Source: Actinomyces succiniciruminis (lineage in GTDB: Bacteria > Actinomycetota > Actinomycetes > Actinomycetales > Actinomycetaceae). From it: a stretch of 64,000 bases of DNA. Positions 1 through 64,000 of the stretch are shown piece after piece (the stretch's first letter is position 1; the number at the start of each line of letters is the position of its first letter). Both the position numbers and the translations under genes were made by a program. A model generated the notes under the pieces. The model was not told the DNA's origin, did no database searches, and saw nothing but the letters and a program-made list of their open reading frames with translations. The stretch is from contig NZ_LK995470.1 in NCBI RefSeq assembly GCF_900002405.1, positions 1-64,000 of the forward strand, read 5' to 3'.

Positions 1-1
1 G

Positions 2-55
2 AGCCTGGTGAACGTGCGCCTCGCCGCCGAGGCGGGGGATGACAGCTCCACGTGA
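2..55 (+). CDS. 3' end of an unidentified gene (partial)
   Basis: One plus-strand frame is open from the window edge to a TGA at 53-55 and would encode SLVNVRLAAEAGDDSST at the C-terminus. Seventeen residues are too few to name a family. A short acidic tail of this kind is seen on many actinobacterial proteins, sensor kinases among them, but that is only a guess. It lies about 130 bp upstream of the HtrA protease gene on the same strand, so the two could be co-transcribed. The reading is weak because high-GC DNA leaves several frames open by chance. Confidence 0.35.
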   Translation, partial: SLVNVRLAAEAGDDSST

Positions 56-186
56 CACAGCCCGGCGCGCTCGCTCGACCCCCCGGTTCACAGGCAAGTC
101 CCAGATGAGTGTCGGTGATGCCCCAGGTCGTGCGTATTAGGTGAGATTCGTTTAGTGAACGGGCCAACGGCCCGAGGAGGAGAGCC

Positions 187-1728
187 ATGAGCACGAACGA
201 GCCCTTTGTCGCATCCGGTGACGCCGCGCAGCCGGCCGGCGATGAAACTCAGCAGCTGTCCGGCGGTGCGAGTTCATACCAGGGTGGTTCCGGCGGCGGC
301 TCGGTCAGCTCGGGTTACGCGAGCAGCGCGGACTACTCCAGCGGCAATGCCGGCGCGGCCAACTCGGGTTATGCAGATGCCGGCTCCTCGCCCTACACCT
401 CCGCGCCGCAGCCGCCCGCCGGCTACAGCTTCGGCCGCCCGTCCGCATCGGCATCCAGCCCCTACGACCGGCCCGCACAGGGCGCCGGCTCCGGGGCCTT
501 CGGCCAGCCCCCCTACCAGCCGCCGACGCCCTCCACCCCCGATTCCGGCCGCCGCGGCCCCGGCTGGGGCGGCGTCATCGTCACGTCCCTGGTCACCGCG
601 CTGCTCGCCTGCGGCGGGACCGTGGCCGCGCTGCACCACTTCGACGACGACGCTCCCACCGCCTCCGTATCCGCGCCCACCGCGATCGCCACGGGCGCCA
701 CTACCCAGACCGTCTCCTCCACCGGTACCGCCCCCGATTGGGAGGCCGTCACGGCAGCGGTCTCCAACTCCGTCGTATCCATCACCGTCGCCCTGAACGA
801 CGGCACCGCGGTGGGATCCGGCGTGATCTACGACGCCGACGGACACATCATCACCAACAACCACGTGGTTTCCGGCGCCAGCCAGATTCAGGTGACGCTC
901 GCCGATGGACGCATTTTCGACGCGGAGCTGACCGGCACCGACCCGACCACCGACCTGGCCGTCATCGAGCTGGTCGACGCCCCGAGTGATCTCACGGTCG
1001 CCCGGTTCGGCAACTCCGACGAGCTGGTCACCGGTGAGGACGTCATGGCGATCGGCAACCCGCTGGGGCTGTCCTCCACGGCCACCACCGGCATCATCTC
1101 CGCCCTGAACCGCCCCGTGGTCACCACCCAGGAGGAAACCGAGGAGCAGTCCGGATCCGCGTTGCCCGGCCAGCTCGGCGGCCTGCTGGGGCAGTCCCAG
1201 ACCACCACGACACAGGTGTACACCAACGCCATCCAGATCGACGCGGCCATCAACCCCGGCAACTCCGGCGGACCGCTGTTCGATGAGACCGGTGCCGTCA
1301 TCGGCATCACCAGCTCGATCGCCAGTCTGTCCAGCTCCGCGGACTCCTCCGCGGGGTCGATCGGCATCGGCTTCGCGATCCCCTCCAACCTGGCGCAGAA
1401 GGTCGCCGACCAACTCATCGAGACCGGCACGGCGACACACGCCTACCTGGGCGTGTCCATCGGCGACGGCGGCGCCACCACCTCCGACGGCGTCACGCGT
1501 GCGGGTGCCGAGGTCGGCTCCGTCGAATCCGGCTCGCCCGCGGATCAGGCCGGCATCAAGCAGGGTGACGTCATCACCGCGATCGACGGCAAGGCCACCA
1601 GCCAGGCGGCCGCCCTGACCGGCTTCGTGCGCCAGTACTCGGCCGGCGACGAGGTGACGCTGACCATCATTCGCGACGGCGAAGAGCTCCAGGTGCCCGT
1701 GACCCTCAAGGAGCGCAAAGACTCCTGA
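187..1728 (+). CDS. htrA: HtrA/DegP-type trypsin-like serine protease with PDZ domain
   Basis: This is a membrane-anchored quality-control protease acting outside the cell membrane, 513 aa. Residues 1-125 are a Gly/Ser/Pro/Tyr-rich disordered cytoplasmic segment, and residues about 129-149 form a single membrane helix. The trypsin-like domain follows with a complete triad: His226 in TNNHVVSG, Asp256 in TTDLAVIEL and Ser360 in NPGNSGGPLFD. A C-terminal PDZ domain (about 415-505) contains the usual GSPADQAGIKQGDVI stretch. The ATG at 187 follows a strong GAGGAGG ribosome site at 175-181. The architecture matches actinobacterial PepD/HtrA proteins, which are often controlled by envelope-stress two-component systems; no such operator is visible here. 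Assignment to the family is secure; the substrate is unknown. Confidence 0.93.
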   Translation: MSTNEPFVASGDAAQPAGDETQQLSGGASSYQGGSGGGSVSSGYASSADYSSGNAGAANSGYADAGSSPYTSAPQPPAGYSFGRPSASASSPYDRPAQGAGSGAFGQPPYQPPTPSTPDSGRRGPGWGGVIVTSLVTALLACGGTVAALHHFDDDAPTASVSAPTAIATGATTQTVSSTGTAPDWEAVTAAVSNSVVSITVALNDGTAVGSGVIYDADGHIITNNHVVSGASQIQVTLADGRIFDAELTGTDPTTDLAVIELVDAPSDLTVARFGNSDELVTGEDVMAIGNPLGLSSTATTGIISALNRPVVTTQEETEEQSGSALPGQLGGLLGQSQTTTTQVYTNAIQIDAAINPGNSGGPLFDETGAVIGITSSIASLSSSADSSAGSIGIGFAIPSNLAQKVADQLIETGTATHAYLGVSIGDGGATTSDGVTRAGAEVGSVESGSPADQAGIKQGDVITAIDGKATSQAAALTGFVRQYSAGDEVTLTIIRDGEELQVPVTLKERKDS

Positions 1729-1805
1729 CCGCGTGGGCCCCTGTGCCCGCTGGCCATCCTCTCCTTCTTTGCCGAGGTCGGTTGAAGTAACCGCCGAGGT
1801 CGGTA

Positions 1806-1836
1806 GATATGGGGTTCTTCAGGTTTGGGGGTGTGG
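1806..1836 (-). repeat. CACACCC...GAAGARCCC element, copy A
   Basis: On the minus strand this reads ACCACACCCCCAAACC followed by TGAAGAACCCCATAT. The same sequence with a few changes occurs at 2947-2975 and 3161-3191 on the plus strand, with a more degraded copy near 2615-2655. Copy A lies next to two copies of GCCGAGGTCGGT. The copies flank or interrupt the symmetric arrays of this region, as if they were boundaries of the repeat modules. No function is known to me. Confidence 0.6.
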
Positions 1837-2172
1837 TCGGTGGGGGTAGGTGCTGCCGGCTGGGGGGGCGGAGGGCTGAGTCTCATCGTTGATGGCTGGG
1901 CCAGTAGCGTTTGGGGGGTGCGTGCGCAGTGGTTGGTGGGAGGCGCGTCGCTATCGCTGGTCTCCCCGGGGGGCGCGTCTGCTACGCCAGTTCGCTGTTG
2001 GGTACGCCGGTTAAGGGGCCTGCTGCATGGCCCGGAGGTCTTCAGCAGGCGTCTAAGTAGCGTCGTACACGACTTCAGCGCCTGGCGCGGGCCCGTGCCG
2101 CTAACCGCAGGCAAGTCGGGGTGCCGAGTGCGCCCCTGGGAGCAGACCCACGCCGGCGGCAGCGGGCTGGTC

Positions 2173-2183
2173 GGGGGGGGGGG
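2173..2183 (+). repeat. Homopolymer run of 11 G
   Basis: Eleven consecutive G residues lie within an already G-rich intergenic stretch. Such runs are prone to slipped-strand length change and to sequencing error. It is not near a convincing start codon or promoter, so a phase-variation role is not supported. Confidence 0.7.
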
Positions 2184-2256
2184 CCGGGGCGGGCGGGCTG
2201 GGCTGTCGAGCGTGTTTTCCCGGGTGGGATCTGGCGCGTAGGCCGGCGCGGGCCCT

Positions 2257-2411
2257 GACGGTTCGTACCTGTGGTTGACGGTTCGGCACTTAGCGCCGAC
2301 GATTCGTACCCTCTCGTGACGGTTCGGCACCTAGAGGTACGTACCGTCCCATAAGAGTACGAATCGTTGATCAGAAGGTACGTACCGTCGCCGGAAGTGT
2401 CGAATCGTCGA
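2257..2411. repeat. Mirror-symmetric array of eight ~14-bp sites with 20-bp period
   Basis: Four forward copies of GACGRTTCGKNCC begin at 2257, 2277, 2298 and 2318. They are followed by four reverse-complement copies (GGTACGTACCGTC or GAGTACGAATCGT type) whose CGTC/CGTT ends fall at 2348, 2368, 2389 and 2409. Spacing is 20-21 bp throughout, close to two helical turns, and the whole is symmetric about position 2333. The two central copies can pair across a TAGA loop. Forward and reverse copies could bind a protein on one DNA face or fold as a long hairpin in RNA. It is not CRISPR: sites and gaps are too short and the orientation inverts at the centre. Confidence 0.75.
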
Positions 2412-2675
2412 CCCGAGAGGGGTCGCCCCGTCAGGCGAGCACTCGAGTCCTCCCGCCCGAACCGCCATATTCCAGAGGGAGACGTCGGGGTTCGCCGCAT
2501 CCGCCGGGACCTGTCGTAGCCTGCCCAGGCTCGCGGCGACCAATTGCACCCGCCCTACCTATCGTGCCCGCCAGAACGCTCCCGCCGGACGTCCGTAACG
2601 ACCGCCGCCAGCTGTACACCACCACACCCGCGGACCCGAGGAGCCCGCGATCCCTGGCCGGCTGTGCTTCGTGAA

Positions 2676-2760
2676 ACGGCCGTTATGTCGTTTTACGACC
2701 TTGGGGTGCGATTCACGACCACCCCGGGGTCGTAAACCACACCCCAAGGTCGGAAACCAG
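2676..2760. repeat. Mirror-symmetric ACGACC array (imperfect inverted repeat)
   Basis: ACGACC occurs at 2695 and 2715 and its complement GGTCGT/GGTCGG at 2728 and 2748, each pair exactly 20 bp apart, with a weaker ACGGCC at 2676. The centre is CCCCGGGG at 2721-2728. Arms of about 31 bp match imperfectly: the left arm carries TTTACGACCTTGGGGTG and the right arm its complement with one change. It has the same design as the array at 2257-2411 but a different site sequence. Confidence 0.7.
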
Positions 2761-2946
2761 CGTTTCGCGCTTGAGCTTGAGGGTGCGGTAGCTCGGAACA
2801 ACGATGCGGAGGCCTCGCTCGGGCGCGGGAGGGCAGCGCCGCTGACCGCCCATATTCTCAGGTCCAGGACAAGCCATCCTCGGGCGCAGGAAGGTAGCGC
2901 TAGAGCGCGGGAGAGGCCGTCCTCGGACCGGCCAGAACACACCACC

Positions 2947-2975
2947 AGCCACACCCCCAAACACGAAGAGCCCCG
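2947..2975 (+). repeat. CACACCC...GAAGAGCCC element, copy B
   Basis: It reads GCCACACCCCCAAACACGAA then GAGCCCC and runs straight into the hairpin at 2972-3004. It matches copy A (minus strand, 1806-1836) and copy C (3161-3191). Confidence 0.6.
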
Positions 2976-3004
2976 AAACCCTCCCGGATGTGGAGGGTTT
3001 CGGG
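2972..3004 (+). repeat. Perfect 13-bp stem-loop
   Basis: CCCGAAACCCTCC at 2972-2984 and its exact complement at 2992-3004 enclose a 7-base loop. The stem is strong enough for an intrinsic terminator, but no T run follows and no gene clearly ends here, so it more probably belongs to the repeat system. The only ATG upstream of the AAA ATPase in its frame (2990) lies within the loop. Confidence 0.65.
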
Positions 3005-4477
3005 CGGAAAAGGTCGTATTCGACGAGCGCGGGGTGCTCGAGTACGACCTCGCGAGCCCCAAGACGTCCTCGCGAGCCTCAGAACGATCCGGTCCGGCCG
3101 GGCGAACACGACCTCCTACGCCCGAACGCGACCCCGGCGGGTCGAGTACGACCTCCCCGCACCACACCCTCAAACCGGAAGAGCCCGATATGGCGAGCTG
3201 AGGCGCTCGCGGAGCGGCGCACCGGCGCCCTTGATAAACTTATCAACGCGAGGACTCCTCTCGATTCGCCGTTCAGCCCGGGTTCAGGCACGGTCCCCGA
3301 GGTGTGGGCCGGACGAGCCGATCAGCTCAGCGACTGGCGGGACGTGCTGCGACCGCGACGCCTGGCCGGCATCCACGAGCGGGGCCGTACGATCCTCGGA
3401 GAGGCGGGCTCGGGCAAGTCCTCACTGGTGCGGCGGATCGCGCGTGACGCCACCGACGTCGGTGACTGGGTGACTCCGCAGCTGCGCATCCCTTCCGGAA
3501 CCGACCCCATCAAGCGGCTCGCCGTGGCCCTGCTCGATCTGGCGTCGGCAGCGGGGCTGGCGACGGCCCGTGAGCAGCACATATCAGAACTCCTGCGGCG
3601 GGTAGAGGCCGTGGCCATCTCCGGCGTCTCGCCGTCCGTGCGTGCGCAGGAGGGGCCGGGGCCGTACACCGTGTTGACCGACTTGCTGATCGAGATCGGA
3701 CGCGCAGCCATTCAGCGCCGAGACGTCATGGTGCTAATCCACATCGACGAAGTACAGAACATCACCGATGAGAGCAGCCGCTCGCAACTGCTGACCGCAC
3801 TGGGTGACGCCCTCGCGCACGAGGAGACCATTGCCGTCCCCGGCGGCATGCAGGTGGATCGCGGCCTTCCGATCACCGTGTACTTGACCGGATTACCCGA
3901 GTTCGCAGATACGGCGGGTGCCCGTACAGGAGCAACCTTCGCGCGCCGTTTCCGCACCATCACCCTCGATGCCATAGACGATGGTGCCCTCATGACCGCG
4001 CTCCAGCCCTTTGTCACGGAGGGCTGGCCAATCGCCAACGACGGCGGCGATGCGGATCGAGTGTTAATGGAACCCGCGGCGCAGCGCGCCATCGTGGAGC
4101 TTTCTTGTGGAGAGCCGTTCCTTTTCCAGCTCGCGGGGGAGCGCGCCTGGTATGCCGGTACCGGCAATCTCATCACTGCTGCGCAGGTGCGAACCGGGTG
4201 GCGTGACGCCGCCCCAGAGGCCGAAGCGCACGTTCAGCGCATCCTGGATCGACTCCCCGGGCGCGAACGGCAGTTCCTCGAGACCATGGCTGGTTTGGAG
4301 CCCGAGGAGCGCACTCTGACCAATATCGCCCGGGCCGCCGGCTATGCGAAGGGGACCGACGCCGGACCTACGGCGCAGCGCTTGGACCTCACCCGACGCA
4401 TTATCCGCCGCACCAGGCCCTACAGCTTCCGCCATCGCGCCATCGAGGCCTACCTCACCTCCGACTGGCCCTGGTAG
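2990..4477 (+). CDS. Stand-alone AAA ATPase with C-terminal winged-helix-like region; start unresolved
   Basis: From about 3260 the frame encodes a typical AAA protein of the type beginning (N/S)PFxPGxGxxPxxxAGR, here SPFSPGSGTVPEVWAGR. Walker A is GEAGSGKSSL (near 3400), Walker B is VLIHIDEVQ (near 3735), a sensor strand is TVYLTGLPEF and an arginine-rich element is FARRFRTITL. The C-terminal 90 residues look like a winged helix. ATP binding and hydrolysis follow from the motifs; the client is unknown. The start is odd: between the ATG at 2990, inside the repeat hairpin, and the GTG at 3302, which would cut off the conserved N-terminal motif, no ATG, GTG or TTG lies in frame. The true start may be non-standard near 3231-3263, or the 5' end may have been displaced by repeats. 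The 3' end overlaps the convergent TetR gene by 23 bp. Confidence 0.7.
   Translation: MEGFGRKRSYSTSAGCSSTTSRAPRRPREPQNDPVRPGEHDLLRPNATPAGRVRPPRTTPSNRKSPIWRAEALAERRTGALDKLINARTPLDSPFSPGSGTVPEVWAGRADQLSDWRDVLRPRRLAGIHERGRTILGEAGSGKSSLVRRIARDATDVGDWVTPQLRIPSGTDPIKRLAVALLDLASAAGLATAREQHISELLRRVEAVAISGVSPSVRAQEGPGPYTVLTDLLIEIGRAAIQRRDVMVLIHIDEVQNITDESSRSQLLTALGDALAHEETIAVPGGMQVDRGLPITVYLTGLPEFADTAGARTGATFARRFRTITLDAIDDGALMTALQPFVTEGWPIANDGGDADRVLMEPAAQRAIVELSCGEPFLFQLAGERAWYAGTGNLITAAQVRTGWRDAAPEAEAHVQRILDRLPGRERQFLETMAGLEPEERTLTNIARAAGYAKGTDAGPTAQRLDLTRRIIRRTRPYSFRHRAIEAYLTSDWPW
3011..3154. repeat. ACGACC array with exact 20-bp spacing
   Basis: One reverse site, GGTCGT at 3012-3017, is followed by six forward sites starting at 3044, 3064, 3084, 3108, 3128 and 3148 (ACGACC, ACGTCC, ACGATCC, ACGACC, GCGACC, ACGACC). 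Steps are 20, 20, 24, 20 and 20 bp. The first and last sites share the extended form CGAGTACGACCTC. The site core is the same as in the array at 2676-2760. Confidence 0.7.
3161..3191 (+). repeat. CACACCC...GAAGAGCCC element, copy C
   Basis: It reads ACCACACCCTCAAACCGGAA then GAGCCCGATAT, the best match to copy A, including the terminal ATAT. It closes the repeat region 40 bp before the palindrome in front of the AAA ATPase. Confidence 0.6.
3231..3246. promoter_or_regulatory. Operator-like palindrome TTGATAAACTTATCAA
   Basis: This 16-bp near-perfect dyad (seven of eight pairs) is markedly AT-rich in GC-rich surroundings and lies immediately upstream of, or at the very start of, the AAA ATPase coding region. 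Its form is typical of a repressor-binding site. The nearest regulator gene in the window is the TetR gene at 4455-5087, but no link can be shown. It could also be chance within the coding sequence (it would read LDKLIN). Confidence 0.45.
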
Positions 4478-5087
4478 TCCCGGGGCTATGCGGCGTCAAC
4501 GCCGAGCGCAGCGCGGGTGCCAGCTGCGCCACGACGTCGTCGGCCGACAGCGAGGCGACCGGTTCGAGCCGCAGCAGGTAGCGGGTCAGGAACAGGCCGG
4601 AGAAGATCGTTGCCGCCGTGGCCGCTCGCCGTTCGGCGTCCGAGCCGCCGATGTGCTCGGTCAGGCGCCCGACCATCTCCGTGTGCAGATATTCCCGCAA
4701 CACCCGCAGCGCGGCCTCGGAAGTGAGGGCATCGGCGAACAGGCGGGCGAGCCCATCGCGGTAGCCGGGGCGGTCCCATGCGGACAGCGCCGAGCGCAGC
4801 AGCGCTGGCGCCAGGTGCTCCGGCGCGACCTTGGCGGAAACAATGTCGAAACCCCGCGCCGGGCTCAGCGCCAGCTCCGCGACCGCACGGAAAAGTCCCT
4901 CCTTGGAACCGAAGTAGTAGGTGATCAGGGAGTGGTCCACGTCGGCCTGCGCCGCAATTGACCGCAGCGACGTGCCGGCGTAGCCGTCCTGTTCGAAACG
5001 CTTCCGAGCAGCGGCCAGGATTCGTTCGCGGGTGTTCGAGGGACCAGAGGGGCGCCCGCGCCGTTTATTCACCACAGTAGAAATCAT
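4455..5087 (-). CDS. TetR/AcrR-family transcriptional regulator
   Basis: This is a 210-aa DNA-binding repressor. The N-terminal HTH lies at about residues 16-62 with the classic TetR helix pattern (RERILAAARKRFEQDGYAGT and SLRSIAAQADVDHSLITYYF). The C-terminal ligand domain contains a YLLRLEP segment. It is divergent from the ABC exporter genes with only 27 bp between the two start codons, so its operator must overlap the exporter promoter. By analogy with many such pairs it probably represses the exporter until a ligand binds; this is inference. The C-terminal 15 residues are basic and disordered. Confidence 0.88.
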   Translation of the reverse strand: MISTVVNKRRGRPSGPSNTRERILAAARKRFEQDGYAGTSLRSIAAQADVDHSLITYYFGSKEGLFRAVAELALSPARGFDIVSAKVAPEHLAPALLRSALSAWDRPGYRDGLARLFADALTSEAALRVLREYLHTEMVGRLTEHIGGSDAERRAATAATIFSGLFLTRYLLRLEPVASLSADDVVAQLAPALRSALTPHSPGTTRASRR

Positions 5088-5114
5088 GGTGGGCGCAGAC
5101 GTTTCCTGGCAAGC

Positions 5115-6101
5115 ATGAGCCCCTCGAAAACCCTCGCCGTCAGCCCCTCGGAAGCCTCCGCCATCAGCTTCCGCGAACTGCGCATGGAGTTCCGACGCCG
5201 CCGATCCCGGCCCCTGGTCGCGCTCGACTCGCTCACCCTCGACGTGGCCCCCGGCCAGGTCTTCGGCCTGCTGGGGCCCAACGGCTCCGGGAAGACCACC
5301 TCGGTGAATCTGCTATGCGGACTGCTACGGCCCACCGGCGGCACGGTACTGGTGGAGGGCATCGACGTGCGTGACGACGTCACCGCGGTGCGGGCGCGTC
5401 TGGGTGTTGTCCCTCAGGAAACCGCCCTGTACAACGACCTGAGCGCCGATGAGAATCTTTCCTTCCACGCGCGCCTGTACGGCGTCGCCCGCGCGCAGCG
5501 CCGCACCCGCATCAACGAGGTACTCGAGCTTGTCGGGCTGGAGGAGCGTCGCGGTGACCGCGTGGGCACCTATTCCGGGGGTATGCAACGCCGGCTCGCC
5601 CTGGCTCGGGCACTGCTGGCCCAGCCGAGCGTCGTCGTCCTTGACGAGCCCACGCTGGGAGTGGACGTGCAGTCCCGCGCCGCCCTGTGGGAACGAGTGC
5701 GACGCATCGCCTCCGACGGAGGCACCGTACTGCTGACCACGAACTACATGGAGGAGGCACAGGCGCTGGCGGACAACCTCGCCATCCTCGACCACGGTGC
5801 GCTGATCGCCACCGGCACCCCGGACCAACTGCGCGGGCGCCTCGGCAAGACCTTCATCGACGTGCGCTGCAGCCGCCCCGATCCCGGACTCGAGCATCTG
5901 GCCGGCGTCACGGGAGTCTCCTGGCACGACGGCGTCGCCGCGGTGGCCGCGGACGACTCACCCGCCACCACCCGCGCCATCCTCGACTGGTTCGCCGAGC
6001 ACGATCCCGGGGCCGCCCTGGTGGGGGTGCGCCGCCCCGACCTCAATGACGTGTTCCTGGACCTGACCGGCAAGGCACTGCGCGACGGGGGAGAGTCATG
6101 A
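5115..6101 (+). CDS. ABC transporter ATP-binding protein (DrrA/ABC-2 exporter type)
   Basis: This is the ATPase subunit (328 aa) of an ABC-2 exporter. Walker A is GPNGSGKTT (about residues 54-62), the Q-loop VVPQET, the signature YSGGMQRR, Walker B VVVLDEPTLGVD, and the H-loop appears as TTNYMEEA, with Asn in place of the usual switch His. The C-terminal region resembles the DrrA tail. The ATG at 5115 is the first start after the divergent regulator. The gene overlaps the next permease by ATGA (6098-6101), which indicates translational coupling. The substrate cannot be read from sequence; related systems export drugs, lipids or peptides. Confidence 0.9.
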   Translation: MSPSKTLAVSPSEASAISFRELRMEFRRRRSRPLVALDSLTLDVAPGQVFGLLGPNGSGKTTSVNLLCGLLRPTGGTVLVEGIDVRDDVTAVRARLGVVPQETALYNDLSADENLSFHARLYGVARAQRRTRINEVLELVGLEERRGDRVGTYSGGMQRRLALARALLAQPSVVVLDEPTLGVDVQSRAALWERVRRIASDGGTVLLTTNYMEEAQALADNLAILDHGALIATGTPDQLRGRLGKTFIDVRCSRPDPGLEHLAGVTGVSWHDGVAAVAADDSPATTRAILDWFAEHDPGAALVGVRRPDLNDVFLDLTGKALRDGGES

Positions 6102-7228
6102 CCGGCGCCCGGGCCGCCGTTGCCATCGCGGTTAAGGACTGGACCAGGTTTGTACGTCAACCCTTCCTCATGGTCATCAGCGTGGTCATCCCGCTGGTGT
6201 TCATCTTCTTCTACTCGCTGGTAATCCCCGTATCCAACAACAACCCGATCATGATCGCCGACCTGGACGGCGGTCCCGTCGCAGAGCGCCTGAACGAGGC
6301 CGTGCGCACCATCCACTCCGACGAGGGCCCCTACTACGACGTGCGCACAACCGACCCCGAAACCGCGCTGAAGGCCTTCGATGACACAGAGGCGCTCGCC
6401 GTCGTCATCATTCCGGACGGGTTCTCCCAGGCCGTCGCCGCCGGGGACGCCCGGGTGGAGCTGCGGCTGAACAACCTCAACTCCGACTACTCCAAGAACC
6501 TGCGTCTGCGCCTGGACGCGGCGGTAGGCGCGCTCAATGAGGAACTGGCCGGCCCGGTGGTGGAGGTGGAGGAGACCCGCTGGCTGCTCACCGACCCCAC
6601 CATGCTCGGCTACATCTCCACCAGCCTGCTCCTGTTCGGCTGCCTGTACGCCGCCATGGTCAACACCGGCCTGCAGATCGCCGCGGAGTGGAACGATCGT
6701 ACCGTCAAGCACCTGCTGCTGGCGCCGCTCGGACGTGGCGCGCTCGTGGCGGGCAAGGTGATTGCGGGGCTGGGGCAGTCGCTGGCATCGGTGGCTCTGG
6801 TGCTGCTGGTGCTCGTGGTCGGCTTCGACTTCCAACCCAGCGGCAGCCTGCTGGCCATGGCGGGCATCGTCGGGGTGGTGCTGCTCATGGGAGCAGGCAT
6901 CGGCATGGTGGTCGGAGTCGCTTCGAAGAAGACCTTGGCGACGGCGTCGGGCCTGATCACTGCGGCGGTGGCCCTCTTCCTGGTGTCAGGGAACGAGGAG
7001 TCCATGCGCGGGCTCGCCTGGGGACAGCCGATCACCGCGCTGTGGCAGCTGTCCCGGACACTGCCCACCACCTACGCCTTCATGAGTGCCCGCTCCATCT
7101 TCCTCACCGGCGACACCTCGGATCTGGCCCGCAACCTCGCCATCGTGCTGATTTCAACGGCGGCGATTCTGGGCCTGGCCGGATGGCTGCTGCGCCGCGC
7201 CTACACCCACCTGACCGGAGGACAGTGA
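6098..7228 (+). CDS. ABC-2 type permease, first subunit
   Basis: This is a 376-aa membrane subunit. One helix is near residues 22-44 (FLMVISVVIPLVFIFFYSLV), followed by an extracytoplasmic domain of about 150 residues and then five or six helices from about residue 170 onward, the YhgE/Pip-like ABC-2 layout. It starts by ATGA overlap with the ATPase gene and ends in a GTGA overlap with the next permease gene. Together the two permeases form the membrane channel of a heterodimeric exporter. Confidence 0.88.
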   Translation: MTGARAAVAIAVKDWTRFVRQPFLMVISVVIPLVFIFFYSLVIPVSNNNPIMIADLDGGPVAERLNEAVRTIHSDEGPYYDVRTTDPETALKAFDDTEALAVVIIPDGFSQAVAAGDARVELRLNNLNSDYSKNLRLRLDAAVGALNEELAGPVVEVEETRWLLTDPTMLGYISTSLLLFGCLYAAMVNTGLQIAAEWNDRTVKHLLLAPLGRGALVAGKVIAGLGQSLASVALVLLVLVVGFDFQPSGSLLAMAGIVGVVLLMGAGIGMVVGVASKKTLATASGLITAAVALFLVSGNEESMRGLAWGQPITALWQLSRTLPTTYAFMSARSIFLTGDTSDLARNLAIVLISTAAILGLAGWLLRRAYTHLTGGQ

Positions 7229-8376
7229 AACAGACCATGATGCAGAGCATCCAGACACGCCGAATCTCAGGGCACTTGGACCGCGTGGGTGCCGTCGCCC
7301 GCAAGGACCTGCGTCAGTGGGCCCGCGACCGACAGGCCCTGGCCGGCCCCATGCTCATCCCGCTGGTGCTGATGTTCCTGTGCGGCATCCTGTTCGGCTT
7401 CGGCGGAGACGAGTGGAACATCGGACTGGTCAATGAGGGGGAGGGGCCGCACGCGGCCGCCTTCGAGGCGGAGGTTCGCGGCCTGCGCAGCAACATCAGC
7501 CCCTACTTCCGCGTGGTGACCACCGACGCCGAGCGGGCCGAGCAGTTGGTGGCCGCCGGCCGCCTGCACCTGGTGGTCACCATCCCAGCCGACTTCGATG
7601 AACGCGTCGAGGCGGGGCAGACCCCGGTACTGCACACCAGGACCTACAACATCAATACCGACATGATGAAGAACGCCCGCCTGCGGCTGAGTCGCGCAAT
7701 ACAGGACTACGCCGCCGCGCAGGCGCCCGGCGCCGCGCCGGTCACCGTCATCCAGACGACCACCCGCTCAGACGACGTATGGCGGCGCACCTTCATCGGA
7801 CACAGCGCCGTCATCCTCGCAGTCATGGTCGGCTCCGCCCTCAACGCTGCGATCATGGTTGCGCGCGAATGGGAGCACCGCACCGTCAAGGAGGTGCGGC
7901 TCGCGCCCCGGCCCCTGGGCGATGTCACCGCCGGAACGCTGGTCGCCGCCGTCATCGCCGGAGGCATCAGCACCCTGGTCACGCTGGCGGTCGCGGCGGC
8001 CGTCTTCGGGGTACGCATTCCCATGGGGCGCTTACCGGCGCTGGCGGCCCTGGCCGCATTGACCTCATTGGCGTGCGCCGGGTTCGGCGTCGCGATCGGT
8101 GCCTGGCTGCGGGACTATCGCACCGTGCAGCCACTGCTCATGATCACCTTTGCGGGATCGTTCTTCGCCTCGGGCGGCTTCTCGTCGCTCGCCACCCTGC
8201 CCCGTGCGGTGCAGACATTCGACCGCTTCTGGCCACCGGCCTACGTGTTCGAGACCATGCAGGCCCAGGCGTGGATGACCGCGCCACCATCGGCGATGCC
8301 CGCGCTGATCGGCTGCGCCGTGGCCGCCGCGGTGGGAGTTGGGCTTGGGGCGTGGGCCCTGCGCCGGCGGCTATAG
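7225..8376 (+). CDS. ABC-2 type permease, second subunit
   Basis: This is a 383-aa paralogue of the preceding permease with the same layout: an N-terminal helix, an extracytoplasmic domain and a C-terminal helix bundle. The start is uncertain. GTG 7225 overlaps the upstream stop (GTGA) but sits only 3 bases after GGAGG (7217-7221), whereas ATG 7237 or 7240 is 15-18 bases away. I chose 7225 because the whole cluster uses stop/start overlaps. It is the last gene of the exporter operon. Confidence 0.85.
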   Translation: MKQTMMQSIQTRRISGHLDRVGAVARKDLRQWARDRQALAGPMLIPLVLMFLCGILFGFGGDEWNIGLVNEGEGPHAAAFEAEVRGLRSNISPYFRVVTTDAERAEQLVAAGRLHLVVTIPADFDERVEAGQTPVLHTRTYNINTDMMKNARLRLSRAIQDYAAAQAPGAAPVTVIQTTTRSDDVWRRTFIGHSAVILAVMVGSALNAAIMVAREWEHRTVKEVRLAPRPLGDVTAGTLVAAVIAGGISTLVTLAVAAAVFGVRIPMGRLPALAALAALTSLACAGFGVAIGAWLRDYRTVQPLLMITFAGSFFASGGFSSLATLPRAVQTFDRFWPPAYVFETMQAQAWMTAPPSAMPALIGCAVAAAVGVGLGAWALRRRL

Positions 8377-8440
8377 GCGGGCTAGCCAGTTCGAGGGCGT
8401 GGTGTCTGACGGGTCCAATCAGCATGGATCCGCTCGACGG

Positions 8441-9853
8441 CTAGACATCCGCGCCCAGGGCGGTGAGCATGGGGCGCATCTTCGCCGTGGTTTCAGCCAG
8501 TTCGTCGGCGGGCACCGATTCCGGCATGATCCCGCCACCGCCGAACACCCGCGCCGGCGCCTCCGGTCCCGCCCCGCCGGGCGGCAGCGCGGCACTGCGC
8601 AGCGCGATGCACCACTCGCCCTCGCCGTGCCAGTCCACCCAGCCGACCGGACCGGCGTACCGGCCCCGGTCCATGCCCTCGACCTCGGCGATGACGCGGG
8701 CGGCCGCGGCGGTGGGGGTGCCACATACGGCGGCGGTGGGGTGCAGCGCGCCCACCAGGGACAGCGCCCCCGTGTCCCCGGCGACCACGCCGGTGATGTC
8801 GGTGGCCAGGTGTAGTACGTTCGGCAGCGTCAGCACCCGCGGCGCGGCGGCCTCCACCACCGAGCACAAGGGCTCCAGGGATGAAAGCGCCGAGGCGCGC
8901 GCGAACTCGTGCTCGGCCCGGTTCTTCGCCGACGCCGCCAGCCACTGCGCAAGTCGCTCCGCCTCGCGCTCGCGGGTCGCCGCGTCACCCGGGTGGCGGC
9001 GCGCGGTGCCTGCCAGCACCCGGCTGGCGAGGCGCCGATTCTCCAGCCGCACCAGCAGCTCCGGGGTGGCTCCCACCATGGAATCCACGGCGAAGGTCCA
9101 GCACGGCGGGTAGTTCGCCCCCAGGCGCCGCAGTAGATCACCGGTCGCCAGGGGTGCTGCCGGCCTCACCAGCAGATCCCGCGCCAGCACCACCTTGCGC
9201 GCCTCGCCGGCGGCTATGCGTCGTCGCACCTCCGCGACGGCGGCCAGGTAGTCGGCCTCGGGCAGTGCCCCGGCCGAGACCACGGGGGCCTCGGGGGAGG
9301 GGACATCCGTCTGGGCGGACGCGGGCGGGCGCAGCCGGGCCAGGACCTCCGCCACCTCCGGGTGCGCCTCGCCATCGGCCACGGCGGTGGTCAGCCACGC
9401 CCCGAAGTCATCCAGGCCCACGAGCACGCGCGGCACGGTCAGCACGGAGACGGCGGCGGAGGCGGGGGAGAAGGCGATGGCGCCCAGGGCCACCGGGCCG
9501 GTGCCGGGCCGCACCAGCGCGTCGCGCCACCAGGAGGCGTACACGGTGGCCCGCCAGGCGCTCCGCAGCGCCTCAATCCGATCCGGCCCCTGCGCCTCCA
9601 GCCGCAGCGCCTGCCCCCAACCGACCAGGCCGCGCCCGTGCCGCACCCAGCTGACGACATCCTCCCGCCCCGCCAGGAGGTCGAGCAGTCCCGTACCGCC
9701 GTCGCCGCCCTCCGGGGTGATGACGCCGGCTGGCAGGGCGACGGTGCGGAAGGACAGGTGCGGCGGTGCGGCGGCGGCCTGCACCGCGGACAAGGCCGGT
9801 GCGGCGGGCGCGGGGTGGGCCGAGGAGTCCGGGGCGGGCCCGGGAGCACCCAC
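8441..9853 (-). CDS. menF: Isochorismate synthase (menaquinone pathway)
   Basis: This 470-aa chorismate-utilising enzyme converts chorismate to isochorismate, the first committed step to menaquinone. The conserved C-terminal catalytic region includes GAIAF-like strands, LHPTAAVCGTP, the acidic VEGMDRGRYAGPVGW segment and FGGGGIMPESVPADEL. The N-terminal 50 residues are Ala/Pro-rich. GTG 9853 begins one base after the menG stop codon on the same strand, so menG and menF are coupled. A siderophore EntC/DhbC role is possible by family, but adjacency to menG and, across a divergent promoter region, menJ favours menaquinone. Confidence 0.88.
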   Translation of the reverse strand: MGAPGPAPDSSAHPAPAAPALSAVQAAAAPPHLSFRTVALPAGVITPEGGDGGTGLLDLLAGREDVVSWVRHGRGLVGWGQALRLEAQGPDRIEALRSAWRATVYASWWRDALVRPGTGPVALGAIAFSPASAAVSVLTVPRVLVGLDDFGAWLTTAVADGEAHPEVAEVLARLRPPASAQTDVPSPEAPVVSAGALPEADYLAAVAEVRRRIAAGEARKVVLARDLLVRPAAPLATGDLLRRLGANYPPCWTFAVDSMVGATPELLVRLENRRLASRVLAGTARRHPGDAATREREAERLAQWLAASAKNRAEHEFARASALSSLEPLCSVVEAAAPRVLTLPNVLHLATDITGVVAGDTGALSLVGALHPTAAVCGTPTAAAARVIAEVEGMDRGRYAGPVGWVDWHGEGEWCIALRSAALPPGGAGPEAPARVFGGGGIMPESVPADELAETTAKMRPMLTALGADV

Positions 9854-9854
9854 C

Positions 9855-10589
9855 TCAGGCCTCCGGGGCCGTCGGCGCAGCGGCGTCCGCGGGGATCCCC
9901 GGCTTGGTGGCGCGGTGGATGGCCACGATCCCGCCGGACAGGTTCTTGTAACCCACGCCCCGCCAGCCGGCGTCCTGGATCAGTGCGGCCAGGGCCTCCT
10001 GGTCGGGCCAGGCCAGGATCGACTCGCCCAGGTAGCCGTAGGCGTCGGCATTGGAGGACACCAGCCTCCCGGCCGCCGGCAGGGCAGTGCCCAGGTAGAA
10101 GCGGTACAGGCGCCGGAACGCCGCATGCACGGGGGTGGAGAACTCGGCGATCACCAGCCGCCCACCGGGCCGAGTCACCCGCGCCATCTCCGCCAGCGCC
10201 GCCGCCGTGTCCTGCACATTGCGCAGTCCGTAGGAGACGGTGACCACGTCGAAGTCGGCGTCGGGGAAGGGCAGGGCGGTGGCGTCGCCGACCACGAACT
10301 CGATCTCGGGGTGGCGGCGGCGTCCCTCGGCCACCATGCCGGCGGACAGGTCGCAGGCCACCACCTGCGCGCCGTCGGCCGCGTAATCGACGCTGGAGGT
10401 GCCGGTGCCGGCGGCCAGGTCCAGCACCCGCATGCCGGGGCGGGCCGCGACGGTCGCGCGCGTGACCGCGCGCCACATGCGCACCTGCCACAGGCTCATG
10501 ACGTCATTAGTCAGGTCATAGCGGCGCGCGACGGCGTCGAACATGCCCGCGACCTCGCGCGGGTCCTTGGCGAGAGAGGCTCGACTCAT
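9855..10589 (-). CDS. menG: Demethylmenaquinone methyltransferase
   Basis: This 244-aa UbiE/MenG-family SAM-dependent methyltransferase catalyses the last step of menaquinone synthesis, C-methylation of demethylmenaquinone. The SAM-binding motif is [12 protein letters not shown], followed by the acidic CDLSAGM strand and [14 protein letters not shown], a UbiE hallmark. It sits immediately upstream of menF and divergent from menJ and the nuo operon, so quinone synthesis and its main user share this locus. Confidence 0.92.
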
Positions 10590-10931
10590 GGGCCGATCCT
10601 CGCAGATTCCGCGGCCGCCTCCGACACGCCGGGCCGCCCGCGTCGGGGGAGTGCCGGCGCCGCCGCGTCAACGGGGACTAATTCGCAAGGCAAGGTATGT
10701 CTAAATAGGTGACCTGTGCTGCCCTCCCGGGGCCGCCCCCGAGCGCGTCGGGAACACGAACTTCTGGGAATTCCGGGGGAAAACCGCTCGGCCCGCGCCG
10801 AGCCGCCGCCCCCTGCCTGCGGCGCCGGGAACAGTCGGTAATGTCTTCGGCGGTCCCGTCTGCCTGCAGGGCCGTGGCCGTCCGGCGGCCAGCATCCCCA
10901 CCCGTACGAGCGCAAACGAAGGAGGCGCGCA
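10590..10931. promoter_or_regulatory. Divergent promoter region between menG and menJ/nuo
   Basis: These 342 bp separate the minus-strand menGF genes from the plus-strand menJ-nuo operon and must carry at least two promoters. The only AT-richer segment is around 10684-10712 (AGGTATGTCTAAATAGG), a likely -10 area. That segment faintly resembles half of an iron-regulator (DtxR/IdeR) box, but the match is too poor to claim. The menJ ribosome site AAGGAGG lies at 10919-10925. Confidence 0.5.
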
Positions 10932-12224
10932 GTGACGACCGAGCAGCTGAGCGCCGACGTCGTAGTCGTGGGGGCCGGTCCCGCCGGATCCTCCGCCGCC
11001 TACCACCTGGCCAAGCTCGGTCTGGACGTGCTGCTGCTCGAGCGCCACGAACTCGGCCGCGACAAGGTCTGTGGGGACGGGCTCACCCCCTCCGCCGTGC
11101 GTGAACTGGTCAACATGGGTGTGGACACCTCCACCTGGCGGCGCAACCGGGGGCTGCGCGTCATCGGCGGCGGGCATCAGCTGCATATTCCCTGGCCCGA
11201 GCAGGCCAGCCTGCCCGCCTATGCGCTGGCGCGACGCCGCAGCCAGCTGGACCGGGACCTGGCCACCCACGCCGTCGTCGCCGGCGCCCGTCTGCTCACC
11301 GGCGTCACCGCCACCGCCCCCGTCACCGGCCCCTCGGGGCGCGTCATCGGCGTGCAGGTCCGCCCCACCCCGCGCCACCCCGAGCCCGGCGTCGAGGCGC
11401 CCACCACCATCACCGCCCCGCTGGTCATGGACGCCGGCGGGGTCTCCGCCCGCCTGGCCACCGCCGTCGGCCGCACCCGCGACGAGCGCCGACCGCTGGG
11501 AGTGGCCGTGCGCGCCTACTTCCGCTCCCCGCGCGCCGACGACGACTGGATGGAGTCCCGCCTGGAACTGTGGGACGGACCCGCCGGCCACTCCGACCTG
11601 CTGCCCGGTTACGGCTGGATCTGGAGCGTGGGCGACGGTCTGGTCAATGTGGGCCTGGGGTCGGTGAGCTCGACGCCGGCGGCCGCCTCCACCCGTGGCA
11701 TCGACTACCGCGCCGTGTTCAAGCGCTGGCTCGCGCACGTGCCCGCATCCTGGGGCTTCACCCCCGAGAACCAGGTCGGCCGCACCGCCTCGGCCGCCCT
11801 GCCCATGGCCTTCAACCGCAAGCCCCACTACGCCGACGGGCTCATGCTGCTGGGCGACGCCGGCGGCATGGTCTCGCCCTTCAACGGGGAGGGCATCGCC
11901 CAGGCGCTCGCATCCGGGCGCCTGGCGGCCGAGGCGGCGGCCCAGGCGGCGGCGCGTCCCACGGCGTCGGGCCGTGAGCTCGCCCTGTCCCAGTACCCCG
12001 CCGCCCTGGAGACGCAGATGGGCGGCTACTACACGCTGGGCCGCATTTTCGTGGCCCTGATCGAGCATCCCGAGGTGATGCGCGTGTGCACCCGCTACGG
12101 GCTGCCCCGCAAGCGCCTCATGCGGCTCGTCGCCAAGCTCCTGTCCGACGGCTGGGAGCGCCGCGGCGGCGACGGAATCGACCACTTCATCCAACTTCTG
12201 ACAAGGATGGTGCCGGCAGCATGA
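10932..12224 (+). CDS. menJ: FAD-dependent geranylgeranyl reductase family protein (menaquinone reductase MenJ-like)
   Basis: This 430-aa flavoprotein probably reduces one or more double bonds of the menaquinone isoprenoid chain. The FAD-binding Rossmann motif [20 protein letters not shown] lies at residues 11-30, followed by RDKVCGDGL, typical of the family, and the second FAD motif [24 protein letters not shown] 10932 has a strong AAGGAGG seven bases upstream. It overlaps nuoA by ATGA (12221-12224). In mycobacteria the MenJ gene lies beside a polyprenyl synthase and htpX; here the same three families occur at 10.9, 28.8 and 32.9 kb with nuo inserted. The exact bonds reduced are inferred. 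Confidence 0.85.
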
Positions 12225-12580
12225 ACCCCTACGTCTCTCTGCTCATCATGGCGGCGGTCGCCATGGTCATCGCCATCGGTGGCCTGGTGCTGTCCGCCAT
12301 CGTGAGCCCCAACCGGCGCAACCGGGTCAAGGTCGCCAACTACGAGTGCGGCATCGACCCCACCCCGACCAACACCGACCACGGGCGCTTCCCGGTGGCC
12401 TTCTACCTGGTCGGCATGACCTTCATCATCTTCGACGTCGAGGTCGTCTTCCTCTACCCCTGGGCCACCGCCTTCGCGCAACTGGGCTTCTTCGGGTTGA
12501 GCGCGGCCCTCGTCTTCATCGTCCTGATCACGGTGCCCTACGTCCTCGAGTGGCGCCGCGGCGGCCTGGACTGGGAGTAA
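12221..12580 (+). CDS. nuoA: NADH-quinone oxidoreductase subunit A
   Basis: This is a small 119-aa membrane subunit with three helices near the peripheral arm junction of complex I. The conserved loop [22 protein letters not shown] includes the cysteine that changes exposure with enzyme state. The ATG at 12221 overlaps the menJ stop, with AAGGA upstream in the menJ coding end. First of fourteen nuo genes in canonical A-to-N order. Confidence 0.96.
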
Positions 12581-12594
12581 GGAGTAACCCCCTC

Positions 12595-13215
12595 ATGGAC
12601 ATGCACGAGTACCGGGAGAAGATGCTCCACATCCCTTCCAAGCGGGATGACCCGTACGCCCAGGCGCTGGAAAGCGTCGAGGGCCCCGGCTTCATGCTCA
12701 CCACGGTGGCCAAGCTCGCCGACCTGGCGCAGGCGCGCTCGCTGTGGCCGGTGACCATGGGCCTGGCCTGCTGCGCCATCGAGATGATGGCCACCGGCAC
12801 GCCCCGCTTCGACATGGCCCGTTTCGGCTGGGAGGTCTTCCGCGCCTCCCCGCGCCACTCCGACGTCATGATCGTCTCCGGCCGCGTCTCCCACAAGATG
12901 GCGCCGGTGGTGCGCAACGTCTACGACTCCATGCCCGAGCCCAAGTGGGTCATCTCCATGGGGGCCTGCGCCTCCTCCGGCGGCGTGTTCAACAACTACG
13001 CCGTGGTCCAGGGCGCCGACCACATCGTGCCGGTGGACATCTACCTGCCCGGCTGCCCGCCCCGCCCCGAGATGCTCCTGAACGCCATGCTTGAGCTCAC
13101 CCGCCAGATCGAGCGCAAGCCGATCTTCGCCCACCGCGAGGAGATCGCCCGCGCCGTCGAGGCGGCCGCCCTCAAGGCCACCCCCACCGCCGAGATGAAG
13201 GGGCTGCTCGCATGA
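12595..13215 (+). CDS. nuoB: NADH-quinone oxidoreductase subunit B
   Basis: This 206-aa subunit carries the terminal [4Fe-4S] cluster N2 that hands electrons to quinone. Ligand cysteines are visible as [17 protein letters not shown] and [14 protein letters not shown] at 12581-12584 precedes the ATG by 10 bases; a second ATG at 12601 is possible. The 3' end overlaps nuoC by ATGA. Confidence 0.97.
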
Positions 13216-13982
13216 GCACCGACAACGCCGCGAACCCCACAGCCGAGCCCGACGCCGTCGCCGAGACCGCCCCCGCCGTCCCGGAGATCGCCGGCCAGCC
13301 GGTGCGCGAGGAACTGCGCCTGGAGGTCATCGGTGCCCACACCGGCCAGTTCGGCGCCGCCGACGCCGGCGACACCACCGGCTACGGCGACACCACCAGC
13401 GTGGTCGCCCTCGCGCCCGCCGCCACCCGCCCCTACGGGGGGTGGTTCGACGACGTCGTCGACGCCCTGATCGAGGACCTCACCGAGGCGGGGGTCGAGC
13501 CGGCCGCCGCCATCGAGAAGGTCGTTGTCGAGCACGACGAGCTGACCGTGTTCGTCACCCGCGAGCACCTGCTGGACGTGGCCCGGCCCCTGCGTGACGA
13601 CCAGGACCTGCGCTTCGAGCTGTGCCTGGGCGTCACCGGCGTGCACTACCCGGGCGACGCCGGCCGCGAGCTGCACGCCTGCTACGAGCTGATCTCCCTG
13701 ACCCACGGCGCCCGCGCCCTGCGCCTGGAGGTCACCTGCCCCGCCTCCGACCCGCACGTGCCCTCGCTCGTGCCGGTGTACCCGGGCAATGACTGGCACG
13801 AGCGCGAGGCCTGGGACCTGATGGGCATCGTCTTCGACGGCCACCCCAACCTGACGCGCTCGGCCATGCCCGACGACTGGGTCGGGCACCCCCAGCGTAA
13901 GGACTACCCCCTCGGCGGCATCCCCGTCGAGTACAAGGGCGCCTCAACCGCCACCGCCGACACCCGGAGGTCGTACCGCTGA
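13212..13982 (+). CDS. nuoC: NADH-quinone oxidoreductase subunit C
   Basis: This 256-aa subunit of the peripheral arm is separate from NuoD, as usual in actinobacteria. The 30-kDa subunit signature [19 protein letters not shown] and the end region LRKDYPL-like [14 protein letters not shown] are clear. An acidic, Ala-rich N-terminal extension of about 35 residues precedes the domain. Coupled at both ends (ATGA upstream, TGATG downstream). Confidence 0.96.
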
Positions 13983-15361
13983 TGAGCAACATGCACGCCA
14001 CCGGCCCCGCCACCGACTCCCTCGCCGACGGCGCCCCCCAGTTCACCGCCAACGGCGGCGACTGGGACGACATCGCCGCCCAGATCGCCGCCCGTGATGA
14101 GGAGGACCGCCTCCAGCACGACCGCGTCGTGGTCAACATGGGCCCGATCCACCCCTCCACCCACGGGGTGCTGCGCCTGCTGCTGGAGACGGACGGGGAG
14201 ACGGTCACCGAGCTGCGCGCCGGCACCGGCTTCCTGCACACCGGCATCGAGAAGAACATGGAGTACCGCACCTGGGTGCAGGGGGAGACCTTCGTAACCC
14301 GCATGGACTACGTGGCCCCCTTCTTCCAGGAGGTCGGCTACGCCCTGGCGGTGGAGAAGCTCCTGGGCATCACCGACGACGTCCCCGAGAAGGCGACCGT
14401 CGCCCGCGTGGTGCTCATGGAACTCAACCGGATCGCCAGCCACGTGGTGGCCATCGGCTCGGCCGGCAACGAGATGGGCGGCACCACGCTGATGACCATC
14501 TCCTTCCGCTGCCGCGAGAACATCCTGCGCGCCTTCGAAATGGCCACCGGGCTGCGCATGAACCACGCCTACGTGCGCCCCGGCGGCCTGGCCCAGGACC
14601 TGCCGGAGGGATTCACCGACTTCGTCCGCTCGGTCATGCCCAACATCAAGAACGACCTGGGCGAGCTGGAATCCCTGCTCATGGCCAACCCGATTCTGAA
14701 GTCCCGGTTCGTGGGCATCGGCGAGATGAGCCTCGCCGCCGCCATGGCCATGGGCCTGACCGGCCCGTGCGTGAAGGCGGCCGGCTACCCGCTGGACATG
14801 CGCAAGCTGCGCCCCTACTGCGGGTATGAGACCTACGACTTCGAGGTCCCCGTCTACGACAACTCCGACTGCTACAACCGGCTGCGGGTCCGCTTCGACG
14901 AGTGCTACCAGTCGCTCAAGATCGTCTCCCAGGCGCTGGACCGGCTCGACGAGATCGCCGCCCGCGGCGACGATCCGTCCAACACCGTCATGGTCGCGGA
15001 CCCGACCATCGCCTGGCCGGCCCGCATGGCCATCGCCACCGACGGGCAGGGCCAGTCCCTGGAGCACGTCAAGGAGATCATGGGCACCTCCATGGAGTCC
15101 CTGATCCACCACTTCAAGCTCGTCACCCAGGGGTTCCGGGTACCGGCCGGGCAGGTGTACCAGACCGTTGAGCACGCCAAGGGCGTCCTCGGCATCCAGG
15201 CCGTCTCCGACGGCGGCACCCGCCCCTACCGGGTCCACTTCCGCGACCCCTCCTACTCCAACCTGCAATCGCTGGCCATGATGTGCGAGGGCGGCATGAT
15301 CGCCGACGTCGTCGCCTCACTGTCCTCGATCGACCCCGTCCTGGGAGGCGTGGACCGCTAA
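13982..15361 (+). CDS. nuoD: NADH-quinone oxidoreductase subunit D
   Basis: This 459-aa 49-kDa-type subunit forms the quinone-binding pocket with NuoB. Signatures include [36 protein letters not shown], the NRIASH region and the C-terminal PGGVDR-like DPVLGGVDR. Start TGATG overlaps nuoC and the stop TAATG overlaps nuoE. Confidence 0.97.
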
Positions 15362-16124
15362 TGAGCACCCTTGAGAACACCCCCGCCCCGGCCGACGCCG
15401 CCGGCATCGCCCTCGGTTACGCCCCCGACGTGGCCGCGCAGCTGGACGCCGACATCGCCGAGATCATGTCCCGCTACCCGGCCGGGCATGAGCGCAGCGC
15501 CATCATCCCCATGCTGCACCTGATGCAGAGCGTGGACGGCTACGTGTCCCCGGCCGGCATCGCCCTGGTCGCCCAGAAGCTGGGGCTGACCCGCTCCGAG
15601 GTGTCCGCCGTCGCCACCTTCTACAGCCAGTTCCGCCGTCACCCCGCCGGCGAGTACCACGTGGGCGTGTGCACCAACGCGCTGTGCGCCGTCATGGGCG
15701 GCGACGACGTCTGGCAGGCCGTCAGCGAGCACACCGGCCTGGGCAGCGACGAGACCAGCGCGGACGGCCGCATCAGCCTGGAGCGGGTGGAGTGCAACGC
15801 CGCCTGCGACTACGCCCCCGTGGTGATGGTCAACTGGGAGTTCTTCGACAACCAGACCCCCGCCTCCGCCGTGGACCTGGTTGAGCGGCTCGAACGCGGC
15901 GAGGACATCACCCCCACCCGCGGCCCGGAGACCGTGCCCACCTTCCGGGAGAACGAGCGGCTGCTGGCCGGCTTCGACGACGGCCGTGCCGACGAGGGCA
16001 TTGCCGCCGGCGAGTCCAGCCTGCGCGGCCTGCGCCTGGCCCGCGAGCACGACTGGACCGCTCCCCGCGAGCAGCCCGCCGCCGAGGCGGCCCACACCGA
16101 CGCACCCACTCAGGAGGAGGACAA

Positions 16125-16128
<4 letters not shown>
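15361..16128 (+). CDS. nuoE: NADH-quinone oxidoreductase subunit E
   Basis: This 255-aa 24-kDa-type subunit holds a [2Fe-2S] cluster near the NADH site. The four ligands are present in VGVCTNALCAV and VECNAACDYAPVV. An Ala/acidic C-terminal tail of about 60 residues follows the domain. The ATG at 15361 shares its A with the nuoD stop; the gene overlaps nuoF by GTGA. Confidence 0.96.
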
Positions 16129-17486
<1,358 letters not shown>

Positions 17487-17490
17487 CCAG

Positions 17491-20208
17491 ATGACTGACA
17501 CGGTCAACATCACGATCGACGGCACGCACCTCGAGGTTGAGAAGGGCACGCCGATCATCCGTGCCGCCGAGCGGGCCGGCGTGCGCATCCCGCGTTTCTG
17601 CGACCACCCGCTGCTGTCGCCGTCGGCGAACTGCCGCCAGTGCCTGGTGGAGGTGGCCGCGCCCGGCCGCGACGGCGTGGTCCGCCCCATGCCCAAGCCC
17701 CAGCCCGCCTGCGCCACCGCCGTCTCCGACGGCATGGAGGTCTCCACCCAGGCCACCAGCCCGATGGCCGCCAAGGCGCAGGCCGGCAACATGGAGTTCC
17801 TCCTGATCAACCACCCGCTGGACTGCCCGGTGTGCGACAAGGGCGGCGAGTGCCCCCTGCAGAACCAGGCGCTGGAACTCATGGCGACCGGCGCCCAGGC
17901 GGTCACCCGTTTCACCGACGTCAAGCGCACCTTCCCCAAGCCGCTGCGCCTGACCAGCAACATTCTGCTGGACCGCGACCGCTGCATCCTGTGCCAGCGC
18001 TGCGTGCGCTTCGCCGACCAGATCGCCGGCGACCGCTTCATCACCCTGCAGGGGCGCGGCGCCGGCCACGCGGGCGGCGAGATCACCGGCGGGCTCTACT
18101 CCGAGCAGATCGGGCGCTTCGACGCGGGCGTGCTCGACTTCCACAACCCCGAAGCCACCGCGCCCACCCAGACCGTGCGCGGCGGCGAGCACCTGGTGAC
18201 CGAGGACGACCTCACCGGCCCGGGCGGGCAGCCCGGCGTCGTCGACGGCACCGTCTACGGGCCCGGCACGCTCGGCGGAGCCGAGGAGCTGGACGTCTCC
18301 GGGCGCCCCTTCGCCTCCTACTTCTCCGGCAACATCATCCAGATCTGCCCGGTGGGCGCCCTGACCAGCGCCCGCTACCGGTTCCGGGCCCGCCCCGACG
18401 ACCTGGTGTCCACCGACACGGTCACCGAGCACGACGCCTCCGGCTCCGCCCTGCGCGTGGACATGCGCCGCGGCGTGGTGCTGCGCCGCCTGGCCGGCAA
18501 CGACCCGGAGGTCAACGAGGAGTGGATCACCGACAAGGACCGCTTCGCCTTCCCCTGGTCCACCCTGGAGGACCGGCTGGACGTGCCGCTCGTGCGCGAC
18601 GAGAACACCGGTGAGCTGGTGCCCACCTCCTGGTCCGACGCCCTGGACGTGGCCGCCCGCGGCCTGACCGCCGCCCGCGCCGACGGCGGGGTGGGGCTCC
18701 TGCCGGGCGCCCGCCTGACCCTGGAGGACGGCTGGGCCTGGTCCCGGTTCGCCCGCACCGTGCTGGGCACCAACGACATCGATCAGCGCGTGCGCGACCA
18801 TTCCCCCGAGGAGGACTCCTTCCTCGCCGCCCGCGTGGCCGGCACCGGCCTGGGCGCGGTCACCTACCGGTCGCTGGAGAGCGCCGGCCAGGTGCTGCTG
18901 ATCGCCCTGGAGCCCGAGGACGAATGCGGCTCGCTGTTCCTGCGGCTGCGCAAGGGGGTGCGTGCCGGCGGCGTCAAGGTCGCCACCGTCGCGAACCTCG
19001 CCTCGGCCGGCTCGCGCAAGCTCGACGCCGACGTCATCCTCGCCGCCCCCGGCACCGAGGCCCGCGCCGTCGCCCTGCTGTCCCAGACCCACCCGGAGCT
19101 GACCCGGGCCCTGGGCGAGGACGGCGCCACCATCCTGGTGGGGGAGCGGGCCGCCGCCGTACCCGGCCTGCTGTCCGTGGTGGACACGCTCGCCAAAGCC
19201 ACCGGCGCCCGCCTGGCCTGGGTGCCGCGCCGCGCCGGTGAGCGCGGCGGCATCGAGGTCGGCCTGCTGCCGCACCTGCTGCCCGGCGGCCGCCCCGTCG
19301 CCGACCCCGCCGCCCGCGCCGAGGTCCAGCAGCTGTGGGCGCCCGGCGGCGGCCTGAACGCCCCCGACCCGCTGCCCGCGCAGCCGGGCCGGGACGCCAC
19401 CGCCATCCTGGACGCCCTCGCCGACGGCGAGCTCGGCGGCGTCGTGATCGGCGGCGTCGACCTGCGCGACTTCCCCGACCCGGGCCTGGCCCGCACCGCC
19501 CTGGCCGCCTCCGGCTTCACCGTGCAGCTGGAGGTGCGCCGCAGCGAAGTCAGCGAGCACGCCGACGTGGTGCTGCCGGTGGCGCCGCCCGTGGAGAAGA
19601 ACGGCACCTTCGTCAACTGGGAGGGGCGCGTGCGCCCCTTCGGGCAGGCCCACGTCTCCCGCGCCCGCACCGACCGGCAGGTGCTGGCCGCGCTCGCCGC
19701 CGAGATGGGCACCGACCTGGGGGTGGACACGCTGGAGGACGTGCACGCGCAGGTGGCCGCGCTGGGCCTGTGGGCCGGAGCGCGCCCAAGCGTCACCTTC
19801 AGCCCGCAGGCGCAGCCCGCCCCGGCCGCGACGGAGGCGGCGGACCAGCCGGGCCGCTCCACGGTCTCCGGCCTGGACGCCGTCCTGGCCACCCACAAGC
19901 CGATGCTCGACTCCGGCCGCCTGCAGGACGGTGAGCCCTTCCTGGCCGCCACCGCCCTGCGCCCCGTCGCCCGCGTGGGCGCCGACCTGGCCGCCCGCCT
20001 GCACCTGACCGGCGGCGAAAGCGTCGCCGTGACCGGCCCGGCCGGCACCATCACGCTGCCTGCCGCCATCGGCAACGTCCCCGACGGGACCGTCTGGCTG
20101 CCGGAGTGCTCGCCCGGCTCCACGGTCCGCCAGAGCCTCGGCGTCGGCCACGGCGCCGGCGTCTCCCTCTCGCTCACCACTGTGGACAGCCCGGAGGTGG
20201 CCCAGTGA
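17491..20208 (+). CDS. nuoG: NADH-quinone oxidoreductase subunit G
   Basis: This 905-aa iron-sulfur subunit relays electrons along the peripheral arm. The N-terminal ferredoxin domain includes CDHPLLSPSANCRQC; then CPVCDKGGECPLQ, CILCQRCVRF and IICPVGALTS provide further cluster ligands. A molybdopterin-oxidoreductase-like domain without cofactor follows. The ATG at 17491 lies 4 bases after the nuoF stop; longer upstream readings run inside nuoF and are rejected. It overlaps nuoH by GTGA. Confidence 0.96.
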   Translation: MTDTVNITIDGTHLEVEKGTPIIRAAERAGVRIPRFCDHPLLSPSANCRQCLVEVAAPGRDGVVRPMPKPQPACATAVSDGMEVSTQATSPMAAKAQAGNMEFLLINHPLDCPVCDKGGECPLQNQALELMATGAQAVTRFTDVKRTFPKPLRLTSNILLDRDRCILCQRCVRFADQIAGDRFITLQGRGAGHAGGEITGGLYSEQIGRFDAGVLDFHNPEATAPTQTVRGGEHLVTEDDLTGPGGQPGVVDGTVYGPGTLGGAEELDVSGRPFASYFSGNIIQICPVGALTSARYRFRARPDDLVSTDTVTEHDASGSALRVDMRRGVVLRRLAGNDPEVNEEWITDKDRFAFPWSTLEDRLDVPLVRDENTGELVPTSWSDALDVAARGLTAARADGGVGLLPGARLTLEDGWAWSRFARTVLGTNDIDQRVRDHSPEEDSFLAARVAGTGLGAVTYRSLESAGQVLLIALEPEDECGSLFLRLRKGVRAGGVKVATVANLASAGSRKLDADVILAAPGTEARAVALLSQTHPELTRALGEDGATILVGERAAAVPGLLSVVDTLAKATGARLAWVPRRAGERGGIEVGLLPHLLPGGRPVADPAARAEVQQLWAPGGGLNAPDPLPAQPGRDATAILDALADGELGGVVIGGVDLRDFPDPGLARTALAASGFTVQLEVRRSEVSEHADVVLPVAPPVEKNGTFVNWEGRVRPFGQAHVSRARTDRQVLAALAAEMGTDLGVDTLEDVHAQVAALGLWAGARPSVTFSPQAQPAPAATEAADQPGRSTVSGLDAVLATHKPMLDSGRLQDGEPFLAATALRPVARVGADLAARLHLTGGESVAVTGPAGTITLPAAIGNVPDGTVWLPECSPGSTVRQSLGVGHGAGVSLSLTTVDSPEVAQ

Positions 20209-21638
20209 ATCCGCTCAGTGTTTCCGCTATCCCCGCCGCCCTGCCGGCGGCACTCGCCGCCCAGGGGGGTGTGGTGGCCGACTTCTCCGACGAGACCTGG
20301 TGGCTGACCCTCATCAAGGCCGTCTTCATCATCGTCTTCCTGATCCTCAGCGTGATCGTCGCGATCTGGGCCGAGCGCCGCATCCTGGGGCGCATCCAGA
20401 CCCGCCCCGGCCCGAACGTCAACGGTCCGCTCGGCCTGCCGCAGCTGATCGCCGACGCCGCCAAGCTGATCATGAAGGAGGACTTCTGGCTCAAGGGCGC
20501 CGAGAAGTTCATCTACGTCCTGGGGCCGGTCATCGCCGCCTTCACCGCCTTCATGATCTACGCGGTCATCCCCTTCGGGCCGCAGGTGAGCATGTTCGGC
20601 CACTCCACCCCGCTGCAGCTGACGGACTTCCCCGTAGCCATTCTGTACGTGCTGGCCATCACCGGTTTCGGCGTGTACGGCATCATCCTCGGCGGCTGGT
20701 CCACGCACTCCACCTACCCGCTGTTCGGCGCCGTCCGCTCGGCCGCCCAGGTCATCTCCTACGAGCTGAGCATGAGCCTGTCGATCCTGACGGTCTTCCT
20801 GGCCTCGGGCACCATGTCCACCTCCGGGATCGTCGCCGCCCAGGAGCGCCTGTGGTGGGGACTGGCCATGATCCCCAGCCTGCTGATCTATCTGGTCTCC
20901 ATGGTCGGAGAGCTCAACCGGCTGCCCTTCGACCTGCCCGAGGGCGAGGGCGAGCTCGTCGCCGGGCACATGGTGGAGTACTCCTCGATGAAGTTCGCCT
21001 GGTACTACCTGGGCGAGTACCTGAACATGCTCAACGTTTCGGCCGTGTGCACCACCCTGTTCCTGGGCGGGTGGCGCTCCTTCATCCTGGCCAGCTTCTG
21101 GGACGGCGCCAACTCCGGCTGGTGGCCGATGCTGTGGTTCCTGGCCAAGGTGTGGTGCGTGATGTTCCTGCTCATCTGGACCCGCGGCACGCTGGTGCGC
21201 ATCCGCTACGACCACTTCATGAAGCTCGGCTGGAAGTTCCTCATCCCCGTCTCCCTGGTGTGGTTCGTACTGGTCGCGATCGTCCAGGGCTACCGGGCCT
21301 TCTCCGGCGGCTCCACTCAGGGGCTGCTGCTCGTGCTGGCCGCCATCTTCCTGGTGGCCATGATCATCCTGCTGGTCCTGCCCGAGAGGGAGGAAGAGGA
21401 AGAGGCAACCACCGCCGCGGCCGGCGTGGACATCACCGTGCCGGGCGAGGAACTGGACGCCTTCGCCGGCGGCTTCCCCGTCCCGCCGCTGCCCGGCCAG
21501 CAACTGCCGCCCTCGCCGCGTTCCCGCCGCGCCGCGCAGACGGCCGCCCCCGTGCACGACGCCGCCAGTGACCTGGCGATTGCGGGCGCCACGACCACCG
21601 ACTCCGACGTCACCGTTCAGGAGGAAACCGATGACTGA
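20205..21638 (+). CDS. nuoH: NADH-quinone oxidoreductase subunit H
   Basis: This 477-aa membrane subunit with about eight helices closes the quinone chamber. Signatures include [17 protein letters not shown] and [24 protein letters not shown]. The last 80 residues are an acidic, disordered extension (EREEEEE... and P/A-rich) beyond the family core, as in other actinobacteria. GTG 20205 overlaps the nuoG stop. Confidence 0.96.
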
Positions 21639-22326
21639 CCCCACACCCCAGGCCCCCCGGGGTCGGGAGGGCACCGACCACGACCAGTGGCTGCGCGACG
21701 AGCCCAGCGCCCTGGGACGCGTGTTCGCCCCCGTCGCCGGCTACGGGGTGACGCTCTCCTCCATCTTCAAGCCCACGGTCACCGAGCTGTACCCCTTCGA
21801 GAAGCCGGTGCTCATGCCCCGCTACCACGGGCGGCACCAGCTCAACCGGTACGACGACGGCCTGGAGAAGTGCGTCGGCTGCGAGCTGTGCGCCTGGGCC
21901 TGCCCCGCCGACGCCATCTACGTGGAGGCCGCCAGCAACACCCCCGAGGCGCAGTACTCGCCCGGCGAGCGCTACGGGCGCGTCTACCAGATCAACTACC
22001 TGCGCTGCATCTTCTGCGGCATGTGCATCGAGGCCTGCCCCACCCGCGCGCTGACCATGACCCACGAGATCGATGAACTGGTCGGCCCAAACCGCACCGG
22101 CCTGATCTACGAGAAGCAGGACCTGCTGGCGCCCGTCCCCGACGGCGCCCTGGCCGCCCCCCACCCCATGGTCGAGGGCACCGAGGACGCCGACTACTAC
22201 CGGGGCGCCGTCACCGGCCCCACCCAGGGCCAGGCCGACTGGGTGCGCGCACACCGCCCCGACGACCCGACCCTCGCCACCGCCCGCCCGGTCCCCGCGC
22301 CCCAGAAGGAGGCGGTGCACTCATGA
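21631..22326 (+). CDS. nuoI: NADH-quinone oxidoreductase subunit I
   Basis: This 231-aa subunit carries two [4Fe-4S] clusters. The two ligand motifs are [16 protein letters not shown] and [16 protein letters not shown]. The ATG at 21631 overlaps the last 8 bases of nuoH and follows AGGAGGAAA. It overlaps nuoJ by ATGA. Confidence 0.97.
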
Positions 22327-23306
22327 CGCCCGCCATTGCGGCCGCATCCGCCCTGCCCGCCACGCTCACCGCCTCCGGCACCGTCTCGGGCGGCGAGGCG
22401 ATCCTGTTCGTCGTCGTCGCCTTCATCACCGTCGGCTGCGGCATCGGCCTGTTGACCGCCAGGCGGGCCGTGATCGCCGCCGTGAGCATGATCATGATCA
22501 TGCTCGGCCTGGCGGTGCTGTACATCGCCGGCGAGGCGCCCTTCCTGGGCATCACCCAGGTGGTCGTCTACACCGGCGCCGTCATGACCCTGGTGCTGTT
22601 CGTCATCATGATGGTCGGCGTGGGCGGCGACGAGCCCATCGCCGCCCACTCCACCGCCACGAAGGGCCTGGCCGCCCTCTTCGGCGCCGGCCTGATCGTG
22701 GTGCTCTCCGCCGTCGTGTGGCGCACCGTCTTCCCGGCCGCCGCCGGCCTGGCCGACGGCGACGATGCCACTCCCCAGACGCTGGCCGCCGTGCTGTTCG
22801 GCGACCACGTCGTCACCATGGAGCTGACCGGCCTCCTGCTGATCATCGCCGCCGTCGGGGCGCTGACCCTGACCCACCGGCAGCGTGTGCGCCCCCGCCT
22901 GACCCAGCGCGACCGGGTGGAAGCCAAGATGCGCGCCTACGCCGAAACCGGCGCCCACCCCGGCCAGAAGCCCATGCCCGGCGTCTACGCCGCCACCAAC
23001 ACCGCCGCCGCCCCCGCCCTGGCCGCCTCCGGCGAGGCCCTGGAGGAGTCCATTCCCCGGGTGCTGCGCGTGCGCGGGCAGGACCTGGAACTGTCCGATG
23101 TCTCCCCGGAGATGGGAGCGGCCCAGCGCGCCGGCCGGATCACCAGCCGCGAGGACGCGAGCGTGGGCCGTTCCGGCATGCCGGCGATGCCCGGCGCGCC
23201 CGCCCCGGACGTCGTCCAACCCCTGGCCCCGGCCGAGGCGCCGGCGGACGTCGCCGACGAACCGGCAGACCCGGCCGACCCGGCCCAGAAGGAGGAGCAC
23301 AAGTGA
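22323..23306 (+). CDS. nuoJ: NADH-quinone oxidoreductase subunit J
   Basis: This is a 327-aa membrane subunit. About five helices occupy residues 20-190, with the conserved [20 protein letters not shown] helix. The last 130 residues are a hydrophilic Pro/Ala/Asp-rich extension ending [14 protein letters not shown], longer than in enterobacteria. Coupled to nuoI and nuoK by overlaps. Confidence 0.95.
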
Positions 23307-23608
23307 GCGTCCCCATCACCGCCTACGTCGTGCTGGCCGGGGTGCTGTTCACCCTCGGCGCCCTGACCGTGCTGCTGCGACGCAACGCCATCATCGAGCT
23401 GATGGGCGTGGAGCTCATGCTCAACGCCGTCAACCTGGTCCTGGTCACCTTCTCCCGCCTGTACGGGGACCTGACCGGGCAGGTGTTCGCCTTCTTCGTC
23501 ATGGTGGTGGCCGCCGCCGAGGTCGTGGTCGGGCTGAGCATCATCGTGTCCATCTTCCGCACCCGCAGGTCCACGTCCGTCGACGACTTGAACCTGCTCA
23601 AGCACTGA
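23303..23608 (+). CDS. nuoK: NADH-quinone oxidoreductase subunit K
   Basis: This is a 101-aa, three-helix membrane subunit with the conserved glutamates in [16 protein letters not shown] that belong to the proton path. GTG 23303 overlaps the nuoJ stop and follows AGGAGG. Fourteen bases separate it from nuoL. Confidence 0.96.
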
Positions 23609-23622
23609 AGGAGCCCGAGACC

Positions 23623-25647
23623 ATGACCGCATCCCCTCTCGTGCTCTCCACCTGCCTGCTGGCCGCCGAGTCCGTCGTCGGGGCCGCCGCCCCGGCCACC
23701 GGCGCCGCCGCACTGGCCTGGCTGCTGATCGCCGTGCCCGCCGCCTCGGCCGCCATCCTGCTGCTGGCGGGCCGGGCCGCCGACGCCTGGGGCCACTGGC
23801 TGGGCGTGGCCGCATCGCTCTTCAGCGCCGTCCTGGGGCTGATCATCCTCGCGCAGGTGCTCGGCCTGGACGCCGCCGGCCGGGTCCTGGGCGTACCACT
23901 GTGGCGCTGGTTCGGCGCCGGCGACCTGAACGTGCAACTGGGCCTGCGCCTGGACCCGCTGTCACTGACCTTCGTGGCACTGGTGACCTGTGTCGGCTTC
24001 CTCATCCACGTCTACTCGGTGGCCTACATGGCCCACGACCGGGACCGCCGCCGCTTCTTCGCCTACCTGAACTTCTTCATCGCCGCCATGCTCACCCTGG
24101 TGCTCGGCGACTCCTACATCGCCCTGTTCATCGGCTGGGAGGGCGTGGGCTTGGCCTCCTACCTGCTCATCGGCTTCTGGAACACCGCCGACGCCGACGC
24201 CCCCCAGGCGGAGCAGTTCACCAGCCGGGAGAACGCGGCCGCCGCCAAGAAGGCCTTCATCATGAACCGCATCGGCGATGTGGGCCTGCTGCTGGCCATG
24301 ATGGCCTGCATCGCCCAGGTCGGCTCGGTCGCCTACGACGCGGTGCTGCCCGCCGCCCAGGAGGGGGCCATCTCCACCGGCTGGCTGACCGCCATCGGCT
24401 TCTTCCTGCTGCTGGCCGCCTGCGGTAAGTCCGCCCAGTTCCCGCTACAGGCCTGGCTGGGCGACGCCATGGCCGGCCCCACCCCGGTGTCCGCGCTGAT
24501 TCACGCCGCCACCATGGTCACCGCCGGCGTCTACCTGATCGTCCGCTCCGGCGCCGTCTTCGAGGGCGCCCCCGACGCCCAGCTGGCCGTCGCCGTCGTC
24601 GGAGCCATCACCCTGGCCCTGGGAGCCATCATCGGCTGCGCCAAGGACGACATGAAGAAGGTGCTGGCCGCCTCCACCATGAGCCAGATCGGCTACATGA
24701 TGCTGGGGGCCGGCCTCGGCCCGATCGGCTACGCCTTCGCCATCTTCCACCTGCTCACCCACGGCTTCTTCAAGGCGCAGCTGTTCCTCGGCGCCGGCAG
24801 CGTCATGCACGCCATGAGCGACCAGGTGAACATGCGCCGCTTCGGCGGCCTGCACCGCGCCATGAAGCTCACCTGGATCACCATGGGCATCGGCTGGCTC
24901 GCCATCATGGGCATTCCACCCTTCTCCGGCTTCTGGTCCAAGGACAAGATCATCGAGGCGGCCTTCGTCGGCGACGGCGCCCGCCCCTGGATCCTGGGCA
25001 CCATCGCCCTGCTGGGGGCGGGACTCACCGCCTTCTACATGTCGCGGCTGTTCTTCATGATCTTCCACGGCACTCCCCGCTGGACCACGGCCAAGGACAT
25101 TGAGGGCGAGGTCCACCCGCACGAGTCCGGCTGGCTGATGACCCTGCCGCTGATCGTCCTGTCGGTCTTCTCCGTCGGCCTGGGCTGGGCGCTGAGCATC
25201 GGCGACACCTTCGTCACCTGGCTGGAGCCCGTCACCGGGCAGGCGGGCGCGCACGGCGAGCCGGTTCTCCCGGCCACCGTCATCATGGTCGCCACCCTCG
25301 CCCTGGTGATCGTCGGCGCCGTCGTCGCCTGGGCCATGTACGTGCGCCGCGCGGTGCCCACGGTGGTGCAGCGCTCCAACGTGGTGGTGGAGGCCGCCCG
25401 CCACGACATGTACCAGGACACCATCAACGAGGCTGTTGCCATGCGGCCCGGCCAGGGACTCGTCCTGGCGGCCGGAGCCACGGACCACTACGTCGTCGAC
25501 GGCGCCGTCGAGGGGCTCGCCAAGGGCACCGCGGCGCTGGGCCGGCTCACCGCCCGCACCGAGTCCGGCAGCGTCCGCTCCTACGCCGGCTACATGCTCG
25601 GCGGAACGGTGCTCGCACTCATCGCCGTCCTGGCCGGCAGGTTCTGA
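23623..25647 (+). CDS. nuoL: NADH-quinone oxidoreductase subunit L
   Basis: This 674-aa antiporter-like subunit has a long lateral C-terminal helix. Conserved pieces include FIGWEGVGLASYLLIGFW, KSAQFPLQAWLGDAMAGPTPVSAL, HAATMVTAGVYL and HGFFKAQLFLGAGS. ATG 23623 has AAGGAG at 23608-23613. It probably moves one of the protons pumped by complex I. Confidence 0.97.
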   Translation: MTASPLVLSTCLLAAESVVGAAAPATGAAALAWLLIAVPAASAAILLLAGRAADAWGHWLGVAASLFSAVLGLIILAQVLGLDAAGRVLGVPLWRWFGAGDLNVQLGLRLDPLSLTFVALVTCVGFLIHVYSVAYMAHDRDRRRFFAYLNFFIAAMLTLVLGDSYIALFIGWEGVGLASYLLIGFWNTADADAPQAEQFTSRENAAAAKKAFIMNRIGDVGLLLAMMACIAQVGSVAYDAVLPAAQEGAISTGWLTAIGFFLLLAACGKSAQFPLQAWLGDAMAGPTPVSALIHAATMVTAGVYLIVRSGAVFEGAPDAQLAVAVVGAITLALGAIIGCAKDDMKKVLAASTMSQIGYMMLGAGLGPIGYAFAIFHLLTHGFFKAQLFLGAGSVMHAMSDQVNMRRFGGLHRAMKLTWITMGIGWLAIMGIPPFSGFWSKDKIIEAAFVGDGARPWILGTIALLGAGLTAFYMSRLFFMIFHGTPRWTTAKDIEGEVHPHESGWLMTLPLIVLSVFSVGLGWALSIGDTFVTWLEPVTGQAGAHGEPVLPATVIMVATLALVIVGAVVAWAMYVRRAVPTVVQRSNVVVEAARHDMYQDTINEAVAMRPGQGLVLAAGATDHYVVDGAVEGLAKGTAALGRLTARTESGSVRSYAGYMLGGTVLALIAVLAGRF

Positions 25648-25664
25648 GAGGACACGACAAGCCC

Positions 25665-27236
25665 ATGAATGCAACGTTCCCCGTACTGACCACCATGGCC
25701 ATCGTCCCGCTGGCCGGGGCACTGCTGCTGTGGCTCGTGCCGCCGCTGCGACGCCAGGGCCGGGTCATCGGCCTGCTGTTCGCCCTGGCCACCCTCGGCG
25801 TGGGCATCTGGACGCTTGCCCGCTTCGACTTCTCCCAGGCCGGCGCCATCCAGCTGACCGAGACCCACTCCTGGATTCCGATGCTGGGCGTGTCCTGGGC
25901 GCTGGGCGTCAACGGCCTCGGCCTGGCCATGCTGCTGCTGACCGCCTTCCTGGTGCCGCTGGTGCTACTGGCCAGCTGGGGTGAGATCCCCGCCGACCAG
26001 CAGGGCCTGTTCAGCGGCCTGGTGCTGGTGCTGGAGGCCTTCGTGGTGGTCATCTTCGCCGCCCGCGACGTCTTCCTGTTCTACATCTGCTTCGAGGCCA
26101 TGCTGGTGCCGGTGTACTTCCTGATCGGCCGCTTCGGCGGTGAGCGCCGCCGCCGCGCCGCTCTGAAGTTCCTGCTGTACTCCCTGGCCGGCGGACTGAT
26201 CATGCTGGTCGGCGTGGTGGCCCTGTACGTGTACGGGCCGCGCGGCGAGGGCGCCTACCTGGTTGAGAACCTGGTCGGCCAGATCACCGCCTCCACCACG
26301 GCCGGCCGCTGGATCTTCGCGTCCTTCTTCATCGCCTTCGCCATCAAGGCGCCGATGGTGCCGGTGCACACCTGGTTGCCGGACACCGCCGAGCAGGCCA
26401 CTCCGGGAACCTCCGTGCTGCTGATCGGCGTGCTGGACAAGATCGGCACCTACGGCATGGCCGCCCTGGTACTGCCCCTGTTCCCGCGTGAATCCGCCTG
26501 GGCCGCCCCGGTGATCCTGGTGCTGGCCGTCGTCGGCATCATCTACGGCGGCCTGGCCGCCATCGCGCAGGACAACCTCTACCGGCTGATCTCCTACACC
26601 TCCATCAGCCACTTCGGCTTCATGGTGCTGGGCCTGTTCGTCGGCAGCCAGATCGCCGCCACCGGCGCCATGGTCTACATGGTCGCCCACGGGCTGTCGA
26701 TCGCCGGGCTGTACCTGGTCAGCGGCTTCCTCGCCCGCCGCACGGGCACCGTGGCCATCAGTGAACTCGGCGGCATGCAGCGCGTCATGCCGCTGATCGC
26801 CGGCACCTTCCTCATCTCCGGCCTGGCCTCCATCGCCCTGCCGGGCCTGAGCGGCTTCGTGCCGGAGTGGATGGTGCTGACCGGCACCTTCTCGAAGTCG
26901 GTGCCGCTCGGCGTCGTCGCCGTGCTCGGCGTCATCATCGCCGCCGTGTACGTGCTGCTGCCCTACCAGCGGGTGTTCACCGGCGCCCCCGCCCGTGAGC
27001 GGGTGGGCAGCGCCGACCTGGACGGACGCGAGAAGCTGGTCCTGGTTCCGGTGATCGCCGCCATGCTCGCCGTCGGGTTGGCACCCGCACCGCTGACAGA
27101 CGCCTTCGAGGACGTCGCCGGCCAGGTCGCCGCCGCCGTGGAAGCCCCCGGCGAGACCGCCGCTCTGGCCACCGTGCCCACCGCCCCGGCCGACCCCGCT
27201 GTCGCCGTCGTGATCGCAGAAGGGAACACCAAGTGA
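25665..27236 (+). CDS. nuoM: NADH-quinone oxidoreductase subunit M
   Basis: This 523-aa antiporter-like subunit has the family pieces YICFEAMLVPVYFLIGRFGG, FAIKAPMVPVHTWLPDTAEQA and YTSISHFGFMVLG. ATG 25665 follows GAGAGGA. It overlaps nuoN by GTGA (27233-27236). Confidence 0.97.
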   Translation: MNATFPVLTTMAIVPLAGALLLWLVPPLRRQGRVIGLLFALATLGVGIWTLARFDFSQAGAIQLTETHSWIPMLGVSWALGVNGLGLAMLLLTAFLVPLVLLASWGEIPADQQGLFSGLVLVLEAFVVVIFAARDVFLFYICFEAMLVPVYFLIGRFGGERRRRAALKFLLYSLAGGLIMLVGVVALYVYGPRGEGAYLVENLVGQITASTTAGRWIFASFFIAFAIKAPMVPVHTWLPDTAEQATPGTSVLLIGVLDKIGTYGMAALVLPLFPRESAWAAPVILVLAVVGIIYGGLAAIAQDNLYRLISYTSISHFGFMVLGLFVGSQIAATGAMVYMVAHGLSIAGLYLVSGFLARRTGTVAISELGGMQRVMPLIAGTFLISGLASIALPGLSGFVPEWMVLTGTFSKSVPLGVVAVLGVIIAAVYVLLPYQRVFTGAPARERVGSADLDGREKLVLVPVIAAMLAVGLAPAPLTDAFEDVAGQVAAAVEAPGETAALATVPTAPADPAVAVVIAEGNTK

Positions 27237-28798
27237 GCTTCACCGCCCCGGTCATTGAATGGGCCGGCCTCACCCCGGTACTGATCATTCTGGGCGCGGG
27301 CGTCGTCGGCGTCCTCGTGGAGGCCTTCGTGCCCCGTAGCGTCCGCCCGGCCGTCCAGGCCCTCCTTAGCCTGCTGGCCATCCTCGCCTCCGCCGTCGCC
27401 CTGGCGGGCCGCTGGAGTGTTGTCGTGGCTGCCGGCAGCGGGCGGGAGCTGACCACCGGCATCGCCGAAGACCCCTTCGGTGTGGCCGCCCAGGGCATTC
27501 TGCTGGCCATCGGCCTGCTGGCCGTCCTGGTCATGGCCGACCGCACCACCGCCGACGACGGCGCCTTCGCCGCCCAGGCCGCCGACCGGCCCGGCAGCGC
27601 CGAGGAGGAGGAATCCATCCACGCCGGCTGGGTCGCCACCGAGATGTTCCCCCTGACCCTGTTCTCGCTGGGCGGCATGATGCTGTTCCCGCTGGCAAAC
27701 GGCATGATCACCCTGTTCGTCGCCCTGGAGCTGGTGTCGCTGCCGCTGTACATCATGGCGGCCATGGCCCGCCACCGCCGCCTGCTCAGCCAGGAGGCCG
27801 CCCTGAAGTACTTCGTGCTGGGCGCCTTCTCCTCCGCCTTCCTGCTCATGGGCGCCGCCTTCCTATACGGCGTGTCCGACTCCGTGGCGTACAGCGACAT
27901 TGCCGCGGCCATCGGCGGTGGGGGAGTGGCCGGCATGGACTGGCTGGCGCTGGCCGGGGTCGCCCTGGTCACCATCGGGCTGCTGTTCAAGACCGCTGCC
28001 GCCCCCTTCCACGCCTGGAGCCCCGACGTCTACCAGGGGGCACCGACCCCCGTGACCGGCTTCATGGCGGCGGGGGTCAAGGCCACCGCCTTCCTCGCCC
28101 TGGTGCGCTTCTACTACGTGCTCGGCGGGACGCTCGGCTGGGACCTGGCCCCCTTCCTGTGGACCGTCGCCATCCTGACCATGGCCGTGGGCACCGTCGT
28201 CGGCGTCATCCAGAAGGACGTCAAGCGCATGTTCGCCTACTCGGCCATCGCCCACGCCGGCTACATGCTCATCGGCATCATCGCCTGGAACGGGGTGGGC
28301 GTGAGCGCCCTGCTGCTGTACGCGCTCACCTACGGCATCGCGACCGTCGGCGCTTTCGGCATCATCGGCCTGGTGCGCACCAGCCACGACGGTGCCCCCG
28401 GTGCCGAAGCCAATGACCTGGAGGCCTTCACCGGCCTGGGCCGCCGCAGCCCCTGGCTGGCCGGCGCCATGACCGTGTTCCTGCTGTCCTTCGCCGGGAT
28501 CCCGCTGACCGCCGGATTCATGGCCAAGTTCGAGGTGTTCATCGCCGGCATCGCCGGTGGGGCCACCTGGCTGGTGATCGTCGCCATCGTCAGTTCCGTG
28601 GCCACGGCCTTCTTCTACATGCGGTTGATCGTGCTCATGTTCTTCCGGGAGCCCGACGGCGACCGCGTGGTCGTGGTCGGCTCGATGGGCCCGGCCGCGT
28701 TGACGATCGGTCTGGCGGCCGCCGCCACCGTCCTGATCGGCGTGCTGCCGCAGGCCGTGGTCCGCTCGCTGGCGGACGCCGCTATGCTCCTGCCGTGA
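27233..28798 (+). CDS. nuoN: NADH-quinone oxidoreductase subunit N
   Basis: This 521-aa antiporter-like subunit has the conserved segments FVALELVSLPLYIM, LLFKTAAAPFHAWSPDVYQGAPTPVTGF and YSAIAHAGYMLIG. The gene ends in a GTGA overlap with the polyprenyl synthase gene, so complex I and quinone side-chain synthesis are translated from one message. Confidence 0.97.
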   Translation: MSFTAPVIEWAGLTPVLIILGAGVVGVLVEAFVPRSVRPAVQALLSLLAILASAVALAGRWSVVVAAGSGRELTTGIAEDPFGVAAQGILLAIGLLAVLVMADRTTADDGAFAAQAADRPGSAEEEESIHAGWVATEMFPLTLFSLGGMMLFPLANGMITLFVALELVSLPLYIMAAMARHRRLLSQEAALKYFVLGAFSSAFLLMGAAFLYGVSDSVAYSDIAAAIGGGGVAGMDWLALAGVALVTIGLLFKTAAAPFHAWSPDVYQGAPTPVTGFMAAGVKATAFLALVRFYYVLGGTLGWDLAPFLWTVAILTMAVGTVVGVIQKDVKRMFAYSAIAHAGYMLIGIIAWNGVGVSALLLYALTYGIATVGAFGIIGLVRTSHDGAPGAEANDLEAFTGLGRRSPWLAGAMTVFLLSFAGIPLTAGFMAKFEVFIAGIAGGATWLVIVAIVSSVATAFFYMRLIVLMFFREPDGDRVVVVGSMGPAALTIGLAAAATVLIGVLPQAVVRSLADAAMLLP

Positions 28799-29901
28799 TT
28801 GGAACGCTGCCACTCAGCCTGCCGCAGCTCGAAGACCGGATTGTTCCGGAGCTCGAGACCGTCGAGACGCGCCTGCTTGAGGTCGTCAGCAGCGCTGACG
28901 CGACCATCAACCCGCCGACCTCCCACCTGGCGGCGGCCGGTGGGAAGCGGCTGCGCCCGGTGCTGACGCTGCTGACCGCCCAACTGGGCGACCCGGAGTT
29001 GGCCACGGGCGAGCAGGTGCGAGACGCCGGCGTTGCGGTAGAGCTGACCCACATCGCCACCCTGTACCACGACGACGTCATGGACGAGGCCCCGCTGCGG
29101 CGCGGCGCCCCGAGCGCACAGACCGTATGGGGCAACTCCGCCGCCATCCTCGCCGGCGACGTGCTGGTGGCGCGCGCCTCCCAGCTGGTGGCGGCGCTGG
29201 GACCGCAGGCGGTGCTGGCCCACTCCAAGACCTTTGAGCGGCTGTGCATGGGGCAGCTGCACGAGACCCTGCCGCGCCCCGCGGGCACCGATCCGGTGGC
29301 GCACTACCTGCAGGTGTTGGCGGACAAGACCGGTTCGCTGATCGCGGTCTCGGCCCGTTACGGTGCCATGCTGACCCGGGCGGGGGAGGCTACCGAGGCG
29401 ATCGTGGAGGCCTTCGGGGAGAAGATCGGCGTGGCCTTCCAGCTGGCCGACGACTGCATCGATCTGACCAGCGACGCCGCCACCACCGGCAAGACACCGG
29501 GCACAGACCTGCGGGAGGGCGTGGACACCATGCCGGTGCTGCTGCTGCGCCAGGCGCTTGCCGCCGGCGAGCTCGACGCCGCCGGACAGTCGATCCTGGC
29601 GACCCTGTCTAGCGCCGACCTGTCCGACGACGCGGTCCTGTCCGACGTCGTCGCCCAGCTTCGGGTGCACCCGGTGCTGAGCCGCACCCGGGAAATGGCG
29701 ACGCGCTGGGCGGACCAGGCGATCGCGGTGCTGAACGGACTGGAAGAGGCCGTGCTGGCCGGTACCAAGGATCGTCTGGATGCCACGGGCGTGACCGGAC
29801 CTGCGCGCGAGTCCGCCCTGGCCGACGCGCGGGAGCGGGCGGCGCTGGTGCACGACGGCATGGAGCAGTTCGCCCATCTGCTGGTGGACCGCGCCGCCTG
29901 A
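28795..29901 (+). CDS. Trans-polyprenyl diphosphate synthase (menaquinone side chain)
   Basis: This 368-aa isoprenyl synthase (GrcC/IspB/HepT group) elongates allylic diphosphates. The first Asp-rich motif is LYHDDVMDEA and the second is LADDCIDLTSD; GGKRLRPVL is the substrate-binding lysine/arginine segment. GTG 28795 overlaps the nuoN stop. Placement in the menJ-nuo message argues that the product feeds menaquinone rather than carotenoids or undecaprenyl phosphate; chain length cannot be read with confidence. Confidence 0.9.
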   Translation: MIGTLPLSLPQLEDRIVPELETVETRLLEVVSSADATINPPTSHLAAAGGKRLRPVLTLLTAQLGDPELATGEQVRDAGVAVELTHIATLYHDDVMDEAPLRRGAPSAQTVWGNSAAILAGDVLVARASQLVAALGPQAVLAHSKTFERLCMGQLHETLPRPAGTDPVAHYLQVLADKTGSLIAVSARYGAMLTRAGEATEAIVEAFGEKIGVAFQLADDCIDLTSDAATTGKTPGTDLREGVDTMPVLLLRQALAAGELDAAGQSILATLSSADLSDDAVLSDVVAQLRVHPVLSRTREMATRWADQAIAVLNGLEEAVLAGTKDRLDATGVTGPARESALADARERAALVHDGMEQFAHLLVDRAA

Positions 29902-30121
29902 TCCGTCTCACCGCACGGCCCGCAACGCCCCGCGTGCTCACCGACCTCGGCGAGCGGAGCGGCGGTGGCTGGTCAGGCGGGCGGGATGCACGCCACACCG
30001 CGGTCGGCGAACACCCGCATACACTTGGGCCGACCTAAGCGGCGCACCGCCCGGTGCGCGCCGGGGCCACCCACCCGCGGTCACCAGAAATCCCACCCGT
30101 TGTAACCAGGAACGAAGAGCA

Positions 30122-31609
30122 GTGAACGCACGCCCCCTCAATGTCGCCGTCATCGGAGCAGGCCCCGCCGGCATCTACGCCTCGGACATCCTGTCGAAGT
30201 CGGGCCTGGACGTGAACATCGACCTGTTCGAGCGCCTTCCCGCCCCTTATGGGCTGGTGCGCTACGGCGTTGCTCCGGACCACCCGCGCATCAAGCAGAT
30301 CATCGTGGCTCTTTACAAGATCCTCCAGCGCGGCGACATCCGGCTGATCGGCAATGTGGAGGTCGGCCGCGACATCAGCGTCGCCGAGCTGCACGAGCAC
30401 TACGACGCCCTGATCTTTTCCACCGGCGCCGACACCGACGCCCCCCTGGACATCCCCGGGATTGACGCGCCCGAGTCATACGGCGGCGCCGACTTCGTCT
30501 CCTGGTACGACGGTCACCCCGACCACCCGCGCAGCTGGCCGCTGGAGGCCCAGCAGGTCGCTGTTATCGGTGTCGGCAACGTCGCCCTGGACATCTCCCG
30601 CATCCTGGCCAAGCACGTGGAGGACCTGATGACCACGGAGATCCCGGCGAATGTGGCCGAGACCCTGGCGAAGTCCCCGGTCACCGACGTGCACGTATTC
30701 GGTCGCCGCGGCCCCGCCCAGGTGAAGTTCACCCCCCTGGAGCTGCGCGAACTCGGCAAGCAGCCCGACGTGGACGTCACCGTCGACGAGGAGGACTTCG
30801 AGTACGACGAGGGCTCCCGCGAGGCCCTGGCCGCCTCCAACCAGCAGCGGCAGGTGGTCAAGGCGCTGGAGAACTACGCCATGCAGGAACCCGAGGAGCT
30901 GACCGCCTCCCGCACCATCCACATCCACCTGTTCCAGGCGCCGGCCGCCATTCTCACCGACGACGCCGGGCATGTGCGCGCCCTGCGCACCGAACGCACC
31001 CGCCTCAACGGCGACGGCACCGTCTCCGGCACCGGCGAGTTCCGGGACTGGCCGGTGCAGGCCGTCTACCGCGCCGTCGGCTACGCCGGCAGCCCGATCG
31101 AGGGCCTGCCCTTCGACGCCGACCGTCACGTGATCCCCAACGCCGGCGGCCGCGTGCTCGGCGATGACGGTGAACCGCTCACCGGCATCTACGCCACCGG
31201 CTGGATCCGCCGCGGCCCGGTCGGCCTGATCGGCTCCACCAAGTCCGACGCCCAGGAGACGATCACGAACCTGGTCGCCGACGCCAACGCCGGCCTGCTG
31301 CACGCCACCACGGAGGACGAGTCCCAGGTCGGCCACGACGCCGTGCTGGCGCTGCTCGACTCCCGCGACGTGCCCTACACCACCTGGGAGGGCTGGGAGC
31401 TGCTGGACGCCTACGAACGCCACCTGGGGGAGGAGTACGGCGAGGTCACCGTCACTGGGGGCGAGTCCAAGCCGCGCGAGCGCGTCAAGGTCGTCGCCCG
31501 GGATGCCATGACCGCCATCTCCCGCAGCACCGAGGTGCCCGACGACCTCATCGGCCAGCCGGACCCCGACCGCGTGCCCGAGCGGGTTGCACACCGACTG
31601 CAGGACTAA
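30122..31609 (+). CDS. fprA: Ferredoxin-NADP+ reductase (FprA/adrenodoxin-reductase type)
   Basis: This 495-aa flavoprotein transfers electrons between NADPH and ferredoxin. The N-terminal FAD motif VAVIGAGPAGIYASDIL lies at residues 4-20, the NADP motif VAVIGVGNVALDISRIL in the middle, followed by VHVFGRRGPAQVKFT. The C-terminal region contains GWIRRGPVGLIGSTKSDA, a family hallmark. GTG 30122 lies 4 bases after a weak GAAGAG site. It stands alone 220 bp after the nuo operon. Confidence 0.9.
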   Translation: MNARPLNVAVIGAGPAGIYASDILSKSGLDVNIDLFERLPAPYGLVRYGVAPDHPRIKQIIVALYKILQRGDIRLIGNVEVGRDISVAELHEHYDALIFSTGADTDAPLDIPGIDAPESYGGADFVSWYDGHPDHPRSWPLEAQQVAVIGVGNVALDISRILAKHVEDLMTTEIPANVAETLAKSPVTDVHVFGRRGPAQVKFTPLELRELGKQPDVDVTVDEEDFEYDEGSREALAASNQQRQVVKALENYAMQEPEELTASRTIHIHLFQAPAAILTDDAGHVRALRTERTRLNGDGTVSGTGEFRDWPVQAVYRAVGYAGSPIEGLPFDADRHVIPNAGGRVLGDDGEPLTGIYATGWIRRGPVGLIGSTKSDAQETITNLVADANAGLLHATTEDESQVGHDAVLALLDSRDVPYTTWEGWELLDAYERHLGEEYGEVTVTGGESKPRERVKVVARDAMTAISRSTEVPDDLIGQPDPDRVPERVAHRLQD

Positions 31610-31682
31610 CTCGTCGCCGGGGCGGTAGGCTGTGCCGCTCAGGCCTGTTGTCCAGGCGCCAACCAGAGAAAGGCAGCCTCCC

Positions 31683-32798
31683 ATGCGCATCGGCGTCCCC
31701 ACCGAGGTCAAGGATCACGAGTATCGCGTCGCGCTCACGCCGGCAGGTGTGGACACGTTGGTGCGCCACGGGCATGAGGTGACCGTGCAGGCCGGCGCCG
31801 GGCTGGGCGCCGGCATCACCGATGCGGATTACCTCGACGCCGGCGCGGACATCGCCGCCGAGGCGGCCGCCGTCTGGGGCGACGCCGAAATGATCCTCAA
31901 GGTCAAGGAGCCGGTTCCGGCCGAGTTCGGCTACCTGCGGGACGGCCTACTGCTGTTCACCTATCTGCACCTGGCCGCCGACCGCGCGCTCACCGAGGCC
32001 CTGCTGGCGAAGCGGGTCACCGCCGTCGCCTATGAGACGGTCGCCACCGACGACGGCGGTCTGCCGCTGCTCGCCCCCATGTCCGAGATCGCGGGGCGGC
32101 TCGGGGCACAGGTCGGCGCAGACGCCCTGCTCGCCCCTAACGGCGGCTCCGGCGTGCTGCTGGGCGGCGCCGCGGGCGTGCGCCGCGGCAACGTCGTCGT
32201 CCTCGGCGGTGGCACCGCCGGCCTGGCCGCCGCCCGCGTGGCGGCCGGCATGGGTGCGGACGTCACCGTCATGGACGTCAACCCGGTCCGCATGCGCCAG
32301 ATCGACGAACTGACCGGCGGGACGGTCCGCACGCGCTTCTCCACCCCGCTGGATGTGGCCGGTGCGGTGGCCGACGCCGACCTCGTCATCGGGGCCGTGC
32401 TCGTCCCCGGTTCTCGCACCCCCAGACTGGTGACCCACGCGATGGTCCAGGCGATGCGCCCGGGCTCGGTGCTCGTGGACATCGCCATCGATCAGGGCGG
32501 GTGCTTCGAGGACTCCCACGTCACCACCCACTCCGAGCCCACTTACGAGGTGGACGGCAAGATCTTCTACGCCGTCGGCAACATGCCCGGGGCCGTGTCC
32601 TACACCTCGACCTACGCACTGACCAACGCGACCCTGCCCTACGCCGTCGCCCTGGCGGACAACGGCTGGCGCGACGCGTGCCGGCAGCGGTCCGACCTCG
32701 CCCGCGGCCTGGCCACCCACGCCGGCGCCCTGTACACGGCCGGCGTCGGTCTGGCCCTGGACCTCGACGTCGCCGACGTGGCCACTGTGCTGGCCTGA
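31683..32798 (+). CDS. ald: Alanine dehydrogenase
   Basis: This 371-aa NAD-dependent enzyme interconverts L-alanine and pyruvate plus ammonia. The N-terminus MRIGVPTEVKDHEYRVALTP carries the substrate-site residues. The family signature follows in the middle, with the NAD Rossmann motif VVLGGGTAGLAAARVAAGMG, and the catalytic region ends with AVGNMPGAVSYTSTYALTNA. ATG 31683 follows GAGAAAGG. It could serve nitrogen assimilation or NADH balance under low oxygen; no regulator is adjacent. Confidence 0.93.
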   Translation: MRIGVPTEVKDHEYRVALTPAGVDTLVRHGHEVTVQAGAGLGAGITDADYLDAGADIAAEAAAVWGDAEMILKVKEPVPAEFGYLRDGLLLFTYLHLAADRALTEALLAKRVTAVAYETVATDDGGLPLLAPMSEIAGRLGAQVGADALLAPNGGSGVLLGGAAGVRRGNVVVLGGGTAGLAAARVAAGMGADVTVMDVNPVRMRQIDELTGGTVRTRFSTPLDVAGAVADADLVIGAVLVPGSRTPRLVTHAMVQAMRPGSVLVDIAIDQGGCFEDSHVTTHSEPTYEVDGKIFYAVGNMPGAVSYTSTYALTNATLPYAVALADNGWRDACRQRSDLARGLATHAGALYTAGVGLALDLDVADVATVLA

Positions 32799-32849
32799 AG
32801 ACGGCCCGTTCCCAGCAAGGCCACAGCGAGTGTTCATACACTCGTCGAC

Positions 32850-33713
32850 ATGACCAGCACGAACCACCACAACGGACTTAAAACGGCGGTCCTCATGGGG
32901 GGACTGTGGGGGTTGCTGCTCCTGATCGGCTGGCTGCTGGCGCGCGGCACCGGCTCGAGCGTATGGCTGCTGCTCATGCCCGCGATCGGGGTAGTGCAGA
33001 CGGCATACTCCTACTGGAACTCCGACAAGCTTGCGGTGCGCTCCATGGGCGCCATTGAGGTCAGTGAGGCGCAGCAGCCGGTCATGTACGCCGTCGTGCG
33101 TGAGCTGTCCACGGCGGCGGGACAGCCCATGCCGCGCCTGTACGTGGCGCCGACCATGAGCCCGAACGCCTTCGCCACCGGCCGTGACCCGCAACATGCC
33201 GCCGTTTGCTGCACCCAGGGCATCCTCCAGCTACTCAACCAGCGGGAGCTGCGCGGGGTGCTCGGCCACGAGCTGTCCCACGTGTACAACCGGGACATCC
33301 TCACCGGTTCGATCGCCGCCGGCATCGCCGGGGTCATCTCCTCGATCGCCACCGGCATCATGTGGTTCGGCGGGGGCCGGGACCGGCGCGACTCCAACGC
33401 GCTCGTCCTGCTCCTGCTGGCGCTGCTGGCTCCGCTGGCGGCCAGCCTGACCCAGTTCGCAGTCTCCCGCACCCGCGAGTACGACGCCGACCACGACGGC
33501 GCGGTCCTGACCAACGATCCGCTGGCCCTGGCCAGTGCGCTGCACAAGCTGGAGACGGGCGTGGCCGCCGCGCCCATGCCGCAGGACCCGCGCCTGGAGC
33601 CGGTCAGCGCCATGATGATCGCCAACCCCTTCGGCGGGGTGCGAAACCTGTTCGCCACCCACCCGCCGATGGCGCAGCGCATCGCCCGCCTGGAGCGGAT
33701 GGCCGGCTATTGA
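32850..33713 (+). CDS. htpX: HtpX-like M48 membrane zinc metalloprotease
   Basis: This 287-aa membrane protease of the HtpX family takes part in membrane protein quality control. Two N-terminal helices (about residues 12-50), the zinc motif HELSHV (about residues 140-145), two further helices (about 155-210) and the third zinc ligand region REYDADHDGA are present. The C-terminal HPPMAQRIARLE is typical. It lies close to ald and in the wider neighbourhood of menJ and the polyprenyl synthase, as in mycobacteria. Confidence 0.9.
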   Translation: MTSTNHHNGLKTAVLMGGLWGLLLLIGWLLARGTGSSVWLLLMPAIGVVQTAYSYWNSDKLAVRSMGAIEVSEAQQPVMYAVVRELSTAAGQPMPRLYVAPTMSPNAFATGRDPQHAAVCCTQGILQLLNQRELRGVLGHELSHVYNRDILTGSIAAGIAGVISSIATGIMWFGGGRDRRDSNALVLLLLALLAPLAASLTQFAVSRTREYDADHDGAVLTNDPLALASALHKLETGVAAAPMPQDPRLEPVSAMMIANPFGGVRNLFATHPPMAQRIARLERMAGY

Positions 33714-33744
33714 ATCCGGCTGCAACCCGTTTGGGGGCGGCTGC

Positions 33745-34515
33745 TCAGGACTGCGGGGCGCCCAGGCAGAAGACGAACTGGTTGTCGCTGAGCAACTTGC
33801 TCGTGTCGCCTGCCGTGTCGAACATGAAGGAGGTCAGGTTCCACTTGTACCAGAAGGAGTAGGCGTCCTCATCCACGCCCGCGGCCGTGCAGGCGTCCTC
33901 GTCGCCCGCCATCAGCCCCAGGTCGGAGTCGGCGACGTCGGTAAGTGCCTTCAGTACCGGGTAGGTGCCGCTGGTGCACTCCGAAACGGTGGCATCCTGC
34001 GTAGCGTCGTCAATGCGCAGGCAGTCGCCCTCCTGAACCTCGATCAACGAAGCGCTCGGGTCCTCGTCAACGCCGATCAGGCATAGATCCTGGTAAGTGG
34101 TGGTTGTTCCCGGCACGGTCGTGCAATCTGCACCGGCAGCGGCGGTGACCCTGTAGGCGGCATCCTCAGAGTCACAGTCAGCGACGTAGACGTGGCCCAG
34201 TTCCTTCACCTCCGGGTCCTCGATGCACTGCCCGGCGGTGGCCTGTGCTGCCGGGACAGGCCGGTCTTGCGATGCCGCGCTGACGATGATGCCGACGCCG
34301 ATGCCGGCGGCGACAACGATGGCGGCCACCACAGCAATGACGAGGACTAGGGGACTGCGGCGCTTGCGTTGAGGCTGTTCGGGTTGCATCGGCATCGGGA
34401 CACCCGGTGTCTGCGCCGCCATGTTGGGCTGCGGCTGATGGGACGGCGCTGGGGCGTGCTTGCTTGGAGGGACGGATCGCTGATCGGGACGGTAAGGGGG
34501 CTTAGGTTGCGACAT
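33745..34515 (-). CDS. Membrane-anchored hypothetical protein with cysteine-containing extracytoplasmic domain
   Basis: This is a 256-aa protein. Residues 1-52 are Pro/Gln-rich and disordered, residues about 54-80 form a membrane helix (LVLVIAVVAAIVVAAGIGVG), and the rest is an acidic outer domain with about seven cysteines in pairs suited to disulfides, ending in WNLTSFMFDTAGDTSKLLSD and QFVFCLGAPQS. The layout resembles the LppU-like hypothetical proteins of actinobacteria. Convergent with htpX. No function is assigned. Confidence 0.75.
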   Translation of the reverse strand: MSQPKPPYRPDQRSVPPSKHAPAPSHQPQPNMAAQTPGVPMPMQPEQPQRKRRSPLVLVIAVVAAIVVAAGIGVGIIVSAASQDRPVPAAQATAGQCIEDPEVKELGHVYVADCDSEDAAYRVTAAAGADCTTVPGTTTTYQDLCLIGVDEDPSASLIEVQEGDCLRIDDATQDATVSECTSGTYPVLKALTDVADSDLGLMAGDEDACTAAGVDEDAYSFWYKWNLTSFMFDTAGDTSKLLSDNQFVFCLGAPQS

Positions 34516-34598
34516 GGCAACGACTGTAGAAGGTGTTCGGTGCTTGTGGGACTAGACGTGGCGCCCGCGTCGCTGTGAGCAGGGTCCTACGGTGGCGA

Positions 34599-34629
34599 TT
34601 GGCGCGCGCCGCCGTCGGCTTGCTATCCT
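34599..34629 (+). promoter_or_regulatory. Putative sigma-A promoter of tRNA-Tyr
   Basis: TTGGCG at 34599-34604 and TATCCT at 34624-34629 are separated by 19 bp, with an extended -10 TGC just upstream of TATCCT. It lies 60 bp before tRNA-Tyr and in an otherwise gene-free stretch. Confidence 0.45.
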
Positions 34630-34689
34630 TCCACGGCACCGAGCGAGGACGTGAGGCCGTGAGAACGGCCCACGGCGAGCGCGGAGCCC

Positions 34690-34774
34690 GGCGGGTTGCC
34701 CGAGCGGCCAATGGGAGCTGACTGTAAATCAGCCGCAGTATGCTACGGGGGTTCGAATCCCTCACCCGCCACCA
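34690..34774 (+). tRNA. tRNA-Tyr (GTA)
   Basis: This is a complete class II tRNA. The acceptor GGCGGGT pairs with ACCCGCC, the anticodon loop CTGTAAA carries GTA, a long variable arm follows, the T arm has GGTTCGAATCC, and the CCA end is encoded. First of three tRNA genes in a row, ahead of rpmG. Confidence 0.95.
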
Positions 34775-34853
34775 TGGTTGCGGCGTTTGCGCGCACGCAG
34801 TCAGACCCGCCCGCAAGGCGGGGCCGCGGTGAGCGAAGCCACGGCGAACGGAG

Positions 34854-34883
34854 TTGCATGTGCGAATCCGATCTGCCTAAAGT
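34854..34883 (+). promoter_or_regulatory. Putative promoter of tRNA-Thr
   Basis: TTGCAT at 34854-34859 and TAAAGT at 34878-34883, 18 bp apart, end 10 bp before the tRNA-Thr gene. Good spacing and position for a sigma-A promoter. Confidence 0.5.
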
Positions 34884-34893
34884 TCCGCTCGTT

Positions 34894-34966
34894 GCCCCGA
34901 TAGCTCAGTCGGTAGAGCGTCTCCATGGTAAGGAGAAGGTCAAGGGTTCGAATCCCTTTCGGGGCT
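34894..34966 (+). tRNA. tRNA-Thr (GGT)
   Basis: The acceptor GCCCCGA pairs with TCGGGGC. The anticodon stem TCTCC/GGAGA encloses loop ATGGTAA with anticodon GGT. The CCA end is not encoded. Confidence 0.95.
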
Positions 34967-35006
34967 CTGATACTGCGGGGGCCTACGGGCCCCTGACGTG
35001 TCATCT

Positions 35007-35080
35007 GGCGAGGTAGCTCAGCTGGTTAGAGCGCACGACTCATAATCGTGAGGTCGAGGGTTCGAGTCCCTCCCCCGCTA
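35007..35080 (+). tRNA. tRNA-Met (CAT), probably elongator
   Basis: The anticodon stem CACGA/TCGTG encloses loop CTCATAA with anticodon CAT. The D arm GCTCAGCTGGTTAGAGC and T arm GAGGGTTCGAGTCCCTC are intact. The acceptor GGCGAGG against CCCCGCT has a G-T at the end and an A5-C68 mismatch. It lacks the initiator features, so elongator Met is most likely; tRNA-Ile2 with a modified CAT is the alternative. Upstream of rpmG, as in many actinobacteria. Confidence 0.9.
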
Positions 35081-35138
35081 CGCAAGTTCGAGCATGGCAC
35101 CCCAAGGGCCGCTCGAGGATCACTGAGAGGAGAGTTAC

Positions 35139-35306
35139 GTGGCTAAGTCCAGCGACGTTCGCCCCAAGATCACTCTGGCGTGCTCGGAGTGCAAGGAGCG
35201 CAACTACATCACCAAGAAGAACCGCCGGAACACCCCGGACCGGCTGTCTCTGTCCAAGTTCTGCCCGCGCTGCGGCAAGCACACGGAGCACCGCGAGACC
35301 CGCTGA
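35139..35306 (+). CDS. rpmG: 50S ribosomal protein L33
   Basis: This 55-aa protein of the large ribosomal subunit is a zinc-ribbon form of L33, with CSEC near the N-terminus and CPRC near the C-terminus. The sequence [20 protein letters not shown] is typical. GTG 35139 follows GAGAGGAGAG. It is followed by a strong hairpin at 35332-35362. Confidence 0.95.
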
Positions 35307-35331
35307 TCATGGCGGCGCCCCGCGCGCACAC

Positions 35332-35362
35332 AGGCCCCGACGACTCCAGGTCGCCGGGGCCT
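35332..35362 (+). terminator. Terminator-like hairpin after rpmG
   Basis: AGGCCCCG at 35332-35339 pairs with CGGGGCCT at 35355-35362, with an inner CGAC/GTCG stem and a TCCAG loop. Only a weak T-rich tail (TGCTGT) follows. Its position 26 bp after the rpmG stop suits an intrinsic terminator and argues against the next gene starting right after rpmG. Confidence 0.6.
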
Positions 35363-35410
35363 TGCTGTACCCCTACGACGGCGACTCCGGCTGCCGTGAC
35401 GGCCGCGGAC

Positions 35411-36244
35411 ATGGCCGCTGTGATAGCGCGCGTGCTCATGCGCGCAGCGCCGACCCCTGGGCGCGAGGCGGTCGCAACCGCCCGGTCCGCGCCGTGGTCC
35501 CGTGCAACCGGCGCGGCGCAGCAGCTCCTGCCCGCAGTCCTGGCACTGGGGCGGCTGAGTGAGCACCTGGTGCGCAGCGGCATCTGCGAATCGGATAGCG
35601 CCGGGCAGTGGCCGCCGGAGCGCCCCATGGTGACGGGCGCGGCCGGCCTCATCCATCGCCGCTGTCGGACCACCCCGGTCGGCACCCAGGCTCCCGACGA
35701 TCGTACGCAGGAGCCGGGTGCCGGCGTCGCCGAGATCGGCCTTCGGCGAACTGCCCGCGGCGGCTGGGAACTGCTGCAGGGGGTGGTCGTCGTCCGCGAC
35801 GCCGGACCCGCCTGGCCCGCCGGCGCCCGTGTGACCCACGATCTCGCCCGCCGCACACCGCCGACCGCCTCTTCCTTCCGCACCGGTCCGCACCCGCCGG
35901 ATGTCGACACCGACTCGGTGCCCCGTGACGCCGATACACCCGGGTCCCTAACCCTCACGGCTGCGGATGTGCGCGCCTGGGCCGACGCCACCGGGGACCA
36001 CAACCCCATCCACCTCCAGCTCGGTGCCGCCCACCGAGCCGGGCTGGCGGTGGGGGAGCAGGAGCTCGTCGCACACGGCTTGCTGCTGGGCGCACTCAGC
36101 CTCGCCCTCGCTCCCACGACCGGCGTCGTCGACCTGCGCTTCCCGGTGCCCGCCGCACTGTCGGTCGACGGGGTTGCCCGACTCGGTGTCCTCCCCGCCG
36201 GCAGCCTCACCATCGCCGGGCGCACCGTGCTGGTGCGGCGCTGA
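35411..36244 (+). CDS. MaoC/hotdog-fold dehydratase-like protein
   Basis: This is a 277-aa reading from ATG 35411; ATG 35309 in the same frame would add 34 low-complexity residues but lies before the rpmG terminator. The C-terminal third is a MaoC-type hotdog domain with the hydratase segment ADATGDHNPIHLQLGAAHRA, including the catalytic Asp and His. The N-terminal part is a weaker second domain, as in two-domain HadA/FAS1-type dehydratases. In mycobacteria rpmG is followed by hadA and hadB; this looks like a fused or reduced descendant. It may act on beta-hydroxyacyl thioesters, but the substrate is unknown. Confidence 0.65.
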   Translation: MAAVIARVLMRAAPTPGREAVATARSAPWSRATGAAQQLLPAVLALGRLSEHLVRSGICESDSAGQWPPERPMVTGAAGLIHRRCRTTPVGTQAPDDRTQEPGAGVAEIGLRRTARGGWELLQGVVVVRDAGPAWPAGARVTHDLARRTPPTASSFRTGPHPPDVDTDSVPRDADTPGSLTLTAADVRAWADATGDHNPIHLQLGAAHRAGLAVGEQELVAHGLLLGALSLALAPTTGVVDLRFPVPAALSVDGVARLGVLPAGSLTIAGRTVLVRR

Positions 36245-36250
36245 GCGGAC

Positions 36251-36907
36251 TCAGTGCGCCGGCGCGGACCACAGGTTGGTCCAGGTGACGCCCAGGTGGG
36301 CCAGCAGGCGCCGCAGCAGCGGCAGAGAGATGCCCACCACGCCGTGCGGATCCCCCTCGACGCCGTCGATGAAGGCGCCGCCCAGGCCGTCGATGGTGAA
36401 TGCGCCCGCGCACCACAGAGGCTCCCCGGAGGCGATGTAGGCGTCGATCTCGGCGTCGCTGGGGGAGCCGAAGTGCACGATCGTGGAGGACACGCCCTCG
36501 ACGGTGGCGGCATCGCGTGCGCGCACCAGGCTGTGACCGGTGTGCAGGGTGCCGCTGCGGCCGCGCATCGTCAGCCAGCGTTCGCGGGCCCGCTGCGCTG
36601 TGCCGGGCTTGCCGACCACCGCGCCATCGATCTCCAGCATGGAGTCGCAGCCGACCACCACCAGGTCCGGGTCCGCCTCCGCCGCGGCGGGCGGGAGGGC
36701 ATCGGCCACGTCCAGCGCCTTGGCCCGCGCCAGCGCCTGCACCTGCTCGGCGGGCGTGGGGGCGGGAGCGTCGGCGGCCGCGTGGGCGTCGGCGAGTTCG
36801 GCCAGGACGCGGGGTTCGTCGACGTCCGAGACCCGCACTTGCGGATCGACGCCGGCCGCGCGCAGGGTGGCCAGCCGACCGGTGGACTGAGATGCCAGAA
36901 CAAGCAC
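36251..36907 (-). CDS. maf: Maf-family nucleoside triphosphate pyrophosphatase
   Basis: This 218-aa house-cleaning enzyme hydrolyses non-canonical or modified nucleotides and is linked to septum control in Bacillus. The N-terminus LVLASQSTGRLATLRAAGV is the Maf signature, followed by a DVDEP segment, AKALDVA and VGCDSMLEIDG with the catalytic Asp, and GKPGTAQRARERW. GTG 36907 puts the signature at residue 3; longer upstream frames run into the repeat region and are rejected. Convergent with the hotdog gene, 6 bp apart. Confidence 0.88.
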   Translation of the reverse strand: MLVLASQSTGRLATLRAAGVDPQVRVSDVDEPRVLAELADAHAAADAPAPTPAEQVQALARAKALDVADALPPAAAEADPDLVVVGCDSMLEIDGAVVGKPGTAQRARERWLTMRGRSGTLHTGHSLVRARDAATVEGVSSTIVHFGSPSDAEIDAYIASGEPLWCAGAFTIDGLGGAFIDGVEGDPHGVVGISLPLLRRLLAHLGVTWTNLWSAPAH

Positions 36908-37014
36908 GGGCTCAAGCCTAGATGAGTAAGTCAGGGGTGTGGTTCGTGACCGTAGGGCGTAGTACGGGAGCGTCGGGGCAAGCCCTGGTGTCTGCGTGCG
37001 CGGCTGCCGACCCG

Positions 37015-37134
37015 CCCGTTGGACCCCCTGTTCCCCCGTTGGACCGCCGTAGCCGCCGGTTACAGCGGTCCAACGGGGCGTGGGCAGTCCAAGGGGGCGT
37101 GGGCGGTCCAAGGGGGCGTGGGCGGTCCAACGGG
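37015..37134. repeat. Mirror-type array of CCCGTTGGACC sites, 19-20-bp period
   Basis: Two forward sites CCCGTTGGACC start at 37015 and 37035. Four reverse sites (GGTCCAACGGG, AGTCCAAGGGG, GGTCCAAGGGG, GGTCCAACGGG) start at 37067, 37086, 37105 and 37124. The reverse part is an almost perfect 19-bp tandem repeat with linker GGCGTGGGC. The design (forward copies, centre, reverse copies, two helical turns apart) is the same as at 2257-2411 although the sequence differs. Confidence 0.75.
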
Positions 37135-37371
37135 CCGGTGCCAGACCCACAGGGGCAAGCCCCGTGGCATTTTCACGCCACCCGTGATACCCCGAAAGCC
37201 TCACTCCATCCCACACACCACGACAACACCACCACGCCAACACCACCCCGACTAACGCAACACGAACTAGCGCCGGTCTGCACGCAAGGGTGATCCGAGC
37301 GGACTCGGCTGACCGCCGTTTTCCCCTGGAAATACGCGGAAGTGGTTTCGCGGCCCGAATCCGGTGACATC

Positions 37372-37410
37372 GCTCCAGTGTGCAACGAGGCCCTCGTTGC
37401 ACACTGGAGC
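37372..37410. repeat. 39-bp perfect palindrome inside a larger inverted repeat
   Basis: GCTCCAGTGTGCAACGAGG at 37372-37390, a single C, then the exact complement at 37392-37410. Less perfect matching continues outward on both sides (GGGCCGC and TCCGC-TTCC blocks) to about 37320 and 37460. Such a long perfect dyad could extrude as a cruciform or fold as a 19-bp RNA stem, although a one-base spacer would force some unpairing at the tip. No T run follows on either strand. Confidence 0.85.
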
Positions 37411-37663
37411 ACTGTCATGACACCAGGGCCGCAGGTCAAATCCGCACAATTCCGCGGATTCTGTCGCGGCGCTCACTTCTGGAGTGTGCAGACTCACCAC
37501 AGGGACTCGAACAACGCCACTGGGCCGGCCGCCGCCCCGGCCGCCGAGTAGATGCACCAATCACACCGACGACCGGCCCCAACATCGGCGCTCAAACCAC
37601 CCCCTGACACCACCACCTCGGCCGTACCTTCAACCGACCTCGGTGCTCGCATAGGCTGGTGGC

Positions 37664-38572
37664 ATGACCGCCCGCTCCCCGTTCAGCCGGCTCGTGGTGG
37701 TGGAGCGCACCGGCTCGACCAACACCGACCTGCGGCGGGCGCTGACCGGCCCCGACGGCGCCCTCGACCCCGCCGCGGCCGCCGCCTGGCCCCACCTGTC
37801 CGCCCTGCGCGCCCTGACACAGACCGCCGGCCGTGGCCGCGCCGACCACACCTGGACCACGCCGCCCACCGGTGCACTGACCGCCTCGATCGTGGTGCGG
37901 CCGCTCGTGCCCGCCGCCAGCCTGGCCTGGCTGCCGCTGCTGGCCGGCCTCGCCGTCGCCCGCGCCCTCGCCCCCCGCCTGGAATCGACCGGCTGGAGCG
38001 CGGCCACCAAGTGGCCCAACGATGTCGTCGCCGTCCCCACGCCTGCGGTGTCGGCGCCTGCGGAGGTGCCGGGCTGGGGGAGCAGCCGCAAGGTCGCCGG
38101 CATCCTCACGGAATTGATCGGCGCGCCCGGTGGCAGCGAGGCCTCCGGCTCCGCCGCCGCGGCCCACCGGGGTGAGGCACCCGCCGTCGTCGTCGGCATC
38201 GGCATCAACCTCGCCCAGCCCGCCGCGCAGCTGCCGGTGCCCTGGGCCGCCTCCCTGGCCTCACTCGGCGCCCCCGTACCAGCGGCCGCGGAGGTCTTGG
38301 AGGACTGCGGACGCCACCTGGCGGAGCTGCTCGCCGCCTGGGAGGCGAGCAGCGGCGACCCGGACGCCGGCGCGGGCGCGCTGGGAGTGCAACTGCGCGG
38401 CGCCTGCGCCACCCTCGGGCAGAGCGTGCGCGTCACCGGCCCGGGCGGCGTCGTCACCGGCACCGCCGTCGACCTCGCCCCGGGCCTGGTACTGCAGGTG
38501 GGCGACGGCGCCGGCACGCGCCGCGTCGTCGTCACCGCGGGCGATGTCACCACGGTGCGCGCGGCGGGGTAG
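37664..38572 (+). CDS. birA: Biotin-[acetyl-CoA-carboxylase] ligase
   Basis: This 302-aa enzyme makes biotinyl-AMP and transfers biotin to carboxylase carrier domains. The N-terminal ERTGSTNTDLRRAL and TAGRGRADHTWTTPPTGAL bind biotin and ATP, followed by the KWPNDVV and KVAGILTEL motifs and GIGINL. It lacks an N-terminal HTH, so it is a ligase without repressor function. Two Ala/Gly-rich insertions (near residues 125-140 and 155-170) lengthen the protein. ATG 37664 is directly preceded by the repeat region. Confidence 0.92.
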   Translation: MTARSPFSRLVVVERTGSTNTDLRRALTGPDGALDPAAAAAWPHLSALRALTQTAGRGRADHTWTTPPTGALTASIVVRPLVPAASLAWLPLLAGLAVARALAPRLESTGWSAATKWPNDVVAVPTPAVSAPAEVPGWGSSRKVAGILTELIGAPGGSEASGSAAAAHRGEAPAVVVGIGINLAQPAAQLPVPWAASLASLGAPVPAAAEVLEDCGRHLAELLAAWEASSGDPDAGAGALGVQLRGACATLGQSVRVTGPGGVVTGTAVDLAPGLVLQVGDGAGTRRVVVTAGDVTTVRAAG

Positions 38573-38688
38573 CGCAAGGGGCAGCGCCGGAGCGGGCGTG
38601 GGAGACGAGGGCCGGGCTCGGGCACGGAATCGCCCCGATTGTTCCGCCAAATTGATCACGCTCCTGTGATGTGCGCTACTCTTGCGCG

Positions 38689-39816
38689 GTGACCCATCAG
38701 CAGACGCCCGACCCGAGCACCCCCGCCGGGGACTCCGATCCCGGCGAGGCCGCATCCATAGCGGGCGCCCCGGCCGACGACGCCTGGGGCACGGTCCGCG
38801 GTCATGAGCAGCGGCTACTTCAGGGAACCCCCAGCCTGAGCCTGCGCCAGATCGCCGACCGCGCCGGCACCGGGATGGATCTGGCCCGCCGCTTCTGGCG
38901 CGCCATGGGCTTCGCCGACGTCGACCCCGACGAAATCTGCTTCACCGATCAGGATGCCGTCGCCCTGCGCACCATCGCAGACCTGATCGACGAGACCGAC
39001 GACGGCCTGCCGTCCGCGCACGCGCCCGGGGGCGGGCTCGCCGCCAGCAGCGTCCTGGAGCTGTTGCGCGCCCAGTCCTTCACCATGGACCGGCTGGTGC
39101 TCTGGCAATTGGAAACCCTCGTCGCCGACATCTCCCAGCGCCTGCACCTGGACGACACCGCCGCGCGTCTGGTGGCCCTGGACCACATTGACGAGATGAT
39201 CGACTCCCTTTCCAAGCAGTTGATCTACGTGTGGCGCCGGCACCTGGCCTCGCTGCTGGACCGCACCGACTCGGAGGTCTCCCGCCGGGGCCGGGAGGAT
39301 GCCGGACCCGACTTCTACCCGCTGATCCGCTCCCTGGGGTTTGTGGACATCGTCTCCTTCACCCAGCGCGCCCAGACCATGGGCAGGCTGGAGCTCTCGG
39401 AGATGCTCGACGACTTCGAGTCCACCGCCCGTGACGTGGTCACCTCCCGCGGCGCCCGCGTGGTCAAGACCATTGGGGACGCGGTCATGTACATAGCCGA
39501 CGATCTGACCACGGCGGCCGACGTCGTTACCGCGCTCGTCGATGAGCTCCAGTCGGGCCCGGAGATGATGCGGGTGCGCGCCAGCCTGGTGCAGGGACGG
39601 GTCGTCTCCCGCTCCGGGGACGTCTTCGGCCCGCCTGTGAACCTCGCCTCCCGGCTGGTGGACACCGCCGAGCCCGGTGGCATTCGCATGGATGAGGCCA
39701 CTGCCATGGACATTCTCAATGGCCCGGACGCCCACAAGTACACGGTTCACCCCTGTCATGAGGTGGTGGCCAAGGGATTGGGCAACGTCACCCCGTGGGC
39801 GCTCGCCCTGGCCTGA
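38689..39816 (+). CDS. Adenylate cyclase regulatory-type and class III cyclase-domain protein
   Basis: This is a 375-aa soluble protein. The N-terminal half (residues about 30-180) is helical and resembles the regulatory domain found in front of actinobacterial class III cyclases. The C-terminal cyclase domain begins with GFVDIVSFTQRAQTM, which supplies the metal Asp (DIVSF), then ARVVKTIGDAVMY with the second metal Asp, and ends with FGPPVNLASRLVDTA. It probably produces cAMP from ATP in response to an internal signal. GTG 38689 was chosen because it sits where the gene begins after a spacer of 116 bp; an in-frame GTG at 38671 is possible. Confidence 0.82.
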   Translation: MTHQQTPDPSTPAGDSDPGEAASIAGAPADDAWGTVRGHEQRLLQGTPSLSLRQIADRAGTGMDLARRFWRAMGFADVDPDEICFTDQDAVALRTIADLIDETDDGLPSAHAPGGGLAASSVLELLRAQSFTMDRLVLWQLETLVADISQRLHLDDTAARLVALDHIDEMIDSLSKQLIYVWRRHLASLLDRTDSEVSRRGREDAGPDFYPLIRSLGFVDIVSFTQRAQTMGRLELSEMLDDFESTARDVVTSRGARVVKTIGDAVMYIADDLTTAADVVTALVDELQSGPEMMRVRASLVQGRVVSRSGDVFGPPVNLASRLVDTAEPGGIRMDEATAMDILNGPDAHKYTVHPCHEVVAKGLGNVTPWALALA

Positions 39817-39913
39817 GACCCACCGATCCCGGGCATTCGCCCCGGCCTGAGGCGGGACGGCTCCTGCGCGGGGAGGATGACGCCTGCCGCCTCGGTCGCA
39901 TACGATCCTGGGC

Positions 39914-40582
39914 ATGACGACTGTGCTTCTCGTTGAGGACGACCCCGCCATCTCCGAGCCGCTCGCCCGCGCTTTCGGCCGTGAGGGCTATGAGGTCCAC
40001 GCCCACGGCACCGGCAAGGGCGCCCTCGAAGACCTGGATGGGGCGGACATCATCGTCCTCGACCTCGGCCTGCCCGACATCGACGGCCTGGACGTGGCCC
40101 GGCAGGTTCGCGCCCAGGGACTGACCATCCCCATCCTCATGCTCACCGCCCGCAGCGAGGACACCGACCTGGTGGTCGGCCTCGACGCCGGCGCGGACGA
40201 CTACGTGACCAAGCCCTTCCGCCTGGCCGAGCTGCTCGCCCGCGTGCGGGCTCAGGTGCGGCGCGCCTCCGGGGAGGCGATCGAGGAGGAGCTGGTGGCC
40301 GGGAACATTCGTGTGGACATCGCCGCCCACCGCGCCTTCGTCGGCGGGGACGAACTTCAGTTGACCACGCGGGAGTTCGAGCTGCTGCGCGTGCTGGTGC
40401 GCGGCGGCGGCCAGGTGCTGCCCACCGAGGACATCCTCAAGGAGGTCTGGGGTGAGGATCCGACCGGCACCGAGCACACCCTGGCCATGCACATCACGTG
40501 GCTGCGCCGCAAGCTGGGTGACGACGCCGATGCCCCGGCACTGCTCGTGGCCGACGGCGCCGGATACCGTTTGGCGGTCTGA
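39914..40582 (+). CDS. OmpR-family response regulator
   Basis: This is a 222-aa DNA-binding regulator. The receiver domain contains VEDDPAI, the phosphorylation Asp in IIVLDLGLPD and the switch Lys in VTKPF. The C-terminal winged helix includes LTTREFELLRVLV and HITWLRRKLGDD. It is followed after 60 bp by its likely partner kinase. Confidence 0.92.
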   Translation: MTTVLLVEDDPAISEPLARAFGREGYEVHAHGTGKGALEDLDGADIIVLDLGLPDIDGLDVARQVRAQGLTIPILMLTARSEDTDLVVGLDAGADDYVTKPFRLAELLARVRAQVRRASGEAIEEELVAGNIRVDIAAHRAFVGGDELQLTTREFELLRVLVRGGGQVLPTEDILKEVWGEDPTGTEHTLAMHITWLRRKLGDDADAPALLVADGAGYRLAV

Positions 40583-40642
40583 CCGAACCGCGGATCCGGC
40601 ACCGACCACAACTCAAAGCGACCGTCTGTGAAGGCAGGGACA

Positions 40643-41722
40643 ATGCAACGCCGAGCGATGCAGATGACCATGGCGGCGGTCTCCGTCGCGGTCCTCCTCC
40701 TGGGGGTGCCGCTGGGCGGAGCCTGGATCGCCGTCGCCTCCCGAGCCTCCTCCGACAGTGAAGACCACTTGCGGGTCATCATGGTCGTGGTGCTGACCAC
40801 GGTCGGCCTGGCCGCGGTGGCGCTGGTGGCCGCCTACATCGTCGCGGCCAGGGCGTCGCGGCGCATCAGCGCCCCCCTGATCTACCTTGCGGCCGAGGCC
40901 GAGCAGCTCGGATCCGGGCAGGTGCGGCCGCGGCTGCGTTCGTCCGGCATCGAGGAGATCGACCTGGTGCAGGCCGAGCTGGTGCGCAGTGCCGAGCGCG
41001 TGGCCGGTCGTATCGCCGCCGAACGCCAGTTCGCCTCCGACGCCTCCCACCAGCTGCGCACGCCCCTGACATCACTGAGCCTGCGTTTGGAGGAGATTGA
41101 GCTGCTGTCCACGCAGGAGGAGGTGCGCGAGGAGGCCCGCGCCTGTATTGAGCAGGTGGACCGGCTCGCCGGCGTGGTGGAGGATCTGCTGCGCATTTCC
41201 CGGCGCACCGGCGGCGGCACCACCGAGGCGCTGCACCTGAAGGACCTGTTCGACCAGCAGCGCGAGGAGTGGGAGCCGGCCTTCCACGAGGCGGGGCGCG
41301 AGATCACCTTCTCCGACGAGATCGGCATGCCGGTGCTGGCCACGCCCGGGTCGCTGGCGCAGGTGCTGGCCACCGTTATCGAGAACTCGCTGCGCTACGG
41401 CGACGGCACCACCAGCGTGAACGTGCGCAGCGCCAACGGCGGGCACGGCGTCTTCATTGACGTCGCCGATGAGGGCGAGGGCGTGGCCGAGGACATTGCC
41501 CCGAACGTGTTCGAGCGCAACGTCTCCGGGCACGGCTCTACCGGCGTGGGGCTCGCGCTGGCCAAGGATCTGGTGGAGGCCGACGGCGGGCGCATCGAAC
41601 TGTCTCAGCGCAAGCCCGCCGTCTTCTCGATCCTGCTCAACGCCGTGCCCAAGTCCCTGGACCCCAACAACGTGCTGCCCCGAGGCGCGCTGGTGAGCGT
41701 GGGCCGTAGGCGGCGACTCTGA
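40643..41722 (+). CDS. Sensor histidine kinase
   Basis: This is a 359-aa membrane kinase. A first helix (residues about 6-28) and a second (about 44-68) enclose only a very short outer loop, so the signal is probably sensed in the membrane or by a partner. A HAMP-like region is followed by the phosphoacceptor His in FASDASHQLRTPLTSLSL, then N-box VIENSLRYGDG, D-box VADEGEGV and G-box GHGSTGVGLALAKDLV. ATG 40643 has AAGG eight bases upstream; GTG 40628 is an alternative start. Downstream partner of the response regulator. Confidence 0.9.
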   Translation: MQRRAMQMTMAAVSVAVLLLGVPLGGAWIAVASRASSDSEDHLRVIMVVVLTTVGLAAVALVAAYIVAARASRRISAPLIYLAAEAEQLGSGQVRPRLRSSGIEEIDLVQAELVRSAERVAGRIAAERQFASDASHQLRTPLTSLSLRLEEIELLSTQEEVREEARACIEQVDRLAGVVEDLLRISRRTGGGTTEALHLKDLFDQQREEWEPAFHEAGREITFSDEIGMPVLATPGSLAQVLATVIENSLRYGDGTTSVNVRSANGGHGVFIDVADEGEGVAEDIAPNVFERNVSGHGSTGVGLALAKDLVEADGGRIELSQRKPAVFSILLNAVPKSLDPNNVLPRGALVSVGRRRRL

Positions 41723-41752
41723 GCCCATTCCTGCGCGCCCCGGGCGGTGTGG

Positions 41753-43063
41753 TCAGAGGATGAACGGGGCGATGAGGAAGCCCAGGGCCACGCACACGAT
41801 GATGGATGCGGTGCCCGGCAGCACGAAGGGGTGGTTGAGCACCATCTTGCCGACGCGCGTGGAGCCGGTGTCGTCCATCTCCATGGCGGCGACCGTCGTC
41901 GGGTAGTTGGGCAGCAGGTAGTAGTTCGCCACGGCCGGGTAGGAGGCCACCAGCGCCGTCCCGGGCAGGCCGAGCGCCACCATGAGCGGCATGAACGCGC
42001 GGGTGGTGGCGGCGTGGGAGAACATCAGCGGCGCGGCGAAGTAGAAGAACACCGCCACCAGCCAGGGGGCCGCCTGGAACGGGCCGGACAGGGCGTTGGA
42101 GATGGTCTCCTCATACTGGTTGACGAAGGCGTTGCCCAGCCAGGCCAGGCCGAGGATGCACACGGCGGCGGTCATGCCGGCCCGGAAGGTGTCCTGGGAG
42201 GCGATCTGGGTGGTCGGCTTCTTCGCGGCGGTGCAGATGATCGCGGCGGTGGCCAGCATGATGGTCATGATCGCCGGGGTGGAGCCCATCGGCGGGTCGG
42301 ACATGATGTGTAGTTCGGGGGAGGAGATGGTGGCGTAGGCGACCACCACGATCAGGGCACCCAGGAAGATGAACAGGCTGGGAACCGCGCTGGGGGCTGC
42401 CTGGTAGTCGGAGGCCGCGGCGGTGGAGGGCTTGACCAGGCCGTTGGCCTTCCGCTCGATGTAGACCGGGTCGTCCTCCAGCTCGCTGCCCTGGAAGTAG
42501 GCGACGACGGCGCCGACCATGCAGCCGATGAAGGTGGTGGGGATGACGATGGCCAGGCACTGCAGGTAGCCGATGTTGATCGGCTCCAGGGCGACGACGA
42601 GGGCCACCATGGCAGCGGAGATGGGGGAGGCGGCCACGCCCACCTGCGAGGCGACCACGGCGATCGACAGCGGTCGCGAGGGGCGGATGCCGTGCCCCTT
42701 GGCCACGTCCACGATGACGGGGATGACGGAGTAGGCGGTGTGCCCGGTACCGCACAGCAACGACATCAGGTAGGTGACCAGCGGTGCCAGGAACACGATC
42801 TGCTTGGGGTGCTTGCGCAGCAGCACCTCGGTGAGGTGGACCAGGTGGTCCATGGCTCCGGCGAGTTGCAGTGCCGCAACCGTGCAGATCACCGACATGA
42901 TGATGCCGATGACCTCCCAGGGGGCGTCATCGGCGGAGGTGTGCACACCGGTCAGTACCAGCACCAGGATGCCGGCGCCGCCGGCCAGGCCGATGCCGAC
43001 ACCGCCCATGCGGGCGCCGATGATTATGAACAGTAAGACGATGGCCAGATGGAACCAGATCAT
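41753..43063 (-). CDS. Anaerobic C4-dicarboxylate transporter, DcuA/DcuB type
   Basis: This 436-aa polytopic membrane protein has about ten to twelve helices. The family pieces include ARMGGVGIGLAGGAG, LCGTGHTAYSVIPVI and VVASQVGVAASPISAAMVAL. Dcu carriers exchange fumarate, malate or aspartate for succinate during anaerobic fumarate respiration, which fits a menaquinone-using facultative anaerobe. AAAGGAG lies just upstream of the ATG. It is read away from the two-component genes; 30 bp separate its stop from the kinase stop. Confidence 0.92.
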   Translation of the reverse strand: MIWFHLAIVLLFIIIGARMGGVGIGLAGGAGILVLVLTGVHTSADDAPWEVIGIIMSVICTVAALQLAGAMDHLVHLTEVLLRKHPKQIVFLAPLVTYLMSLLCGTGHTAYSVIPVIVDVAKGHGIRPSRPLSIAVVASQVGVAASPISAAMVALVVALEPINIGYLQCLAIVIPTTFIGCMVGAVVAYFQGSELEDDPVYIERKANGLVKPSTAAASDYQAAPSAVPSLFIFLGALIVVVAYATISSPELHIMSDPPMGSTPAIMTIMLATAAIICTAAKKPTTQIASQDTFRAGMTAAVCILGLAWLGNAFVNQYEETISNALSGPFQAAPWLVAVFFYFAAPLMFSHAATTRAFMPLMVALGLPGTALVASYPAVANYYLLPNYPTTVAAMEMDDTGSTRVGKMVLNHPFVLPGTASIIVCVALGFLIAPFIL

Positions 43064-43422
43064 CGTGGTCTCCTTTCGGGATGGGGGCCAGCGCTGCCGT
43101 CGGCCGGCTTTCCGCGCAACTCCTGCGTTGTCGCCACCGGTACTGGCCTGGCAGGGACTCAGTCAGGTGTCGTTGGAAGGAGCGGTAGGAGGATGACGAC
43201 AACCTGATGTGATCGTAGCCATACTTGTTTTGCTTTGTGCGGGTTTTGAGTGCTCGGATGTATCAGCTTTTGGTTGGCGTTGGCCTGATAACAGTCGCTC
43301 CCCGCGTGTGAGAATCGGCCATGCTGCCCCCAACGTGGCAGTATGTAGGCGCCCGCGCGTATTCGGCGTGCGGAACGAACCGGAGGAGTGTGCGTGGAGA
43401 CCGACACCTTAGTGAGGTGCCT
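43064..43422. promoter_or_regulatory. Divergent region between the Dcu transporter gene and nadD
   Basis: These 359 bp hold promoters for both directions. A distinctly AT-richer stretch (about 43195-43290) stands out from the GC-rich background and probably contains them. TTTTGCTTTGTGCGGGTTTTG and GATAACAG are visible, but no clean -35/-10 pair was found. A short leader reading frame (43388-43426) precedes nadD. Confidence 0.45.
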
Positions 43423-43426
43423 GTGA
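43388..43426 (+). CDS. Possible 12-codon leader peptide before nadD
   Basis: GTG 43388 or GTG 43394 opens a frame that ends in TGA at 43424-43426, overlapping the nadD start codon as GTGA. GGAGG at 43382-43386 is close to both starts. The peptide would be [12 protein letters not shown] at most. The overlap suits translational coupling to nadD; it could equally be chance. Confidence 0.3.
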
Positions 43427-44103
43427 GCGGCAGCGCGCGTCCCCTGCGCATCGGCATTATGGGCGGCACCTTCGACCCAATCCACCACGGTCACCTCGTG
43501 GCGGCCTCTGAGGTACAGGACGTCTTCAAACTGGACGAGGTCATCTTCGTGCCCACGTGGGCGCAGCCGTTTAAAAAGGACCGGCGCGTCTCCCCGGCCG
43601 AGCACCGCTATCTGATGACGGTAATCGCGACCGCATCGAACCCGCGCTTCACGGTCTCTCGGGTGGACATTGACCGGGGTGGCACCACCTACACCATCGA
43701 CACGCTTCACGACATCATGGCGGAGTATCCGGGCGCCGAGTTGTACTTCATCACCGGTGCCGACGCCCTCGCCCAGATCCTGACTTGGAAGGACAACGAG
43801 GAGATCCTCTCCCTGGCGCATATGGTGGGGGTGACGCGGCCCGGCCACGTGCTCACGGACACGGGTCTGCCCGCGGACAAGATCTCCCTGGTGGAGGTGC
43901 CTGCAATGGCTATTTCCTCCACCGACTGCCGCGAGCGGGTCAGCCACGGCGGTCCCGTTTGGTACTTGGTGCCCGACGGCGTCGTCCAGTACATCCGCAA
44001 ATATGGTCTTTACCGCGTGGCCGAGCGGTCGGCGTCGACGACGTCGATGACCGCCCACGTAGCGCGCGAGCAGTCCCTGAGGAAGGAGAGCGAAGGTGAG
44101 TGA
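43423..44103 (+). CDS. nadD: Nicotinate-nucleotide adenylyltransferase
   Basis: This 226-aa enzyme makes deamido-NAD from nicotinate mononucleotide and ATP. The nucleotidyltransferase signature [18 protein letters not shown] and the later [10 protein letters not shown] are conserved. GTG 43423 puts the signature at about residue 10; GAGG at 43414 is well placed. The upstream extension in the same frame has no family similarity. It overlaps the next gene by 8 bp; the order nadD - membrane protein - rsfS is common in actinobacteria. Confidence 0.92.
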
Positions 44104-45586
44104 GAACACCGACGTCAACCAGTCCGAGTCCGGCTCGGGGGCTGCCCCGCGTCGCAGCCGTCGTGCCATCCGGGAGGCGGAGCGCGCCGCCGAGCGTGAG
44201 GCGATACTGACCGGGCAGCAGCCGCTGCTCACTCGCCGGGAGATGCGGCGCCTGCGGGAGGAGGCGGAGGCGCTGCAGCGGGCGCTTGAAGCCGGGGAGA
44301 TCACTCCCGAGCAGGCCCGCGCCCTCCAGGATCCGCTGGCAGACCAGCCCGTCATCAGTGTGCCTGCGCAAGAGGCCACCGGTCAGCACGCCGTCGCCTC
44401 GACGCCCGCCGACGCCGTTCCCGTCGAGCAGACGACGCCGACTCCCGCCACCGCCGAGAGCCCCGCCGAGCCTGAGGAGGCCGCGGGGACTGAGGCCGAG
44501 GCGGTCGGTGCGTCGGAGGCCGAGGTGCTGGAGGAGGCCGAGCCGGAGGCGAAGGAAGCCGGCGCCGATGCCGACTCCGAGGCAGATTCTGAGGCCGCCA
44601 GCGAGGCTGAGGCATCGGCGGAGTCCGAAGCCGCGTCCCCCGCGCAGGCCGAGTCGGTCGACCAGGCTGCGTCGCCGTCGGCCCCGACCCCGGCGCAGGC
44701 CCCCGCCGAGGAGCCGGCAACCGAGGAAGCGCCGGATGAGGAACCCGCAGCCGAGGAGACCCCGGCCGTCGAAGGAGCGGATGCATCCGCGGATGCCACG
44801 CCGGTGACGGGTGTGCCCAGCGCCCCCTCCCCGCAAGCGGCCGACACCAGCCTGACCGACGCGCAGAAGGAAGAGATCGCCAGCCTGCCCACCGGGGTCC
44901 TCGAGGCGGTTGACGCCCCGATCGCAGACGTGCAGCCGGATGCGGCTGCCCCCACCCCCACGCGTCGCTCCCTGCGGCACCGCCACGTCGCCGAAGAGTC
45001 CGACCAGGCCGCCGACGACCAGGCCGCCGAGCCCGCCGCGGAGGGGGAAGAACCCAAGACGCCGACCCGCCGCCCGATCGTCCGCATTCCCGCCGCCGCC
45101 CAGGGCGTGCGCACGGTGGACACCGACACCGGACAGCTCAGCGCCGTCCAGCCGGTGATTCAGCCGGACGCGGCACTGCAGGTCTCCCAGGGCGCCGCAG
45201 GCGAGGATGAAGCCGAGGACGTCGAGGTTTTCGGTGGCATCGACAACCCGCAGTGGCGCTCGCTGACCGACGCGGAGGCGGCCGGTTCCGAGGCCGCGGA
45301 CCAGGCCGAGGCTGAAAGCGCCCCGGCGGCAGCGCCGGCCCCGGAGGCAGAGGCTGAGGCGGCGTCGGCTGAGGGCGAAGCGGCACAGGCACCGGTCGAG
45401 GCGGGCTCGGAACCGGCCTCGGCCCAGACCGAGGGCGGCTCGCGCGCGGGGCACACGCTGCTGATCGTGCTGCTGGCCGTAGTGATCGCGTTGGTTGTGC
45501 TCGCCGTGGTGTGGTTCCTGTACCACAACGGCATCATCGGCTCGCTGCCGCAGACGCTCGATACTTGGACGCACCTGCTCGTCTAG
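44096..45586 (+). CDS. Acidic Ala/Glu/Pro-rich single-pass membrane protein
   Basis: This is a 496-aa protein of unknown function. Residues 10-80 are charged and helical ([34 protein letters not shown]), probably a short coiled coil. Residues 90-440 are a disordered Ala/Glu/Pro/Ser tract. Residues about 456-481 form a membrane helix ([21 protein letters not shown]), followed by about 15 residues. GTG 44096 overlaps the end of nadD. Its position between nadD and rsfS is shared with poorly characterised genes of other actinobacteria. Confidence 0.75.
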
Positions 45587-45727
45587 CCCGGCGCAACCAA
45601 CTCGCCCCTCTGGCGCTCCGCTGCGGACGTCGGCTTGGCCACACTAGGCCGCCTGCGTGCTTCATGCCGCGAGTCGGCCCGTAGAGTGGTGGGCCAACAC
45701 CGATGTCTCAGCCGGAGAAGGAGCCCC

Positions 45728-46108
45728 GTGCCCGCTACTGAACACGCCGTCGAGTTGGCCGCCGTCGCGGCCCGCGCCGCCGCCGAGAAGAAGGCGGACA
45801 GCGCCGTCGCCATTGACGTATCCGAGCGTCTGCCTTTCGCCGACATCTTCCTGATCGTGTCCGCCGCCAACGAGCGCCAGGCGCGCACCATCGTCGACGC
45901 CGTCGAGGAGGCCATGTTCAAGGCGGGCGCCAAGGCGCGATCGCGGGAGGGGCTCGAGGAGGCCCGTTGGGTGCTCCTGGACTACGCCGACGTCGTCGTG
46001 CACGTGCTGCAGGCCGAGGACCGTGAGTACTACGGGCTCGAGCGCCTGTGGAAGGACTGCCCGCTGGTGCCTCTGCCCGAATTCGCCTCGGAACCGGCCC
46101 AGGCCTGA
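45728..46108 (+). CDS. rsfS: Ribosomal silencing factor RsfS
   Basis: This 126-aa protein binds L14 and keeps ribosomal subunits apart when nutrients are low. Family features include DVSERLPFADIFLIVSAANERQ and the C-terminal WVLLDYADVVVHV...YYGLERLW. GTG 45728 lies after GGAGAAGGAG. A TAGAGT -10-like box lies at 45682-45687, suggesting its own promoter. Confidence 0.93.
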   Translation: MPATEHAVELAAVAARAAAEKKADSAVAIDVSERLPFADIFLIVSAANERQARTIVDAVEEAMFKAGAKARSREGLEEARWVLLDYADVVVHVLQAEDREYYGLERLWKDCPLVPLPEFASEPAQA

Positions 46109-46109
46109 G

Positions 46110-46724
46110 ATGACTACCAGACTCATCCTGTGGCGGCACGGCCAGACCGACTACAACGCCAATGCGCGCGTGCAGGGGCGCGTCGACATTCCCTTGAACG
46201 CGATCGGCCGCGAGCAGGCGCGCTCCGCCGCCTCCGGACTCGCCGCGCTGGAGCCGGTGCGGATCGTCTCCTCCCCGCTGTCTCGCGCCCAGGAGACGGC
46301 GCGTGCGCTGGCCGACCTGGCCGGCGTCGACATCGAGCTGGACGAAGGGCTGCTGGAGCGCTCCTTCGGGCGCTGGGAGGGACTCTCGCGCGTCGAGATG
46401 GAGAGCCAGTGGCCCGAGGCCTACGCCGCCTGGAAGCGGGGTGAGGACCCGGCCGACGTCGGGGTGGAGACCCGACAGGCGGTGTCGCTTCGCGTGGGGG
46501 GCACCCTGGAACGCATCCTGGAGGAGACTCCGCGGGCCGACGACGACCAGACCGTGGTGGTCGTCTCCCACGGCTCGGCGATCACGCTGGGCATCACCCA
46601 CCTGCTGGGGCTCGACCCTTCCGCCTGGTTCGGGCTGCGCAGCCTGGACAACTGCCGCCACGGGGTCGTTGTACCGGGGGAGCGGGTGCCCGGGTGGACG
46701 CTCGCCGAGTGGAACGTGCAGTGA
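46110..46724 (+). CDS. Histidine phosphatase / phosphoglycerate-mutase-like protein
   Basis: This 204-aa protein has the phosphatase signature LWRHGQTDYNANARVQGRVD with the catalytic His, the SSPLSRAQETA segment and the second His in VVVSHGSAI. ATG 46110 begins one base after the rsfS stop. Proteins in this position range from glucosyl-3-phosphoglycerate phosphatases to cobalamin-pathway phosphatases, so the substrate is open. Confidence 0.88.
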   Translation: MTTRLILWRHGQTDYNANARVQGRVDIPLNAIGREQARSAASGLAALEPVRIVSSPLSRAQETARALADLAGVDIELDEGLLERSFGRWEGLSRVEMESQWPEAYAAWKRGEDPADVGVETRQAVSLRVGGTLERILEETPRADDDQTVVVVSHGSAITLGITHLLGLDPSAWFGLRSLDNCRHGVVVPGERVPGWTLAEWNVQ

Positions 46725-46725
46725 G

Positions 46726-46807
46726 CGGTGCCGGCGTGCACGGGCGGGGTGCGCCCACCGGCGAGTCGCCGCCGGCCGGTGAGCGATGCCGGCGTGCACG
46801 GGCGGGT
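46726..46807 (+). repeat. Direct repeat of GCCGGCGTGCACGGGCGGG
   Basis: GAGCGGTGCCGGCGTGCACG at about 46724 recurs with one change (GAGCGATGCCGGCGTGCACG) 57 bp further on. Both copies lie between the phosphatase gene and tRNA-Ala. Possibly the trace of a small duplication; no function is seen. Confidence 0.6.
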
Positions 46808-46830
46808 GAGGCACGGCACGCGTTTTTGAT

Positions 46831-46860
46831 TTGCTCGAGGACCGTCTGACTCCGTAGAGT
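46831..46860 (+). promoter_or_regulatory. Putative promoter of the tRNA-Ala pair
   Basis: TTGCTC at 46831-46836 and TAGAGT at 46855-46860 with an 18-bp spacer lie 32 bp before the first tRNA-Ala. The surrounding stretch is locally AT-richer. Confidence 0.5.
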
Positions 46861-46892
46861 TTGGACGTCGCCCGCGAGGGCGAGACCCGCAA

Positions 46893-46965
46893 GGGGCTAT
46901 GGCGCAGTTGGTAGCGCGCTTCCATGGCATGGAAGAGGTCGGGGGTTCGAATCCCCCTAGCTCCA
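46893..46965 (+). tRNA. tRNA-Ala (GGC), copy 1
   Basis: The acceptor GGGGCTA pairs with TAGCTCC (one G-T). The anticodon stem CTTCC/GGAAG encloses ATGGCAT with anticodon GGC. The CCA end is not encoded. An identical gene lies 110 bp downstream. Confidence 0.95.
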
Positions 46966-47002
46966 CGATCACCGCCGTCCGTGGCGGGTAGATCACCCTT
47001 TC

Positions 47003-47075
47003 GGGGCTATGGCGCAGTTGGTAGCGCGCTTCCATGGCATGGAAGAGGTCGGGGGTTCGAATCCCCCTAGCTCCA
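47003..47075 (+). tRNA. tRNA-Ala (GGC), copy 2
   Basis: Identical over all 73 bases to copy 1, 110 bp downstream, with an unrelated 37-bp spacer between. Tandem duplication maintained by selection or gene conversion. Confidence 0.95.
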
Positions 47076-47100
47076 CCCAGGTTTCGTCTGCTTGAGGCCC

Positions 47101-47239
47101 GGATCGCCGGCGCGAATGTCCGGATTCGGCAGTAACGACGCCGACGCTCTGTCGGGTCGGTTGCAGATCCGCATGATTTCAAGGTTCCTTCGGGCGTGCC
47201 CGCGCGCCGCGAGCCCGTTCGTGCCGATTTTGGACACTT
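47101..47239. repeat. Inverted-repeat element, copy 1
   Basis: It begins with GGATCGCCGG then GCGAATGTCCGGATTCGGCA; the right end is the imperfect complement (GTGCCGATTTTGGACACTT at 47221-47239). The middle holds TCCGCATGATTTCAAGGTT. Copy 2 starts exactly 360 bp further on with the same first bases and a matching CCGCATGATTCCAACGGT core. Confidence 0.7.
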
Positions 47240-47270
47240 TCCCGTCGGAGCGGCGATCGCGTCGGGCGCT

Positions 47271-47492
47271 TCACTCTCGACCTGCTCGCTTGGGTAGTGC
47301 GGGCTTCGAAGTCAGGTGCCAGCCGCGGCATTCCTTGCAGCGGTAGCAGCGGACCTCCCGACGCCGGGACTCCTGGCCGTGCTCGCGCGCGGTCTTGCGG
47401 TGGTTGGCTACGCGGTGCAGCGCCGTCGACCGGGAGCCGCCGTGCGGATGGTGGCTCCCCGGATCGCCGGACCGAATGTCCAAATCCGGCAT
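47271..47492 (-). CDS. Possible small CxxC protein (hypothetical)
   Basis: From ATG 47492, which lies inside the left arm of repeat copy 2, this frame encodes 73 aa. The C-terminal part SRRREVRCYRCKECRGWHLT resembles small actinobacterial proteins with a YRCxxCxxWHLT motif that could bind zinc. The first 20 residues are translated repeat DNA, so the true start may be further in, but no other canonical start codon lies close. Kept at low confidence because the motif is better than chance. Confidence 0.4.
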   Translation of the reverse strand: MPDLDIRSGDPGSHHPHGGSRSTALHRVANHRKTAREHGQESRRREVRCYRCKECRGWHLTSKPALPKRAGRE

Positions 47493-47596
47493 AAACTTTG
47501 GCGAGACCTCGACTGCCGAGCGACCAAACCGCATGATTCCAACGGTCGGGAGAACGCCGATCGCCATTACAGGCTTGTTTATGCCGGATTTGGACA
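47461..47596. repeat. Inverted-repeat element, copy 2 (perfect 20-bp arms)
   Basis: TGTCCAAATCCGGCATAAAC at 47477-47496 and its exact complement at 47577-47596, with 80 bp between. The same GGATCGCCGG prefix as copy 1 precedes it. The arms are reminiscent of a small mobile element or a pair of operator sites, but no target duplication or transposase is present. Confidence 0.75.
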
Positions 47597-47718
47597 GCCC
47601 GATGCCGTGAGCGGACAGTGGGGGTGAGCGAGGACCCGGTACTGCGGCTGCGGGAAGCGGCGGCTCGGAAGGCAGCGAATCGACAGGGTTTTGTGGCAGC
47701 CACTGTGGCCGCGCGAAG

Positions 47719-47795
47719 TGGGGTGGCTGACGAGGCTTGAACTCGCGACCTCCTGGACCACAACCAGGCGCTCTACCGACTGAGCTACAGCCACC
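47719..47795 (-). tRNA. tRNA-His (GTG)
   Basis: Read on the minus strand, GTGGCTG pairs with CAGCCAC. The anticodon stem CCTGG/CCAGG encloses TTGTGGT with anticodon GTG. The extra G at position -1 faces C73, the histidine identity pair, and CCA is encoded. Confidence 0.95.
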
Positions 47796-48009
47796 ATGGG
47801 GCGACGTCGTCGCACCGAGTCGGTACTTTATCGGCTAGCCCGTGCTGGCACCAATCCGAGCCCCGTGTACTACGTCACCTTCGCTGCAGGGGAGCGAGCA
47901 CACACGCCGGGACGGCCGCCCCGTCATCGGCCGCACTGGCGGAAACTGGCGCGGATACGGGCGCTACCGCCGTCGGCCCGGTGCACGGACGCCGGAGGAG
48001 CCGTTGGCG

Positions 48010-48642
48010 TCAGAGCAGCTCCGCCGTCGGGTGCGCGACGATCTCGGTCGCGGCCGCCTGGCACTCCTCGCTCGTCGGACCCTCATCCCTGGGGAACAGC
48101 ACCGCGCGGTAGTAGCGCAGCTCGTCGATCGACTCCAGGATGTCCGCCAGCGCGCGGTGCCCGCCGTGCTTCTCCGGCGCGTGGAAGAAGGTGCGCGGGA
48201 ACCAGCGCTTGGCGACCTCCTTGATGGAGGACACGTCGACGATGCGGTAGTGCAGGTAGTCGATGAGCTCGGGCATGTCGCGGGCCAGGAAGGTCTTGTC
48301 GGTGCCTACCGAGTTGCCGGCCAGCTGCGCGGTGCGGGCCTCCGGCACCAGGGACTTCACATAGTCCAGGACCGTGCGGTTGGCCTCTTCCAGCGTCAGC
48401 CCCTCCTCGAGCTCCTCCAGCAGGCCGGAACTGGTGTGCATCTCGCGCACGTAGTCGCCCATCTGCTCCAGGGCGGCCGCCGGGGGCTTGATCAGGACGT
48501 CGATGCCCTTGTCGAGCGGCTTGAGCTCGTAGTCGGTGACGATCACGGCCACCTCGATCAGCGCATCTGTCTCCAGGTTCAGGCCCGTCATCTCGCAGTC
48601 GATCCACACCAGGGGATCGGCGGTAGTTATCTGTCGGCTCAC
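48010..48642 (-). CDS. orn: Oligoribonuclease
   Basis: This 210-aa DEDDh-type 3'-5' exonuclease degrades short RNA (nanoRNA) and, in many bacteria, pGpG. The acidic motifs are WIDCEMTGL, GTDKTFLARDMPEL and HRALADILESI, including the catalytic His. It lies just outside the prophage boundary and is the last host gene in the window. Confidence 0.95.
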   Translation of the reverse strand: MSRQITTADPLVWIDCEMTGLNLETDALIEVAVIVTDYELKPLDKGIDVLIKPPAAALEQMGDYVREMHTSSGLLEELEEGLTLEEANRTVLDYVKSLVPEARTAQLAGNSVGTDKTFLARDMPELIDYLHYRIVDVSSIKEVAKRWFPRTFFHAPEKHGGHRALADILESIDELRYYRAVLFPRDEGPTSEECQAAATEIVAHPTAELL

Positions 48643-48691
48643 GGTCGCCGAGTCTAGACCCGGCTGCGCGAGGCGTGGCCAGGGCCCGCAT

Positions 48692-48736
48692 TGGTGCCCC
48701 CGCCCGGACTCGAACCGGGAACCTGCGGATTAGAAG
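48692..48736 (-). other. Attachment site: 3' half of tRNA-Arg (TCT)
   Basis: On the minus strand this gives the anticodon loop CTTCTAA, the 3' side of the anticodon stem TCCGC, the T arm CCCGGTTCGAGTCCGGG, the acceptor strand CGGGGGC and ACCA. The D arm and 5' acceptor strand GCCCCCG are absent; the sequence beyond 48736 is unrelated, and base 31 no longer pairs with base 39. It is therefore not a working tRNA but a duplicated attachment core (about 45 bp). Confidence 0.82.
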
Positions 48737-48925
48737 GCCGCCGAAATACTCTGTACATGGCGACGTTGACCCGGTTTATTTGCCGGAGTGCTGCGGTTTT
48801 GTTGTGCCGATCTGCTGGACGGCGGTAGGCCGAGTGCAGCCATAGATGCAGCCGCTACTAGGTGGTGCCCGCCTGGTAGCGGCGGGTGGAGGCAAGGCGG
48901 CACACTCCACCTCCGCACGCTCCGG

Positions 48926-48957
48926 CCTTGCGTTATCGCAAGGTTGAGTGTTAGACT
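48926..48957 (+). promoter_or_regulatory. Putative promoter with overlapping dyad before the HicA-like gene
   Basis: TTGCGT (48929-48934) and TAGACT (48952-48957) are 17 bp apart, with an extended -10 TGT. The dyad CCTTGCG-TTAT-CGCAAGG (48926-48943) overlaps the -35, as an operator would. The gene starts 26 bp after the -10 behind GAAAGGGGGTGG. Confidence 0.55.
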
Positions 48958-48983
48958 CTTGCCATAACGAAAGGGGGTGGTAG

Positions 48984-49190
48984 ATGATGGATAAGGACCT
49001 CAAGAAGCTCGTCAAGGCGCTCAGGGCTGCCGGGTACAGCGTCGAGGAGACCCGTCGCGGACACATCCGAGTCAGCAAGGACGGTCGCCTCCTGACCACG
49101 TTCTCGGGGACGGCTTCGGACCGCCGGAGCCTCGCCAACGGGCTTGCCCCGCTCAAGCGCGATGGCTTCCAGTGGCCGCCCCGCCGCTGA
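48984..49190 (+). CDS. HicA-like small protein (possible mRNA interferase toxin)
   Basis: This 68-aa protein has the HicA double-stranded-RNA-binding fold pattern: a helix KDLKKLVKALRAAGYSVEET, then RRGHIRVSKDGRLLTTFSGT, where the His is the catalytic residue in HicA toxins, and a C-terminal helix. Phages of actinobacteria often carry such a gene. It is read towards the phage interior from a promoter close to the attachment site, so it may be expressed in the lysogen. No typical HicB follows; the HTH protein at 49278 may be its partner or merely its neighbour. Confidence 0.7.
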   Translation: MMDKDLKKLVKALRAAGYSVEETRRGHIRVSKDGRLLTTFSGTASDRRSLANGLAPLKRDGFQWPPRR

Positions 49191-49196
49191 CGAGCT

Positions 49197-49235
49197 GGGG
49201 AGGTCGGAGGCAGATGTGGTGCCTCCGACCTCCCC
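49197..49235 (+). terminator. Hairpin between the HicA-like and HTH genes
   Basis: GGGGAGGTCGGAGGCA at 49197-49212 pairs perfectly with 49220-49235 around a 7-base loop. It follows the HicA-like stop by 6 bp. There is no T run, but the 16-bp GC-rich stem should stop or slow polymerase, or protect the 3' end. Confidence 0.65.
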
Positions 49236-49277
49236 AGGTCCCTTACATCATCTCACCCAACTGGGAAGGAGCCGATC

Positions 49278-49694
49278 ATGGAGTACAACGCGACCCTCAC
49301 CATCCGCGCAAAGGGCGACGACGTCGACGACGCCCTGGTCGACGCGCTGCGCGACTACCACCCCGCCGTATCCCCGTCCCTCCTCGCGGAGGACGCCTGG
49401 GATGCCGTGATCACCTTCGGCGCTGAGACTCTGGGGCAGGCTCTGACCACCGCCCGGGCGATTGGAGAGCACCTGGGCGGCATGATCGGCCTGGAGGTCG
49501 TACCGACCACGGCCTGGGACCGGCGCGCGGACCAGGACGTCCGCTCAGGCGAAGACCTGGTCGGCGTCACCGAGGCCGCCAGCAGACTCGGCGTGACACC
49601 CCAGGCAGTCCGCGAGCGCCTGGGCGCGGGCACGCTGCCGGGGCGGAAGATCGGGCGGGAGTGGGTCATCCCCGCCCGCACGCTCGCCCGCTGA
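49278..49694 (+). CDS. HTH DNA-binding protein of the prophage
   Basis: This is a 138-aa protein. The N-terminal 90 residues form an alpha/beta domain (MEYNATLTIRAKGDDVDDAL) with no family I can name; the C-terminal 45 residues are an excisionase/MerR-like HTH with LVGVTEAASRLGVTPQAVRE and GRKIGREWVIPARTL. GGAAGGAG lies before ATG 49278. It may regulate the neighbouring HicA-like gene, act in excision or control lysogeny; position next to the attachment site fits any of these. Confidence 0.65.
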   Translation: MEYNATLTIRAKGDDVDDALVDALRDYHPAVSPSLLAEDAWDAVITFGAETLGQALTTARAIGEHLGGMIGLEVVPTTAWDRRADQDVRSGEDLVGVTEAASRLGVTPQAVRERLGAGTLPGRKIGREWVIPARTLAR

Positions 49695-49707
49695 GAAACA
49701 CGAAGAC

Positions 49708-49742
49708 GAGGGGCCGACCACCAATGTGGTGGTCGGCCCCTC
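49708..49742. terminator. Bidirectional terminator at the end of the late operon
   Basis: GAGGGGCCGACCACCA at 49708-49723 and its exact complement at 49727-49742 enclose an ATG loop. It lies 14 bp after the HTH gene and 27 bp after the end of the convergent minus-strand late operon, so it probably serves both. Confidence 0.8.
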
Positions 49743-49768
49743 AGTACGCAACGAGGCTCCCGCGGCGC

Positions 49769-51190
49769 CTAGACGTCTGGTGCCCAGTTCCCGATGGCGG
49801 AGACCATCGCCCCCACGGCGCCGGCGGCGACGGCGGAGTTGAACGCGGCACGGGACGCGAGGATATGCGCCGTGAGCGGCTTGCCGACTGCGATGGCCTC
49901 AGCCCACGCCTCCGAGCTGTAGGGGCCGTCGAGGGAGAGGATGTCCTTGGCCGGGTCGGTGAGCAGGCTGGTCCACGCGTCCGGCGAGTCGGTCCTCCAC
50001 GCCTGATACCCGTAGGCCCAGGTGACCCACCCGGCACGCTTCCACTCCCCGAATATCCACGTCCCATCCCCGCTGAACTTAAGGATCGTGCGGTCCTTAT
50101 ACGGGTCCAGCAGCGCCAGGTATTCGCTCATGGCCGTGCTGGCAGCGTACTTGGGATCGAAGACGATCGCGTGACTGTCGCCGTAGTGCTCTAGCAGCCA
50201 GTCCAGGCGGGCAGGCATCGTCTCACGGCCGCTCATGGCCTGCTCGACCTCGGCCCACGTCATCTGTGCCACGGGAGTGTCCGGGCCGCCGAGACGGGCC
50301 AGGGTGAGGTCGTGGCAGCCGAGCCACACGCCGTCCGACGTGCGGGCACAGGAGACCTCCAGAGCGTGCGCGCCTGCCCACACTGCCTGCGTGTACGCCC
50401 GCTGGGTGTGCTCCGGCCACGACGCAGACCCGCCACGGTGCGCCACCAGCCATGGCTCGCCCATGGTGAGGAGCCCGGCGACGGTGGTCGCTCCGTGAGG
50501 CACGAGCCGGGCGGGAGCCAGGCCGCCGGAGGTCTGGCAGCCGACGATCTCCACCGGCTGCCCGTCCACTTCCAGGCCCACATGAGGCGCGGGCTCGGAG
50601 TAGTCGGGGTCCAGCGCCAGGGGGAGGACCGCCCAGCACTTGAGGGCGCTCTCGCCGGCGATGGACGGCGCCAGGGTCTGGCCGCGGCAGTCGTCCACCA
50701 GGGCGGTGGTCACAGCTGACCACGACTGCCCGGTCGGACGCTGCCCGTCGGCGGTGACCACCGCCCGCCCGGCGGGCGTGTGGGTGATCGTCTGCGCCGT
50801 GGCCACACCGTGCTGCTGGGTCAGCACCAGGGCCGCCCCGTCCTCGGGCAGGGTAGGTGTCTCGGACTGCCAGCCCACCGGCGTGGGGGCGGACAGCAGG
50901 CCCCGCAGCACGACCAGCGTGGCAGCGATACGGCCGCCGGCCGGGGCCGGCACCGGCACACCCACAGTGTCGGCCGGGCCGGTGACCGACAGCGTGGCGA
51001 TGGTGCCCGACCGGCCGGCGCTGGAGCCGTCCTCATAGACGCCCGCCCAGCCCTCGGGGGTCATGTCCCCGGTGCTGCCGTACTGGCAGCCGATGACGAG
51101 CACCGCTACGTCCCCGGCCTGGGCGCCCTCCACCGACAGGGTGCCACCGCCGGTGATGGTGGTGGCCGCGCCGACCACGGTGGCGGTCAT
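49769..51190 (-). CDS. Phage protein with glycerophosphodiester phosphodiesterase-like domain
   Basis: This is a 473-aa protein. The N-terminal 210 residues are beta-rich and Thr/Gly-rich, like a tail appendage domain. From about residue 240 a GDPD barrel follows: WLVAHRGGSASWPEHTQRAY, then GAHALEVSCARTSDGVWLGC and HD. The catalytic His pair and first metal Glu are present, but the Asp that normally follows the Glu (ExD) is Ser. It may hydrolyse glycerophosphodiester linkages such as those in teichoic acid-like polymers, or only bind them. Last gene of the late operon, overlapping the collagen-like gene by ATGA. Confidence 0.75.
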   Translation of the reverse strand: MTATVVGAATTITGGGTLSVEGAQAGDVAVLVIGCQYGSTGDMTPEGWAGVYEDGSSAGRSGTIATLSVTGPADTVGVPVPAPAGGRIAATLVVLRGLLSAPTPVGWQSETPTLPEDGAALVLTQQHGVATAQTITHTPAGRAVVTADGQRPTGQSWSAVTTALVDDCRGQTLAPSIAGESALKCWAVLPLALDPDYSEPAPHVGLEVDGQPVEIVGCQTSGGLAPARLVPHGATTVAGLLTMGEPWLVAHRGGSASWPEHTQRAYTQAVWAGAHALEVSCARTSDGVWLGCHDLTLARLGGPDTPVAQMTWAEVEQAMSGRETMPARLDWLLEHYGDSHAIVFDPKYAASTAMSEYLALLDPYKDRTILKFSGDGTWIFGEWKRAGWVTWAYGYQAWRTDSPDAWTSLLTDPAKDILSLDGPYSSEAWAEAIAVGKPLTAHILASRAAFNSAVAAGAVGAMVSAIGNWAPDV

Positions 51191-51459
51191 GGGATCACCC
51201 GCACGACCAGGGTCCCGGCCGGAGTGCCGTCCGGGACCTCCTCTCCTGCGGCGAGAGTCAGGACGGCCATCCCGTCACGTCCCGCCTCTCCTGCTGGGCC
51301 AGGCTCACCCTGCGGCCCCTGCGGGCCAGGCTCACCCTGCGGGCCCTGCGGGCCAGGCTCACCCTGCGGGCCCGCTGGGCCTGGGACGGCCTCTACAGCG
51401 GCTACAGCCGCCGCTATCGCCGCGTCCGCACCCGCTCGCGTGTACGCCTCCACAACCAT
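51187..51459 (-). CDS. Collagen-like small phage protein
   Basis: This is a 90-aa protein. A helical N-terminus (AAIAAAVAAVEAV) precedes about 13 Gly-X-Y triplets in the form GPQGPQGEP, then a short beta-rich end. The triplets suggest a trimeric collagen helix, common in phage tail fibres. At DNA level it is a 27-bp tandem repeat and so could change length. Confidence 0.8.
   Translation of the reverse strand: MVVEAYTRAGADAAIAAAVAAVEAVPGPAGPQGEPGPQGPQGEPGPQGPQGEPGPAGEAGRDGMAVLTLAAGEEVPDGTPAGTLVVRVIP
51296..51384 (-). repeat. 27-bp tandem repeat coding for GPQGPQGEP
   Basis: About three copies of a 27-bp unit encode the nine-residue block GPQGPQGEP within the collagen-like gene. Copies differ by single silent changes, so the unit probably expands and contracts by slippage or recombination. 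Confidence 0.75.
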
Positions 51460-51462
51460 CGC

Positions 51463-51924
51463 TCAGTCTCCGATCATGATCAGGCCGACACCCTCAGCGT
51501 CGGCATCCGTCATCGTGTATGTCAGGCCGTCCCCGGACACCATGTGCTCGGGGACGAGGAGCCTCAGCCCATCGGCGGCGACCGTGACGACAGGCGTAGC
51601 GTCTCCGCCAGCATCCGAGACTCCGCCACCGTCGGGGGCCAGCCCGAGCAGCGCGGACAGGTCATACGTGAGCCCGTCCTCCAGCACGACAACCGCCCCA
51701 ACAGAGACTGCCGCACCGACCGTGAGGCGCAGGCCATATCGACCCGCGACCACCTCCACGCGCAGCACGCCGTCGTCGGCTGCGATCAGGGCGGATCCTG
51801 CAAGCACTGCCGACCCGCTCTCCTCCCTGATGCCGACAGGCCCATCAGCAGGCGTCAAGGTGAGCGTCGCGTGGACACCCGTCATGGTCGGGGACACCAC
51901 ACGCCCAGTGATCACCGCAGTCAT
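51463..51924 (-). CDS. Phage structural protein, beta-rich (hypothetical)
   Basis: This is a 153-aa protein with alternating short strands (ATLTLTPADGPVG, YGLRLTVGAAVSVG) and no membrane segment. It lies between the collagen-like gene and small membrane proteins. Probably a tail appendage or adhesion component; I do not recognise the family. Confidence 0.6.
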   Translation of the reverse strand: MTAVITGRVVSPTMTGVHATLTLTPADGPVGIREESGSAVLAGSALIAADDGVLRVEVVAGRYGLRLTVGAAVSVGAVVVLEDGLTYDLSALLGLAPDGGGVSDAGGDATPVVTVAADGLRLLVPEHMVSGDGLTYTMTDADAEGVGLIMIGD

Positions 51925-52220
51925 CCATCTGTCCTCTCGTCAGGTCGCTGCTCCTCGACGTCTCGCCAGGCCCCGCTGGTGCCCTCTCCGGGGCCGTGGG
52001 GGAGCCGGTCGATCGGCACGCCGGCCTGGACGGCGAGCGCCCTGGTGGCCCAGCAGGTGGTCTCCCACGCGGCGGCCTGGCGGCGCCAGCGCTGCACCTC
52101 GGTCTCGATATCCCGACGCTGCATCCACGACCTGCGTACCGCCTGGGCCAGGGACAGCAGCAGCGGGGAGCCAAGCGCTGCCACGATCACGCTGACGAGC
52201 AGGTCAGGCCGGATGGTCAT
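51921..52220 (-). CDS. Small phage membrane protein with coiled-coil tail
   Basis: This is a 99-aa protein from ATG 52220. One N-terminal helix (LLVSVIVAALGSPLLLSLAQ) is followed by a charged helical region (RDIETEVQRWRRQAAAWETT). The longer upstream reading in this frame overlaps the next gene and has no structure. It overlaps the preceding gene by 17 bp and the following by ATGA. Possibly part of the lysis set (holin accessory or spanin-like). Confidence 0.65.
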   Translation of the reverse strand: MTIRPDLLVSVIVAALGSPLLLSLAQAVRRSWMQRRDIETEVQRWRRQAAAWETTCWATRALAVQAGVPIDRLPHGPGEGTSGAWRDVEEQRPDERTDG

Positions 52221-52746
52221 GGGAGGACTCCTCCCGCTCTGGAGCGTCAACGTCGTCGTAGGCGGCGAGGATGTCCGCGCCGATAGTGCGTGCCGCCAGC
52301 AGGCGCGTCTCCTCCCTGCGCAGGCGCGTGTGCGGCTCGCATCCGGGCTCCCACCACCGGCCCCAGATCCGCAGGACCCGCTGCCCGATGAGCAGGGCGA
52401 CCGCGAGCGCGATCCACAGGTGCCATGACGGCCACCTGTCGGACAGCACGGAGCGGGCGACACCCAAGGCGGTGACGGCGCCCATGCCCAGGACCGTGAG
52501 TGCGGCGGCGGGAGCCTCCACGCCCCACCAGCCCCGCCAGGCCGCCGGCGCGGCCGCAAGCGCCCCCACGATCATCAGGACAGCCCCGATAGCCACGTCC
52601 GCCGGCGTGGGGCCGGGGCGGGCCAGGACCGCTGCCCCGGCGGCGCCCAGGCACACGTAGGTGGCGGCCGCGAGCAGGGATATCACCCGCGGCGGAGTGA
52701 GCGAGCCCCACACGGAGCGGGACACGGCGAGCGGGCCGGCGCGCAT
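52204..52746 (-). CDS. Phage membrane protein with about four helices
   Basis: This is a 180-aa protein from ATG 52746, with hydrophobic segments near VISLLAAATYVCLGAAGAAV, DVAIGAVLMIVGALAAAP, LTVLGMGAVTALGVA and LWIALAVALLIG, and a charged C-terminus. It lies 7 bp downstream of the holin-like gene. Role unknown; position suggests lysis or superinfection exclusion. Confidence 0.65.
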   Translation of the reverse strand: MRAGPLAVSRSVWGSLTPPRVISLLAAATYVCLGAAGAAVLARPGPTPADVAIGAVLMIVGALAAAPAAWRGWWGVEAPAAALTVLGMGAVTALGVARSVLSDRWPSWHLWIALAVALLIGQRVLRIWGRWWEPGCEPHTRLRREETRLLAARTIGADILAAYDDVDAPEREESSHDHPA

Positions 52747-52753
52747 GACCGGG

Positions 52754-53110
52754 TCACCCCTCGTCGCCGTAGCCGGCGCGGTGCCGAGCCTCGTAGGTCT
52801 CGCGGCTCTCACCACCGGGAGTGACAGCCCCCGCCCAGTCCAGGACGCCGAGCCGCTTCAAGACGGCGAAGCTGGCCTGTGTGTAACCGAGGGCGACGGC
52901 CGCCTGCGTGGCGATCATGTCCGCCTGCAGCGGGTAGCTACCCATCCACCAGGCCACCAGGGAGATGACGACGGCGGCGGCGATAGCCACCAGGCGGCGG
53001 CGGTTGGCGGTCCACTCCACGCGGTCCATGACCGCCTGCACGAGGGGCCACAGCAGGCCCGCGATGGTGGCGAGGGTGAGCTGGTCGGCTCCGTCAATCA
53101 GGTCAAGCAT
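52754..53110 (-). CDS. Holin-like phage protein
   Basis: This 118-aa protein follows the endolysin gene by 10 bp. It has a first hydrophobic segment (TLATIAGLLWPLVQAVM), a basic loop (RVEWTANRRR), a second segment (LVAIAAAVVISLVAWWMG) and a soluble C-terminus. This two-helix layout suits holins, which release the endolysin. Assignment rests on size, topology and position. Confidence 0.65.
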   Translation of the reverse strand: MLDLIDGADQLTLATIAGLLWPLVQAVMDRVEWTANRRRLVAIAAAVVISLVAWWMGSYPLQADMIATQAAVALGYTQASFAVLKRLGVLDWAGAVTPGGESRETYEARHRAGYGDEG

Positions 53111-53120
53111 GACTGGCTCC

Positions 53121-54065
53121 TTACTTGGATAGGAGCTTGCCGGAGTTGGCGTAGCTGGAATTGAGGCAGTGCTGGAGCATCTTCCAGGTCTTGACCCCGG
53201 CTACGCCGTCGACCCACTGGTTCCAGGTGGCCCCGGTGAGCTTGCTCGGTCCGCCAACCTGGGCCATCCAGGCGGGCTTGACGTTGCCGCTCCAGTACTG
53301 GAACGTCTTCCACGTCTTTGCTCCTGCGATACCGTCCGCGTCCAGCGAGGGGGCGCCGGTAAGGTTCCGGATGTCCTTGGACGACACGACCGTGTTCAGG
53401 AAGAGCTGGAACTTCTTCCACATCGCCTCGGAGGGCGAGCCCTTGGTGCCGGTGCCCATGACCTGGTTCAGGCGGGCGTAGGTGTGACCGCCGGGGATGC
53501 CATCGACGTCGAGCATCAACTGCCGGTCGGTGGCGGTCAGCTTGGCGGCCTTGGTCGCAGGGGCGGTCTGGGCCTGGAGTGCCGTGGTATTGGCGGACGC
53601 GGCAGAGGCCTTCTGTCCGCGGGCCAGCTGGTCCAGGCGAGCCAGCTGGGCGTACCACGTGCCTGGGCACTGCGTCGCCATCCAATCCTTGTGACCGCGC
53701 AGCGGCAGGTCGCCGTGCTCGGCGCGGATAGCCGCGATCAGCTTCGCGACCATCGCAAAGTCGGCGTCGCTCATCTCGGGCCGGCACTCGATACCGATGC
53801 TGCGAGGGTTGCCGAGCGCGCCCGCGTGCCACGCACGGTCACGGTCCGAGACGAGCTGCGTCACACCCTGGGAGGAGGCGACGTAGTGGGCGGAGGAGTT
53901 GCCGCCCTGGCGGCAGAGGTAGTTGACGACGCCGTCGTGGGACTGCCCGTAGGAGCCCCACCAGTGGATCGTGATCGTATTCGGAGCCCCGGCCGGACGG
54001 CCGGCGCTGTAGTTGGGTGACTGTCGAACCGCTGTGACGGCCCGGTTGGGAGCAATGGTGGTCAT
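53121..54065 (-). CDS. Endolysin: N-acetylmuramoyl-L-alanine amidase with C-terminal repeats
   Basis: This is a 314-aa protein from ATG 54065 (GAGAGGA six bases upstream). The N-terminal amidase_2 domain (about residues 20-150) contains NTITIHWWGSYG with the first zinc His and LRGHKDWMATQCPGTWY with the second His and the zinc Cys. After an Ala/Thr linker come three related units (DVDGIPGGHTYARLNQVM, DADGIAGAKTWKTFQYW, DGVAGVKTWKMLQHCLN), cell-wall-binding modules of peptidoglycan-binding type. It cuts the stem peptide from glycan strands during lysis. Confidence 0.9.
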   Translation of the reverse strand: MTTIAPNRAVTAVRQSPNYSAGRPAGAPNTITIHWWGSYGQSHDGVVNYLCRQGGNSSAHYVASSQGVTQLVSDRDRAWHAGALGNPRSIGIECRPEMSDADFAMVAKLIAAIRAEHGDLPLRGHKDWMATQCPGTWYAQLARLDQLARGQKASAASANTTALQAQTAPATKAAKLTATDRQLMLDVDGIPGGHTYARLNQVMGTGTKGSPSEAMWKKFQLFLNTVVSSKDIRNLTGAPSLDADGIAGAKTWKTFQYWSGNVKPAWMAQVGGPSKLTGATWNQWVDGVAGVKTWKMLQHCLNSSYANSGKLLSK

Positions 54066-54149
54066 AGCGTCCTCTCTCTGTTGAATTCGGGCATGAGAAA
54101 AGCCCCGACCAACAGGCGGGGCCAAGAACGGAATACAGGGAATGATGGG

Positions 54150-54296
54150 CTACTGCTGCGGCGGCGGGTCGGCGTCGACGTCGGCGGACTGCTCCTGCAG
54201 CTGCCGCTCCAGCTCCTGCACGCGTGCCTCAGCGGACAGCGCACGATGCGTCATTGCGGCAAGCTCAGCCGCATATGCCTTGACGAGGGATTCCAA
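54150..54296 (-). CDS. Small coiled-coil phage protein with TTG start
   Basis: This is a 48-aa protein that begins with TTG at 54296, five bases after a perfect AAGGAGG. It starts MESLVKAYAAELAAMTHRAL, continues as a charged helix with heptad-like spacing (SAEARVQELERQLQEQSADV) and ends DADPPPQQ. It fills the gap between the endolysin and the tail fibre gene. The strong ribosome site and the codon pattern support it; the function is unknown (capsid-, tail- or lysis-associated). Confidence 0.7.
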   Translation of the reverse strand: MESLVKAYAAELAAMTHRALSAEARVQELERQLQEQSADVDADPPPQQ

Positions 54297-54306
54297 GGGT
54301 GCCTCC

Positions 54307-55689
54307 TTATGTTGGGATGAACGCGCATGCCAGCCGCGACACGGACCAGCCGGATGACAGCGCGGCGTAGCCTGATCCGGCAGCAGCCATAAACGGGTAC
54401 AGGCTGAACGTTCCGGTCGTAGGCAGCCCCGTGGCTAGCCCCATGACTGTCCACGCACCCCCGGTATGGCCGCCGTCGGCGTAGATGTATCCGGTTGTGC
54501 AGACCAGGTTGGTGTATCCGGTGTCCTTGGAGCAAGCGAGCATCATGTGAAGAGGAGACGCGGCACCCGCTGCGAAATTGCCGTACACGATCACGATGCC
54601 GCGTCCGCTGGGCGAAGCGGTAAAGTCCATCTTCTCGTACCGACGATTACCCGTATTAGGAGCCCCGGCGCCACCCGTGTAGGTCTTGTCCTTGAATTGA
54701 CCACCAAATACGGTCCCGGCAACCGGAGTTAGACTCCCCGTTGCAGGATTCATCAGAGATAGCCCATTGGTGATGCTAGAGCTGAGCTGCGCCACCACCC
54801 TGGAGTTCTTGACGACTCGCAAGCCGTTTACCTGGGTCATCTCCGTGCGGTCAGCTCCCGCGGATGTGCGGATCGTCGCACCGGTGATGGTGCCGCCGAT
54901 GATCTCCGCCGCCTGCCCCCGGATCTGGGTGGTGATGTCACCGGCCGCGTTATATGCGCGCAGCCCGTCCTCGGTGAGCTCCACGCGAGCCCCTGTGGCG
55001 GCGGTGCGTATGACCGCGCCGGTAATGACCATGCCGTCGATCGCCCCGCCGGCGATCGCATCGCCGGTGACCGAGTTCGCAGCCAGCATGCCCGCCCGGA
55101 TGCGGGCGAACACACCGTCATCGGCGGTGACGATCCGGGTCCATATCTCCTGCAGCACCGCCTGATTTATCGACGCCTGCTCAGACACCGTCAGCTGCGA
55201 CGTGGTGATACTCAAGAACTCGCCGGTGACAGCCGCGAGCCTGCGGGCGACGGCCTCGGTGATCTCCGCAGCCCCCACGGTCAACTTGCCGACATCCAGA
55301 TTGGAGATCTGCTCAGAGGAGACCTGCATCCGCTCCCACCCGGCCCCGGTCCACCGCCACTCCGCCACGATGTCCAGCGTGGAGGCGTCCTGCACGCGCA
55401 CCGTGTCACCGGCGGTCTCACCGTCGAATGACGGCATGGTGTCCGGGCTGCCCTTGATGTAGTACACCCGCCCGAAAACAGTGCGCACACGGGTCACCGC
55501 GGCCTCAACCGCGCCGGCAGCCAGGGCAGCCACCTGCTGCTGATAGGCGTTCGTCGTCTCCTGCCACACCCGGCCAGTGTGTGAGTGGACGACGTCAGCG
55601 CCATCGGCGCGGTCATCCCACCCCGGGAACGTATGCGAGCCCGGGAACGTAGAGGCCCCTGGCCACTCAATGTACTCAGCTGTCATCAC
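54307..55689 (-). CDS. Phage tail fibre / minor tail protein
   Basis: This is a 460-aa protein. The N-terminal half is helical (residues 45-80, 140-190) and the centre has beta-helix-like steps (GAVIRTAATGARVELTEDGL, IIGGTITGATIRTSAGADR) as found in shaft regions of siphovirus fibres. The C-terminal 150 residues form a compact Gly/aromatic-rich domain suited to receptor binding. Likely a host-recognition protein at the tail tip. Confidence 0.7.
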   Translation of the reverse strand: MMTAEYIEWPGASTFPGSHTFPGWDDRADGADVVHSHTGRVWQETTNAYQQQVAALAAGAVEAAVTRVRTVFGRVYYIKGSPDTMPSFDGETAGDTVRVQDASTLDIVAEWRWTGAGWERMQVSSEQISNLDVGKLTVGAAEITEAVARRLAAVTGEFLSITTSQLTVSEQASINQAVLQEIWTRIVTADDGVFARIRAGMLAANSVTGDAIAGGAIDGMVITGAVIRTAATGARVELTEDGLRAYNAAGDITTQIRGQAAEIIGGTITGATIRTSAGADRTEMTQVNGLRVVKNSRVVAQLSSSITNGLSLMNPATGSLTPVAGTVFGGQFKDKTYTGGAGAPNTGNRRYEKMDFTASPSGRGIVIVYGNFAAGAASPLHMMLACSKDTGYTNLVCTTGYIYADGGHTGGAWTVMGLATGLPTTGTFSLYPFMAAAGSGYAALSSGWSVSRLACAFIPT

Positions 55690-55695
55690 ACACCC

Positions 55696-56313
55696 TCACA
55701 GTAGGAAGGCTCTGACCAGGCTAGTTACGGTCCCCGCTTGGGTTTGGTGGCGTGCCCAGAAGTTGTATTCACCGCCGGGGATTGCCAAAAATGTGAGCGC
55801 GAGCCGGTCCGCGTTGTATGCGGTTGTGCGGACGCCGGTAACGCTGTCTCCTGGGCCTATGTCGGTTCCGGCAAAATCTGCCTCCAGGCTCTGCTGGCTT
55901 GAGCTTCCGCCACCGCCTGAGCTGAAGAGCGCTGACAGCATGATCACTGCCCCGAGCGCGCTGGGGGGAACGCGGAACGTCGTCGCATTTACCCGAATGA
56001 GTGGCGCGGGGGGCGTTATCGGCAGCACGGTCCATGTTGCGGCTGAGTAGGTGGTCGCTGTCGATGTCCACGACACGGTCCTGATGTCCGTCTTCGGCAG
56101 CGCGGCATTGGCGGTCTGTTGGGCAGATGTCGCCGTCGCCCTCACGGCCGCGAGCGCCTCAGCCGTGGCCGCCCCGTCAGCGGTAGCGTGAGCAGCTTCG
56201 GCGGTGAGAGTCGCCTCGGCTAGACCGTCCTCGATGTGGTTCAGGGCGGCGGCGGTGATCGGCGTCCTGCCGTCGTATCCGTCGACCCAGTTCTGCGCAC
56301 GCGTATATGGCAT
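55696..56313 (-). CDS. Phage tail appendage protein
   Basis: This is a 205-aa protein from ATG 56313 (AAGGA six bases upstream); ATG 56319 is too close to that site. The N-terminus MPYTRAQNWVDGYDGRTPIT and AAALNHIEDGLAEA is a common opening of phage receptor-binding or head-fibre proteins. A helical Ala-rich linker leads to a C-terminal beta domain with a Gly/Ser loop (LFSSGGGGSSSQQS). Confidence 0.7.
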   Translation of the reverse strand: MPYTRAQNWVDGYDGRTPITAAALNHIEDGLAEATLTAEAAHATADGAATAEALAAVRATATSAQQTANAALPKTDIRTVSWTSTATTYSAATWTVLPITPPAPLIRVNATTFRVPPSALGAVIMLSALFSSGGGGSSSQQSLEADFAGTDIGPGDSVTGVRTTAYNADRLALTFLAIPGGEYNFWARHQTQAGTVTSLVRAFLL

Positions 56314-56342
56314 CGGCATTCCTTCCGAGAGCCCGGATGGGG

Positions 56343-58385
56343 TTATTGGCGGAGGACGAAGACTCTGGCGTCGGGGGAGACCCAGATGGTGGAGTCGACG
56401 GTGCCGTCGTCCGGCGGATATGGGCTGGTAGAGACCAGAGAGGTCGCGACGGCTGTCATCGCGTCGGTCAGCTGCGTCATCGTCGCCAGGGTCTGCGCGA
56501 CGGCGGCCTGCTGCAGTGCCTGGCTGGAGGACAGGCGAGACTCGACCTCGTCGGAGATCGTGTCCACGTCGATCAGCGCTTCCAGCGTGATCAGTGCAGC
56601 AGATGACCAGTTGGAGGCGTTGCCGGACCGGTCCACGGACCGTAGGCGCACCTCGTACTGGCGGGACTCCAGCCCGGAGACGATGGCTCTGCGTGCCGGC
56701 CTGATCATGGTGGCCGTAGGCGCTGGAGCATCGCCCGGTACCTGCACGGACACGTCCAGGTGAGACAGGTCCGCCGGCATGGTCTCCGCCCCCACACCCT
56801 GCCCGTCCCACACGACGGAGAGGACCCCGAGGGTCTGCGACAGCACCGGCACCGTGGGCACAGGAGGCGGCGTGACATCCGACGCGGTCGTGATAGTCAC
56901 AACCGCGGACCAGCCGCCCATGACGGTGTCCGTGAACGCCCGCACACGCACCTGGTATGCGGTGCCCGTGGCCATGGGGGACAGGCCCGCAGCCGTGTCG
57001 GACGTGGACACAGTGCCGGTGGTCGACCAGGCGGCATCCCCAGCACGACGCGCGGCGACCTCGTAGCCGGCCACAGACGTGAGCGCGTTACCACGCGTGT
57101 CTACCGTCACCGGCGCCCACGAAACACGGATCACAGCACGCGCGACACCGTCGTCGTCGAGGTAGGCCTCCGAGCCGACGACCACCCCGGTAGGGGCCGC
57201 TGGGACCGCGCCCTCCGGCGTCGCCGACGTCGGCAGGGAACCCGTGCCGGCATCCCCAGACGCCCCGTTCACGATGCCCTTGGTCCGCTTGGCGTTACGA
57301 ACGTCCTGGTCAATGAAGCGGTCGTTGAGCGTCACCGCGAGCGCGATGCCGTCCGTGTCCTGGGAGAGGGTGACCTGGTGGACGCGCATCTCCTGCCAGA
57401 CGTCGGTCTCGTCCGGGGCGAGCAGCCAGTCACCTACCAGGAAGTCCCGCTGGAAACGGACGCTCATGCGGTCCATGCCGGCGGACAGGGTCCGCTCGAT
57501 ACGGGGCTGGGAGCCGGAGGTCAGCTGCTCATCAATGAGGGTTCGGGCGGTGCCCTCGTCGCGGACGCCGCCCTGGTTGATGACCGTCATTGTCGCGCCC
57601 CACGGGCGTGGCGTGGAGGGGTTGTCCACCTTCCAGGTCAGGCCGTCGTCACCGACGAGGATCGCCGTGTGCAGCAGGCCGGCCCGGCTCATCCGGACCG
57701 GCCGCTCGGAGGCGTCGGCGTGCAGGCGGCGGCCGGTTCGGGTGGAGGTGGAGTCCGGGTTGACGACGTGCAGGCGGCGGCCCTCCAGCCACCAGTCGCA
57801 CTGCCCCTGCTGAGCCAGGTTGTCGAGGATGGTGAGCAGGCTGGTGCCGGGCTCGTAATAGATGGTGATCCGCTTCGCCCACGTGCTGCCGGAGGAGTCA
57901 GCGGTGGACGTGAAGGCGGTCTCCAGGCCCGGGGCCAGGCCGGTGACGGTCTGGCGGGCCTCCTGCAGCACGGTGAGCAGGATCTGACCCACCGACGCGG
58001 ACAGGAAGGATCTCTTGCCGTCGGAGTCCCACGTGGCCGTCTTGGGGGCCAGCGCCTGCGGGGGCACGGAGACGCCGTCCATGATGCCGCCGTAGCCGGG
58101 ACAGGTGTAGGAGACGACGTCGGCGGCACCCTGTGCCCGATCTGCGGAGGACTCCAGGACCCGGTAGCGTGCGTTGCGGGGCTCCACCCAGCTGGTGCCG
58201 TCGTGGACCTCGACGGCGACCTCTACGGCCTGGGCCAGCAGGCCCGCGCGGGCGCCCGTGAGCGGGTAGGACAGGTCCAGGGCGGAGACGTCGTTCAGCG
58301 GCAGGGACGCCGACCACGAGGACGCATCCGGCAGCAGCCCGATACGGTCGCCGTTGGGCGAGTAGGCGACCAGACGCGCCGTCAC
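56343..58385 (-). CDS. Phage minor tail protein with fibronectin type III domains (tail tip)
   Basis: This is a 680-aa protein from GTG 58385, which overlaps the preceding stop as GTGA. The first 380 residues form a tail-hub-like region (SLPLNDVSALDLSYPLTGAR, WWLEGRRLHVVNPDS). Residues about 410-610 carry two fibronectin type III-like domains (APTGVVVGSEAYLDDDGVAR, TAYQVRVRAFTDTVMGGWSA). The C-terminus is helical. Such proteins follow the distal tail protein and link it to the fibres. Confidence 0.78.
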   Translation of the reverse strand: MTARLVAYSPNGDRIGLLPDASSWSASLPLNDVSALDLSYPLTGARAGLLAQAVEVAVEVHDGTSWVEPRNARYRVLESSADRAQGAADVVSYTCPGYGGIMDGVSVPPQALAPKTATWDSDGKRSFLSASVGQILLTVLQEARQTVTGLAPGLETAFTSTADSSGSTWAKRITIYYEPGTSLLTILDNLAQQGQCDWWLEGRRLHVVNPDSTSTRTGRRLHADASERPVRMSRAGLLHTAILVGDDGLTWKVDNPSTPRPWGATMTVINQGGVRDEGTARTLIDEQLTSGSQPRIERTLSAGMDRMSVRFQRDFLVGDWLLAPDETDVWQEMRVHQVTLSQDTDGIALAVTLNDRFIDQDVRNAKRTKGIVNGASGDAGTGSLPTSATPEGAVPAAPTGVVVGSEAYLDDDGVARAVIRVSWAPVTVDTRGNALTSVAGYEVAARRAGDAAWSTTGTVSTSDTAAGLSPMATGTAYQVRVRAFTDTVMGGWSAVVTITTASDVTPPPVPTVPVLSQTLGVLSVVWDGQGVGAETMPADLSHLDVSVQVPGDAPAPTATMIRPARRAIVSGLESRQYEVRLRSVDRSGNASNWSSAALITLEALIDVDTISDEVESRLSSSQALQQAAVAQTLATMTQLTDAMTAVATSLVSTSPYPPDDGTVDSTIWVSPDARVFVLRQ

Positions 58386-59227
58386 TGGTGCCACCTCCGC
58401 CCACGCATCACCGCGGTCGCACTGGACACGCCGGCGGCCGACACCGTCACCTGCGGGGCTGCCTGGCCGGGGCCGGCCCCCAGCACTGGGGTGATGGTCA
58501 GCGGGCCGGCCTCGCCGTGGTCGACCTGCACCTCCGTGCCCTGGGCGATGTCCCACGCCGCGGTACTGGTGGAGGTCCAGGCGCGCAGCCACGGCCAGGA
58601 CTCGATGTACAGGTGCGTGCCCGCGGGGATCGTGCCCGTGTAGGACGCCGAGGTGCCGGAGGCAATGTCAGCAACCTGCGGGTTCACCACCCTGCCGCTG
58701 ATGCGTACGATGGCGTCCTGCTGCCGGCCGGACACCCCAGCCCACAGGCCCGTGTTCAGGCGCACGCCGGCAGTGGTCACGGTGGCCGCGGGCGAGGTCA
58801 CGGCGGCGGTGTCCTCCACCCACCACGGGTGCACCGTGAGCGCGGCGGAGATGACCACGTGCCGGCGGCCACGGATCTCCGGCTCCGCCACCGCCGCCTC
58901 GACGACATCCACGGACCGGGACCGGCCCTCGCCGGGCTGCCACGTCACCGTCCGGGCGCCGGCCAGCAGCGCAGCCAGCCATGAGGCGGTCGCGTCGACG
59001 TCAGCGAGGTCCCCGCCCCGCCCCGTCCCGACGACGGCCACGGACAGCGCCACCGTGCCGGTACCCATGCCCTGCCGAACAGCGAGCACACCATCCCGCG
59101 ACGGCAGGGTGGTGGAGGCGACCGCGCGGGACGCGGGAGCCGGCACGGAGGTGGCCGCCTCCAGCCGCCACCTGCCGTCAGGGTCATCCAGCGGGACGCC
59201 GTCGACAAGCCACGTAGCCTTCCGCAT
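58382..59227 (-). CDS. Phage distal tail protein-like
   Basis: This is a 281-aa beta-rich protein starting MRKATWLVDGVPLDDPDGRW, a typical opening of actinophage distal tail (Dit-like) proteins. It lies directly after the tape measure gene, the expected position. GGAGG lies in front of the ATG. Assigned by position and general pattern. Confidence 0.75.
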   Translation of the reverse strand: MRKATWLVDGVPLDDPDGRWRLEAATSVPAPASRAVASTTLPSRDGVLAVRQGMGTGTVALSVAVVGTGRGGDLADVDATASWLAALLAGARTVTWQPGEGRSRSVDVVEAAVAEPEIRGRRHVVISAALTVHPWWVEDTAAVTSPAATVTTAGVRLNTGLWAGVSGRQQDAIVRISGRVVNPQVADIASGTSASYTGTIPAGTHLYIESWPWLRAWTSTSTAAWDIAQGTEVQVDHGEAGPLTITPVLGAGPGQAAPQVTVSAAGVSSATAVMRGRRWHQ

Positions 59228-59248
59228 AAGGCACCTCCTTGGCGGTGG

Positions 59249-62200
59249 TTAGGCGAGGGTGAAGGCCGCGGCCTTCTGCAGGGCGGCGATGGTGGAGGTC
59301 GAAGTCCGCTCGGCGGCCGGGTTGTTGATGGCGCCGATGCTGATGTTCACCACCTTCTGCGCCTTGCCCTCGGCTCCGGCGTTTCCGGCAGCGCCGGATA
59401 CGCGGGCCTCCACGCTCGTGGAGCCGATGTCGCTGGTCAGGCCGGCGAGAGTGCGGCGCACGTCCCCGTACCCGGACTCCAGACCGTCTACGAGGGACTG
59501 GGTGATCAGCTTGCCCGCCGGAGTCAACAGCCGCCTGTCAACGGGAGCGGGCCCCTTCCAGGACGGCAGGAGCTTCGTCAGGCCCGACAGAGTGCTCTTC
59601 ACCTTGTTGAACGCTGACTTTATTCCGCTTATCAGGCCGTTGATGATGTTCTTCCCGGCGCCGAGCAGCCATGAGCCGGCACCGGAGAACACGCCCTTGA
59701 TCATGCCCGGAATGTTGGAGAAGAACGTCTTCAGGGTGCCGGTGATCAGGCCACCGATCGCCTGCACGGCGCCGGAGAAGATCTGCTTGACACCATTCCA
59801 GGCCTGCCGCCAGTTCCCCGAGAACACGCCCGTGACGAACTGGATCAGCCCCTGCAGGACCTTCAGCAGGCCCTGGATGACGGGCATCAAGTTGGAGATG
59901 ATCTGCCCGGCGAGCTTGATCACCGGGGTGATCACGGCCGTGAACAACTTGATCAGCGGCGGCAGCAGCTGGCCGATCAGCTGAGTGATCGGTGGCAGCA
60001 GCGGCAGGATCGCCGAGACAATCGCCAGGACCGCCTGAACCACCTGCATGAACACCGGGATCAGCGCCTGCACCAGCTCCATGATCGGCGGGAGGATCTG
60101 CCCGATCACCTGCACCAGGATCGGCATGATCTGCGCGATCACGTCACTGATCTGCGTGATCACCGGGATCAGCATCGGCAGAACCTGCGCCACCATGTCA
60201 CCCAGAACGGTGACGATCTGGGTGATTACCGGGGTCAGCGCCGTGACCGCCTGAGCGAGGGCACCGCCCAGAGCGGTTGCCACCTGGGACAACACAGGCA
60301 TCAGCTGAGCGAAGGCCGGCTGCAGGGAGGCAACGACTTGCCCCAGCGAGGTGAGCACCCCGGAAACCAGCCCACCGAGCGCATGCTGCAGCTGGGGGCT
60401 GGACGCGACCAGACCGGCGAACGCGCCCACGAGGAGCCCCACAGGTCCAGACAGAACCTTCAACCCGCTGGACAGGCCCGGGATCATGGACGACAGCAAC
60501 GGGATGCGCTGCAAGACAGATCCCAAGCCGCCAGACCCTAGTGCGAGGAACGCCCCTGCCACTGGGGCGATCACCGAGCCGAGACCACCAAGGCCACCGG
60601 TCAGACCTCCCAGACCGGAGCCCAGGCCAGAAAGCGCCTGGGTAACCTTCTCAATGAACGGGACCAGCTTGTCCCCTAGCGCCTCACCGAGCTTGGTCGC
60701 CTGGTCCTCCAGCGGACCCAGCGCCTTGATCGTGGCCTGCAGCAGGGGCGCGATCGTCGGGTAGATCCCCTGTAGCGCGTTCGCGCCGATACGACCGATC
60801 GACGCCATCACGTTCTTCATGGCGCCTGGGACGGTGCCGCCCATCTCCTCGGCCACCGACCCGGCGGCCTCAGCAGCAGCGTCGGAGAAGTCCTTGAAGG
60901 AGATCTTCCCCTCAGAGGCCATCTTGCGGACCTCTTCATTGCTGACGCCGTACTGCTTTGCCAGGGACTGCCAGATCGGGATTCCCCGGTCGGCGAGCTG
61001 GTTCATGACCTCGGTGTCGGCCTTGCCGGCCGCGGCGGCCTTGTTGAAGACCGCGCCCATCTCCTCCATGCCGGTGCCCGCGGCGGCCGCAGTGTTCGCG
61101 ACCGTGGACAGCACACCCTCCAGCTCACTACCCGGCTGGATACCGGCGGCAACCGCGCTGGCAGCCACGGTGGCCGCCTCGCCCAGGCCGAAGGAGGTTC
61201 CCTTGACCGAGGCGGTCGCGTTCTTCATGATCGCCTCGACCGACTGGGCGTCGTTGCCGAGACCACGCAGCTTCGCCTTCGCGGTGTCGATCGCCGTCAG
61301 CCGACTGAACCCCGACGTGAGCGCGGTGCCGATGCCCGCGGCTGCTACGGACACGGCCGCAGTGGCGGTCCCCGACAGCGCCGACGACATCGCCGACCCG
61401 ATCCGAGATGCGGCAGATCCGGCGGCCGACGCCATCGATGCCAGGCCAGAGGTCAGCTTCGACGTCATTGACGCCACGCCGGACGACATGGCCGACCCCA
61501 TACTGGACGTCATGGAGGACAGTCCCGGCGCCAGCGCCGTCCCGATCTTCGACCCGAGATTCCCCACAGCCGACGCCACCGGCCCCAAATAGCCCGTAAC
61601 CCTCGAGGCGACCGGTGCGAACGCCGCCCCGATCTTCTGCCCGATCCCCGCGAACCCGGAGGACACTGTCGACGCGACAGACGTCACCTTCGCAGACAGC
61701 GACGACAGCGGGCCACCAACAGCGGCGCCGAGCGACGATGACCACTGCCGCACCCGCGAGACCCCGTTGGACAGTGCCAACGACATGCCGGACGCGGTGG
61801 ACTGTACCTGCGTCAACGCCGACCGCACCTTGCCGCCGAGCGTCCCCATAAGCCCGGACAGCCGCATGGAGGCGACCTGAGCCGACCGGAAGCCCGCGGT
61901 GAACCGCGAGACGGCATTAGTCACCGGCGCACCGATGGCACGCACCAGGCCACCGAACGCCCCAGCAACGCCGGTCGCGGCCGACTCCGCCTTCGTCATG
62001 GACGACAGGCCCGCCTTGAATCCCGACGCCGTCCGCTGCAACGCCGACGCCACACCGCCAGAGGACCGTTCCAACCGGCTCTGCGTGGCCGCGAGCGCCT
62101 CCTGCGCTGTCTTCAGGCTCTCGGAGGAGGTCTTGACCCGCTCGTTGACGGCTGCTTCCGCACGTCGCGCTGAGGCCAGTCGCTCTTGCGCGCGGATGAC

Positions 62201-62563
62201 TTGGGAGGATTCCTCGGGGTACTTGGCCATGGCCTCGGCGAGCTGGGCCTCGGCGATGCGGACCTTGCCGGCGGCGTCCTGCTGCGCCAGCCGGTCCTTG
62301 GATAGCTGGCGGGTCGCCTTGGCGACGTTGGCGGTGAGGGTCTTGATACCGTCAGACCCCATGCCTGAGGTGGCGACAGCGAACCCGGAGGCGGTGTCGC
62401 GGCCGAGCCTGGAGCCGAGGGTCTTGCCGGTGCCTCGCCAGGCGCGGGAGAACCCGCGGGAGCCCTCCTGGGCGGCGCCCTGCACTTCCTTGGAGACGCG
62501 GCGCTTGAAGCCGGTCATGACGGGGAAGATCGAGACGTGGCCGGAGCCGACCTCTGAGGACAT
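59249..62563 (-). CDS. Tail tape measure protein
   Basis: This is a 1104-aa protein that sets tail length and helps DNA entry. Residues 60-330 are helical and Ser/Ala/Gln-rich. Residues about 440-580 match the tape-measure N-terminal domain (AKAKLRGLGNDAQSVEAIM, GKISFKDFSDAAAEAAGSV). Residues 690-950 are a long hydrophobic stretch of repeated Leu/Ile/Pro/Gln helices. From the usual ratio of about 1.5 angstrom per residue the tail would be near 165 nm (inference). Confidence 0.92.
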   Translation of the reverse strand: MSSEVGSGHVSIFPVMTGFKRRVSKEVQGAAQEGSRGFSRAWRGTGKTLGSRLGRDTASGFAVATSGMGSDGIKTLTANVAKATRQLSKDRLAQQDAAGKVRIAEAQLAEAMAKYPEESSQVIRAQERLASARRAEAAVNERVKTSSESLKTAQEALAATQSRLERSSGGVASALQRTASGFKAGLSSMTKAESAATGVAGAFGGLVRAIGAPVTNAVSRFTAGFRSAQVASMRLSGLMGTLGGKVRSALTQVQSTASGMSLALSNGVSRVRQWSSSLGAAVGGPLSSLSAKVTSVASTVSSGFAGIGQKIGAAFAPVASRVTGYLGPVASAVGNLGSKIGTALAPGLSSMTSSMGSAMSSGVASMTSKLTSGLASMASAAGSAASRIGSAMSSALSGTATAAVSVAAAGIGTALTSGFSRLTAIDTAKAKLRGLGNDAQSVEAIMKNATASVKGTSFGLGEAATVAASAVAAGIQPGSELEGVLSTVANTAAAAGTGMEEMGAVFNKAAAAGKADTEVMNQLADRGIPIWQSLAKQYGVSNEEVRKMASEGKISFKDFSDAAAEAAGSVAEEMGGTVPGAMKNVMASIGRIGANALQGIYPTIAPLLQATIKALGPLEDQATKLGEALGDKLVPFIEKVTQALSGLGSGLGGLTGGLGGLGSVIAPVAGAFLALGSGGLGSVLQRIPLLSSMIPGLSSGLKVLSGPVGLLVGAFAGLVASSPQLQHALGGLVSGVLTSLGQVVASLQPAFAQLMPVLSQVATALGGALAQAVTALTPVITQIVTVLGDMVAQVLPMLIPVITQISDVIAQIMPILVQVIGQILPPIMELVQALIPVFMQVVQAVLAIVSAILPLLPPITQLIGQLLPPLIKLFTAVITPVIKLAGQIISNLMPVIQGLLKVLQGLIQFVTGVFSGNWRQAWNGVKQIFSGAVQAIGGLITGTLKTFFSNIPGMIKGVFSGAGSWLLGAGKNIINGLISGIKSAFNKVKSTLSGLTKLLPSWKGPAPVDRRLLTPAGKLITQSLVDGLESGYGDVRRTLAGLTSDIGSTSVEARVSGAAGNAGAEGKAQKVVNISIGAINNPAAERTSTSTIAALQKAAAFTLA

Positions 62564-62583
62564 ACAGGGGCACCTCCCCGGGG

Positions 62584-63344
62584 TTAATCGGTCGCGATGG
62601 TGATCAGGGCCTGCAGGTCCGCGGCCGCAGCGGCCGCGAGCGCCTCCAGGTCCTCCTCATCCCCGGTATCGTCATTCGACGGCGTTGGGGGCGGTTCGGA
62701 GCTGGTTGGGGTGAAGGGCAGGACCTTGGGGTCTGCTCCGAGGCTCATCAGGAGCAGCAGCTCTACTTCTCGGGCGGGGTAGTCCCAGCCGACCGCCTCG
62801 GCGCCGAGAGGGGTGGAGGGGTCCTGGATGGCTGCCAGGACGAGGGCGTGGACCTCACGCCAGGGGAGGGAGGGCTGGCCGGCCTGCTCCCACGAGACCC
62901 CGTAGACGCGGCGCATGGTTGCGCGCAGGGCAACGGGGTGATCGTGGGAGACACGGACCAGCCACGCTATTCCCCCAGGGCCAGGCCGATGATGCGCTCG
63001 AACACGCCGAAGTACTTCACGGCGTAGTCCATGACGCTGATCAGGTCGGCCTGGGCGAGGTAGGCGACGTCGTCCTTCTGGCCCAGCAGGTCCAGCAGGG
63101 CGGACAGCTGCTCACGCTCGGACTTGTCACCGGAGGCGACTTCCGCGACCTTGTCGATGATCTCCGAGCTGAACCTCAGCGGCGTGGCGACGACCGTGCC
63201 GTCGGGGAACCGGCCGAAGAAGGTGGAGTCGCCGACGACGTACTTGATGGCGGCCGCGTTGGCAGCCGCCTCAATCGCCGCGTCCTCGTCCTCCGCGGTC
63301 CACCCGTTGAAGTCGAGCGACTCATAATCCACGTGCTTGCTCAC
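62584..63344 (-). CDS. Tail assembly chaperone, long form made by -1 frameshift
   Basis: If ribosomes slip one base back at GGGGGAA (62970-62976, minus strand), translation leaves the short chaperone frame just before its stop and continues through GIAWLVRVSHDHPVALRATM into the frame at 62584-62916. The joined protein has about 254 residues. The added part (MRRVYGVSWEQAGQPSLPW, VELLLLMSLGADP) is the usual T region of siphovirus G/GT pairs. The T-region ATG at 62916 lacks a ribosome site, which supports frameshifting rather than separate initiation. Confidence 0.8.
62967..63344 (-). CDS. Tail assembly chaperone, short form (G)
   Basis: This is a 125-aa acidic helical protein starting MSKHVDYESLDFNGWTAEDE, located between the major tail protein and the tape measure. 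With its frameshifted longer form it coats the tape measure during tail assembly. It ends LALGE then TAG, overlapping the slippery run. AGGAGGAC precedes the ATG. Confidence 0.85.
   Translation of the reverse strand: MSKHVDYESLDFNGWTAEDEDAAIEAAANAAAIKYVVGDSTFFGRFPDGTVVATPLRFSSEIIDKVAEVASGDKSEREQLSALLDLLGQKDDVAYLAQADLISVMDYAVKYFGVFERIIGLALGE
62970..62976 (-). other. Slippery heptamer GGGGGAA for programmed -1 frameshift
   Basis: In the short frame the codons are CTG GGG GAA TAG. Slipping one base back on the run of five G keeps perfect pairing of the P-site GGG codon and escapes the stop. Position (last three codons of G) and the open frame beyond fit the conserved arrangement of double-stranded DNA phage tails. 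Confidence 0.75.
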
Positions 63345-63363
63345 GATGCGGTCCTCCTACAGG

Positions 63364-64000
63364 TCAGGCGGTGACGGTGACGACGACGGTGGTCTTGGCG
63401 GAGCCGACCGACGCGGTGATGTTCGCGGTGCCCTCGGCGATACCGGTTACGGTGCCGTCCTGGCCGACCGTGGCGATGGTGTCCTTGTCGGAGGTCCAGG
63501 TGACCTTCAGGCCGGCCGGGTCGGTGACTGCGGTCAGCCGGACAGTGCTGTTGACCGCGACCTCCGCCGGGGACGGAGTGACCTGGATCGTGATCGTGCC
63601 CGGAGTGCCGAACCACTTCTTGTACGGGGACATGTTGAACAGGGCGTCGGGCACCCACTCGAAGGTGACGGACTTGCCGCGGATGGAGCCGCGCTCCTCC
63701 TGGTCGGTCTCGATGGACTGGATGCGGGCGACGCCGTTACGGCGCAGCTCGGTGCCGTTCTTGTTCCGGGTGGCCACGAACAGCAGGAACGTGTTGGAGG
63801 GCAGCTCGGCGTCGACATAGACCACGCCGTTCTCGTCGGGCGTCTTGCCATCCAGGAGGGCGTTGACGGCCTCGTTGTCCTCGGCGAGGTTGATCTGCAC
63901 GGTCAGCGTGGAGTCACCGGACATCTTGTACCCGGTCTGGAACAGCTCTATCGCGTCGTCATCGTCACGCGAGTCCTGCGGGCCGCCGTCCTCCTTGTAC
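63364..64000 (-). CDS. Major tail protein with C-terminal Ig-like (BIG2) domain, 5' partial
   Basis: The frame is open to the window edge; the upstream part encodes KEDGGPQDSRDDDDAIELFQ then TGYK before the internal Met at 63924, which is therefore not the start. The core (LAEDNEAVNALLDGKTPDEN, FEWVPDALFNMSPYKKWFGT) is that of siphovirus tail-tube proteins. The last 80 residues are a BIG2-type Ig domain (VTPSPAEVAVNSTVRLTAVT, DKDTIATVGQDGTVTGIAEG), which often decorates the tail tube and may bind cell-surface sugars. Confidence 0.85.
   Translation of the reverse strand, partial: YKEDGGPQDSRDDDDAIELFQTGYKMSGDSTLTVQINLAEDNEAVNALLDGKTPDENGVVYVDAELPSNTFLLFVATRNKNGTELRRNGVARIQSIETDQEERGSIRGKSVTFEWVPDALFNMSPYKKWFGTPGTITIQVTPSPAEVAVNSTVRLTAVTDPAGLKVTWTSDKDTIATVGQDGTVTGIAEGTANITASVGSAKTTVVVTVTA

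Follow-up and report, generated by a model that had tools for sequence, protein, structure and literature searches.

The window, the whole 64,000-nucleotide stretch of Actinomyces succiniciruminis DNA analysed here, contains a maf gene and a gene for a birA-like biotin protein ligase, which are divergent and share a gap of 753 bp. An array of short sites, belonging to a repeat family that we term family 3, lies in this gap, upstream of maf and at no gene end. The features of the region are the following:

36254 to 36910, minus strand: maf, flanking gene (Pfam PF02545)
36918 to 37270, unstranded: probable non-autonomous element derived from the IS5 family, which carries the array and runs from CTAG to CTAG, with a degenerate left end
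36921 to 37640, unstranded: block of about 720 bp without a counterpart at the syntenic maf-birA gap of genomes G061 and G030
37015 to 37134, unstranded: whole two-sided array, a solo copy of family 3
37015 to 37025, plus strand: left unit 1, CCCGTTGGACC
37035 to 37045, plus strand: left unit 2, CCCGTTGGACC, 20 bp from unit 1, with the left-type spacer
37039 to 37073, plus strand: near-palindromic core of 35 bp, formed by the inner site pair
37067 to 37077, minus strand: right unit 1, exact site
37086 to 37096, minus strand: right unit 2, imperfect site
37105 to 37115, minus strand: right unit 3, imperfect site
37124 to 37134, minus strand: right unit 4, exact site
37664 to 38572, plus strand: birA-like biotin protein ligase gene, flanking gene (Pfam PF03099)

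The layout described in the first-pass annotation, in which two forward sites 20 bp apart face four reverse sites 19 bp apart around a 21-bp centre (37046-37066, between the inner sites), is indeed present at these positions. The gap holds 6 sites of one 10-mer (at most 1 mismatch, both strands), a number reached in none of 200 dinucleotide shuffles of the same gap, which held 2 to 5. A simple 19-bp tandem duplication, which the annotation had named as a possible alternative, can be rejected: among the 41 family-3 copies listed, oppositely oriented units face a conserved core of fixed orientation, and the left units mostly carry one type of spacer and the right units another.

Two other repeats were seen in the window. 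The maf-birA gap also holds a perfect palindrome of 39 bp (37372-37410; 19-bp arms, 1-bp centre), possibly a solo site of yet another array family, and a tandem repeat with a 27-bp unit (3.4 copies, 93% match) lies at 51290-51381.

A dispersed repeat and its probable carrier element

Searched with a tolerance of up to 3 mismatches in 35 bp, the family-3 core occurs in 12 copies in the genome of A. succiniciruminis itself (G000), 32 in G014, and 57 in G030, and is absent from the other 56 of the 59 genomes searched, 34 of which are further genomes of the genus. The possibility that similar arrays are absent from the genome, which the annotation had raised against its own reading, therefore falls away. 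In a second collection, the named matches were Actinomyces glycerinitolerans and A. ruminicola. The number of units differs among copies, including syntenic ones with 96-99% identical flanks (for example 225 bp vs 93 bp at loci L121 and L086), and this variation between orthologous copies resembles that of a minisatellite. At one further syntenic array (L128 in G030, L095 in G014), about 1.4 kb lies between the aligned flanks in G014. Among the 10 of 30 maf loci displayed, an array of the window type also occupies the maf-birA gap of G014, and the gap of G012 holds a diverged array with TTTGGACC sites.

The syntenic maf-birA gap measures 50 bp in G061 and 79 bp in G030, and the left breakpoint of the extra block of the window lies at 36920, inside a CTAG. 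Positions 37171-37264 match the right end of an IS5-family insertion sequence of the same genome (79% identity, E 1.6e-18). An insertion sequence of the parental type is found at 29964-30977 of contig C45, with DDE_Tnp_1 and DUF4096 domains and a split reading frame. In terminal alignments of the window element, the right end is clear and the left end matches weakly. The extra block and the right-end match together suggest that the array is probably cargo of an IS5-derived non-autonomous element spanning 36918-37270. A search of the compared loci for clean empty sites bearing a target duplication yielded none, the only difference being the block of about 720 bp. IS5-like ends stood on both sides of 2/12 family-3 copies examined in A. 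succiniciruminis, 9/21 in G014, and 11/43 in G030. With so many copies carrying such ends, some of the dispersal of family 3 can be attributed to a DDE transposase without a nuclease. Like an IS5-family MITE, the window copy rides in an element whose right end is IS5-like; unlike in a MITE, the array also occurs without such ends and is tied elsewhere to a nuclease gene.

Predicted nuclease genes flanked by arrays

Both G014 (L094) and G030 (L039) contain two family-3 arrays about 1.2 kb apart, with a gene encoding a protein of 308 amino acids between them. The syntenic place holds a solo array of 92 bp in A. succiniciruminis versus an array-gene-array arrangement of 1.4-1.55 kb in G014, G012, G030, and G005; for this contrast between one solo array and four species, gene loss is a simpler reading than insertion. 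No ortholog of the family-3 nuclease was found in the A. succiniciruminis assembly, in which the best match (34% identity over part of the protein, E 6.5e-10) is a different nuclease, encoded on contig C30. The gene has likely been lost from this genome, for which 90 contigs with an estimated completeness of 99.7% are available and an assembly gap elsewhere is possible. In several species the nuclease gene adjoins the same ABC-transporter gene, which argues that the nuclease gene is not itself freely spreading. Relative to this shared neighbour, its orientation at L200 is opposite to that at L187, suggestive of a flip of the segment that the palindromic arrays enclose.

In an AlphaFold2 model of the family-3 nuclease (pLDDT 90, pTM 0.87), residues 5-191 resemble an AbiEi antitoxin (6y8q; Foldseek E 3.8e-5, Z 10.3), and their similarity to Rv2827c is weaker (1zel; Z 8.1). 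For residues 196-305, the match is to I-Bth0305I, a homing endonuclease, in its catalytic domain (3r3p; Z 10.5, rmsd 2.9, 94 residues), and residues 194-305 resemble Vsr (1cw0; Z 9.3). AbiEi models of PADLOC also match the nuclease (best E 2.1e-8). The protein is thus modelled, and predicted, to consist of an AbiEi-like DNA-binding domain and a Vsr/I-Bth0305I-like nuclease domain. Eight residues (E195, E199, D232, E243, D245, K249, E266, and E270) are invariant in all 27 aligned homologues, and some of these acidic residues, or the lysine, may be catalytic in the C-terminal domain. Pfam and NCBIfam held no matching model for the family-3 nuclease, and a sequence search of solved structures returned nothing; sister subfamilies fall under Pfam DUF559/MTES_1575, with a restriction-like C-terminal domain.

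Homologues of the nuclease are encoded in 41 of the 46 genomes of the genus. At 30 genus loci, which are the best-scoring matches, about one per genome, and not a random sample, the left and right flanks were compared over the 500 bp next to the gene, and a similarity of more than 50 bits was counted as a flank repeat. Such a repeat was found on both sides of the gene at 25/30 nuclease loci (the other 5 had none above 50 bits), compared to 0/30 maf loci and 1/300 random intervals. Most of these flank repeats are two-sided facing arrays with a spacing of 19 or 20 bp, built on unrelated motifs (TTGGACC, AGGTTGTCC, GGGGTAGCG, TCGACACC, GAGACGGTA, CGGGGACAT, CGAGGTCGA, and others). At L207-L209, L212, L214, and L215, the flank repeats are single palindromes of 60-80 bp without a clear 19-bp series. 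The best lag was 19 or 20 at 20/30 nuclease loci, and 19 in 5/30 maf control flanks; since some maf flanks hold arrays, the lag statistic alone gives no clean separation of the two sets.

Across the order, homologues occur in 177/297 genomes (E <= 1e-20). Outside the genus, 15/26 loci had flank repeats above 50 bits and 11/26 had none, and the clear facing design with a period of 19-20 bp was seen at L229, L234, L236, L237, and L246. Similarity between loci exceeded 50 bits in 18/300 comparisons in the genus and 8/300 outside it, and the top ones listed are mostly close orthologs. Flank repeats were also found at 10/20 DUF559 loci of five genomes, which cover several different families, and at some of them the repeat is a palindromic element of 120-140 bp instead of a 19-bp array. 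In another DUF559 subfamily (L167, L168, L169, L171, L172, L173, and L186), the gene stands between such 120-140-bp elements, which are bounded by ends of the TGTC...GACAAACG kind, contain an inner stretch that closes with CAACGTTT, and lie in direct or inverted orientation to each other.

The first-pass annotation had proposed that architecture rather than sequence is under selection, based on arrays about 34 kb away in the window that have unrelated sequences. These arrays exist, with about 40 BLAST matches in the genome for either of them:

2257 to 2410, unstranded: family-1 array (GACGGTTCGTACC type)
2684 to 2765, unstranded: family-2 array (GGTCGTAAACC type), with units of about 20 bp

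The primacy of architecture is borne out to the extent that the two-sided design of 19-20 bp recurs with unrelated motifs around nuclease homologues in the genus and the order. A role of the array as a site for maf or birA gains no support: the window array is one solo member of a dispersed repeat family, inside a probable IS5-family-derived element. A candidate nuclease gene for family 1, which is the best match named above, lies on contig C30 of the same genome, between two family-1 arrays (L180), and no partner nuclease of family 2 was found in this genome. Other intergenic repeats with a period of about 20 bp in Actinomyces, of the GAGGACGTC..., GAGTACGACCTC, and CCGAGATCGGT types, were seen at L031, L038, L139, L144, and L180:1-95.

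Co-divergence of motif and protein was assessed on the flank-repeat segments alone, as whole flanks are confounded by shared neighbour genes, and covered 24 of 27 loci (3 were dropped, having no repeat of 45 bits or more). Arrays were shared by 8/8 pairs with at least 80% nuclease identity, 2/96 pairs at 45-80%, and 0/172 pairs below 45%; the rank correlation of 0.40 was reached by 0/5000 permutations. At one syntenic place beside the ABC-transporter gene (L187, L188, L190, L192, L195, and L200), orthologous nucleases are accompanied by different motifs. The motif pair found at the nuclease gene of G025 has 82 matches in G025, 21 in G034, 6 in G021, and 0 in the other 43 of 46 genomes, and a reversed-pattern control gave 0 in all genomes. 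G034 has the G025-type motif, yet matches the family-3 nuclease just once, and weakly. For G137, from another family of the order, the motif pair has 15 matches in its own genome and 0 in 14 others. Going by these match counts, four families (1, 3, and those of G025 and G137) have the motif of the nuclease locus dispersed in a gene-bearing genome as well, and motifs are dispersed mainly in the genome with the cognate nuclease.

Proposed mechanism, rival explanations, and known systems

The explanation that we consider best, and in full likely, is that the window array is a solo and now orphaned copy of the repeat that partners an array-flanked nuclease. The AbiEi-like domain would bind the array sites as facing pairs, as AbiEi antitoxins bind facing repeats, and the nuclease domain would nick or cut the array, near its centre. 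Recombinational repair with other arrays would then copy, expand, and homogenise the arrays, and the motif would be tied to the protein and re-coded together with it. Recombination between the two arrays could remove the gene, with a solo array left behind, as at the ABC-transporter locus of A. succiniciruminis. In this lineage, capture of an array by an IS5-type element, seen in the window copy, may account for part of the dispersal. With moderate confidence, we favour the broader proposal that these pairs form a new class of element in Actinomycetes, in which an AbiEi-Vsr nuclease and its facing-site arrays co-evolve: the protein would drive array copying and homogenisation, and the motif would be re-coded within a geometry of 19-20 bp that the protein fixes.

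The main rival, which we consider rather unlikely, holds that the arrays serve the nuclease gene solely as autoregulatory operators, and perhaps as terminators, and that copies were spread by capture in IS5-type elements, with the nuclease uninvolved. AbiEi-type proteins do bind facing repeats in their own promoters (PMC7319586), and family-3 copies often have IS5-like ends, with the window copy inside such an element. However, the arrays stand on both sides of the gene and not just upstream, and dispersed copies in other families too, such as the 82 site pairs of G025 and the 15 of G137, may point the same way. A role in defence, or one resembling a toxin-antitoxin system, is improbable. Here, the nuclease would attack incoming DNA and the arrays would serve as self-marks, storage sites, or decoys, in keeping with the N-terminal match to the AbiEi of an abortive-infection system and the restriction-like C-terminal domain of sister subfamilies; a self-mark would, however, seem to need neither motifs that diverge between orthologs nor arrays that pile up at many loci of the host. 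Slightly more improbable still is an ordinary REP-like hairpin that has no enzyme of its own and acts as an RNA terminator, as a stabiliser of mRNA, or as a nucleoid-protein site: the predicted transcript of the window array does fold strongly (z -5.5, equalled by 0/200 shuffles), but neither the pairing of motifs with nuclease orthologs nor the array position on both sides of the gene is expected of such a hairpin, the window array lies in a divergent gap away from gene ends, and a permissive Rfam search yielded no more than three microRNA matches, one of them on the nearby perfect palindrome, which all score below gathering and were rejected as chance.

Among known systems, the proposed partnership of nuclease and array resembles in its working the REPtron, in which a RAYT (tnpA-REP) gene is accompanied by REPs scattered through the genome (PMC8266576; PMC3733652). 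Common to both are an enzyme gene that has a palindromic repeat of its own, a large number of dispersed copies, and co-divergence of enzyme and repeat. The flanking of the enzyme gene by its repeats is found here at the 25/30 genus loci given above, and the same repeats are dispersed in the genome. The enzyme differs: that of the REPtron is a HuH transposase (Y1, IS200/IS605-like), whereas the protein modelled here is predicted to be AbiEi-like and Vsr/I-Bth0305I-like. The REPtron repeat is a single tagged hairpin of 20-40 nt; the repeat here is a two-sided array of sites of about 10 bp with a period of 19-20 bp, in which family 3 does have a near-palindromic core of 35 bp, embedded among multiple sites. 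The host group differs as well, with the present pair found in Actinomycetes.

Free-standing EDxHD/Vsr-like homing endonucleases such as I-Bth0305I would share the C-terminal fold, going by the model, and also tie a nuclease to a cognate DNA site. Here, instead, the gene lies between two complete repeat copies and encodes an extra AbiEi-like domain, the repeats are dispersed in tens of copies, and the gene is a long-standing resident of a syntenic place. The AbiEi antitoxins of AbiE type IV toxin-antitoxin systems (S. agalactiae and M. tuberculosis Rv2827c) have what the model predicts to be the same two-domain fold as the N-terminal part of the nuclease. They bind facing 23-bp inverted repeats, of which the S. 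agalactiae protein has two and M. tuberculosis Rv2827c has four (PMC7319586), so that binding of facing, tandem sites by an AbiEi-like domain has a precedent. Here, this domain is instead fused to a nuclease domain, and the repeats flank the gene on either side and are dispersed.

A search of open-licence PMC papers found no description of the arrays or of their link to the nuclease. Together with a REPtron-like working that lacks the defining HuH transposase, this led us to rate the nuclease-array pair as new in kind, although its behaviour may prove to be a variant of the REPtron theme. The results suggest that the arrays and the array-flanked nuclease form an undescribed partnership of repeat and enzyme, in which the sequence code changes and the layout is kept. 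This connects abundant intergenic repeats of actinobacteria that lack an explanation, widespread AbiEi/DUF559-type nuclease genes of obscure function, and a protein-DNA code that changes within a fixed geometry, a link among three subjects that is absent from the open-licence PMC literature searched. As most of the nuclease genes come with a candidate target on both sides, their function is directly testable, and a large, naturally occurring collection of matched DNA-binding specificities could be drawn from them. If the proposal is true, the pair would be a functional double-strand-DNA counterpart of the RAYT/REP system.
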